Part shown: positions 1 to 42,524 of the stretch, one piece after another
Layout: every line of letters begins with the position of its first letter
Numbering within the stretch: position 1 is the first letter of the stretch
DNA from: Enterobacteriaceae bacterium
GTDB taxonomy: Bacteria > Pseudomonadota > Gammaproteobacteria > Enterobacterales > Enterobacteriaceae
Length of the DNA stretch: 42,524 nt
Reading direction: 5' to 3'
NCBI GenBank assembly: GCA_031253755.1
Contig: JAIRVT010000009.1
Coordinates: 1 to 42,524 of the forward strand
Made by a program: the position numbers and the translations under genes
Notes under the pieces: model-generated
The model's database searches: none
Seen by the model: the letters and a program-made list of their open reading frames with translations, nothing else
Told to the model about the DNA's origin: nothing

Positions 1-1
1 A

Positions 2-718
2 CTTAATGCACTACAGGAACTTGATGTACCTGAAGAGTATCTGGTTGAAGAAAAAATCCAAGGCAGGCTATTACATGTTGATGCAGCAGTATTCCGGCAT
101 AAGATTATCTATCAGGGCATCGGTGCTTACGCCTGTTCATTACTCGCTTCCGATCAAAGTGAACCCCGTCATTTTATCTGGCATACCCTGCTGCCGAACG
201 CGCCAGACAGCCATCGGCTGTTTGAATTTAATCGACAAGTATTGCAGGCATTCAATCTTGAATACGGTTTTACGCATACTGAAATTTTCATAGAAGAAAA
301 TACCAACAATCTCATACTTTGCGAAACCGCATCACGTCCACCGGGTCTCAGGCTATTTGACCTTCATGCGCAAGCCTATCGTAAGCATGTTTTTGATGTC
401 TTTATTGACGCATTAATTTCCCCTGCTTCGATTGACGAAGCGCCTTATTTCCCCATATCGAATACCGATCTCAATTGTATTGGCATGATCATTTTTAACC
501 CACAGATTGGAAAAATTAAATCCATAACACCGATAGAGGAAATGATTGATGAATATGTCATTGAATGGGCGCAATATGCTAAAGTCGGCAGTTACTTTTC
601 TAACACCCATTACACTGAAAAAATGGGATATATTATTTGCTCTGCAAAAAATGAATGTGAATGTCTGAAATATTTAAATAATTACAATAATAAATTCCGT
701 TATACAATCATAGAATAA
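2..718 (+). CDS. ATP-grasp ligase, C-terminal part (5' end outside window)
   Basis: The frame is open from base 2, so the start codon lies upstream of the window; 238 residues are visible. The segment YLVEEKIQGRLLHVD followed by VFRHKIIYQGIGAY is the ATP-grasp pattern of a conserved VEE-x-I-x-G strand before the C-terminal catalytic half. THTEIFI and, 15-20 residues later, LCETASRPPG supply the Mg-ATP-binding glutamates; the last motif matches the E-x-x-x-R-P-x-G signature of carboxylate-amine ligases. Such enzymes activate a carboxylate as acyl phosphate and join it to an amine, so an amide-forming step in the adjacent pathway is likely. The stop is 7 bases before the exporter start, which suggests one transcript. 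Family assignment is firm; the substrate is unknown. The last ~70 residues are AT-rich and less recognisable. Confidence 0.8.
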   Translation, partial: LNALQELDVPEEYLVEEKIQGRLLHVDAAVFRHKIIYQGIGAYACSLLASDQSEPRHFIWHTLLPNAPDSHRLFEFNRQVLQAFNLEYGFTHTEIFIEENTNNLILCETASRPPGLRLFDLHAQAYRKHVFDVFIDALISPASIDEAPYFPISNTDLNCIGMIIFNPQIGKIKSITPIEEMIDEYVIEWAQYAKVGSYFSNTHYTEKMGYIICSAKNECECLKYLNNYNNKFRYTIIE

Positions 719-725
719 GATTAAT

Positions 726-1940
726 ATGATGATAAGATACCTGTTTCTTATTTCTTTATTTATTAATGGTGTTGGTTCAAGTATTCTTGCTGTCGGGTAT
801 CCTTATATATTATTATCTGAGAATACACCAATGACATATTATTATTTAAGTATGGGAATGATATTTTCATTTACCTCTGTTGGTGCTTTGTTATGGGGAT
901 ATAAAATCGATTATTCAACTGATATTTGGCGGTTTCGGATGGTTATATTATTACTGGAGGTTTTTAGTACGTTGTTGCTATTGATATTATTATTTGGGAA
1001 GATTGAGTTTTCGCCTATTATGTTGCTTTTGTTTATTGCATTATTGGAGTTTCTTTTTGCCTATGAAATTCCATGGTCGCGCGTTGCATGGCATGAACTG
1101 AATGATTGGGCAGAGCAACAAGGGAGTAAGCATTTAAATGTTTCTCTCTATATTGTTATCACTACATCGCTGATTTCAGCTCTTGGCCCTGGGCTCGGTG
1201 CTTTACTGGGAATTACTCAGGGAATAGAGACACTTGTGGCGATCAAATTATTCTCTCTATTACCTTATTGTTATGTCTGCTATCTTATGATGGCAATACA
1301 GATAAAACGTACAGCAGAGCAAAAAACTCAGTTATTTGTTGGCGTAAGTGCTATATTTCAACAAAGCTATTATAAGATATTTGCCATTGCTATAGTTTTT
1401 GCAATTTTTTCCAATGCGTTTTTGATGGTGGCACTTCCTGTTGTTGTTATGGGAAGTTTAGCGAAGGAAAGTTATGAATTGGTTACGCTGTTCTATTTAC
1501 TCAGTGCCCTGATACCGATTTTCTGTACCACATTACTCGATAAAACCAATATTGGTAATTGTATTCAACGCTACCCCATTTCAATATTTATGGGAATGTT
1601 TATATTTGGTATTCTGTTTTTTCAACTACAAACATTCTATGTAAAATCATTTTTCTATTTGCTTTATAATATTGCCATAATTTATTTTAATATATTAATC
1701 ACCAAGACTATTTATCAGGAAGCATTGAAAATGCAACAAGGTCGCTTGTTTTCTTTATTTCAGGTAACAATGAATTTTTCATTTCCAATAGCTGCAATCA
1801 CGGTATCTATAGTTCCTGATTCCACTCAATATTTTCTACCCGCAGCTGGTTTTTCTATACTTTTACTGATTGCAATAGCTGTTTATTTAATAATTCAAAT
1901 GAATAAAGTCCCTGTTCCGGTTCATCATTGGCACAGGTAA
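726..1940 (+). CDS. MFS-type exporter
   Basis: 404 residues made almost entirely of hydrophobic stretches, compatible with 12 membrane helices. After the second helix GALLWGYKIDYSTDIWRFRM is a degenerate MFS motif A (G-x-x-x-D-x-x-x-R-x-R). No substrate-specific motif is recognised. It begins 7 bases after the ATP-grasp ligase stop with a poor Shine-Dalgarno, so translation may be coupled; ATG 729 is an alternative start. The gene is visibly more AT-rich than the core genes further right. Its position in a biosynthetic run suggests product efflux or self-resistance in the inner membrane; this is inferred from context only. Confidence 0.75.
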   Translation: MMIRYLFLISLFINGVGSSILAVGYPYILLSENTPMTYYYLSMGMIFSFTSVGALLWGYKIDYSTDIWRFRMVILLLEVFSTLLLLILLFGKIEFSPIMLLLFIALLEFLFAYEIPWSRVAWHELNDWAEQQGSKHLNVSLYIVITTSLISALGPGLGALLGITQGIETLVAIKLFSLLPYCYVCYLMMAIQIKRTAEQKTQLFVGVSAIFQQSYYKIFAIAIVFAIFSNAFLMVALPVVVMGSLAKESYELVTLFYLLSALIPIFCTTLLDKTNIGNCIQRYPISIFMGMFIFGILFFQLQTFYVKSFFYLLYNIAIIYFNILITKTIYQEALKMQQGRLFSLFQVTMNFSFPIAAITVSIVPDSTQYFLPAAGFSILLLIAIAVYLIIQMNKVPVPVHHWHR

Positions 1941-1952
1941 TATTAATAAAAA

Positions 1953-2057
1953 TATATGCAATAAACTTCAAGTTGCTATCCGCAACACGACGCGAAACTT
2001 TATATGTTTCCACGTAAATGGGAAATATCACACGCATATTGAAGTTGGATTGGTATA
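1953..2057. repeat. Degenerate MITE/ERIC-like palindromic element (copy D)
   Basis: Occupies most of the gap between the MFS and aminotransferase genes. It has TATA-type ends, TTCAAGTTGC near the left end, an internal inverted repeat (TTTCC...GGGAAA) and TTGAAGTTG just before the terminal GGTATA. The layout matches the elements at 34219-34312 and 9311-9370. It is decayed, so membership is tentative. Confidence 0.4.
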
Positions 2058-2077
2058 TTGATTGTTAGGATAATAAT

Positions 2078-3226
2078 ATGTCATATTTTAGACCTTATCT
2101 TGGTAATATCAGGATTGCTGATAATGTAAAATCCCGCTTGCAAACCGTTCTTGATAATAAAGCGGTGTTCAGGTATGCCACAGAGAGTCAATATTGCCGT
2201 CAGGCAGAAAGGTTGTTACAAAATATTCTGCATAGCCAGCATACCATTCTGCTGACAAATGGAACTGTCGCGCTCAAAGCGGCCTTACTCGGGCTTAGAC
2301 CCAAAATAGGGCAATGGGTTCTTATTCCTTCTATTTCATTTATCGCAACGGCCAACGCTGTGCTCAGTTGCGGATTAATTCCTGTTCTCGTTGATGTCGA
2401 TGACAATGGCATGATGTCTCCAGGAGCATTAAGCAAAACGATAAATCAAATGGATACCAAACCTCTGGCGGTTATTGCCGTACATCTGGAGGGCGCTGCT
2501 GCTTCAATTGCTGAAATCACCCAAATTTGCCTGCAACATAAGATGCACCTGATTGAAGACTGCGCACAAGCAATGGGGGTGAAATATCAAAATCAGTTTG
2601 TGGGCACATTTGGTGAATATGGCTGTTTCAGTTTTCAGGCCAATAAATTAATCAGCAGCGGTGAAGGGGGTTTACTGATTGCCAAAAATAATTCTTTGTT
2701 CGTCAATGCCTGCATGATGACTGATCACGGTGCTGAACGTACAGCCGAAGGTTACCCGGATTGGAGCAAGAGTATTGGTTTTGGTGATAATAATAAATTC
2801 AATGAAATACAAGCTGCATTGCTGATTAACCAGCTGGAGAATATCGAACAGTATCGTGCTTTATTAACAGAACGGTATCAGGAAATCCTGAAATATTTAC
2901 CTGCTGACTGGGTTACACCACGCCCGGAAGGGACAATACCCGTTTCTGTCTGGTTAAAACGCAGCAAATTACCGAAAAATCGTTTCAATACCGCATTGCT
3001 ATATGATTGGCAAGCTTGGGATCTGGCTAACCATCCGATTATAAAAAACCAGCTTTCTCCCTACGCTGACCGCTTCCCTTGGAGCCGACAAGAAAGTCCA
3101 TTGCCTGTATCAACATTAGAGAATCACGATATCATCGTAAGGGAGCGCATCTGCCTGCCTGTTCCTATTGATAATACTATTTACGAAAATGTCTTACAGT
3201 GGGCTATGGAAGGAAACCTATCATGA
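2078..3226 (+). CDS. DegT/DnrJ/EryC1/StrS-family PLP aminotransferase
   Basis: 382 residues, the usual size for the family. The N-terminal half has the cofactor-phosphate region (LLTNGTVALKAALLGL, residues ~60-75). The centre has IEDCAQAMG, whose Asp contacts the pyridine nitrogen, then FSFQANKLISSGEGG with the Schiff-base Lys and the GEGG loop. These enzymes are soluble and transfer an amino group, usually from Glu or Gln, to keto sugars or keto cyclitols. The start has AGGAT six bases upstream. The stop overlaps the next start (ATGA at 3223-3226), so the two are translationally coupled. The enzyme implies an amino-sugar or aminocyclitol unit in the product; the substrate cannot be read from sequence. 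Confidence 0.88.
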   Translation: MSYFRPYLGNIRIADNVKSRLQTVLDNKAVFRYATESQYCRQAERLLQNILHSQHTILLTNGTVALKAALLGLRPKIGQWVLIPSISFIATANAVLSCGLIPVLVDVDDNGMMSPGALSKTINQMDTKPLAVIAVHLEGAAASIAEITQICLQHKMHLIEDCAQAMGVKYQNQFVGTFGEYGCFSFQANKLISSGEGGLLIAKNNSLFVNACMMTDHGAERTAEGYPDWSKSIGFGDNNKFNEIQAALLINQLENIEQYRALLTERYQEILKYLPADWVTPRPEGTIPVSVWLKRSKLPKNRFNTALLYDWQAWDLANHPIIKNQLSPYADRFPWSRQESPLPVSTLENHDIIVRERICLPVPIDNTIYENVLQWAMEGNLS

Positions 3227-4074
3227 TGTCAGACAAGAACTTCTTTACACGGCTCAACAAAAACAACCTGCCTGTCCGATATGTGCTGGGAGGCTCTTGC
3301 ATCTGTTACGCAAAAGGCGTACCAGCCCGGCTTTCACTGCAAGATTTGCTCGATTCTGTGCTGCCTGCAATCATTGCTTCACAACACAATGCTCCGGTTT
3401 ATCTCTATTTTCAATCTCATGAAGCGATCATGATGGCTGACTTGCTGCATTTTGATCCTCAGCAAGCGAACCACAAAACAATGAGAGAGTGGTTAGAAGC
3501 TGGTATTGTTTATACTTTGAATCAGCTTAATATCCCTTTACCTCCCATTTATTGGGTGGATACCTCCGAAGATAAGATCCGCCGACATATTGAACAATGG
3601 GTTCCCCATATTAAGACGGTGTTGCCAGCTTCAATGCTATATGGACTCTACGCCAAAAAACCGGATGCCACTTACCCACAGGGAACCGGTGAAGAGAAGA
3701 TGATATTGGGTGTGTATTATCGCAACATTACCCTTTATACACCTGAATTCCTCAGCACTGCGCTTGACATACCGTCAGGGCAGGCGCTGTTTGTGGAAAA
3801 TACCACGCAACAAAAAGCAATCCAGATTTACTATCATGCCACCGGACAGAATTGCGATATGTTGCTCTACACACCGGCACCCAATACGCAAGGCAAAGAA
3901 ATGTGTCTGGGCAATAGTAATCATAAAATCGAGTTACGTCTTACAGCAAAACAGATTATGCAGCGTGCCGCTAAACTTGGTCATGACGATTATTATCAGG
4001 CCATCTTAAACCGACATTCTATTGTGGATATCATGCGAGGCTGGCAGTCAAAGGTATCAGGTAATGAAGCATAA
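3223..4074 (+). CDS. Unrecognised biosynthetic protein (weak class I aminoacyl-tRNA synthetase-like layout)
   Basis: 283 residues starting at ATG 3223, which overlaps the aminotransferase stop; AAGGA lies nine bases upstream and ATG 3226 is an equally possible start. No family is confidently recognised. There is no signal peptide or membrane segment, so it is probably cytosolic. The order of elements loosely resembles TrpRS/TyrRS: an early Gly-rich strand (YVLGGSCI), a strand PVYLYFQSHEA where synthetases have the 'iaD.ha' strand, MREWLEAGIVYTL, and a late GKEMCLGNSNHKIELRL where KMSKS would sit. Neither HIGH nor KMSKS is intact, so this is only a hint. The 3' end overlaps the kinase gene by 11 bases. 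The tight coupling suggests it acts in the same pathway. Confidence 0.6.
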   Translation: MMSDKNFFTRLNKNNLPVRYVLGGSCICYAKGVPARLSLQDLLDSVLPAIIASQHNAPVYLYFQSHEAIMMADLLHFDPQQANHKTMREWLEAGIVYTLNQLNIPLPPIYWVDTSEDKIRRHIEQWVPHIKTVLPASMLYGLYAKKPDATYPQGTGEEKMILGVYYRNITLYTPEFLSTALDIPSGQALFVENTTQQKAIQIYYHATGQNCDMLLYTPAPNTQGKEMCLGNSNHKIELRLTAKQIMQRAAKLGHDDYYQAILNRHSIVDIMRGWQSKVSGNEA

Positions 4075-5443
4075 AACTGTTGTGGTGATCAGAGGAACAC
4101 CGGCAAGTGGTAAATCCACAATATGCAATCGCTTAAAAGATGCCATGCTGGCACAGGGGTTAACTGTCTCCTATTTACCGTGGGATACTTTTCATCATTT
4201 TGTTGAACCAAGAACATACCTTACACAAAGGGTCATCATGGAAGATACCCTGCGGTTGTTAAAGGTGGCTGATGATTGCCTTGATGCGGGTAGTGATCTG
4301 ATCATTCTGGATGGCGTATTCATTTATCCTGAAGAACTTAATGCAATTCATTCCTTGTTTACGCGAAAGAATGTTCGAATTCTGCATTATAGGCTCGTTG
4401 CACAGGAATCAACGTTGATTATCCGTAATCAGGCGCGGGCTATAGAAGATCGTTTGCCCGCTTCCCGTATCAGAGAAGTTGCTCAGGATAGTTTGTGGAA
4501 TAACAATCTATCTGATGAAACAGGGTTTGATAGCGCGAAATATTCGCCGGACACTATTGTGGCGTTGATAAGCCAGACTATTATGCAACAATCTGCACCA
4601 ATTGCTGTTTTTGCCAATCCAACCGCCTCACACTGGTGGCATTTGGGAACTGCGTTGCGTTACCCTGAATTAAAGTGTTTTGAATATGTTGATCTGGTTT
4701 GGCAGGAAAGCCTCCAGCAGTGGCAAAGCAATACTTTCTTCGATTTCACGTTTACAGCTCAAGAAGAAAAAGAATTACTCTCTTTTTTAAAGCAGCAACC
4801 TGTTTTATTTAAGTATCTGAATGCGCAATCCCGTGCCTGTTTTCACCTGCATAATTTAGCGCAACAGCATGGTTTACGGTGTCATGAAGAAAACCGATGG
4901 CCAGCGCCCGTTATCAACATACCAGCGAAAACAACAGTGGCCGATTTTTTGAACCAATACTCAACCCGATTAAAGCGCAGCATTAAGAAAGCACGTACCC
5001 ACCGAACCGTTACACGCTACAGTACTTCGGGTCAAATTGAGCAGCTGTGGCAGGATGCGCTATATGTAGACACAAAGGGCTGGAAAATTCTTCAGCAAAG
5101 TGACATGCGCAGCCTGAACCGTGAAGACCTCCAATACCTTCCCGGCCTGTTATCCAAAAGCAACCATTATCATCTGGCGGTCACTTATGACGATAACGGC
5201 ACTCCCGGAGCCTGGTCATTGATGATAAATAACGGTGCAGGCCAATGGTATGCCGCGAAATGGGGTTGTAGCTATCAGGGCAGAGAAAAGTTAATGGGAA
5301 TTAATTGCCTAATTGACCATCTGGATGCGCTCTATTGTCCTTACGCTGGCCTTCAGGTTGATCTATGGGGCAGGGAAAATGAATTCTATGACCAGCTAGC
5401 CAATGAATATATTGAGCGGCTTCATCTCAGGGTCACACCATGA
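4064..5443 (+). CDS. P-loop kinase fused to FemAB/GNAT-like acyltransferase
   Basis: 459 residues from ATG 4064, chosen because the upstream in-frame ATG at 4022 lies well inside the preceding gene and this one begins directly before the P-loop strand. Residues 1-~185 are a small-molecule kinase-like domain: Walker A GTPASGKST at ~11-19, a DTFHH stretch, and ILDGVF as Walker-B-like strand. The fold family includes AAA_33, chloramphenicol phosphotransferase-like and PSTK/KTI12-like kinases. Residues ~200-459 look like the FemAB / 'Acetyltransf_6' family: RLKRSIKKART, a central AVTYDDNGTPGAWSL strand pair, and the terminal LQVDLWGRENEFYDQLANEY, which matches the family's 'D-x-x-G-x-e-x-y-k' ending. 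FemAB-type domains use aminoacyl-tRNA or acyl-CoA donors. The stop overlaps the next start (ATGA). Substrates are unknown. Confidence 0.72.
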   Translation: MKHKTVVVIRGTPASGKSTICNRLKDAMLAQGLTVSYLPWDTFHHFVEPRTYLTQRVIMEDTLRLLKVADDCLDAGSDLIILDGVFIYPEELNAIHSLFTRKNVRILHYRLVAQESTLIIRNQARAIEDRLPASRIREVAQDSLWNNNLSDETGFDSAKYSPDTIVALISQTIMQQSAPIAVFANPTASHWWHLGTALRYPELKCFEYVDLVWQESLQQWQSNTFFDFTFTAQEEKELLSFLKQQPVLFKYLNAQSRACFHLHNLAQQHGLRCHEENRWPAPVINIPAKTTVADFLNQYSTRLKRSIKKARTHRTVTRYSTSGQIEQLWQDALYVDTKGWKILQQSDMRSLNREDLQYLPGLLSKSNHYHLAVTYDDNGTPGAWSLMINNGAGQWYAAKWGCSYQGREKLMGINCLIDHLDALYCPYAGLQVDLWGRENEFYDQLANEYIERLHLRVTP

Positions 5444-6306
5444 TATCTCACGGCAATCGGTTTTCCCCGCAAGAAACAGTGTCTCAGCAAGATATCAATA
5501 TCATGAACTATGGCTGCTCAGTACGGGACTTTTTCCGCGAAGATCTACAATCTGTGTCGACTCATGGCTATTGCCTGCTGCCGGAATGGATATGCCAAAG
5601 CATGGTTGAATCTGTTTACGCAGCCAATTGGCAACCACTCTTCTATCCTGTTTTACCACCAGAGCAGGCCGATATGATTTTGCAGGCGGATATCCAGACT
5701 ATGATGGCAATGCTAAGCCATCGTCCACAACCACGAGCCATACTTTTCGCCCATCCTTTAGGGTATATCGACCCGGGTTGTCTGGAATTTTTGCGGGAAA
5801 TTCAACACAACCACAATATTCATGTATTTCTGGATTTTTCTCAGGGCTATGGAAAGAAAGATTGCTTACAGGAATTACGGCATGTTCATGCCGCTTATTA
5901 TTCTTTCAACGGCAATAAACTTATTCATACCGGTGGTGCATTACGCTTTCGTCTAACAAACAGAGAACATATTCCCTCTTTTGTCAGAAATACTCTTGCT
6001 GTCTTTTATGCTGCTGCTGAAGAAAAATTCACGGCATTAAAAGAACACTTACAATCTCACTTTATTGAAGATGATATCCACGATATCTCGCTGTACACTT
6101 CTTATCAATCAAGTCCTTATCGTACTGTATTAAATTGGGCGCTATGTTCACCCTCCATGCAAGCATTACTTAAACGTCAGGGGCTGGTTCAGCCGTTACT
6201 TGCTGAACCCCGACAAGAAAAAGGGTATTGCAGCTTAAATTATCATCAATGGCGTAAGGAAGTTATGTTGATGTTTAGTTCACCCAGAGTTGAATGGAGT
6301 CAGTAA
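5440..6306 (+). CDS. Short PLP-aminotransferase-like protein
   Basis: 288 residues, about 90 shorter than normal DegT-type aminotransferases. The middle aligns with the PLP core: FLDFSQGYGKKD corresponds to the 'Asp-x-Ala-x-x-x-G' cofactor strand, and YYSFNGNKLIHTGGALRF corresponds to 'FSF-x-x-x-K-x-x-x-x-x-GG', with the potential Schiff-base Lys present. An N-terminal part with the usual phosphate-binding Gly-Thr motif is reduced or missing. It could be a heteromeric partner of the full-length aminotransferase at 2078-3226, a diverged PLP enzyme, or non-catalytic. Start ATG 5440 overlaps the previous stop and the stop is one base before the next start, so it sits inside the coupled block. 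Assignment rests on these two motifs only. Confidence 0.6.
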   Translation: MISHGNRFSPQETVSQQDINIMNYGCSVRDFFREDLQSVSTHGYCLLPEWICQSMVESVYAANWQPLFYPVLPPEQADMILQADIQTMMAMLSHRPQPRAILFAHPLGYIDPGCLEFLREIQHNHNIHVFLDFSQGYGKKDCLQELRHVHAAYYSFNGNKLIHTGGALRFRLTNREHIPSFVRNTLAVFYAAAEEKFTALKEHLQSHFIEDDIHDISLYTSYQSSPYRTVLNWALCSPSMQALLKRQGLVQPLLAEPRQEKGYCSLNYHQWRKEVMLMFSSPRVEWSQ

Positions 6307-6307
6307 A

Positions 6308-7393
6308 ATGTTAGAACTCAAACAAGTTACCCCTCAATCTCCCTTGTGGAATTCATTTCTTCATCTTTATGGAGAATATTTTCAGCGCCATTGGCCAGAA
6401 GTCTTCGGGGGTCAGCCAGAAGAGTCGATTGCAAAGGAAAATCATATCATTCTTGAGCAACGCATCCTGCAAGGTGACAGAGGGTTATTTTTGTTGCTAA
6501 ATGGCGAAAAATCAGCGGGGTTAGCCAATGTATATCTTGAGCGGGAAGAAAAAGTCACCTTGAATATTGCTGAATTTTATATTAAGGATGAATACCAACG
6601 CCGGAAGCTGGGTTATGGATTATGGCATGCCATGCTGCAATGGGGACGTCGCCACGGCGCCACTCGTGTTCATCTGGAGACAGATATCGGCAAAAATGCC
6701 AACTTTTTTTGGCAATCACATGGGCTTTCAAGCTATCAGGTAGAGGAACGCATACACTACGATGGTTCTATTCCTCCTCTAAAGATACTCTGGATCAGGC
6801 ATGGGCAAATTATTCCGCTTGATCATCTTGATTACTGCCCTGAAGATAATTTGATCGCTCTTGATGCCGCGTCAATCAAACAGGCTGAAGATATTGGCAG
6901 GCGCATATTACCGAAACTGCCGGGACAAAACATTTATACCTCACCTCAACGCCGGGCACTTGAAACCGCAAAAGCACTCATCTCAGCGTGCAAATCTTGT
7001 TCAATACAAGAACGTGATGCGCTTTGTGAATTCTTTCCAGAAGAACTTATTGGCATGAAACTGGCCGATATTCCGCAACGTTATGGGGAAGATTATGCTT
7101 ATCGGTTATTGCATACTCCCCTTGATTTACCTTTCAACGATTCAGAACAGGTGATGGACGCGGTTGATAGAGTCCATCGCTTTCTTATGCAAATTGGTGA
7201 TGAGCTTTCAATGTCTTCTATGCGAATTATTATCTCCCATCAAAATCTGCATAACATATTCTTGGCTCATTTAATGACAGATGATCTCAATCTTTCTGGA
7301 CGATTGCATCTTAATTATCTACATGGCAGTACTTTTTTATACTGTCCTTATACTAAACAATTTGATATAGAAAATATAAACATTCCTTTATGA
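6308..7393 (+). CDS. GNAT acetyltransferase-histidine phosphatase fusion
   Basis: 361 residues. ATG 6308 follows the previous stop by one base with TGGAG ten bases upstream; the in-frame ATG at 6290 is less likely. Residues ~1-150 are a GNAT fold: strand EFYIKDEYQRRKLGYGLWHAM contains the acetyl-CoA loop (R-R-K-L-G-Y-G) and NANFFWQSHGL is the usual C-terminal 'a..fY...GF' segment. Residues ~158-361 are a histidine phosphatase: LWIRHGQ with the catalytic His at ~165, YTSPQRRALETA, and a late IIISHQNLHN providing the second His. All expected catalytic positions appear present. A plausible role is N- or O-acylation plus removal of a phosphate from a pathway intermediate. The fusion itself is unusual. 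Confidence 0.78.
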   Translation: MLELKQVTPQSPLWNSFLHLYGEYFQRHWPEVFGGQPEESIAKENHIILEQRILQGDRGLFLLLNGEKSAGLANVYLEREEKVTLNIAEFYIKDEYQRRKLGYGLWHAMLQWGRRHGATRVHLETDIGKNANFFWQSHGLSSYQVEERIHYDGSIPPLKILWIRHGQIIPLDHLDYCPEDNLIALDAASIKQAEDIGRRILPKLPGQNIYTSPQRRALETAKALISACKSCSIQERDALCEFFPEELIGMKLADIPQRYGEDYAYRLLHTPLDLPFNDSEQVMDAVDRVHRFLMQIGDELSMSSMRIIISHQNLHNIFLAHLMTDDLNLSGRLHLNYLHGSTFLYCPYTKQFDIENINIPL

Positions 7394-7402
7394 GAGAATA
7401 AT

Positions 7403-8563
7403 ATGTTAAAAAATATTCCTTATATTATTTTTGACGCCGATCCATTTTGTTTTGGACCAATATCCACCACATTAAATGTGGTGGAAAAATTAAGGCAGCG
7501 AAATAAATTAATATCGGACACTAAATTTATTTTATTAGGCACTCTCACTTCTTCTCAATTAGGTCAAAAATCTGGCCTGTTTCATGATATTTATGAATGT
7601 GATACCACTTCGGCTACAGACCTTTCCCGCTATTCTGAACTTATTGAAAATGCAAACTTATATATCAGCAATACTAACCCTAATTCGATTGATTTTGTTG
7701 CAAAGTTTGACACACCCATTATCTACATCGATACTCTATTTTGGATGTGGGATAATCTTCATGTCGATCTGCGCCAAACTGAAAAAACATTTATTCAGAA
7801 CTTTCATGGCATAGAGCGAAATATTAAACGATGCCGTGATAAACTTGGCAATTATCAAATCATTCCTCCAATTCTTCATAATTCCCTACAACAATTCATA
7901 AAAGATGAACCTAATCAAGAAGGTATATTAATTACTCTTGGTGGTATTGATACCGTCTACGCCGATACAACCGATTTTTATTACCATTTTCTCGAAGAGT
8001 TATTGTCTATTCCTCAGCTGCAAAATGAAACCAACATGACTATTGCTGGTGGAGGTAAAACGATTGTAAATCTGGCAGCAAGATTTGCGCAAACGCATCC
8101 TCACATCCATATTGGTTGTTTTGCCAGACATGAATTTCTGCAAAAATTGCGCAGTGCTCGTAAGGTATTAGCTAATCCGGGGCTGACAACATTTTATGAA
8201 TGTATTGCTCTCAATAAAGATGTTTTCTTTTTACCACCACAAAACTATAGTCAACAATTACAATTAGATGTATATCTACAGCATTATTATAGTCCTGAAT
8301 ACGGTTTCTTATGGCAACCGGAATACGGTTATCCTGATATTCCCTCATACCTGCCGGAGAAAGAGGGTTTAGCGTTAATTAAAGAATCCAATAACTTATT
8401 TATTAATAATCCTACAGAAAGAAAACGGGCTATGGATAAGATAAGCCAATTTCTGGTAAATGAGAACAAAAGCGCTCATTATTGTTGTGATATTTTACAA
8501 AATAATTCATGTGATATTATTGTTGATTATATTGAAAGTAGAGTTATCAATCAAAAATTATAA
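7403..8563 (+). CDS. Putative GT-B-fold glycosyltransferase
   Basis: 386 residues, AT-rich. The N-terminus FDADPFCFGPISTTLNVVEKL has the early Gly-Pro and following helix of a GT-B N-domain. The C-terminal half starts with GILITLGG (~residue 174), then MTIAGGGKT, HIHIGCFARHEFLQKL and ANPGLTTFYECIALNKDVFFLPP. That is the donor-binding pattern of MurG/UGT/PseG-like enzymes (G-G-x-x-T-x-x-E). No signal peptide or membrane segment is seen, so it is probably cytosolic. It starts 9 bases after the fusion gene stop. Sugar transfer to the pathway scaffold is the obvious reading; donor and acceptor are not predictable. A related nucleotide-sugar hydrolase is possible. Confidence 0.62.
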   Translation: MLKNIPYIIFDADPFCFGPISTTLNVVEKLRQRNKLISDTKFILLGTLTSSQLGQKSGLFHDIYECDTTSATDLSRYSELIENANLYISNTNPNSIDFVAKFDTPIIYIDTLFWMWDNLHVDLRQTEKTFIQNFHGIERNIKRCRDKLGNYQIIPPILHNSLQQFIKDEPNQEGILITLGGIDTVYADTTDFYYHFLEELLSIPQLQNETNMTIAGGGKTIVNLAARFAQTHPHIHIGCFARHEFLQKLRSARKVLANPGLTTFYECIALNKDVFFLPPQNYSQQLQLDVYLQHYYSPEYGFLWQPEYGYPDIPSYLPEKEGLALIKESNNLFINNPTERKRAMDKISQFLVNENKSAHYCCDILQNNSCDIIVDYIESRVINQKL

Positions 8564-8703
8564 TTCAGTATCATATTTTAAATATAGCATAATAATGTTT
8601 ATGTGATTTATTTAAATAATGGTTCTATAACTTCTGTATAAAGAAATAAATATTGTCATCTATTCAAAAAATATTAAAACTTATCTCAATAAGAGGCGAA
8701 CCT

Positions 8704-9240
8704 ATGTCTATGATATTTTCCGATGTTAAAGTCTTTGTTGGCGGTCCTATTCAGCATGCATTGAAATTAAGGACACTAGACAATAAGTTACAAGTACACA
8801 TTAAATCTGCTATTCATCAGCTAGAATCATTTGGTGCAGAAGTTTTTTCAGCTCATCGTACAGAGCAATTTGGCAGTACAACACACTTATTTACACCAGA
8901 GGAAGTTTCTCAACGGGATCGCCAATGGATGGATCGGTGTGACATTTTTGTTGCTATTTTACCTGTCTGCTCACAACAGAAACATTTAATTAGAACAGAT
9001 GGAACCCATATTGAGTTAGGTTGGGCTTCCGCCTTAAGACGTCCAATCATATTGGTTACTGAAAAACCCTTTGATGACTCTGCCAGCCATCTACTCAAAG
9101 GCCTGTCAGCTATTGCTCAAGTTCATCACATTCCCCTCACTGATTTTGAACATGATCCGGCTATATTAATGCATACGATTCAATTTGTAATAGCGAAAGG
9201 GCTTACGCAAAAACGTTCATCCGTTGCAGAAAATGAGTAA
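8704..9240 (+). CDS. Nucleoside 2-deoxyribosyltransferase-like N-glycosidase
   Basis: 178 residues from ATG 8704 with AAGAGGCG upstream; an in-frame TTG at 8653 has no such site. VFVGGPIQHA at the N-terminus is the sugar/phosphate loop of the family. QRDRQWMDRCDIFVAILP and GTHIELGWASALRRPIILV form the core, the latter carrying the nucleophilic Glu of deoxyribosyltransferases and of the related CMP hydrolases of nucleoside-antibiotic pathways (MilB, BlsM). It would cleave or exchange the N-glycosidic bond of a nucleoside or nucleotide. It is separated from the coupled block by 140 AT-rich bases with no gene, so it may have its own promoter, but orientation and theme fit the cluster. Confidence 0.75.
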   Translation: MSMIFSDVKVFVGGPIQHALKLRTLDNKLQVHIKSAIHQLESFGAEVFSAHRTEQFGSTTHLFTPEEVSQRDRQWMDRCDIFVAILPVCSQQKHLIRTDGTHIELGWASALRRPIILVTEKPFDDSASHLLKGLSAIAQVHHIPLTDFEHDPAILMHTIQFVIAKGLTQKRSSVAENE

Positions 9241-9310
9241 GTTAGGGTCTTACGTTCCTATTCAGCGAAATTTATCTGATATTCGGTCACGTTCTCAATA
9301 ATTAGGTGCT

Positions 9311-9370
9311 GTGATAAACTCACCACTTTTTAGTGAGATATAAGGTGCGCCTTGAAAGGCGACTGGTATA
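9311..9370. repeat. MITE-like palindromic element, partial (copy E)
   Basis: Lies just upstream of proB. A hairpin (CTCAC...GTGAG) is followed by GATATAAG and then CCTTGAAAGGCGACTGGTATA-type end. The right half resembles the element at 34219-34312 (hairpin, GATATAAG, TTGAAAG, TATA). The left end is not clear. Confidence 0.4.
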
Positions 9371-9406
9371 GTATTTTTTCAAATTAATCATAATGGCAGG
9401 AAGATG

Positions 9407-10510
9407 ATGAATAGCCGCCAAACATTGGTTGTAAAACTGGGAACAAGTGTATTGACCGGCGGTTCGCGCCGTTTGAATCGTGCTCATATAGTGGAATTGG
9501 TGCGGCAATGTGCGCAGCAGCATGAAAAAGGCCACCGTATTATCATTGTGACCTCTGGGGCAATTGCCGCAGGCCGGGAACATTTGGGCTATCCAGAACT
9601 GCCGGCGACCATTGCGTCAAAACAGTTGCTTGCCGCTGTCGGGCAAAGCCGATTAATTCAACTGTGGGAGCAACTTTTCTCCATCTATGGTATTCATGTC
9701 GGGCAAATGTTGCTAACTCGAGCAGATATTGAAGATCGCGAGCGTTTCCTTAATGCAAGGGATACATTAAATGCCCTGCTCGATAACCGGATTATCCCTA
9801 TTATTAATGAGAACGATGCAGTTGCTACCGCAGAAATTAAGGTCGGTGACAACGACAACCTTTCGGCTCTGGCGGCCATTCTGGGGGGGGCAGATAAGTT
9901 GTTGCTGCTGACCGATATCGAAGGCTTATATACAGCCGATCCCCGTAGTCATCCTGATGCAGAATTGATTCGTGAAGTACATGATATCAGTGATGAACTA
10001 AAAATGATGGCGGGAGACAGCGTTTCCGGCCTTGGCACCGGCGGTATGGCAACGAAACTTCAGGCCGCAGGCATTGCTGGCCGTGCAGGCATTGATGTGA
10101 TTATCGCTGCGGGTAATAAAACTAATGTGATCGCTGATGTCATTGAAGATAAGTCAGTAGGCACACGCTTTCATGGTTTGACCAGCCCGATGGAAAATCG
10201 CAAACGCTGGATCTTTGGTGCACCTTCGGCAGGCGAGATTATTGTCGATAATGGTGCAGAAGCCGCCATCCTTGAGAAAGGCAGTTCGTTATTACCGAAA
10301 GGAATTAAAAGCGTTGCCGGTGATTTTTCCCGTGGCGAAGTTATCCGCATTTGTAGCCTGTCGGGCAAGACACTAGCCCACGGCGTATGTCGTTACAATA
10401 GTGATGCCTTACGACTGATTGCAGGCCATCATTCACAGGAAATCAGCCAGATATTGGGCTATGAATATGGTGCAGTTGCCATGCATCGTGATGATATGAT
10501 TGTAAATTAA
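9407..10510 (+). CDS. proB: Glutamate 5-kinase
   Basis: 367 residues, the standard length. ProB phosphorylates L-glutamate to gamma-glutamyl phosphate, the committed and proline-inhibited step of proline synthesis. The amino acid kinase domain (residues ~5-255) starts [20 protein letters not shown] and includes [22 protein letters not shown] and [12 protein letters not shown]; a C-terminal PUA domain follows with RGSS-like [17 protein letters not shown] 9407 is preferred over ATG 9404 because AGGA lies too close to the latter. proA begins 10 bases after the stop, so proBA is an operon. The upstream gap carries a repeat remnant (9311-9370) and no obvious attenuator. Confidence 0.97.
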
Positions 10511-10520
10511 GGATTCCACC

Positions 10521-11774
10521 ATGCTAGAACAGATGGGAAAAGCCGCCAAAGCAGCATCGTGGCAACTGGCTCAGTTGAGCACGCATCAGAAGAATCAGGC
10601 ATTGAACCATATTGCTGATTTACTTGAACAAGAAACCGATGTGATCCTTGCTGCCAATCAGCAGGATATGCAACAGGCGCGTGAACAGGGTATGAATGAG
10701 GCCCTGCTTGATCGGTTGTGGCTGACGCCTGAACGTTTGAAAGCCATTGCTGATGATGTGCGTCAGGTTTGTCGTCTGGCAGATCCGGTCGGGCAGGTGA
10801 TGGATGGTCAATGGCTGGACAGCGGGCTGCAACTGAGCCGCCGCCGTGTTCCTCTTGGCGTCATTGGCGTGATTTATGAAGCGCGCCCCAATGTGACTAT
10901 TGATGTTGCCACATTGTGTCTGAAAACAGGAAATGCAGTCATTTTGCGCGGCGGTAAGGAGACTCATCACACGAATCAGGCGATGGTTAAAGTGGTCCAG
11001 CAGTCACTGGAACAGAGTGGTTTACCCGCTTCCGCGGTACAGGCCATTGACAAACCTGATCGTGAGTTAGTTGCAGAATTACTGAAAATGGATCGTTATA
11101 TTGACATGTTGATCCCACGTGGCGGCGCAGGGCTGCACAAACTGTGCCGTGAGCAATCGACTATCCCGGTTATCACCGGAGGAATCGGAGTCTGCCACAC
11201 GTTTGTGGATGAACAGGTGAATGCCGAAAAAGCGCTGGACGTTATCGCCAACGCGAAAATTCAGCGGCCGAGTGCCTGCAACTCTTTAGAAACATTACTG
11301 GTACATGAAAAAATCGCTGCGAATTTTCTGCCGGTACTGAGTGCCAGAATGAAAGCGCTGGGAGTAACGCTACATGCGGGAGCATCAGCGATGGCGTTAC
11401 TGAAAGATGGCCCGGCCAGCGTTGTTGAAGTCACAACAGAAGATTATTGCGATGAGTGGTTATCGTTGGACATGAATGTAGAAGTTGTCAGCGATATCGA
11501 TAGCGCCATTGAACACATCCGTACTTATGGCACTGCTCACTCTGATGCTATTTTGACTGATTGTTTACAACACGCAGATTATTTTATTCGTCATGTGGAT
11601 TCTGCTGCCGTCTATGTGAATGCCAGCACCCGTTTCACGGATGGCGGCCAATTTGGCTTAGGGGCGGAAGTCGCTGTCAGTACCCAAAAACTCCACGCCA
11701 GAGGCCCGATGGGACTGGATGCATTAACGACGTATAAATGGGTTGGTTATGGCAATTATCTCACCCGTCGTTAA
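10521..11774 (+). CDS. proA: Gamma-glutamyl phosphate reductase
   Basis: 417 residues, as in E. coli. ProA reduces gamma-glutamyl phosphate with NADPH to glutamate semialdehyde, which cyclises to pyrroline-5-carboxylate. Aldehyde-dehydrogenase fold; the catalytic Cys is in [17 protein letters not shown] (~residue 255) and the cofactor region includes [11 protein letters not shown] and ILRGGKE. It is the second gene of the proBA operon. Unlike in E. coli, no tRNA-Thr follows; the 3' end overlaps a small antisense ORF (11761-11850). Confidence 0.97.
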
Positions 11775-11850
11775 TGGTAGGATTTTTTTTAGCCAACAGT
11801 GGCAGTGCTTGTTCGATAATATTTGTCAGATCACGCTTGTCAGACAACAT
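11761..11850 (-). other. Possible small ORF or gene remnant antisense to the proA end
   Basis: On the minus strand, ATG at 11850 opens a 29-codon frame (MLSDKRDLTNIIEQALPLLA...) ending at 11761 inside proA. The frame is open further upstream to a stop at 11875-11877, adding WLTLIEQ. The composition is protein-like, with amphipathic helix periodicity, which is more than expected from a random short frame, but no family is recognised and no clear ribosome site precedes ATG. It may be the tail of a decayed gene. Confidence 0.25.
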
Positions 11851-11930
11851 TTGTTCAATCAGAGTAAGCCACGCTTACCTCCGGGTAAGATGGTTTACTG
11901 ATGAAATAAAAAAACAGGTTTTTACACCAG

Positions 11931-11948
11931 TGTAAATATTTGGTTACT
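11931..11948 (+). promoter_or_regulatory. Possible TyrR box upstream of aroL
   Basis: TGTAAATATTTGGTTACT matches TGTAAA-N6-TTTACA at 6/6 and 4/6 positions. It abuts a palindrome TTTACACCAGTGTAAA (11921-11936) and overlaps a TATACT (11948-11953) that could be a -10. aroL is a TyrR target in E. coli, which supports the reading. Confidence 0.4.
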
Positions 11949-12003
11949 ATACTTTACTTTGTATTCAGGCATTGACAGTGCCAATTTTCGGGAAAACAGT
12001 GAA

Positions 12004-12534
12004 ATGAAGCAGACTATATTTATTGTAGGAGCACGTGGTGCAGGGAAAACCACAATAGGTAATGTATTAGCTGAAGCGTTATCGTATAAATTTGTTGACA
12101 CAGATGATCGCATTCAGGTTTCGAGTGGAATGACCATTGCTGAGCTGGTTAAACAACATGGCTGGGATTATTTCCGCCAGTTGGAAAGCCAGACATTGCA
12201 CGCCGTCAGCCAGAAGGAACAGGTTATTTCCACCGGAGGTGGAATGGTACTGGCAGCTGAAAACCGACAGTATATGCGGCAGAACGGGATTGTTATTTAC
12301 CTGCAAGCGCCTGCCAGTGTCTTGACAGAACGGTTGTCTCTTAATCCGGAGGACTCACAACGCCCCAGTCTGACCGGTAAATCGATAACGGAAGAAATGG
12401 AAAGCGTATTGGCACAAAGGGAACAATTGTATTGCGAATGTGCTCATTTTATTGCTGATGCAACGCGAACAATAGAAAATATTGTTTTTGATATTAGAAA
12501 CTATATTTTTAGTCATCATAAACAAATAATTTGA
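12004..12534 (+). CDS. aroL: Shikimate kinase II
   Basis: 176 residues. The enzyme phosphorylates shikimate at the 3-hydroxyl in the chorismate pathway. Walker A GARGAGKTT at ~9-17, shikimate-binding DTDDRI at ~32-37 and the STGGGMVL loop at ~76-83 are all present. The resemblance is to AroL rather than AroK (for example the ...RPSLTGKSITEEME... lid region). Start ATG 12004 gives the AroL-like MKQTIFIVGARGAG; an upstream ATG at 11959 would run through the probable regulatory region. Together with aroF, tyrA and pheA further right it belongs to the aromatic pathway, probably under TyrR control. Confidence 0.94.
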   Translation: MKQTIFIVGARGAGKTTIGNVLAEALSYKFVDTDDRIQVSSGMTIAELVKQHGWDYFRQLESQTLHAVSQKEQVISTGGGMVLAAENRQYMRQNGIVIYLQAPASVLTERLSLNPEDSQRPSLTGKSITEEMESVLAQREQLYCECAHFIADATRTIENIVFDIRNYIFSHHKQII

Positions 12535-12668
12535 TATATTTTTTTATTTTTACACTTATTTTTATATGGATAGTAATTTTTATATCTCAGAATACGTATA
12601 GCTTTTATAGTATCACTTTGCTTATTCACTTTAATTTTATTTAATTGTGTTGAGATATGGATTGAGAT

Positions 12669-14822
12669 ATGGATATACGCTTGAAATTTATACGGTTCAT
12701 TCTACGAGTACTCTTCAGAGTTACAGTCGAAGGTGATGCAAAGCACCTCAAACACACCAAATGTATTATTGCACCCAATCATGTTTCCTTTTTAGATGGG
12801 CTTCTGATTGGGCTGTTTCTGCCCGTTAAACCTGTTTTTGCCATTTATTCTAATATTGCAACGCGCAGCTTCCAGAAATTTATTAAGCCTTATGCTGATA
12901 TCGTGCCTTTAGATCCCACTAATCCGATGGCAATCAGGACGCTGGTAAAAGAGACCGAGAATGGGCGCCCGATTGTTATTTTTCCTGAAGGCCGGATCAC
13001 TGTTACCGGATCTTTGATGAAAATTTACGATGGTGCGGGGTTCATTGCCGCCAAATCAGGCGCAAAAGTTGTGCCTGTCCGAATTGATGGCGCAGAACAA
13101 AGTATCTTCGGGCGTCTAAAAGGTGTCACGAAGCGGCACTGGTTCCCCAAAATTACTATCCAGATTTTACCTGCACTGGATTTTCCGATGCCTGATGCGG
13201 AGGATTCTGCGGAGCGTCGCCGTTTAGCGGGCGAGAAGCTGCATGATGTCATGATGAACGTGAGAATGCAGACACGTCCGAAAGAGACATTATTTAGTGC
13301 TTATCTAACGGCTCAAAAACGTTTCGGTCGCTTTAAACCCTGCATTGAAGATATTGCGCTGAAAAAAGACAGCTATCAGGCATTGCTGAAAAAAATTCTG
13401 GGTGTCAGCCGGATCCTTGAACGTTTCACTCAGGAAGGTGAAAGAGTGGGGTTTCTGTTGCCGAATGCAACGGTAATGGTTGCTGCTATATATGGCGCAT
13501 CGCTGAAAGGGCGAATTCCGGCTTTGCTGAATTATACGGCCGGGTGCAGTGGAATCAAAAATGCCCTACAGGCGGCAACACTTAAAACTATCGTAACTTC
13601 CCGGCAATTTCTGGAGAAAGGCCAGTTAACACATCTGCCGGAACAGGTAACCGAAGCAAATTGGGTCTACCTTGAAGATTTAAAAGACACCATCACATGG
13701 CAAGATAAATTATGGATATTTTGGCACCTGTTTTTCCCTGCCAGCGCGATGTTAACCTCACAGAAGCCGGAAGATGATGCCTTAATTCTGTTTACATCAG
13801 GCTCTGAAGGGGCGCCAAAAGGGGTAGTACACAGTCACGCCAGCTTGTTGGCTAATGTTGAGCAAATTAAAACAGTTGCTGATTTCACACCACAGGACTG
13901 CTTTATGTCCTGTTTGCCGCTGTTTCATGCATTTGGGCTGACTGTCGGGGTGTTCACACCATTAATGACAGGAAGCCGATTATTCCTTTATCCGAATCCT
14001 CTGCATTATCGTGTTGTTCCTGAAATGATCTATGATCAAAATTGTACTGTTTTGTTCGGAACCTCGACATTCTTGGGCAACTATGCCCGTTATGCCCACC
14101 CTTATGATTTTTCCCGTTTACGTTATGTTGTTGCTGGCGCTGAAAAATTGTCAGAAAACACCAAACGCGTGTGGCAGGATAAATTTGGTATTCGTATTCT
14201 GGAAGGCTATGGCGTAACAGAGTGCGCGCCGGTTGTGGCAATAAATGTACCGATGGCAGCCAAAGCTAGCACTGTAGGGCGGATTTTACCCGGTATGGAA
14301 GCGCGTTTATTACCTGTTCCGGGCATTGAAAACGGAGGTCGTCTGCAATTGCGCGGCCCAAATATCATGAAGGGCTATCTGCGAGTTGAGTCGCCGGATC
14401 GTCTTGAATCTCCAGCGGCAGAAGATGCTGAAGGAAATATCCAGAACGGCTGGTATGACACAGGTGATATCGTTTCCCTTGATGAAGGCGGTTTTTGTAC
14501 GATAAAAGGCCGAGTGAAGCGTTTTGCAAAACTGGCAGGTGAAATGATTTCCCTGGAGGCTGTCGAGCAAATTGCTGCAAATATTTCGCCGGATGCCCTG
14601 CACGCAGCAACTTCCAAGAGCGACCTTAGCAAAGGTGAAGCATTGGTGCTATTTACAACGGATACGGTTCTTAACCGAAGTGCTCTGTTGATTGTGGCGC
14701 GTAAGATTGGCCTGCCGGAACTGGCTGTTCCGCGCGATATCCGTTATGTAAAACAATTACCTTTGCTGGGTAGCGGCAAGCCTGATTTTGTTGCATTACG
14801 GCAAATGGCAGAGCAGGAGTAA
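12669..14822 (+). CDS. aas: 2-acylglycerophosphoethanolamine acyltransferase / acyl-ACP synthetase
   Basis: 717 residues (E. coli 719). Two domains: residues ~1-190 are a PlsC-type acyltransferase with NHVSFLDG (HX4D) and [12 protein letters not shown]; residues ~220-717 are an AMP-forming acyl-ACP ligase with the [14 protein letters not shown] loop (~377-387), [10 protein letters not shown] and YDTGDI. At the inner membrane it reacylates 2-acyl-lysophosphatidylethanolamine, supplied by LplT, using acyl-ACP. lplT follows 7 bases after the stop. Upstream, 12535-12668 is very AT-rich with no gene; a short tandem duplication of TGAGATATGGAT lies at the start. Confidence 0.96.
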
Positions 14823-14829
14823 TAATAAT

Positions 14830-16026
14830 ATGAGTGGAACTGTTGAGGCACAACCGTTGTTAAATCGTGGGATGAAGGCCGTTTTATTATCTCAATTTTT
14901 TTCTGCATTTGCCGACAATGCCCTGATCTTTACCATATTGACCCAATTGAAAACCGAATCTTATCCGGCATGGAGCTTGCCTGTTCTGCAAATTGTTTTC
15001 GTGCTGACTTATATCGTTCTGGCACCCTTTGTCGGGCAAATTGCGGATCGATTCCCGAAAGGCCGGGTCATGCTCTTTGCCAATGGTATTCGGTTGCTGG
15101 GGGTATTCAGCATTTGCATTGATATGAATCCTTTTCTTGGATATACCCTTGTAGGAGTAGGCGCCGCAGCCTATTCACCAGCCAAGTATGGGATTTTAAG
15201 TGAGCTGACAAGTGGTGAGCGTCTGGTTAAGGCCAACGGCATGGTTGAGGCATCAACGATTATCGCTATCCTGCTAGGTACGGTAACGGGCAGCTTTCTT
15301 TCTGATTACAATTTGTTGCTCGCACTAGGGCTGTGTGCCCTGATGTATGCGCTTGCTGTTGCCATCAACTTTTATATTCCTCGTTTAGCCGCAGTCCGCA
15401 AGGGAGCAGGTTGGAATCCCAAAGTCATGCTGATGGATTTTATCGACGTGACCTCTACGCTTTGGAGAAATCAAGAAACACGCTTCTCTTTGGTTGGCAG
15501 CAGTATGTTCTGGGGAGCGGGTATGGCTATGCGCTTCTTACTGATTGCCTGGGTGCCTGTCGTGTTGGGAATTGAAGGAAATACAACGCCTGCATTGCTG
15601 AATGCCATGGTGGCTATTGGCGTTATTGGCGGAGCAGGTCTGGCTGCCCGGTTTATTACCTTAAAAACAGTGCGCCGTTGTATGCCCGCGGGGATTATGA
15701 TCGGCCTCGTTGTCATTATTTTCGCCATTCAACAATCACTATGGCATTCCTATTTAATCATGATTACCCTTGGTGTGTTTGGTGGCCTGTTTGTTGTGCC
15801 GCTAAATGCATTGTTGCAGGAACATGGCAAGCATGAGATGGGCGCAGGAAAGGCCGTTGCAGTGCAGAATTTTGCTGAAAACAGCGCAATGTTGCTCATG
15901 TTGGCTCTATACTCCATTTCCATGATGTTGGGAATTTCCGTTGTTGCTATAGGTGTTGGCTTTGGTGTCTTGTTTTCTTTAGCGATCGGAGGGCTATGGA
16001 TTTGGGATCTGCTTCGTAAAAGTTAA
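14830..16026 (+). CDS. lplT: Lysophospholipid transporter
   Basis: 398 residues, MFS-type with about 12 membrane helices; close to E. coli LplT across [29 protein letters not shown] and [12 protein letters not shown]. It flips lysophospholipids across the inner membrane to Aas for reacylation. Start ATG 14830 aligns with E. coli; AGGAG at the end of aas serves as ribosome site ten bases upstream. The pair aas-lplT is a conserved operon. Confidence 0.95.
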
Positions 16027-16052
16027 TTTATTATAGAGTTTAAAGGCGTGCT

Positions 16053-16556
16053 ATGGATGAAAAAATCCTGAATCAGCTTAGTATTGAACTGGGAACACGA
16101 TTACGTCAGAAAAAATTATCGATAACCTGTGCAGAATCTTGCACAGGAGGATGGATAGCGAAGGTAATCACAGATATTGCGGGAAGCTCTGCCTATTTTA
16201 ACCGTGGTTTCGTGACTTACAGTAATGAGGCTAAGCATGAAATGCTGGGCGTATCGCAGGTGTCACTGGCTCAGTTTGGGGCAGTCAGTGAACAGGTTGT
16301 CAGAGAAATGGCTGTCGGCGCATTAAAAGCTGCCACAGCAGATTATGCTGTTTCGGTCAGTGGCATAGCCGGGCCGGATGGTGGCAGTGCAGAAAAGCCA
16401 GTAGGTACGGTTTGCTTCGGGTTTGCAATCCGTGACGGTGACAATATACATACGCAGTCATATTATCAGCTTTTTACTGGAGACCGTAATTCGGTGCGCC
16501 TCCAATCAGTTATTTTTTCCTTAAAAACATTATTGGAAAAAATCATAAAAAATTAG
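16053..16556 (+). CDS. pncC: NMN amidohydrolase (CinA C-terminal family)
   Basis: 167 residues, the stand-alone CinA C-terminal domain (formerly ygaD). It deamidates nicotinamide mononucleotide to nicotinate mononucleotide in pyridine nucleotide salvage. Diagnostic motifs: TCAESCTGGWIAKVITDIAGSS (residues ~25-46) and VSGIAGPDGG with KPVGTVCFG (~105-130). Adjacency to recA is the conserved enterobacterial arrangement. The recA promoter starts two bases after the stop and there is no clear terminator between them, so read-through into recA is possible. Confidence 0.95.
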   Translation: MDEKILNQLSIELGTRLRQKKLSITCAESCTGGWIAKVITDIAGSSAYFNRGFVTYSNEAKHEMLGVSQVSLAQFGAVSEQVVREMAVGALKAATADYAVSVSGIAGPDGGSAEKPVGTVCFGFAIRDGDNIHTQSYYQLFTGDRNSVRLQSVIFSLKTLLEKIIKN

Positions 16557-16557
16557 C

Positions 16558-16585
16558 TTGATGCTGTATGATTATACAGTATAAT
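16558..16585 (+). promoter_or_regulatory. recA promoter with embedded LexA box
   Basis: TTGATG (-35), 16-base spacer and TATAAT (-10). The spacer is exactly CTGTATGATTATACAG (16564-16579), a near-perfect SOS box, so LexA binding would block RNA polymerase directly as in E. coli recA. Confidence 0.93.
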
Positions 16586-16664
16586 TGGTTTCAGCACTTT
16601 GACCTTATAAACCTGCTGGGTCTTATTGATCACTGGTCTTATAAACACGATATCAGAAACGGTT

Positions 16665-16746
16665 TATATCCTATGAATTTCGAGTTGCATCGTGGCTTCA
16701 AGCGAGCGTAGCCAACAAAGAGGCAACTTGAAAGACGACGGATATA
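16665..16746 (+). repeat. Short ERIC-like element in the recA leader (copy A)
   Basis: 82 bases from TATATCC to GGATATA with inverted halves (GAGTTGC...GCAACTT). The left part TATGAATTTCGAGTTGC and right part GCCAACAAAG...CTTGAAAGACGACGG resemble the two ends of the enterobacterial ERIC/IRU repeat, with the central core of the ~127-base form missing. Shares most of its right half with 24133-24198. It lies between the SOS promoter and recA. Confidence 0.8.
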
Positions 16747-16794
16747 TTGGCAGTGGGGCAGCCCTTTCACTTCATTGCTCACGAAGGAGTAAAC

Positions 16795-17880
16795 ATGGCT
16801 AACGATGAAAACAAACAAAAAGCACTAGCAGCGGCGCTGGGCCAGATTGAAAAACAATTTGGTAAAGGTTCTATCATGCGTTTGGGCGAAAACCGCTCAA
16901 TGGATGTTGAAACTATCTCTACTGGCTCATTGTCACTTGATATTGCTTTAGGGGCAGGTGGCTTGCCGATGGGACGTATTGTGGAAATATACGGCCCGGA
17001 ATCTTCTGGTAAAACGACCTTAACGCTTCAGGTTATTGCTTCAGCCCAACGTGAAGGCAGAACATGTGCTTTTATTGATGCTGAACATGCTCTCGATCCG
17101 GTTTACGCTAAAAAACTGGGTGTGGATATTGATAACTTACTGTGTTCTCAGCCTGACACGGGTGAGCAAGCCTTAGAGATCTGTGACGCCTTGTCACGTT
17201 CTGGCGCAGTGGATGTTATTGTAGTTGACTCTGTTGCTGCGTTAACACCGAAAGCAGAAATTGAAGGTGAAATCGGCGATTCTCATATGGGTCTGGCGGC
17301 ACGTATGATGAGTCAGGCTATGCGTAAGCTGGCAGGAAACCTGAAAAATTCCAACACGTTACTGATCTTTATCAACCAGATCCGTATGAAAATTGGTGTG
17401 ATGTTCGGTAACCCTGAAACCACGACAGGTGGGAACGCCCTGAAATTCTACGCGTCTGTTCGTCTGGACATCCGTCGTACCGGTTCCGTAAAAAACAGTG
17501 ATGAAGTTGTTGGCAGCGAAACTCGTGTGAAAGTCGTTAAGAACAAAGTTGCAGCTCCATTTAAACAAGCTGAATTCCAAATTTTGTATGGTGAAGGTAT
17601 TAACACTTACGGTGAGCTTATCGATCTGGGTGTTAAACACAAAATGGTAGAAAAAGCGGGAGCATGGTATAGCTATAACGGCGACAAAATTGGTCAAGGT
17701 AAAGCGAACGCCACAATTTACCTGAAAGAGCATCCTGAAGTTGCCTCTGAACTGGATAAGAAACTGCGTGAATTATTGCTGAATAATGCCGGTGGGTTCA
17801 GTAGTGCTGCGACTGATTATGTCACCGACTATGAAGATAACGCAGAAAATGTAGAAGAAGTGAATAACGAAGAGTTTTAA
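16795..17880 (+). CDS. recA: Recombinase A
   Basis: 361 residues. RecA forms filaments on single-stranded DNA, drives homologous strand exchange and stimulates LexA self-cleavage. Walker A GPESSGKT (~67-74), [10 protein letters not shown], the L1/L2 region with [19 protein letters not shown] and [19 protein letters not shown], and an acidic C-terminus are all present. Start ATG 16795 has AAGGAG eight bases upstream and matches MANDEN...; an upstream in-frame GTG/TTG-type extension is not supported. The leader is about 200 bases, long for recA, because of the ERIC-like insertion. A hairpin terminator follows, and recX is absent downstream. Confidence 0.98.
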
Positions 17881-17920
17881 TCACTCTTTTCACTTTGCCA
17901 TTCATAATCTGACATTGCGA

Positions 17921-17952
17921 AAAACCACATCTAGATAAGGTGTGGTTTTTGT
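17921..17952 (+). terminator. Rho-independent terminator of recA
   Basis: AACCACA(TC)...(G)GTGTGGTTTTT: a 6-7 bp hairpin followed directly by a T run, 40 bases after the recA stop. Confidence 0.8.
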
Positions 17953-18132
17953 ATTTAGGGCGTAACAAAAATCATTGAAATTGGATATGGCAAAACTGGT
18001 CTGACAAACAAGCTTTCAGAAAATGTGTAGACGAATTACAATGCTGAAAAGCGAATGGATTTATATGGGATTTTACTTCTTATGGAAGACACACTATCTT
18101 AGCCCCAGTTTAATGTATTCGTGAGTTGACAT

Positions 18133-18150
18133 AGTGATAAACATATCACT
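18133..18150. promoter_or_regulatory. Palindrome upstream of alaS
   Basis: AGTGATAAACATATCACT has perfect 7-base arms around AACA, placed directly after a TTGACA (18126-18131) and 47 bases before alaS. AlaRS of E. coli represses its own gene by binding a palindrome near the promoter, so this is a candidate operator. No clean -10 is seen at the expected spacing from the TTGACA. Confidence 0.4.
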
Positions 18151-18196
18151 TCAACCATCCATAATTCTGTTTTTTCAGCTTGATTTCGGGACAATT

Positions 18197-20824
18197 ATGA
18201 GCAAAAGCACCGCTGAGATCCGTCAAGCGTTTCTTGACTTTTTTCAAACTAAAGGGCACCAGATAGTAGCAAGTAGCTCACTGGTGCCAACCAATGATCC
18301 AACATTGTTGTTCACCAATGCAGGAATGAACCAATTCAAGGATGTTTTTCTTGGATTGGATAAAAGGAGTTATACCCGGGCAACAACGGCTCAGCGCTGT
18401 GTTCGTGCTGGTGGTAAGCATAACGATTTAGAAAATGTTGGTTACACTGCTCGCCATCACACTTTCTTTGAAATGCTGGGTAACTTCAGTTTCGGCGATT
18501 ATTTTAAACAAGACGCAATTAAGTATGCGTGGGAATTGCTGACGAGTGCCGAGTGGTTCAACCTGCCAAAAGAAAAATTGTGGGTGACTGTCTATGAGAC
18601 AGATAATGAAGCCTACGATATCTGGAGCAAAGAAATTGGCGTTCCGGCAGAAAGAATTATTCGTATTGGTGATAATAAAGGTGCACCTTATGCGTCAGAT
18701 AACTTCTGGCAAATGGGAGACACCGGTCCTTGCGGCCCTTGCACAGAAATTTTTTATGATCACGGTGACCATATTTGGGGAGGTCCTCCAGGTAGCCCAG
18801 AAGAAGATGGTGACAGATATATTGAAATCTGGAATATCGTTTTCATGCAGTTTAATCGTCATGCCGATGGCACAATGGAACCACTGCCGAAACCTTCTGT
18901 TGATACCGGAATGGGCTTGGAACGCCTGACTGCGGTAATGCAGCATGTGAATTCCAACTATGAGATTGACGCGTTTCGTGATCTGATTAAGGTTGTCGCA
19001 GAAGTCACTGGTGCAACAGACCTTACTAATAAATCCCTGCGTGTTATTGCTGATCATATCCGCTCATGTTCATTCCTGATTTGTGATGGTGTCATTCCAT
19101 CGAATGAAAATCGGGGATATGTGCTCCGTCGTATTATTCGTCGCGCCATCCGCCACGGAAATATTCTGGGAGCGAAAGAAACCTTCTTCTATAAGCTTGT
19201 TGCACCATTGATCAAAATTATGGGCTCAGCGGGCGAAGAATTGCAGCGCCAACAAGCATTGGTTGAACAGGTATTAAAAACAGAAGAAGAGCAATTCGCT
19301 CGCACTCTTGAGCGAGGTTTGCAATTGCTGGATGAAGAGCTGGCAAAACTGTCCGGTGATACGTTAGATGGCGAAACGGCTTTCCGCCTTTATGACACTT
19401 ACGGTTTCCCGCTTGACCTGACGGCGGATGTTTGCCGTGAGCGTAACATTAAAGTCGATGAAGATGGCTTTAATGCTGCAATGGAGAATCAGCGCCGCCG
19501 TGCTCGTGAATCCAGTGGTTTTGGCACTGATTATAATGAAATGATCAAAGTGGATGGCCACAGCAGTTTCTCCGGTTATGAACATCACACTCAGAAAGCG
19601 GCTGTAACGGCAATTTTCCGCCATGGAGAATCTGTTGAGCAGCTTCATGTAGGCGAAGAGGCAATTGTTATCCTTGATATCACTGCCTTTTATGCCGAAT
19701 CTGGTGGACAAGTTGGTGATACAGGTAAATTGTCCACTGACACGGGTATATTTGAAGTTATTGATACGCAAAAATATGGTCAGGCGATTGGTCATATTGG
19801 TAAATTAATCAGTGGCAGCCTGAGTGTTAGTGCTACCGTTAATGCTGACATTAATGCGGTACGCAGAGATGCGATTCGCTTGAACCACTCTGCAACTCAC
19901 TTGCTGCATTCAGCACTGCGTCAGATTCTGGGTGAGCATGTTTCTCAGAAAGGTTCTTTAGTCAATGATAAGTACCTGCGTTTTGACTTCTCCCATTTTG
20001 AAGCCATGAAACCAGAGCAAATCCGTCAGGTAGAGAATTTGGTGAATAGCGAAATTCGTAAAAATTCATCAATTATAACGGATGTAATGGATTTGGAAGA
20101 GGCAAAAACTAAAGGTGCTATGGCACTATTTGGTGAAAAGTATGATGAAAAAGTGCGTGTCCTGAGTATGGGCGATTTTTCTACCGAATTATGCGGTGGA
20201 ACTCATGCAAGTCATACTGGCGACATAGGTTTATTCCGCATTAGCAGTGAGTCAGGTACCGCTGCCGGGATACGTCGTATTGAAGCGGTAACAGGGCAAA
20301 TCGCACTTAATTCTATTTATCAGCAGGCCGATTTATTGCAAGATATAGCTCACTTGGTTAAAGGCGATGTCAGTGGCCTGAGTGAGAAAGTAAAAATTAC
20401 GCTGGATAAGACGAAACAACTGGAAAAAGAGTTGCAACAGTTGAAGTCTCAGCAGGCCGCTCAAGAAAGCTCTTCTTTGGCTAGTCAGGCCAAAAATATC
20501 CAGGGTATTCAGCTATTGGTAACGCAGTTGGGTGATATTGAGCCTAAGATGCTCAGAACAATGGTTGATGATCTGAAAAATCAGTTGGGATCAGCAATTA
20601 TTGTGCTTTCTACTGTGGCCGATGATAAAGTCAGCCTAATTGTTGGTATAACGAAGGATTTGACTGCTAGAATAAAAGCCGGCGATTTAATCTCTTTTGT
20701 TGCGCAACAAGTTGGAGGTAAAGGAGGAGGTCGTCCTGATTTGGCTCAAGCTGGCGGGACTGATGTGACAGCTCTTCCTTCAGCATTGGCTAGTGTAGAA
20801 GAGTGGATAATGTTGCGGTTATAG
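18197..20824 (+). CDS. alaS: Alanyl-tRNA synthetase
   Basis: 875 residues (E. coli 876). Cytosolic class II synthetase charging tRNA-Ala, with an editing domain that removes Ser and Gly. Start ATG 18197 gives [16 protein letters not shown] as in homologues; the frame is open 63 bases further upstream but without support. N-terminal catalytic core contains [16 protein letters not shown] and [18 protein letters not shown]; editing site HxxxH is [10 protein letters not shown] and [10 protein letters not shown] gives the Cys-x-x-x-His pair; the C-terminal part has an oligomerisation coiled coil and [14 protein letters not shown] strong terminator follows. Confidence 0.98.
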
Positions 20825-20845
20825 TTGGTATTACCGTGGTAGTCG

Positions 20846-20887
20846 TGGCACCATGAAGCGTTTTTTTATGGTGCCAAATGTTTTTTA
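20846..20887 (+). terminator. Rho-independent terminator of alaS
   Basis: Nine-base stem TGGCACCAT / ATGGTGCCA (20846-20854 and 20868-20876) with a T-rich loop and a downstream T run at 20881-20886. Confidence 0.75.
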
Positions 20888-21069
20888 TTGTGACATTGTT
20901 GAAATGTTGGGCACATACTTATATTTTAGCTATCCTATAGATATAGGAAACGTGTTCAAAACTGCTTATGCTTTAAGTAATATCATAGCTTTACGTTTTC
21001 ACGGTGTTTGATGGATAATAGCGGGGAAACCTAGAGACCCGACTCTTTTAAATTTTCAAGGAGCAAAGA

Positions 21070-21255
21070 ATGCTTATTCTGACTCGTCGAGTTGGTGAAA
21101 CGCTCATGATAGGCGATGAGGTAACAGTTACAGTACTGGGAGTTAAAGGTAACCAAGTTCGAATTGGTGTTAACGCACCCAAGGAAGTTTCTGTTCACCG
21201 TGAAGAAATTTATCAACGGATTCAGGCAGAGAAGTCTCAGCCTACAACTTTTTAA
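21070..21255 (+). CDS. csrA: Carbon storage regulator
   Basis: 61 residues, identical in layout to E. coli Csr[19 protein letters not shown] at the start and the RNA-contacting [10 protein letters not shown] near the C-terminus. The dimer binds GGA motifs in mRNA leaders and controls translation and stability; in Xenorhabdus-like bacteria such regulators affect motility, secondary metabolism and virulence. CAAGGAG lies seven bases before ATG and is preceded by the conserved AGACCCGACTCTTTTAA leader. It sits between alaS and the tRNA-Ser/Arg operon as in E. coli. Confidence 0.97.
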
Positions 21256-21723
21256 TTCAAGAATGGCGTCCACGCTTTTTTAAAAACTTGGGCGCTACTC
21301 TACTCCCTTTTTATTCCCTCTCTATAAACACATCAACTTACTTCTTTTTGTTACTCTAATTCTATTTTCTCATGTCTTTTTATTTTCTATCTGTCGAAAA
21401 GACGCCGTTCATGATGCTATAGCGATGAATAATTTACTGCATAGGTTCATGGATTTTAAGGTATATCATTGCTGATAAAACAGCCTTTTAGACGTTAAAC
21501 CAATCATCTTGCATGTAAAGTGCGCAAACAAAAAAAAGTTGAGAGAAATTGTTTGACTTATCAGGCTGAGAAAGTAATATGTGCGCCATCGCAGCGACGA
21601 AGAGCTTTAAGAAAAGCTTCTGAGTAAGTTTCAGAAGTAAAGGTTCAAGAGTTATGAAATGAAAATTTCATAATGTGAATAGCTCAAATCGCAAGTTGTA
21701 AAGCGTGTGGTTTTAGGATATAC
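21256..21723 (+). other. csrA-tRNA intergenic region, no gene seen
   Basis: 468 bases with no supported protein gene. The first ~270 bases are AT-rich and pyrimidine-rich. The tRNA operon promoter is at 21553-21580, and the rest is the transcribed leader of the tRNA operon. Confidence 0.6.
21553..21580 (+). promoter_or_regulatory. Promoter of the tRNA operon
   Basis: TTGACT, 16-base spacer, TAATAT, followed by a G/C-rich discriminator (GTGCGCC). This is typical of stable RNA promoters under stringent control. Confidence 0.7.
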
Positions 21724-21816
21724 GGTGAGGTGGCCGAGAGGCTGAAGGCGCTCCCCTGCTAAGGGAGTATGTGGTTAAGAGCTGCATCGAGGGTTCGAAT
21801 CCCTCCCTCACCGCCA
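21724..21816 (+). tRNA. serV: tRNA-Ser (anticodon GCU)
   Basis: 93 bases with the long class II variable arm; GGTGAGG/CCTCACC acceptor stem, GCT anticodon within CCCCTGCTAAGGG, GGTTCGAATCC T-arm and encoded CCA. Near-identical to E. coli serV, including position downstream of csrA. Confidence 0.96.
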
Positions 21817-21825
21817 TTTATAAAT

Positions 21826-21902
21826 GCATCCATAGCTCAGCTGGATAGAGTACTCGGCTACGAACCGAGCGGTCGGAGGTTCGAATCCTCCTGGATGCAC
21901 CA
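21826..21902 (+). tRNA. argV: tRNA-Arg (anticodon ACG), copy 1
   Basis: 77 bases; GCATCCA/TGGATGC acceptor, CTACGAA anticodon loop (ACG, read as ICG after deamination of A34), GGTTCGAATCC T-arm, encoded CCA. Nine bases after tRNA-Ser. Confidence 0.96.
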
Positions 21903-21988
21903 CTTTAACACCGCGATTTACTAGTTATCTGAATTCTGAAACATTTGGCAATCATTAGCGCCTGAACAGAAAAAAGAAAACCGACAAT

Positions 21989-22065
21989 GCATCCATAGCT
22001 CAGCTGGATAGAGTACTCGGCTACGAACCGAGCGGTCGGAGGTTCGAATCCTCCTGGATGCACCA
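21989..22065 (+). tRNA. tRNA-Arg (anticodon ACG), copy 2
   Basis: Identical to copy 1. The 85-86 base spacers on either side share patches of similarity, indicating unit duplication of tRNA plus spacer. Confidence 0.96.
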
Positions 22066-22150
22066 TATTTAATATCGTGATTTCATCGTGATATTCATAT
22101 TCTGAAAGTAAGCACATAAGCAATCTGATCAGAATAAAAAAACAGATAAC

Positions 22151-22227
22151 GCATCCATAGCTCAGCTGGATAGAGTACTCGGCTACGAACCGAGCGGTCG
22201 GAGGTTCGAATCCTCCTGGATGCACCA
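22151..22227 (+). tRNA. tRNA-Arg (anticodon ACG), copy 3
   Basis: Identical to copies 1 and 2; last gene of the tRNA operon, followed by a terminator eight bases on. Confidence 0.96.
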
Positions 22228-22234
22228 TCATATT

Positions 22235-22265
22235 AACCCCTGCCTGAATAAGGCAGGGGTTTTTC
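22235..22265 (+). terminator. Terminator of the tRNA operon
   Basis: 11-base stem AACCCCTGCCT / AGGCAGGGGTT with loop GAATA and a T run: a strong intrinsic terminator. Confidence 0.9.
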
Positions 22266-22421
22266 AATTTTACTTCCATAAATTATATTTTTCATTATTC
22301 AACGTTTATAATTTGTTCAATTATGATTCCATCAGGATTATGTAACCAGCGACAATTTAACTAGATTGATATAAAGTAAGCCCACAGTAATAACCTTCTT
22401 AAAACTCCACGGGAGGTCAAA

Positions 22422-23981
22422 TTGATCCCGGATGTATCAAAAGCATTGTCATGGCTAGAGGCAAATCCTGCCGTTTTAAACGGTATTAATCGCGGTATTG
22501 AACGTGAAACATTGCGCGTTACTCCAGACGGTCATTTAACAATGACAAAGCATCCAGAAACACTTGGTGCTTCTTTAACACATAAATGGATTACAACTGA
22601 TTTTGCTGAATCTTTGTTGGAGTTTATTACCCCTGTCGATAGTGACATAGAAAAAACCATAGGTTTTCTTAACGATTTGCACCGTTATACGGCTAAAAAT
22701 CTGAACAATGAAAAAATGTGGCCTTTGAGTATGCCGTGTTACATCAACAAGGAAGAAGACATCACTCTGGCACAATATGGAACGTCTAATTTAGGGCGTT
22801 TTAAAACGCTGTATCGAGAGGGTTTGAAAAATCGTTATAGTGCGCTAATGCAGACTATCTCCGGCGTACATTATAATTTTTCATTACCGCTTAGTTTTTG
22901 GCAGGCATGGTTAGGTGTCAAAGATGCCGAAAGTGGAAAAGAACAAATTTCCGATGGTTATTTTAAACTGATCCGCAATTATTACCGGTTCGGCTGGATT
23001 ATTCCTTATTTGTTTGGTGCATCACCGGCGATCTGTTCTTCATTCTTACGTGGAAGAGATACGGCACTCTCCTTTGAGCAAACGGAGAAAGGAACCTGCT
23101 ACTTACCGTATGCGACTTCTTTAAGGATGAGTGATTTAGGGTATACCAATAAATCACAGAGTGATTTGAATATTACTTTCAATAGCCTTCATACCTATGT
23201 TGCGGGTCTTAAGGACGCAATCCACAGGCCATCAGCAGAGTTTGCAGCTATGGGGCTTAAAAAAGAGGGTAAGTATCTACAGCTCAATACGAATGTCCTG
23301 CAAATAGAAAATGAGTTATATGCACCGATACGGCCTAAACGGGTAACTGAAACAGGGGAATCACCTTCAGATGCCTTGCTTCGTGGTGGTGTCGAGTATA
23401 TAGAAGTCCGTTCTCTGGATATAAATCCGTTTACAGCAATTGGTGTCGATGAAACTCAGATCCGTTTTCTTGATCTCTTTTTGATCTGGTGTGCGGTGGC
23501 TGATTCACCCGAAATGACCAGTGAAGAGCTGAATTGTTGTCGCAAAAACTGGAATAAAGTGATTCTGGAAGGGCGCAAGCCAAATCTGGATATCGGCATT
23601 GGTCGCGGCATTGAGCTACAACCACTTAAGGTTGTCGGGCAGGAATTATTTGCGGATTTAGAACGTGTTGCCGAAGTCTTGGACAGCTGTTCCGGAACGC
23701 AGTATCAGTCAGTTTGTAAAGAACTGGTTAAAATGTTTGAAGATCCATCACTCACGTTTTCTGCCCGCGTGTTAGAGCGAATGAAGACACAGGGAATTGT
23801 TGGTTTTGGGTTGGAATTGGCAGACAAATACCATCAGGAACTGACTAATGAATCGTATAGCATATTGAATGATGAACGTTTTTTTGCTGAACGTGATGCA
23901 TCGATAGAACGGCAGTATAATTTGGAACAACAAGATAGCATGAGTTTTGAGGATTATTTAAAATTACATGCAGGATCTTAG
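22422..23981 (+). CDS. gshA: Glutamate-cysteine ligase
   Basis: 519 residues. ATP-dependent first step of glutathione synthesis in the cytosol, the proteobacterial type 1 family. The start is TTG at 22422, with a strong GGGAGGT six bases upstream; E. coli gshA also starts with TTG (MIPDVS...). Conserved blocks: [72 protein letters not shown] and [15 protein letters not shown]. luxS follows on the same strand after a hairpin and an ERIC-like repeat, so separate transcription is likely. Confidence 0.97.
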
Positions 23982-23991
23982 AAAGAAAAAT

Positions 23992-24011
23992 GGCCACCCT
24001 TGGTGGTGGCC
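23992..24011. terminator. Hairpin after gshA
   Basis: GGCCACC...GGTGGCC (7 bp, 6-base loop), 10 bases after the gshA stop. No T run follows on the plus strand; the T run is on the minus-strand side, so its terminator role for gshA is uncertain. Confidence 0.4.
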
Positions 24012-24132
24012 GAAACAGAATAAAGTCTCTTAGAAAAATAAGGATGATAACAATTTTGCGCGTCTTCATAAATTAAGACCCGCAGCAGATAAAAAGGTTT
24101 CATTTATCTGAAAATTTTTTTCACAAAAAATC

Positions 24133-24198
24133 TATACCCTATGAATTTCAAGATATGTTGTAGCCAACAAAGAGGCAGCTTGAAAGACGACGGGTATA
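24133..24198 (+). repeat. Short ERIC-like element upstream of luxS (copy B)
   Basis: 66 bases from TATACCC to GGGTATA. Left end TATGAATTTCAAG and right end TAGCCAACAAAGAGGC..CTTGAAAGACGACGG match copy A at 16665-16746; the middle is shorter. It ends 20 bases before the luxS start codon and next to its Shine-Dalgarno. Confidence 0.8.
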
Positions 24199-24218
24199 TA
24201 CCCTGAGGAGGTAAGAAC

Positions 24219-24734
24219 ATGCCTTTATTGGATAGCTTTACAGTTGACCATACTCGAATGTTAGCCCCTGCTGTTAGAGTCGCTAAAACGATGAAAACAC
24301 CTCATGGTGATACTATCACTGTATTTGATTTACGTTTTTGCATTCCTAACAAAGAAGTTATGCCTGAGAAAGGCATCCACACGCTGGAACATTTGTTTGC
24401 CGGTTTTATGCGTAACCATTTGAATGGTGATGGCGTGGAAATCATCGATATCTCTCCAATGGGATGTCGTACCGGCTTCTATATGAGTCTGGTTGGCGCT
24501 CCGGCTGAACATCGTGTGGCTGAAGCCTGGAAAGCGGCGATGGCTGATGTTTTGAAAGTACAGAATCAGAAAAAAATTCCTGAATTGAATATTTATCAAT
24601 GCGGTACTTATCAGATGCATTCTCTGCAAGAAGCACAGGATATTGCCCGTCACATTTTGGATGCAGATGTTCGCATCAACCAAAATGATGAACTGGCATT
24701 ACCTGAGGAAAAACTGGTTGAACTGCAAGTGTAG
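24219..24734 (+). CDS. luxS: S-ribosylhomocysteine lyase
   Basis: 171 residues, as in E. coli. It converts S-ribosylhomocysteine to homocysteine and 4,5-dihydroxypentanedione, the AI-2 precursor. The metal site is intact: [12 protein letters not shown] (two His) with the later QCGTYQMHS Cys region, and the catalytic Cys is in [19 protein letters not shown] lies seven bases upstream of ATG. It is a single-gene unit with an ERIC-like repeat in front and a strong terminator behind. Confidence 0.97.
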
Positions 24735-24765
24735 AAAAAAACGATAACCGATTATAGACATCTAC

Positions 24766-24798
24766 TGGCCGTAAGACGTTTTTTACGGCCAGTTTTGT
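24766..24798 (+). terminator. Terminator of luxS
   Basis: 10-base stem CTGGCCGTAA / TTACGGCCAG followed by TTTTG; lies between convergent luxS and yfjD. Confidence 0.85.
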
Positions 24799-24824
24799 TC
24801 ATATTTTTAATTACCCTGTGGGTT

Positions 24825-26105
24825 CTATTCTTTTTTGGTGGTTTTCTTCATCGGTGTTACGCGGACTTTTTTAATCACGTTATCGTTGACAGAAAGCACT
24901 TCAAAGTTATAACCATTGATCTGCACCTGAACGTTTAATTCCGGGATTTCTCCCAATTCTTCAAGGATCATTCCGTTCATGGTTCTTGGCCCATCTGCCG
25001 GCAATGTCCAATCGAATGCTTTGTTGAGTTCGCGAATATTGGCTGTACCATCCACTAAAACAGTTCCATCACTCTGTGGTAATACCTCTTCTGCCAGCGT
25101 AGGAGACATCGAAGTGGTAAAATCTCCGACAATTTCTTCCAGAATATCTTCCACAGTAACCAATCCCTGAATATCTCCGTACTCGTCAACGATCAACCCT
25201 GCTTTCTGTTTATTACGCTGGAAATTCACCAGTTGAATATTCAGTGGTGTATTTTCGGGAATAAAGTAAATTTTATCCGCGGCTTTAATCAGATTTTTTT
25301 TCGTGAATTCCTTTTTTTCCATCATCAGACGATAGGCTTCACGTACCCGTAACATACCAATCGCATCATCCAGAGAATCCCGGTACAGCACAATACGGCC
25401 ATGAGGCGAATGTGTCAGTTGCCGTATGACAGATTTCCAGTCATCGTTGATATCAATACCCACAATTTCATTTCGGGGCACCATGATGTCGCTGACGGTT
25501 ACTTTTTCAAGATCCAATATTGAGATAAGCATATCCTGATTGCGACGTGAAAGATGACTGTTTGACTCATTCACTATCGTGCGAAGTTCATCTTTGCTGA
25601 CAGCATCATTGCGAATACCGGAAACTTTGATACCCAGACAACGCATCAACAGTAGCGTGATCTTATTAAAGGTCCACACAAGTGGTAGCATAATTTTTTG
25701 TAGCGGGCCCAGCAGAAAACTACTTGGAAAGGCGACTTTTTCAGGATAAAGCGCGGCAATTGTTTTTGGCATCACTTCAGCAAAAACCAGAATCACAAAA
25801 GTCAGTATCCCGGTTGCGATAGCAACTCCTGCATCACCGTACAGCCGCATACCCAAAATGGTAGCCAATGAAGATGCCAGAATGTTGATCAGGTTATTAC
25901 CGATAAGGATCAGGCTGATTAGCTTGTCAGGATGGCGAAGCAGTGATTCGACTCTTCGTGCTGAACTGTGCCCCTGTTTTGCCAAATGGCGTAAGCGGTA
26001 ACGGTTGATTGTCATCATGCCGGTTTCTGAGGCAGAAAAATAGGCAGAAATGATAACCATGATGACAAGAACAATAATTAATGCGCTTGTTGAGAGATCA
26101 GACAA
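24825..26105 (-). CDS. yfjD: HlyC/CorC-family membrane protein with CBS domains
   Basis: 426 residues. N-terminal DUF21/CNNM membrane domain with about four hydrophobic segments (ALIIVLVIMVIISAYFSASE first), then a CBS pair around DIMVPRNEIVGIDIND and GLIVDEYGDIQGLVTVEDI, then a CorC/HlyC C-terminal domain. Homologues act in metal (Mg/Co) resistance or efflux; the exact role of YfjD is not settled. The start is TTG at 26105, with AGGAAGGA about ten bases upstream, giving the expected N-terminus; no better ATG is present. ypjD lies directly upstream on the same strand, so the two probably form an operon. Confidence 0.9.
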   Translation of the reverse strand: MSDLSTSALIIVLVIMVIISAYFSASETGMMTINRYRLRHLAKQGHSSARRVESLLRHPDKLISLILIGNNLINILASSLATILGMRLYGDAGVAIATGILTFVILVFAEVMPKTIAALYPEKVAFPSSFLLGPLQKIMLPLVWTFNKITLLLMRCLGIKVSGIRNDAVSKDELRTIVNESNSHLSRRNQDMLISILDLEKVTVSDIMVPRNEIVGIDINDDWKSVIRQLTHSPHGRIVLYRDSLDDAIGMLRVREAYRLMMEKKEFTKKNLIKAADKIYFIPENTPLNIQLVNFQRNKQKAGLIVDEYGDIQGLVTVEDILEEIVGDFTTSMSPTLAEEVLPQSDGTVLVDGTANIRELNKAFDWTLPADGPRTMNGMILEELGEIPELNVQVQINGYNFEVLSVNDNVIKKVRVTPMKKTTKKE

Positions 26106-26153
26106 AGCAAAATTCCTTCCTAAGGTTTATATATCATAGTGATTCTTCAGCAC

Positions 26154-26945
26154 TTAATAAATCATGAATTGCTGTAATAACCTGTTGCCAAAAAAAGCAA
26201 ATGTCAGGATAAATGCACCAAATAAATTGAACCAAATAACCCGCTTGCCACGCCATCCTTCACGATAATGCCCCCAAAGCAAAATAACGTAAATAACCCA
26301 TGCTATAGAAGACAAAATCGATTTATGGATGTTTTCCTTATTAAAAATATCATCCATATAAATGAGACCAGTCAGTAACGTCAATGTAAGTAAGATAAAA
26401 CCGACTTGGATAATGTGAAACATCTTACGTTCAATAACCATTAACGGCGGCATTCCAGCGGAAAAAGTCAGTTTTTTCTTTTTTAGCCGATAATCCAGCC
26501 AGCCAACTTGCAGAGCATAAAGTGCGGCAATCAGCAAAGTAGCGTACCCAAGTAAGGCCAGCCCGATATGGATAAACAGCCCGATACTATTCTCAAGATG
26601 AGTAATGAATTCACCGGGCATCATGCTCGCCAGTATCAGGTTTATCATGGAAAAACTGTAAACAATGGGCAGTAAAAACCACGCTCGCCCACGGCAGGCA
26701 ACAACAGTCATGATGATACAGACAATCAAACTGACGATAGAACCTAAATTCAACAGCGTCAGATTCTGGCCACTGCTGACATGAAAAACCTGATACTTTA
26801 AGGCTATTGCATGACTAAGCAGAGCGATGATTGCAAAAAGTAAAGCCAGTTTTTGATAACTGTTTTGTTGCCGCAATAAGCCCGGCACAATAAGCATCAG
26901 GCTAATGAGGTAAGCAAGTAAAGCAATGATTGAAAATACTGGCAT
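26154..26945 (-). CDS. ypjD: Cytochrome c assembly-family inner membrane protein
   Basis: 263 residues with about eight membrane helices; matches the YpjD branch of the CcsA/CcmC-like cytochrome c assembly superfamily by layout and by its fixed position divergent to ffh. Role in E. coli is poorly defined. It is followed by yfjD with a 48-base gap. The ypjD-ffh gap contains a palindrome ACTTAAAATTTAAGT at 26973-26987 of unknown meaning. Confidence 0.88.
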   Translation of the reverse strand: MPVFSIIALLAYLISLMLIVPGLLRQQNSYQKLALLFAIIALLSHAIALKYQVFHVSSGQNLTLLNLGSIVSLIVCIIMTVVACRGRAWFLLPIVYSFSMINLILASMMPGEFITHLENSIGLFIHIGLALLGYATLLIAALYALQVGWLDYRLKKKKLTFSAGMPPLMVIERKMFHIIQVGFILLTLTLLTGLIYMDDIFNKENIHKSILSSIAWVIYVILLWGHYREGWRGKRVIWFNLFGAFILTFAFFGNRLLQQFMIY

Positions 26946-27062
26946 AGCGTTTTTCGTTTTGCGATAGAGTTAACTTAAAATTTAAGTATACCGCCAGCAG
27001 AGATAGCCTCCAACCGTTGTTAGCTATACTTGGGAATCTCTTTGCAGAGATTGCACCACCAT

Positions 27063-27073
27063 CGTGTTATAAT
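27063..27073 (+). promoter_or_regulatory. Extended -10 promoter element of ffh
   Basis: TGTTATAAT (27065-27073) is a TGn extended -10 sequence 51 bases before the ffh start. No good -35 is found at 16-18 bases, which is common with extended -10 promoters. Confidence 0.5.
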
Positions 27074-27123
27074 TCGCTAAATTTGCCTTACAAGACCCAC
27101 TTGTAGATATCTGAGCTGAGACA

Positions 27124-28485
27124 ATGTTTGATAATTTAACTGACAGACTATCGCGCACATTGCGCAATATCAGCGGTCGCGGGCGACTGACTGAAGATAA
27201 TATTAAAGAGACGCTGCGTGAAGTTCGCATGGCTTTGCTGGAAGCAGATGTTGCCTTGCCTGTGGTACGTGATTTTATTTCAAGAGTCAAAGAAAGCGCG
27301 GTAGGGCATGAAGTTAACAAAAGTCTGACTCCTGGGCAAGAATTCGTCAAAATTGTTCAAAATGAGTTGGTTAACGCGATGGGGGAGGTAAACAGCGAAC
27401 TGAACCTGTCTACTCAGCCTCCCGCAGTTGTTCTGATGGCGGGTTTGCAAGGCGCGGGCAAAACAACCAGTGTGGCAAAACTTGGTAAGCTATTAAAAGA
27501 AAAAAATAAGAAAAAAGTACTGGTTGTTTCTGCTGACGTCTACCGTCCGGCGGCGATCAAACAGCTTGAAACGTTAGCTGAAACGGTCGGAATTGATTTT
27601 TTCCCGTCAGACCCGCAAGAAAAACCTGTTGATATTGTCAATAAAGCAACCCAACACGCTAAACTGAAATTCTATGATGTGCTTTTGGTCGATACCGCAG
27701 GGCGTCTGCATGTCGATGAAGCCATGATGGATGAAATTAAAGCCGTTCATGCCGCTATCAATCCTATTGAAACCTTATTTGTCGTTGATGCAATGACCGG
27801 TCAGGATGCGGCAAATACGGCGAAAGCCTTTAATGAAACATTGCCACTGACAGGTATCGTGTTGACCAAAGTGGATGGTGATGCGCGTGGCGGTGCGGCT
27901 CTTTCTATCCGGCATATTACAGGTAAACCGATTAAATTCCTTGGTGTGGGTGAAAAAACCGATGCCTTAGAACCTTTCTACCCTGATCGGATTGCATCAC
28001 GGATCTTGGGAATGGGAGATATGCTTTCATTAATTGAAGAAATTGAAAGCAAGGTTGACCGTGCTCAGGCAGAAAAACTGGCATCAAAACTGAAGAAAGG
28101 CGATGGTTTTGATTTAAACGACTTCCTCGAACAGCTTAAACAAATGCGCAATATGGGTGGTATGGCGAGTATGTTGAGCAAAATGCCGGGCATGTCTCAG
28201 GTTCCCGATGCGGTGAAATCCCAGATGGACGACAAAATTACGATCAAAATGGAAGCCATCATCAATTCAATGACCCACAGAGAACGCGAGAAACCCGAAA
28301 TCATCAAAGGCTCGCGTAAACGCCGTATTGCGTTGGGTTCAGGCACACAAGTGCAGGATGTCAACCGTTTGCTCAAACAGTTTGATGAAATGCAGCGCAT
28401 GATGAAAAAGATGAAGAAAGGTGGTCTGGCAAAAATGATGCGTGGCATGAAAGGTATGCTGCCACCTGGGTTTATGGGCCGCTAA
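27124..28485 (+). CDS. ffh: Signal recognition particle protein Ffh
   Basis: 453 residues (E. coli 453). GTPase subunit of the signal recognition particle; with 4.5S RNA it targets nascent inner-membrane proteins to FtsY. N domain at ~1-85; G domain with GLQGAGKTT (~107-115), [13 protein letters not shown] and [14 protein letters not shown]-terminal M domain rich in Met (from ~300) with the RNA-binding [15 protein letters not shown]. Starts [16 protein letters not shown] as in homologues. Confidence 0.98.
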
Positions 28486-28568
28486 TCAACAAAATTGCGA
28501 AAGAAAATGCTCTTTGGATTGCTTTTTGCGCCAAAGTGAGTAAAATTTTCGGGCTTTTTAATGGACAG

Positions 28569-28604
28569 CCGGACTCCGTTCCTCGATGGAGTCTGGTTGT
28601 TTTG
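28569..28604 (+). promoter_or_regulatory. Leader hairpin upstream of rpsP
   Basis: 9-base stem CCGGACTCC / GGAGTCTGG (one G-T pair), loop of 10, followed by TTGTTTTGC. It lies in the ffh-rpsP gap and could be a partial terminator for ffh or a regulatory hairpin in the rpsP operon leader. Confidence 0.5.
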
Positions 28605-28622
28605 CTAACTAATGAGGATGTT

Positions 28623-28871
28623 ATGGTAACAATTCGTTTAGCTCGTGGCGGCGCAAAAAAGCGTCCGTTCTATCAAGTAGTCGTGACCGACAGCCGTAGT
28701 GCGCGTGATGGTCGCTTTATCGAGCGCGTTGGTTTCTTCAACCCTATCGCATCAGGGAATGCTGAAGCTCTGCGTTTAGATCTGGACCGTATCGAACACT
28801 GGGTAGGTCTGGGTGCAACTGTGTCTGATCGTGTTGCTGCACTGATCAAAGACGCTAAAAAAGCAGCTTAA
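28623..28871 (+). CDS. rpsP: 30S ribosomal protein S16
   Basis: 82 residues, E. coli length. Starts [20 protein letters not shown] at ATG 28623 with ATGAGGATG-type ribosome site upstream; the frame open to 28536 is leader sequence. S16 binds 16S rRNA early in 30S assembly. First gene of the rpsP-rimM-trmD-rplS operon. Confidence 0.98.
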
Positions 28872-28889
28872 TCTGTCGCGGTGGTAACA

Positions 28890-29438
28890 ATGAGCAAACA
28901 ATCTGGCCTGGAGCACCCCGCTGATCCAATCGTGTTGGGGAAATTGGGTTCAACGTATGGCATACGTGGTTGGCTCAGAGTTTTTTCCTCCACCGAACAA
29001 GCCGAAGACATTTTTGAATATCAACCGTGGTTTATCCAACGCGCTGGTCAGTGGCAACACGTAGAGCTGGAAGCATGGAAACACCACAATCAGGATATGA
29101 TCGTCAAAATCAAAGATATTGATGATCGGGATGCGGCGAATCTGCTCACTAATTGTGAAATCATAGTAGATTCATCCAAATTACCCGCACTGGAAGCCGA
29201 TGATTATTACTGGAAAGACCTTATGGGTTGTCAGGTAATCAATACGGCAGGTTATAACCTTGGAACCATCCACGATATGATGGAAACCGGTTCTAACGAT
29301 GTGATGGTAATAAAAGCAAACCTGAAAGATGCATTCGGTATCAAGGAGCGGTTAGTGCCGTTTCTTGATGGGCAGGTTATCAAGAAAGTCGATCTCGCTA
29401 CCAAAACAATTGAAGTAGATTGGGATCCTGGTTTTTAA
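28890..29438 (+). CDS. rimM: 16S rRNA processing/maturation factor RimM
   Basis: 182 residues. RimM binds S19 in the 30S head during maturation. N-terminal RimM domain ([24 protein letters not shown]) and a C-terminal PRC-barrel ([17 protein letters not shown] ... ERLVPF). Start ATG 28890 gives MSKQ... as in E. coli; a GTG nine bases upstream is less likely. 18 bases after rpsP. Confidence 0.97.
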
Positions 29439-29472
29439 TCTCCGGTAAAACGGTCTAGGAGTGGGACGCTGT

Positions 29473-30225
29473 ATGTGGATTGGGGTGATTAGCCTGTTTC
29501 CTGAAATGTTCCGCGCAATAACCGATTACGGGGTAACTGGTCGGGCAGTAAAAAATGGCCTGCTCAGTATTGAGTGCTGGAGTCCAAGGGATTTTACCTA
29601 CGACCGGCATCGTACTGTTGATGATCGCCCTTATGGGGGTGGTCCAGGCATGCTGATGATGGTGCAACCATTACGGGAAGCCATTTATGCAGCCAAAGCT
29701 GCGGCGGGTGTGGGTGCAAAAGTGATTTATCTTTCACCTCAAGGGCGCAAACTCGATCAACAGGGAGTTTGTGAACTGGCAGCAAATGAGAAGCTAATTC
29801 TGGTTTGCGGTCGTTATGAGGGTATTGATGAGCGTGTTATCCAAACCGAAATAGACGAAGAATGGTCTATCGGTGATTACGTCCTCAGTGGGGGAGAACT
29901 TCCTGCTATGACGATGATTGATTCTGTCTCCCGGTTTATTCCTGGGGTGCTGGGTCATCAGGCATCGGCAGAGGAAGATTCGTTTGCTGACGGGCTGTTG
30001 GATTGCCCGCATTATACTCGCCCTGAGGTGTTGGATGGTATGGAAGTTCCGCCTGTTTTACTGTCAGGGAACCATGCCGAAATCAATCGCTGGCGCATGA
30101 AACAATCGCTGGGTCGCACTTGGTTAAGAAGGCCCGAACTTCTAGAAAGCCTAGCTCTGACTGACGAGCAAAGGATGTTGCTACTTGAGTTCCAACAGGA
30201 ATATCAGGGGAAGGCAACGAATTAA
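29473..30225 (+). CDS. trmD: tRNA (guanine-37-N1)-methyltransferase
   Basis: 250 residues. SAM-dependent m1G37 formation, preventing +1 frameshifts at Pro, Leu and Arg codons. SPOUT trefoil-knot enzyme: [27 protein letters not shown] and [11 protein letters not shown] ... [13 protein letters not shown] are intact. ATG 29473 is chosen over the GTG-type upstream opening because it gives the conserved MWIG start and AGGAGTGGGA lies upstream. The C-terminus is slightly shorter than in E. coli. Confidence 0.98.
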
Positions 30226-30274
30226 TCCAGACATCTCCGATGAAGGAATGTCTTTGATATATCAGTTTACCTAG

Positions 30275-30643
<369 letters not shown>

Positions 30644-30674
30644 TACGCTTTCGCTACATCCGAAAGTTACGTTT

Positions 30675-30702
30675 AAGGCCGGGAATTTTCCCGGCCTTTT
30701 CC
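30675..30702 (+). terminator. Terminator of the rpsP-rplS operon
   Basis: 10-base stem AAGGCCGGGA / TCCCGGCCTT with a T-rich loop and tail. Confidence 0.9.
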
Positions 30703-30720
30703 TGTCAAATTTTCTTTACA

Positions 30721-30750
30721 GAAAAAATAGCCCGCCATCAGCGAGCTATT
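30721..30750 (-). terminator. Terminator of the dcuB remnant
   Basis: On the minus strand AATAGCTCGC / GCGGGCTATT (one mismatch) followed by TTTTTT; lies 57 bases past the dcuB remnant stop. Confidence 0.75.
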
Positions 30751-30806
30751 ATCTAAGCTAAGATATTCATCGTAGTGGTGAGTGATATATAGGCTTAATT
30801 ATAACC

Positions 30807-31429
30807 TTACATAAACGTATTTACTAAAACGAATCCCACTGCACAAGCACTGCTGACACCAATCAATCCCGGCATAATAAGACTATGATTGATGATAAAT
30901 TTGCCAATTTTTGTTGTTCCTGAACGATCAAAACCAATACATGCCAGATCACTTGGGTAGGTTGGCAACACAAAATAACCGTAAGCGGCCGGGAAGAATG
31001 CGATCAGCAGTTTGACATCGACACCAAGCTGTAATCCCATCGGTGCAATGGCAGTCAGCGCAGCGGCTTGGCTGTTGACCAGTTTTGATACCAAAAATAA
31101 GACTAACGCATAAGTCCAGGGTTTTGCCTGAACGGCATCTTCTAACACCAGTTTTAATTCACCTAAATGTGTTGTGGATGGCGGCGAAGCAGGCGCTCAG
31201 CGCATTGCATCATGACATTCAGCCCACCTGCGGTTTGCAAAACAGACGCACAGCCAATGACCGCAAGAATAGTGAGCATCACATCAACTGGAGGCTTACC
31301 GGGTTCCAATCCAAAAACAAATGTCAGTATAAAAAGCCCGATACCACTGATAAGGCCTAATCCCATGCCCGCATAACGCGTCCCTATCAATAAGCATATA
31401 ATTATTATGGCAAATTGCAGCGTTATCAT
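30807..31429 (-). pseudogene. dcuB: dcuB-type anaerobic C4-dicarboxylate transporter remnant
   Basis: Minus-strand gene with an intact start (AAGGAT before ATG at 31429) and an intact 3' end, but without its middle. The N-terminal ~88 residues (MITLQFAIIIICLLIGTRYA ... GKPPVDVMLTILAV ... [11 protein letters not shown]) match the first ~85 of E. coli DcuB. The C-terminal part ([20 protein letters not shown] ... [20 protein letters not shown]) matches its last ~95. The ~265 residues between are gone, and the two halves are offset by one reading frame at 31163-31170. It cannot make a working transporter. The E. coli protein is a Dcu antiporter that exchanges fumarate/aspartate for succinate during anaerobic growth. 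Confidence 0.9.
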
Positions 31430-31801
31430 ATCTATCCTTAATAAATGAGTAAAAATGAAAATAAATAACACAGGCGATTTAGACTGTATTATCTAACTAT
31501 TTTTATAAATGTTATTTATTAGTTTCAAATAAACATTAAAAAATACATACAGATATTATTAAATTAGAAATATAAAAACGGGATTAAGATCTAATTTTTA
31601 CTTTATGATTTTGAATGATATTTACATGTCTGATAAATGAATTGGTAATAATTAACAAAATATTTAGGATATGAATAAAATTGTAAGATATTATGTATCA
31701 AATATTAACATTAATAATATCTAATCTATTTTTTGATGAAATTTAATTTATAGAAATTGTTTATGATTTAATAAATCATATCGGTGAAATTAATATTTCA
31801 A

Positions 31802-31819
31802 TGTAAAAATAAGTTTACA
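31802..31819 (+). promoter_or_regulatory. TyrR box (strong) upstream of aroF
   Basis: TGTAAAAATAAGTTTACA is an exact TGTAAA-N6-TTTACA match, about 110 bases before aroF. TyrR with tyrosine would repress aroF-tyrA. Confidence 0.88.
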
Positions 31820-31843
31820 TAATGCGTAAAAAATATAAAAATT

Positions 31844-31861
31844 TGGATTGTAATCTTTACG
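31844..31861 (+). promoter_or_regulatory. TyrR box (weak) upstream of aroF
   Basis: TGGATTGTAATCTTTACG matches the box at 3/6 and 5/6 arm positions, 24 bases downstream of the strong box; just before a possible -10 TATGTT (31870-31875). A strong plus weak box pair is the arrangement known for E. coli aroF. Confidence 0.5.
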
Positions 31862-31927
31862 GATGGTGGTATGTTATCCGCCAGACATGAAGAAACGTTA
31901 AACAGACAAATAAAGCAGGTGTAAAAC

Positions 31928-33040
31928 ATGATCATGCAAAAAGATGCCCTGAATAACATTCATATTCTTGACGAACAGATTCTCATTACACCGGAAGAAT
32001 TGAAGAGAAAGTATTCACTGAGTAGTGGCAATCTGCACACTATTTCAAATGCGCGTAATACGATTGCTGATATCATCCATCATAATGATCCTCGTTTATT
32101 GGTCGTTTGTGGCCCGTGTTCCATTCATGATGTGGATGCCGCTCTCGACTACGCCCGCCGCTTGACAGTACTTTCTGCTGAATTGAGTGATTGTCTGTAT
32201 ATTGTTATGCGTGTCTATTTTGAAAAACCCCGTACTACCGTAGGCTGGAAAGGGTTAATTAGCGATCCTTACATGGATGGGTCATTTGATATGGATGCAG
32301 GGTTACACATTGCCCGTCGTTTATTACTGAATTTAGTGGAAATGGGGTTACCACTGGCAAACGAAGCGCTTGACCCGAATAATCCTCAATATTTGGGCGA
32401 TCTTTTTAGCTGGTCAGCAATCGGCGCGAGAACGACAGAATCACAGACCCACCGCGAGATGGCTTCGGGGTTATCTGTCGCGGTGGGTTTCAAAAATGGC
32501 ACAGATGGTAATCTCAATACGGCAATTAACGCGATGAAGGCTGCCGCTATGCCGCATCGTTTTATGGGGATAAATCAATCGGGTCAGGTTTGTCTGCTGC
32601 AAACACGCGGAAACCCGAATGGCCACATCATCTTACGAGGTGGAGCAGAACCGAATTACAGCGCTGAACATGTACTTGATTGTGAAAATCAAATGATCAA
32701 GGCGGGTTTGGCCCCATCATTGATGGTTGATTGCAGTCATGGCAACTCCAATAAAGATTTTCGCCGTCAAAGCAATGTTGTGGATTCTGTTGCTGAACAA
32801 ATTCAGGCAGGGAATCAATCCATTATTGGCATTATGCTGGAAAGTCATATTAATGAAGGCAATCAGTCTTCAGAATTGCCCCGTTCTGAAATGAAATATG
32901 GTGTGTCAGTAACCGATGCTTGTATTAACTGGCAAACAACCGAACAGGTATTAAGAAAATTACACCAGCAAATCAAGCCGCATTTATCAAAACGTCACCA
33001 TTTATTAAAAAATGGAATTGCGATGCAACAGGCGGGGTAA
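31928..33040 (+). CDS. aroF: DAHP synthase, tyrosine-sensitive
   Basis: 370 residues. Condenses phosphoenolpyruvate and erythrose-4-phosphate to DAHP, the entry step of aromatic synthesis. Closest to AroF by the N-terminus (QKDALNN-H-I-DEQ) and by pairing with tyrA. Active-site blocks [38 protein letters not shown] and [12 protein letters not shown] are intact. Start ATG 31928 has GCAGGTG six bases upstream; ATG 31934 would match the E. coli N-terminus exactly. tyrA starts 5 bases after the stop. TyrR boxes precede it. Confidence 0.96.
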
Positions 33041-33045
33041 TCGAT

Positions 33046-34167
33046 ATGGCAGCAGAATTATCACAATTGCGAGAGCAAATTGATGAAGTTGATAAAGCGC
33101 TACTGGAACTCCTTGCCAAACGAATGGGTTTAGTAGCAGAAGTCGGTGAAGTGAAAAGCCAATTTGGCCTGCCGATCTACGTGCCTGAAAGGGAGGCCAG
33201 TATGCTGGCTTCTCGTCGCCGGGAAGCAGAAGCATTAGGAATTTCTCCTGACTTAATTGAAGATATTCTGCGTCGTATTATGCGTGAATCCTATGCCAGT
33301 GAAAATGAAAAAGGATTCAAGCAGCTCAATACTCATATAGGACCGATCGTTATTGTGGGTGGTTCAGGGAAGATGGGGCGGTTGTTTCATCGCCTGCTGA
33401 CTTTATCCGGTTATGAAGTCCGAATTCTTGAATCAGGTGACTGGGATCAAGCGGAACACTTATTAGCTGATGCAGGGATGGTTATTGTCAGTGTGCCTAT
33501 TCATTTAACTGAAACCATTATTCATCGTTTACCCCCTTTGCCGGATCAATGCATCTTGGTTGATTTGGCATCTATCAAACAAAAACCGCTTCAAGCTATG
33601 CTTGACTCACATAAAGGGCCTGTTTTGGGGCTACATCCCATGTTTGGACCAGATGTGGACAGTTTTGCCAAGCAGGTTGTTGTCTACTGTGATGGGCGTC
33701 AGCCAGAATCTTATCAATGGTTTTTGGAGCAAATATCAGTCTGGGGGGCACGATTATATAAAATCAGTGCAGAACAGCACGATAAGAATATGAGTTTTAT
33801 TCAGGCATTACGCCATTTCACAACATTTTCGTATGGGCGACATCTGGTAAAAGAAGATATCGATTTGCAGCAATTATTATCACTGTCGTCACCCATTTAC
33901 CGTCTGGAACTGGCTATGGTGGGTCGGTTATTTGCTCAGGATCCGCAATTGTATGCGGATATTATTATGTCCAGCCCGGAAAATATTGATCTTATCCGCC
34001 GTTATCATCAGAGCTTTGGGCAAGCATTGGAATTGCTGGAATCTCAGGATAAAACCGCATTTATCGCCAGTTTCAATCAGGTAAGCGAATGGTTTGGTGA
34101 TGAAGCAACTCGGTTTATGAAAGAAAGCAGAACACTTTTACAACAGGCGAGTGATAGCCGGACATAG
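33046..34167 (+). CDS. tyrA: Chorismate mutase / prephenate dehydrogenase
   Basis: 373 residues, same as E. coli. Residues ~1-90 form an AroQ chorismate mutase ([20 protein letters not shown]); residues ~98-373 are an NAD-dependent prephenate dehydrogenase with dinucleotide loop [17 protein letters not shown] and [14 protein letters not shown]. Converts chorismate to 4-hydroxyphenylpyruvate for tyrosine. Second gene of the aroF-tyrA operon; converges on pheA. Confidence 0.97.
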
Positions 34168-34187
34168 AAAAAACAAAAACTATGAAA

Positions 34188-34212
34188 AAACCGGATGAAA
34201 ATATCCGGTTTC
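34188..34212. terminator. Bidirectional terminator between tyrA and pheA
   Basis: 9-base stem AAACCGGAT / ATCCGGTTT. On the minus strand the stem is followed by a T run (34184-34190 complement), so it suits pheA; on the plus strand the tail is TTTCG. Confidence 0.7.
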
Positions 34213-34218
34213 GTGTTC

Positions 34219-34312
34219 TATATCCATCGTCTTTCAAGATCATTTATATTTCCCCGCGTAGCGGGGAGATATAAGCCTAGCAAGTCACAACTTGGAGTTT
34301 GAAAGAGATATA
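34219..34312. repeat. MITE/ERIC-like palindromic element (copy C)
   Basis: 94 bases between the convergent tyrA and pheA. Read on the minus strand its end CTTGAAAGACGATGGATATA is nearly that of copies A and B. Ends are TATATC/GATATA and a strong internal hairpin (TCCCCGC-GTA-GCGGGGA) is flanked by ATAT on both sides. Confidence 0.65.
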
Positions 34313-34322
34313 ACAGAATATT

Positions 34323-35477
34323 TTAGAAAGGATCAGCCGGAATTACATTTTCTGAAGGATAACATCCCAATACTTTCACATAATGGGTGATTTTGGATAA
34401 TTCTTTAAGCGCCTGTTGCACTTTCAGTGAACGTACATTGGCTTGTACATCAATGTAAAACATCTCTTCCCACGGTTTACCGTTTATGGGGCGTGATTCC
34501 AGCTTGCTCATCATAATATCATGTTTTTTCAGGATAATAAGGGCATCAACCAGCGCTCCGGCCTGTTGCCCTGTGGACATAATAAACGTCGTTTTTGCCG
34601 GCACCTGCTCTGATACATCAATGGATTTTTGGGCAACAACAATAAACCGGGTACTGTTATCGGGTTGGTTTGCCAAATTATTGGCTAACAACCGTAACCC
34701 ATAAAGTGCGCCTCCGGCTTCACTTCCCAGTGCAGCCACCTCTGGAGAATCTAACTCAGCCACTTTTTGCATAGCAGAAGCTGTACTTTCACAATAAACA
34801 ATCTTCCAGTGTGGAAACTGATTGAGATATTGGCTGCATTGCTGAAAGGGTTGGGAGTGGCTATAGATGGTTTTTATTTGCGAAATATCACTCTCTTTGG
34901 CAACCAATAAACAGTGATTGATGGGAAGTGTTATCTCTCCGACCAAAGAAAGTGAAGTGTGTTGCAATAAGTCATAAACATCATTGATTGCTCCGGAACT
35001 GGTATTTTCGAGAGGCAAGATACCGTAATCCGCTTGACCAAGTTCGACCAATGACAAAATATCCGGAAATTTATGGCAGCTACATTCAATAAGCTGATTA
35101 AAGTGTCGGGCTGAAAATTGACGGGCAGCAAGATGGGAATAAGAGCCTTTTGGGCCCAGAAAGGTAATTCGTGCTGCGTCATAAGGTGTTTGATTCAGGT
35201 GTTGTTGCAGCAGGGCTTGCTGAGTCAACACAGAATCTTCAATAATCATTTGGAACAGGCGGGTAATATAAAAGCCATCTAACCCGCGCGATTTGCCTTT
35301 TTCAATTAACACATCCAATAATTCCCGTTCCCGGTTTTTATCCCTTATTGGGCGATGATCGAGTAATTTAGTCTGCGCAATATCACAGGCTAATTGCCGA
35401 CGTCTCATGAGTAAATCCAGCAAATCAGCATCAATAGCACTAATTTCTTTGCGAATGTGAGTTAAATCTCGTTGCAT
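34323..35477 (-). CDS. pheA: Chorismate mutase / prephenate dehydratase
   Basis: 384 residues (E. coli 386). Residues ~1-95 are chorismate mutase ([20 protein letters not shown]); ~105-285 prephenate dehydratase with [16 protein letters not shown] and NSTRFIVVA (the TRF motif); ~300-384 a Phe-binding ACT domain with GALVDAL and [13 protein letters not shown]. Makes phenylpyruvate. Expression is controlled by the attenuator and leader peptide upstream (35571-35689), whose promoter is at 35731-35759. Confidence 0.97.
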
Positions 35478-35570
35478 AGTGTAGTCCTGACATTTTTTTC
35501 GTAGAAATAACCTTTATCTTGCGCATTGCAGGTTAAAGCCTATCGGATACATAACTTATTGCCTGTAAAA

Positions 35571-35603
35571 TAAAAAACCTCCCGCTGACAGGGAGGTTTT
35601 TTT
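35571..35603 (-). terminator. pheA attenuator
   Basis: On the minus strand, 7-base stem ACCTCCC / GGGAGGT followed by TTTTTT. The left arm can alternatively pair with GGAGGTTTTTT in the complement of 35631-35640, forming the antiterminator. That upstream strand can itself pair with the end of the leader peptide coding region. Confidence 0.92.
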
Positions 35604-35641
35604 GTTCGTCTTCTTTTTATTTCTAAAACGAAAAAACCTCC

Positions 35642-35689
35642 TCACAGGAAGGCAAAAAAGAAAAAGAAGAAAAACAATTTAAAAGTCAT
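35642..35689 (-). CDS. pheL: pheA leader peptide
   Basis: 15-codon frame MTFKLFFFFFFFAFL with nine Phe codons, seven consecutive, followed by TGA. Ribosome stalling at Phe codons when Phe-tRNA is scarce would favour the antiterminator and allow pheA transcription. It differs from E. coli PheL in sequence but not in principle. Confidence 0.93.
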   Translation of the reverse strand: MTFKLFFFFFFFAFL

Positions 35690-35730
35690 GGTGAGCACTT
35701 TTTGTCGTGTGAAATGAAAATAGTGTATTT

Positions 35731-35759
35731 TAATTAACCTATTTGGTGAGGCCTGTCAA
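35731..35759 (-). promoter_or_regulatory. Promoter of pheL-pheA
   Basis: On the minus strand TTGACA, 17-base spacer, TAATTA; 42 bases before the leader peptide start. The -35 is a consensus match, the -10 is weak. Confidence 0.7.
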
Positions 35760-35822
35760 TGTCTATTGTTTTCAGATAGCTATTTTTTTGAAATCGATAA
35801 GGCATTAGAAAGGGAAGAATGA

Positions 35823-35848
35823 ACAAAAACGCGCTCATTGAGCGCGCT
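35823..35848 (-). terminator. Terminator of raiA
   Basis: 7-base stem CGCGCTC / GAGCGCG with a 3-base loop followed by TTTTTG on the minus strand. Confidence 0.8.
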
Positions 35849-35858
35849 GAGAATGTGA

Positions 35859-36191
35859 TTATATTTCTAGATTAAGGTTGGATTCTTTCACACTATGTTC
35901 CGCCCTGCGGGCTTCTCCCTTATGCTGAACTTTATTAAGTTGACGCTCTAATTTTGTCAGCAATTCATTAATAGCAGCATACATGTCTTCATGTTTGGCA
36001 CTGGCGACTAATGTACCATTTGGTGTACCAATAGTGGCATCAACCAAAAATCCTTGAGGTTCTTTTGACAGGACAATGTGTGGATTGATTAGATTAACTT
36101 TCCATTTGCTCAACTTGCTTAGACGGTCTTCTACATGGCTACGAATTGCGGGGGTAATTTCCATTTGCTTACTGGTAATGTTTACTAACAT
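35859..36191 (-). CDS. raiA: Ribosome-associated inhibitor A / hibernation factor
   Basis: 110 residues. Starts [27 protein letters not shown] and has the family strand [14 protein letters not shown] and [21 protein letters not shown]. Closer to RaiA (YfiA) than to the shorter Hpf, because a C-terminal tail follows KGEAR. Binds the 30S A/P site in stationary phase and keeps 70S ribosomes inactive. AGAGGTAA lies before ATG. It lies between pheA and bamD as in E. coli. A CRP-like site is upstream (36259-36275). Confidence 0.95.
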
Positions 36192-36258
36192 ATATAGTTA
36201 CCTCTTGATGTTACTCCGTCTTCGATAGATTCAGCATAACGATCTTTTGCTGAAAAAG

Positions 36259-36275
36259 AATGATCTAAATCACTT
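36259..36275 (-). promoter_or_regulatory. Possible CRP site of raiA
   Basis: Minus strand AAGTGATTTAGATCATT has GTGA-N6-TCA. Its centre lies about 40-41 bases upstream of the transcription start expected from the TATGCT -10, a class II CRP position. Confidence 0.4.
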
Positions 36276-36530
36276 TTATTGGCTGATTTGGCTGTTGATT
36301 TGCGAAATTGTGATTGGTGATGAAGATATGGACAATATTTGTTGCGAAGAGAGGGATTATGCGTCATTATCGATGAGTTTTGGTATTATCAATGCGAGTA
36401 ACAATTTCAAAGTTTCAATCTATTTCCATTTGAAAATATTCAATATATTAATCAAGTAAGGGTGTTTGTATACTTGAAAATCCTTGGCTTGGCAGGTACA
36501 GCTACCGTAAAATTTAAAAACCGCGAAACA

Positions 36531-36563
36531 CAAAAAAACAGCAGCCATATAACTAGCCACTGT
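36531..36563 (-). terminator. Terminator of bamD
   Basis: On the minus strand CAGTGGC ... GGCTGCTG (7 bp with two G-T pairs) followed by a run of seven T. Confidence 0.7.
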
Positions 36564-36596
36564 TTCTGTGTTGTTGTTGTTGATGTTTCTTTAACG

Positions 36597-37328
36597 CTAT
36601 ACCGGATTGGCTGCGATTAATGCTGCAACTTTATTTGCTTCGATTTTAAGTCCTAGCGCCTTGTAGGCGCTTTCCATATAAGGCAGCGCTTTTCTGGTTG
36701 ATTCCGTGTCAGGATAATCTCGTAACATTTTTTCTGCACGGTTAACAACGGCTACATAAGCCCCGCGTTTAAGGTAATATTGCACAACGCTAAGTTCATG
36801 TTTGGCTAAGCGATTTTTTAGAAAAACCAAACGCTTATAAGCATCCGCCGTATATTGACTATTAGGATAAAGATGCACGAGCTGATTCAAATCGAGAAAC
36901 GCTGCCCTGGCATTTTCAGGGTCGCGATCTGAACGGTCAATTCTCAAAAGTTCCTGTAAAGCGCTATCATCCATCGCCTGTAACACCAGCCCACGCATAT
37001 ACAGAACATAGTCGATATTTGGGTGAGTTGGATTCAGGCGCATGAAACGTTCAATCGATGCCAGAGCCAGAGGGAGTTCAGCTGATTTATAGTATGCGTA
37101 GATCAAATCAAGCTGGACCTGCTGAGAATAAGGTCCGAAAGGATAACGGTTATCAAGGGATTCCAATTGCTTGATAGCCGCATTATAGTTACCGTTTTGC
37201 AGTTTTTCCTGCCCATTAGAATAAATTTGAGACGGTGGGATATCAGGAACAGCATCCTTATTGCTGGAGCATCCAGATAAAACCAGACTCAATGTGGTCG
37301 CTGCCACCAGATATTTCATGCGAATCAT
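36597..37328 (-). CDS. bamD: Outer membrane assembly lipoprotein BamD
   Basis: 243 residues. Signal peptide with lipobox LVLSGC; Cys at ~19 is the lipidation site. Five TPR-like repeats follow ([44 protein letters not shown], etc.). Essential part of the BAM complex that inserts beta-barrel proteins into the outer membrane. ATG 37328 gives MIRMKYL, matching E. coli MTRMKYL; a GTG codon directly before it is not needed. Divergent from rluD. Confidence 0.97.
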
Positions 37329-37465
37329 CACGTGTTGATTATCCTCTGATTGTTTTCTGGGAGACTATCCATGAAGCTCCCAGCAAAAGATAGAGTTACA
37401 ATAGCACACTATTTTAAATGAAACGGCTGCGCCGTCAAAACCCAACATAAAATTAGAAGTTATAT

Positions 37466-38443
37466 ATGGCACAACAAATACGACTCAATACAACAGTCGC
37501 TACATCTCAGCTCGGTCAACGTTTAGATCAGGCATTGGCTGAATTGTTCCCTGATTACTCAAGGTCACGCATAAAAGAGTGGATTTTGAGTGATAAAGTT
37601 CAGGTTAACGGTAAATTAATTAATAAGCCAAAAGAAAAAGTCCTTGGAGGAGAAGAAATTTCTATAGATGCGCTCATTGAAGAGGATACTCGCTGGGAAC
37701 CACAGAATATTGAACTGAATATTGTCTATGAAGACGATGATATTCTGGTTATTAATAAACCACGTGACTTGGTTGTACATCCGGGCGCTGGAAATCCTGA
37801 TGGTACTGTGTTGAATGCTTTGCTATATCGTTACCCCGAAATTGCTGATGTTCCCCGCGCAGGGATAGTGCATCGTCTTGATAAAGATACGACGGGCTTG
37901 ATGGTAGTGGCAAAAACAGTACCGGCACAGACTCGTTTGGTTGAATCCCTGCAATTGCGTGAAATTACCCGTGAATATGAAGCCGTTGCTTTAGGCTGTA
38001 TGACCGCCGGCGGGCTAGTCGAGGAACCGATATCTCGTCACCCGACAAAACGCACGCACATGGCTGTACACCCGATGGGAAAACCCGCCGTGACTCATTA
38101 TCGGGTTATGGAACATTTTCGGGCACATACCCGTCTTCGCTTGCGTCTGGAAACGGGCAGGACACACCAAATCCGTGTGCATATGTCCCATATTAAACAT
38201 CCATTGGTTGGTGATCAGCTGTATGGCGGACGCCCCCGGCCTCTCAAGGGTGCTTCTGAAGAATTTCGCGAAGTGATGCGCAACTTTGACCGACAGGCAT
38301 TGCACGCCACCATGTTACGTCTTTATCATCCGATCACGGGTATTGAGATGGAATGGCACGCTGCGTTACCGGATGACATGGTCAAACTTATTGATGTCAT
38401 GAAAGCGGATGCTGAAATTTTTAAAGATGAAATGAACTGGTAA
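37466..38443 (+). CDS. rluD: 23S rRNA pseudouridine synthase D
   Basis: 325 residues. N-terminal S4 domain (RLDQALAELFPDYSRSRIKEWI); catalytic domain with IVHRLDKDTTGLMV, whose Asp is the nucleophile, and LETGRTHQIRVHMSHI. Forms pseudouridines 1911, 1915 and 1917 in helix 69. Divergent to bamD and followed after 18 bases by pgeF. Confidence 0.97.
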   Translation: MAQQIRLNTTVATSQLGQRLDQALAELFPDYSRSRIKEWILSDKVQVNGKLINKPKEKVLGGEEISIDALIEEDTRWEPQNIELNIVYEDDDILVINKPRDLVVHPGAGNPDGTVLNALLYRYPEIADVPRAGIVHRLDKDTTGLMVVAKTVPAQTRLVESLQLREITREYEAVALGCMTAGGLVEEPISRHPTKRTHMAVHPMGKPAVTHYRVMEHFRAHTRLRLRLETGRTHQIRVHMSHIKHPLVGDQLYGGRPRPLKGASEEFREVMRNFDRQALHATMLRLYHPITGIEMEWHAALPDDMVKLIDVMKADAEIFKDEMNW

Positions 38444-38461
38444 ATAAGGATTGACAGGTAA

Positions 38462-39193
38462 ATGACATCACTGATTTTTCCTGATTGGCCGCAGCTCGAA
38501 AGCGTTGGCGCATGTAGTTCGACCCGAATAGGAGGCGTCAGTGAGCTTCCTTATGATAGCCTGAATTTAGGTAGCCATGTTGGAGATGATCTGGCAAGTG
38601 TGGAGCGAAACCGGGAACTGTTGATGGAGTACGCTCAATTGCCACAAGCACCTGTTTGGTTGGAACAGGTTCATGGGACTCGCGTTATCAGTCTGGATGG
38701 TCAATCAGTGGAAGATAATCAGGCTGATGCTGTTTATACCAATAAAAGAGGGCAGGTTTGTGCTGTGATGACAGCAGATTGCCTGCCTGTGCTTTTTTGT
38801 TCCATTCATGGTGATGAAGTTGCCGCCGCTCATGCGGGCTGGCGTGGTTTATGTGCCGGAGTGCTGGAAAATACAGTCGCTCAATTCAATGTAAAACCTG
38901 ACATGATCCGCGCGTGGTTGGGGCCTGCGATTGGGCCTGAAAAATTTGAAGTCGGGTCTGAAGTCATGGAATCTTTCGTGGCAACTGACCCTAATCTGGC
39001 ACAGGCCTTTACACCTTATGGTGCTAAATTTCTGGCAAATATCTATTTACTGGCTAGATTAAAATTGCAGTCTGTTGGCATAAATGAAGTTTTTGGTGGC
39101 ACGACTTGTACGGTTTCAGAAAAAAGACACTTTTTTTCGTACCGTCGCGATGGCACTACCGGGCGGATGGCAACGCTCATTTGGCTAAAATAA
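38462..39193 (+). CDS. pgeF: Peptidoglycan editing factor (laccase-domain protein)
   Basis: 243 residues of the YfiH/DUF152 family. Zinc-binding residues are visible in VWLEQVHGTRVI (His), VMTADCLPVLF (Cys) and AAAHAGWRGLCAGV (His). E. coli PgeF removes wrong UDP-MurNAc-L-Ser adducts; other members deaminate or phosphorolyse purine nucleosides. Co-directional with rluD; the clpB sigma-32 promoter lies just after it. Confidence 0.94.
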   Translation: MTSLIFPDWPQLESVGACSSTRIGGVSELPYDSLNLGSHVGDDLASVERNRELLMEYAQLPQAPVWLEQVHGTRVISLDGQSVEDNQADAVYTNKRGQVCAVMTADCLPVLFCSIHGDEVAAAHAGWRGLCAGVLENTVAQFNVKPDMIRAWLGPAIGPEKFEVGSEVMESFVATDPNLAQAFTPYGAKFLANIYLLARLKLQSVGINEVFGGTTCTVSEKRHFFSYRRDGTTGRMATLIWLK

Positions 39194-39254
39194 ATTATCC
39201 TGTAAAGGCGATTCAGATACATGGCGAAGATTCTTAATTAACTTTTCAGGACAA

Positions 39255-39282
39255 CTTGAATATTTAAGGAATGACCTTATTT
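39255..39282 (+). promoter_or_regulatory. Sigma-32 heat-shock promoter of clpB
   Basis: CTTGAA, 14-base spacer, CCTTATTT, matching the CTTGAA / CCCCATnT consensus and closely resembling the E. coli clpB promoter. 39 bases before clpB. Confidence 0.82.
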
Positions 39283-39321
39283 AATCTCCAGTAGCAAATT
39301 CTGACCAATATTGGAGGTGTT

Positions 39322-41895
39322 ATGCGTCTGGATCGTCTTACTAATAAATTCCAGCTTGCTCTCGCTGACGCCCAATCTCTCGCATTAGGGCGTGATAATC
39401 AATTCATCGAACCTGTCCACTTGATGAGTACTTTGCTCAATCAAGAGGGCGGTTCCGTTCGTCCTCTACTCATATCGGCAGGAGTTAATGCAGCTCACGT
39501 GGTTGATCAGCTTAATCAGGCTTTGGACCGACTGCCGAAAGTGGAGGGGAATGGCGGTGATGTGCAGGTATCCAATGAGTTAGGACGTTATTTAAACCTG
39601 TGCGATAAACTTGCTCAAAAAGCAGGTGATAATTTTATTTCTTCTGAACTCTTTGTTCTGGCAGCACTGGAAGAACGTGGAACGTTAAGCGATATCTTGA
39701 AAGCTGCGGGTGCAACCAAAGATAAAATCACTAAGGCAATAGAAAATATGCGTGGTGGTGAAAAAGTGAATGACCAAAGTGCCGAAGATCAGCGTCAGGC
39801 ACTGAAAAAATACACAATTGATCTGACTGAGCGGGCGGAACTTGGCAAATTAGATCCTGTAATCGGGCGTGACGAAGAAATTCGTCGGACAATTCAGGTA
39901 TTACAACGTCGTACCAAAAATAATCCCGTCCTGATCGGGGAGCCGGGAGTTGGTAAAACAGCTATCGTTGAAGGGTTAGCACAGCGTATTGTCAATGGTG
40001 AAGTTCCTGAAGGCCTGAAACACAAACGTGTCCTGTCCCTTGATATGGGAGCACTATTAGCGGGAGCTAAGTACCGTGGTGAATTTGAAGAACGCCTGAA
40101 AGGTGTTTTGAATGATCTCGCCAAACAGGAAGGCTCAGTTATCCTGTTCATTGATGAATTACATACGATGGTAGGTGCAGGTAAAGCTGACGGCGCTATG
40201 GATGCTGGCAATATGCTAAAACCAGCATTAGCGCGTGGTGAGCTGCATTGTGTTGGTGCGACAACACTGGATGAATATCGTCAATATATTGAAAAAGACG
40301 CTGCTTTGGAGCGCCGCTTCCAAAAAGTGTACGTTGCCGAACCTACCGTTGAAGATACCATCGCTATCCTGCGCGGGCTGAAAGAGCGCTATGAACTGCA
40401 TCACCATGTTCAGATAACGGATCCGGCCATTGTTGCTGCGGCAACGTTATCCCATCGTTATATTTCTGAACGTATGTTACCTGACAAAGCGATTGATCTG
40501 ATTGACGAAGCTGGCGCCAGCCTGCGTATGCAGATGGATTCAAAACCAGAAGCATTGGATCGTCTGGAGCGCCGAATTATTCAGTTAAAACTTGAACAGC
40601 AAGCGTTAAAAAAAGAATCGGATGATGCCAGTAAAAAACGTCTGGACATGTTGAACGAAGAGCTGGTGGAAAAAGAACGGGAATATTCTGAACTGGAAGA
40701 AGACTGGAAAGCAGAAAAAGCTGAGTTGACGGGTACGCAAAACATTAAAGCGGAATTGGAAAATGCCCGTATTGAATTAGAAAAAGCGCGTCGCAGCGGC
40801 GACTTAGCAAAAATGTCAGAAATTCAGTACGGGAAAATTCCTGAGCTGGAAAAACAGCTAACAGCCGCAACAACAGCAGAAAGTCACCCGATGAAGCTGC
40901 TGCGTAACAAAGTTACCGATGCTGAAATTGCGGAAATTCTTGCTCGCTGGACAGGCATTCCTGTATCCAGAATGTTGGAAAGTGAAAAAGACAAGCTATT
41001 ACGCATGGAGCATGAATTACACAAACGCGTCATCGGACAGGATGAAGCTGTTGAAGCCGTATCAAATGCAATCCGTCGCAGCCGTGCTGGTTTGTCTGAT
41101 CCAAATCGCCCGATTGGTTCTTTCATGTTTTTGGGGCCAACTGGGGTTGGTAAAACAGAATTGTGTAAATCGTTGGCTAATTTCTTGTTCGATAGTGATG
41201 ATGCAATGGTTCGCATTGATATGTCTGAATTTATGGAGAAACATGCGGTTTCAAGATTAGTCGGTGCTCCTCCTGGATATGTTGGATATGAAGAAGGCGG
41301 GTATCTGACAGAAGCTGTACGTCGTCGTCCGTACTCTGTCATTTTGTTGGATGAGGTAGAAAAAGCTCACCCGGATGTTTTCAATATTTTATTACAGGTA
41401 TTGGATGATGGCCGCCTGACTGATGGTCAGGGAAGAACGGTTGATTTTCGCAATACCGTTGTCATCATGACCTCTAACTTAGGCTCAGACATGATTCAGG
41501 AGCGCTTTGGCTCGTTGGATTATGCTGGAATGAAAGAGATGGTAATGGAAGTCGTCGGTCATCACTTCCGGCCTGAATTTATTAACCGTGTTGATGAAGT
41601 TGTTGTATTCCATCCACTAGGGAAAGAACATCTGAAATCCATTGCCAATATCCAATTGCAACGTTTATATAAACGTCTGGAAGAACGCGGTTATCAGGCC
41701 ACAATGACACCATCAGCATTAGAAAAACTGAGTGAAGCTGGTTTTGATCCTGTGTATGGAGCTCGTCCGTTAAAACGGGCGATTCAGCAAGAGATTGAAA
41801 ACCCATTGGCTCAGCAGATCCTTTCTGGTGAATTGATTCCCGGTAAGTTGGTGACATTAGATCTGGAAGATAACCATATTGTTGCAAAACAATGA
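39322..41895 (+). CDS. clpB: Disaggregase ClpB
   Basis: 857 residues, as in E. coli. N-terminal substrate domain (1-~145), AAA+ module 1 with Walker [10 protein letters not shown] (~206) and DELHTM, middle coiled-coil domain (~405-525), AAA+ module 2 with GPTGVGKTE (~605), [11 protein letters not shown], and C-terminal domain. The hexamer, with DnaK, rescues aggregated protein after heat stress. GGAGGTGTT precedes ATG. A GTG at 39766 (Val149) matches the internal start that gives the short ClpB form in E. coli. Confidence 0.98.
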
Positions 41896-41991
41896 CGATT
41901 TTTATTCGAGTAGAGCCTATGTATTGCCATTTATATAGGCAGCTATAGAGTGAAAATGTCGTTACGGCAAAATAAAAGATCTTACAAAGAT

Positions 41992-42028
41992 AAAAAAGAG
42001 GTGAAAAAGCCACCTCTTTTTGTATTTT
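41992..42028 (+). terminator. Terminator of clpB
   Basis: 10-base stem AAAAGAGGTG / CACCTCTTTT with loop AAAAAGC and a T-rich tail. Confidence 0.9.
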
Positions 42029-42103
42029 TCAGATTAAAAACCCGCCGCCCTGGCCTATTTTGATGAATAAATAATCGGTTGAAATCTTTTTTCAAAAAAA
42101 CTA

Positions 42104-42131
42104 TTGTCAGCCCGAAAAAACTCCCTATAAT
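42104..42131 (+). promoter_or_regulatory. rrn promoter P1
   Basis: TTGTCA, 16-base spacer, TATAAT, followed by a G/C-rich discriminator (GCGCCACC). The AT-rich stretch just upstream fits an UP element. Confidence 0.9.
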
Positions 42132-42201
42132 GCGCCACCACTGACCGACGCCAAGCGAGAACACGCCGCGTCGGACAGCGGAAGAAAGCGAAAATAAACG
42201 C

Positions 42202-42229
42202 TTGACTCCGGAGGTGAAAAGCGTAAGAT
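42202..42229 (+). promoter_or_regulatory. rrn promoter P2
   Basis: TTGACT, 16-base spacer, TAAGAT, about 100 bases downstream of P1, the classical tandem spacing. Confidence 0.75.
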
Positions 42230-42240
42230 ACGCAGCCTCG

Positions 42241-42282
42241 CAACCGGGAACGAAAACGTTCGGTTGCACCGCTCTTTAACAA
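42241..42282 (+). promoter_or_regulatory. rrn antitermination region (boxB-like hairpin and boxA)
   Basis: CAACCG ... CGGTTG hairpin (42241-42266) followed by boxA GCTCTTTAACA (42271-42281), which recruits Nus factors for rRNA antitermination. Confidence 0.85.
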
Positions 42283-42430
42283 ATTAATCAGACAATCTGT
42301 GTGGGCACTCGCAGGACATTATCGAATGCGCCGAAAGGCGTAAAAATAAAAGTCTTGAAGAGTGACTAAAACAGTTAATTCATTATGAACTGACAGTGAA
42401 CAGTTGAATTCTTTGAGCATCAAACACTTT

Positions 42431-42524
42431 AAATTGAAGAGTTTGATCATGGCTCAGATTGAACGCTGGCGGCAGGCCTAACACATGCAAGTCGGGCGGT
42501 AACAGGAAGCAGCTTGCTGCTTTG
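42431..42524 (+). rRNA. rrs: 16S ribosomal RNA, 5' end (cut by window end)
   Basis: Starts AAATTGAAGAGTTTGATCAT, continues through the universal 8-27 primer region and GAACGCTGGCGGCAGGCCTA. The start of V1 (GGTAACAGGAAGCAGC) is like Xenorhabdus. Only the first 94 bases are in the window. Confidence 0.97.

What the first reader, a model, noticed from the sequence alone, without database searches (positions are those of the whole stretch)
2..9240. Undescribed biosynthetic locus combining amide-forming, amino-sugar and nucleoside-type enzymes
Seen: nine co-directional genes, five of them coupled by overlaps (3223/3226, 4064/4074, 5440/5443) or a 1-base gap (6306/6308). Known: ATP-grasp ligases make amides, DegT-type enzymes make amino sugars, NDT-like enzymes cut or swap N-glycosidic bonds, FemAB-like domains transfer aminoacyl or acyl groups, MFS proteins export. 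No NRPS/PKS module is present, so standard module-based cluster detection could miss it. Inferred: a peptidyl amino-sugar or nucleoside-like metabolite.
Basis: partly seen in the sequence, partly recalled or inferred. Interest (0 to 1): 0.85.

Follow-up and report, generated by a model that had tools for sequence, protein, structure and literature searches.

The report
Putative cytosine-nucleoside antibiotic gene cluster
A run of ten genes kept together in about half of the Xenorhabdus genomes examined looks like a new Gram-negative version of the pathway that Streptomyces uses to make cytosine-sugar antibiotics such as blasticidin, with unusual amino-acid-attaching enzymes; its product is still unknown.

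Summary
The nine co-directional genes are real. Base 1 is a contig end; in the 15 Xenorhabdus relatives fetched with this block, a tenth gene (radical SAM/SPASM) precedes a full-length ATP-grasp gene. The block occurs in 15 of 29 other genus genomes, under purifying selection, and all ten genes occur in Bordetella ansorpii and an Oligoflexia MAG.

The overlooked key is 7403-8563, a distant cytosylglucuronate (CGA) synthase homologue (TIGR04467, E=7e-12, far below its cut-off). The 'NDT' is a CMP N-glycosidase relative (BlsM, E=7e-17). The DegT enzyme groups with those beside other CGA-synthase homologues (99/98). The core thus resembles blasticidin/mildiomycin/arginomycin logic.

The tailoring differs: a kinase fused to a domain folded like aminoacyl-tRNA-dependent transferases, and a 283-aa protein folded like TrpRS/TyrRS without sequence similarity. 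The radical-SAM enzyme is nearer BtrN than BlsE. Searches of the held library showed no report of it. Product unproven. New variant of a known kind.

The parts
2..718 (+). ATP-grasp amide ligase, C-terminal fragment (full length 447-457 aa in relatives)
   Evidence: NF005543 E=7.8e-7, below its cut-off; full-length orthologue PF13535 ATP-grasp_4 E=6e-7, over its cut-off; contig end at base 1
726..1940 (+). membrane exporter, MFS-like
   Evidence: no own Pfam hit; 3 of 7 orthologues hit MFS_1, best 3e-5; no PDB profile hit at E<=1
2078..3226 (+). DegT-family PLP sugar aminotransferase, grouping with DegT proteins beside CGA synthase homologues
   Evidence: PF01041 E=1e-58; one side of a branch, 99/98; Lys motif SFQANK present
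3223..4074 (+). 283-aa protein with predicted class Ic aminoacyl-tRNA-synthetase-like fold; invariant GGxC and PN..G..M..G
   Evidence: AF2 pLDDT 87; the 50 Foldseek hits shown are all TrpRS/TyrRS, engineered ones included, best E=1e-6; no sequence support
4064..5443 (+). P-loop kinase (N-terminal) fused to tandem-GNAT / Fem-like transferase (C-terminal)
   Evidence: AAA_33 E=4e-9; P-loop GTPASGKS; C-term fold like MprF and Sba18/Sbb17; homologous domains in three Bacillota CGA loci are PF13480, the window's own half has no Pfam hit
5440..6306 (+). short PLP enzyme, DegT-like, Lys and Asp positions kept
   Evidence: PF01041 E=0.0045, below its cut-off; D132, Q135, K160 invariant
6308..7393 (+). 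GNAT acetyltransferase fused to histidine phosphatase
   Evidence: PF00300 E=5e-19, PF00583 E=5e-9; RHG and SH motifs
7403..8563 (+). distant cytosylglucuronate (CGA) synthase homologue, glycosyltransferase
   Evidence: TIGR04467 E=7e-12, 45 bits vs cut-off 300; 25% identity to annotated Streptomyces CGA synthase, E=2e-18
8704..9240 (+). CMP N-glycosidase homologue (BlsM/MilB/BcmB relative)
   Evidence: BlsM 5vto E=7e-17, 4jen, MilB 4jem; profile hits only these in PDB at 1e-8

Best explanation
The locus is a divergent, Gram-negative sub-type of the cytosine-nucleoside pathways that run through cytosylglucuronic acid. Proposed order (all steps inferred from homology, none shown). (1) The 8704-9240 enzyme hydrolyses CMP to free cytosine. 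(2) The 7403-8563 glycosyltransferase joins cytosine to a UDP-uronic acid, most simply UDP-glucuronate, giving CGA or an analogue. (3) The radical-SAM/SPASM enzyme, beyond the left edge, oxidises the sugar, by BlsE-like decarboxylation or by BtrN-like alcohol dehydrogenation. (4) The DegT enzyme, perhaps with the short PLP protein, puts an amino group on the sugar. (5) The ATP-grasp enzyme and the Fem/MprF-like transferase form two amide bonds to amino acids; the transferase probably takes aminoacyl-tRNA, and the synthetase-like 283-aa protein supplies or handles the activated amino acid. (6) The fused kinase, phosphatase and GNAT domains probably mask and unmask the compound for self-protection. 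(7) An MFS-like protein exports it. The product is most likely a peptidyl cytosine nucleoside that inhibits translation.
For: CGA synthase homology; CMP N-glycosidase assignment with catalytic Glu and most ribose/phosphate contacts kept (residue roles from passages of PMC4081090). Searches made with the CGA-synthase protein alone found neighbours that were not searched for: of 23 non-Xenorhabdus loci, NDT-like in 19, radical SAM in 17, DegT in 15 (some loci are near-duplicates). DegT tree: 15 chosen cluster rows on one side of a branch, 99/98, against 17 other DegT rows. An annotated Streptomyces plasmid cluster has CGA synthase, blsE, blsF, DegT, MFS and ATP-grasp in a row. Ten-gene set in Bordetella ansorpii and an Oligoflexia MAG. 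Transferase fold; MilH of mildiomycin is called a putative tRNA-dependent aminoacyltransferase (passages of PMC11784345). UDP-sugar dehydrogenase family PF03721 in 30 of 30 genus genomes (the family is broader than UDP-glucose dehydrogenase). Purifying selection.
Against: TIGR04467 score is 45 bits against a cut-off of 300. MilB's base-stacking Phe22 is Ile and the F-L-x-x-P-F motif is broken, so the base could differ. The radical-SAM enzyme lacks BlsE's GGEP and CxMC, its best PDB relative with a BlsE-free profile is BtrN, BlsE only at E=5e-4, and the tree joining it to BlsE-type enzymes is weak, 85/50. It is not in the window's own assembly. The window's MFS-like protein shows no similarity to the Streptomyces MFS. 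The aaRS-like reading rests on fold alone. No product is known.
Confidence: 0.7

Rival explanations
1. The locus makes a nucleoside-like compound with a base other than cytosine, or a uronoside of a different small acceptor; the glycosidase and glycosyltransferase have shifted specificity.
For: Phe22 to Ile and Arg23 to Gln at the base pocket (my mapping); CGA synthase score far below cut-off.
Against: Glu62, Asp78, Gly99 and Glu103 equivalents are kept and Ser97 is Thr; PDB profile hits at 1e-8 are only CMP/hydroxymethyl-CMP-hydrolysing enzymes.
Confidence: 0.17
2. A gougerotin-like route: the radical-SAM enzyme acts as an alcohol dehydrogenase and DegT makes 4-amino-CGA that keeps its carboxylate; the GNAT-fold domain uses aminoacyl-CoA as proposed for GouJ/GouK, not tRNA. 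This is a variant inside the best explanation, not a different kind of locus, so its odds overlap with it.
For: BtrN is the best PDB relative of the radical-SAM enzyme with a BlsE-free profile; gougerotin roles from passages of PMC12835213; the ATP-grasp enzyme needs a carboxylate.
Against: No CoA-ligase family was hit in the block; the fold matches put MprF and aminoacyl-tRNA-dependent peptide synthases first, though TM-scores are only about 0.5.
Confidence: 0.35
3. A surface-polysaccharide or cell-envelope amino-sugar locus; NDT and glycosyltransferase similarity incidental.
For: DegT, GNAT and glycosyltransferase folds are common in such loci (recalled).
Against: No flippase, polymerase or lipid-linked-sugar family was hit in the block; the DegT falls outside the 17 other DegT rows; NDT is a CMP hydrolase relative.
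Confidence: 0.05
4. A decaying or non-functional relic in Xenorhabdus.
For: Fragments between yccS and tfoX in G013 and G014; a lone CGA-synthase frame beside a broken yccS in G008; NDT split in G009.
Against: Intact frames and dN/dS 0.035-0.24 in the five strains compared, window included for eight genes.
Confidence: 0.06

Closest known systems
Blasticidin S / mildiomycin / arginomycin clusters of Streptomyces (CGA pathway)
   Same: CMP N-glycosidase, CGA synthase, radical SAM, DegT aminotransferase and ATP-grasp homologues are represented (pathway from passages of PMC3715490 and PMC11784345)
   Different: compared with the Streptomyces NBC_00467 locus: 22-33% identity, MFS with no similarity; BlsF unlike the window glycosyltransferase; no arginine-modifying gene hit in the block; radical SAM without GGEP/CxMC; adds the aaRS-like protein, kinase-transferase fusion, second short PLP protein and GNAT-phosphatase fusion
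Gougerotin cluster (gouA-N, gouM)
   Same: 4-amino-CGA core, amide tailoring and MFS exporter (passages of PMC12835213)
   Different: no gou homologues were compared here; gougerotin amino-acid activation is described as CoA-based
BtrN (radical SAM dehydrogenase of butirosin)
   Same: best PDB relative of the radical-SAM gene by a BlsE-free profile, E=5e-11 over the SPASM part, and by single sequence
   Different: aminocyclitol, not nucleoside, pathway (recalled)
Sba18/Sbb17, MprF and FemX aminoacyl-tRNA-dependent transferases
   Same: predicted fold of the KinFem C-terminal half
   Different: about 12% identity, TM about 0.4-0.5; fused to a P-loop kinase; homologous domains are filed as PF13480
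Other entomopathogen nucleosides: 4'-thiothymidine, 3'-amino-3'-deoxyguanosine, puromycin-like X. bovienii cluster
   Same: nucleoside chemistry in the same group of bacteria
   Different: different genes: thmA-C (passages) and Pur6-type (passages); the 3'-ADG paper was seen only in search listings and its compound name is recalled

Membership tests
CGA-type peptidyl nucleoside clusters | CMP N-glycosidase of the BlsM/MilB/BcmB family | tested here: met
   the only PDB hits at the 1e-8 limit
CGA-type peptidyl nucleoside clusters | MilB-family base-pocket motif F-L-(G/A)-(G/A)-P-F | tested here: not met
   F-V-G-G-P-I in window; the unnamed homologue beside the Streptomyces NBC_00467 CGA synthase also departs, with Tyr
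CGA-type peptidyl nucleoside clusters | CGA synthase above the TIGR04467 equivalog cut-off | tested here: not met
   45 of 300 bits, E=7e-12; four Bacillota relatives 77-182, Streptomyces coeruleorubidus 575
CGA-type peptidyl nucleoside clusters | DegT aminotransferase related to those beside CGA synthases | tested here: met
   one side of a branch, 99/98, 15 chosen rows against 17
CGA-type peptidyl nucleoside clusters | product contains a cytosine pyranoside | not testable with these tools
   needs metabolomics
BlsE (cytosylglucuronate decarboxylase) | CxxxCxxC and auxiliary-cluster cysteines | tested here: met
   invariant C36, C40, C43, C266, C285, C331, C335 in 9 rows; gene taken from relatives, not from the window
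BlsE (cytosylglucuronate decarboxylase) | GGEP and CxMC motifs | tested here: not met
   GGEA/GGES and CxFC in the two Xenorhabdus rows, Bordetella and Oligoflexia
BlsE (cytosylglucuronate decarboxylase) | BlsE is the nearest solved relative | tested here: not met
   BtrN 5e-11, BlsE 5e-4; the 6e-91 used a profile that contained a BlsE
Class Ic aminoacyl-tRNA synthetases | fold | tested here: met
   the 50 hits shown (of 136 at E<=0.001) are all TrpRS/TyrRS, best E=1e-6, TMq up to 0.62, rmsd 4-10 A
Class Ic aminoacyl-tRNA synthetases | sequence similarity and HIGH motif | tested here: not met
   hhalign probability under 2% to small TrpRS, TyrRS and CDPS alignments (two of seven TrpRS rows were wrong ORFs, and only two of the five CDPS genomes were over the family cut-off); no HIGH at the expected place, my reading
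Aminoacyl-tRNA-dependent GNAT transferases | tandem-GNAT fold nearest to MprF/Fem/Sba18 | tested here: met
   (50 of 69 hits at E<=0.001 shown; TM about 0.5), model pLDDT 79.8
Aminoacyl-tRNA-dependent GNAT transferases | use of aminoacyl-tRNA | not testable with these tools
   needs assay
NRPS/PKS clusters | condensation, adenylation, ketosynthase or carrier domains | tested here: not met
   none hit in the ten proteins

The most novel reading that the evidence does not exclude
The 283-aa protein is a new natural-product branch of the class Ic aminoacyl-tRNA-synthetase fold that lost HIGH and carries an invariant GGxC cysteine; it holds an activated amino acid (adenylate, thioester or aminoacyl-tRNA) and passes it to the Fem/MprF-like half of the kinase fusion. 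With the Bordetella, Oligoflexia, Bacteroidota, Paenibacillus, Blautia and gut Clostridia/Bacilli loci, the CGA-synthase neighbourhoods would define a phylum-spanning, largely unread family of cytosine-nucleoside compounds, including in the human gut.
Probability: 0.3. Interest if true: 0.87.

Novelty: new variant of a known kind. Interest (0 to 1): 0.74.

Why it matters
CGA-type nucleosides such as blasticidin and mildiomycin inhibit translation, and the three papers of the held library that use the CGA terms searched are all about Streptomyces-type producers. MilB-type hydrolases outside that group are known (bacimethrin's BcmB; PMC4081090 passages). A conserved ten-gene version in Xenorhabdus, with CGA-synthase neighbourhoods across several phyla, would open a new source of such compounds, gives a direct test of how amino acids are attached to them, and offers a possible new use of an aminoacyl-tRNA-synthetase fold. 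It has no NRPS/PKS module, so module-based mining may pass over it (inference; no mining tool was run).

Tried and rejected
Surface polysaccharide: rejected on gene content and the DegT tree. Puromycin-like and 4'-thiothymidine clusters: different key genes (passages). BlsE as the identity of the radical-SAM gene: suggested, then withdrawn because that profile contained a BlsE; a profile without one favours BtrN. Sequence link of the 283-aa protein to TrpRS, TyrRS or CDPS: none by hhalign (one search was flawed because several reference proteins were read in the wrong frame, and two of seven TrpRS rows were still wrong ORFs). Promoter and terminator scan: no more than in shuffles. Repeats at the block's right edge: none in the window, one unremarkable inverted pair in L041. 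An early note of mine called the X. budapestensis CGA-synthase copy interrupted; on checking, its frame is open over 381 aa and the stop is its natural end. Standalone CGA homologues in X. innexi and X. stockiae: other contexts, not explained. Two weak CGA-like loci, L092 and L093, have none of the other genes at E<=1e-3 and may be ordinary glycosyltransferases. Tree rows left out: the DegT tree used 15 of the DegT rows beside CGA homologues (L079, L082, L090, most Xenorhabdus copies and the second DegT-like ORFs of L077, L078 and L088-L091 were left out) and 17 of the loci (cluster copies and short matches left out); the radical-SAM tree used 18 cluster rows and 17 of 19 picked others (two lacked the CxxxCxxC motif). 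The E. coli and phage collections were not searched.


Full report
Observation. The nine genes, their common direction, the three overlaps and the 1-base gap are as described. The window is the whole of contig C57 of a 3.0-Mb, 82.9%-complete assembly, so the first gene is cut by the contig end. proB and proA (named from their sequence, recalled; not searched) follow at 9404 and 10521. The last gene most likely starts at 8704: 10 of 13 relatives checked have an in-frame stop within 17 codons upstream of the aligned start codon.

Conservation. The 283-aa protein at 3223-4074 was found in 15 of 29 other genomes of the genus and in none of 69 genomes outside it; a profile of it matched 3 of 246 genomes drawn across the family, all of the genus and one of them the window's own. 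The genus is Xenorhabdus: contigs of the same lengths came back under names such as X. kozodoii, X. griffiniae, X. szentirmaii, X. indica and X. vietnamensis. Twenty regions were fetched; 15 hold the block. In these 15 the eight genes from ATP-grasp to the glycosyltransferase keep order and strand (full-length hits about 69-89% identical); the NDT-like gene follows in 14 (in G005 the contig ends and it lies on another contig; in G009 it is split between two frames). All 15 add a radical-SAM gene before a full-length ATP-grasp gene. dN/dS is 0.035-0.24 in the pairs compared among five strains. At least one of the flanks yccS and tfoX is seen in 11 of 15 regions, both in nine; in the window's own genome these two genes stand about 100 bases apart without the cluster, which sits before proBA.

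Identity of the core. The 7403-8563 protein matches NCBIfam's CGA synthase model at E=7e-12 but with only 45 of the 300 bits required, and an annotated Streptomyces CGA synthase at 25% identity, E=2e-18. The 8704-9240 protein has BlsM, BcmB and MilB as its PDB hits (best E=7e-17), and a profile of the family finds only these at 1e-8. By my mapping onto MilB residues named in passages of PMC4081090, Glu62, Asp78, Gly99 and the catalytic Glu103 are kept, Ser97 is Thr, Phe22 is Ile and Arg23 is Gln. A positive residue at Arg23 marks hydroxymethyl-CMP enzymes, so plain CMP is the likelier substrate if the base is cytosine; the Phe22 change leaves room for another base.

Independent co-occurrence. 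A genome scan with the CGA-synthase alignment alone returned loci in Bordetella ansorpii, an Oligoflexia MAG, a Bacteroidetes MAG, Anoxybacillus, Paenibacillus, Clostridia and Bacilli MAGs, Blautia massiliensis, Streptacidiphilus, Streptomyces, an Acidimicrobiaceae MAG and Promicromonospora (36 loci, 14 of them Xenorhabdus). With the Streptomyces plasmid locus that makes 23 loci outside Xenorhabdus; NDT-like genes occur in 19, radical SAM in 17 and DegT in 15 of them (E<=1e-3). Some loci are close copies (for example L077-L079, L084-L085), so these are not 23 independent cases. Three loci counted as lacking radical SAM carry one by annotation or at E=5-6e-4 (L057; L075 and L083). Bordetella ansorpii has all ten genes in the Xenorhabdus order at 41-64% identity; the Oligoflexia MAG has all ten with the NDT first and the GNAT-phosphatase on the other strand. 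Streptomyces sp. NBC_00467 has CGA synthase, blsE, blsF, DegT, MFS and ATP-grasp in a row near beta-methylarginine genes; its DegT is 33% identical to the Xenorhabdus one, E=2e-56, its blsE 24%, ATP-grasp 22%, NDT-like neighbour 25%, while its MFS shows no similarity. In a tree of 15 chosen cluster DegT proteins and 17 other DegT proteins from six of the genomes, the cluster ones form one side of a branch, 99/98; the Xenorhabdus-Bordetella-Oligoflexia group (87/79) joins the two Streptomyces rows in a seven-row group with 99/99 (some outgroup branches are long, and eight rows have unusual composition). The radical-SAM tree gives the cluster rows together only weakly, 85/50, with the Xenorhabdus type next to the Bacteroidetes one and not next to BlsE.

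The radical-SAM step. The gene has the CxxxCxxC motif and four further invariant cysteines but GGEA in place of GGEP and Phe in place of the BlsE Met; in PMC3715490 (passages) the GGEP residues were crucial for BlsE, while changing the Met had little effect. A profile without any BlsE finds BtrN first, 5e-11, and BlsE at 5e-4. I therefore leave decarboxylation and alcohol dehydrogenation open. BtrN followed by a DegT aminotransferase is the butirosin pattern (recalled).

Tailoring. The 4064-5443 protein is a P-loop kinase (AAA_33) fused to a C-terminal half whose homologues in three Paenibacillus and Anoxybacillus CGA loci are PF13480. Its model (pLDDT 79.8) is closest to MprF-type domains, with the aminoacyl-tRNA-dependent peptide synthases Sba18 and Sbb17 (solved with streptothrisamine) at ranks 11, 13 and 16 and FemX lower; TM-scores are about 0.5 and general GNAT proteins also appear. 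In mildiomycin, MilH is called a putative tRNA-dependent aminoacyltransferase (passages of PMC11784345). The 3223-4074 protein has no Pfam or NCBIfam relative (one Pfam match at E=0.07, below cut-off), but its model (pLDDT 87) gives only TrpRS and TyrRS among the 50 PDB matches shown. Its invariant GGxC and PN..G..M..G motifs may sit where HIGH and KMSKS lie in synthetases (recalled; I had no residue-level structural alignment), with HIGH lost. Profile-profile comparison gave no sequence link. A synthetase-like fold beside a tRNA-type transferase suggests a dedicated amino-acid activation and transfer pair; this is inference. A review of aminoacyl-tRNA-dependent enzymes describes synthetase-like and GNAT-fold examples in other pathways (abstract and passages of PMC12945691). 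The 6308-7393 GNAT-phosphatase fusion and the kinase suggest cryptic masking and unmasking; also inference. Gut Bacilli locus L089 has an ABC protein with the ABC_tran_Xtn domain, a pattern typical of ribosome-protection ABC-F proteins (recalled), which fits a ribosome-directed product there.

Literature. Search listings for Xenorhabdus with peptidyl nucleoside, nucleoside antibiotic, ATP-grasp or blasticidin, for CGA terms (three papers, all on Streptomyces-type producers) and a last one showed no description of this cluster. The global Xenorhabdus/Photorhabdus cluster survey, PMC9177418, does not hold the words nucleoside, cytosine or ATP-grasp in its main text (a term search; not read). The MilB paper, whose Figure 5 shows homologues in several species, does not name Xenorhabdus, Bordetella, Paenibacillus or Clostridium in its text. 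The library lacks most subscription papers, so this is not proof of absence.

Verdict. A real, conserved, selected biosynthetic operon-like block; best read as a new variant of CGA-type cytosine-nucleoside biosynthesis. The core is supported by several lines; the base, the exact sugar, the amino acids and the bioactivity are unproven.

Noticed in passing
G000:C56 (L176:5438-5544) and window 9240-9404: The yccS-tfoX site that holds the cluster in many relatives is empty in the window's own genome; the cluster lies before proBA, so it has moved or arrived separately.
   Followed up: partly
L055, L056, L054: Fragments of the cluster between yccS and tfoX in two Xenorhabdus genomes, and a lone open CGA-synthase frame beside a broken yccS in a third (X. 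budapestensis): repeated loss.
   Followed up: partly
L052:13804-14946; L053:4697-5854 (-): Lone CGA-synthase homologues (72-74% identical) in X. innexi (near AadA, NUDIX and CmlA-like genes) and X. stockiae (near condensation-domain, PKS and ABC transporter genes).
   Followed up: partly
L071:11705-12271 (-): Bordetella ansorpii has an extra lone GNAT, 41% identical to the GNAT half of the GNAT-phosphatase: possibly a separate self-protection acetyltransferase.
   Followed up: no
L089:8753-14387, L090, L091: Gut Bacilli/Erysipelotrichaceae MAGs with a CGA-synthase-like region inside a 697-699-aa ORF next to radical SAM and DegT genes; in L089 an ABC-F-like gene follows (L090 and L091 not scanned for it).
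   Followed up: no
L087:6985-16749: Blautia massiliensis locus with NDT-like genes, radical SAM genes, CGA synthase homologue (182 bits, below cut-off), carbamoyltransferase and a protein-kinase-like gene: a gut candidate for a CGA-type compound.
   Followed up: no
window 21724-22227: One tRNA-Ser and three tRNA-Arg genes in a row.
   Followed up: no
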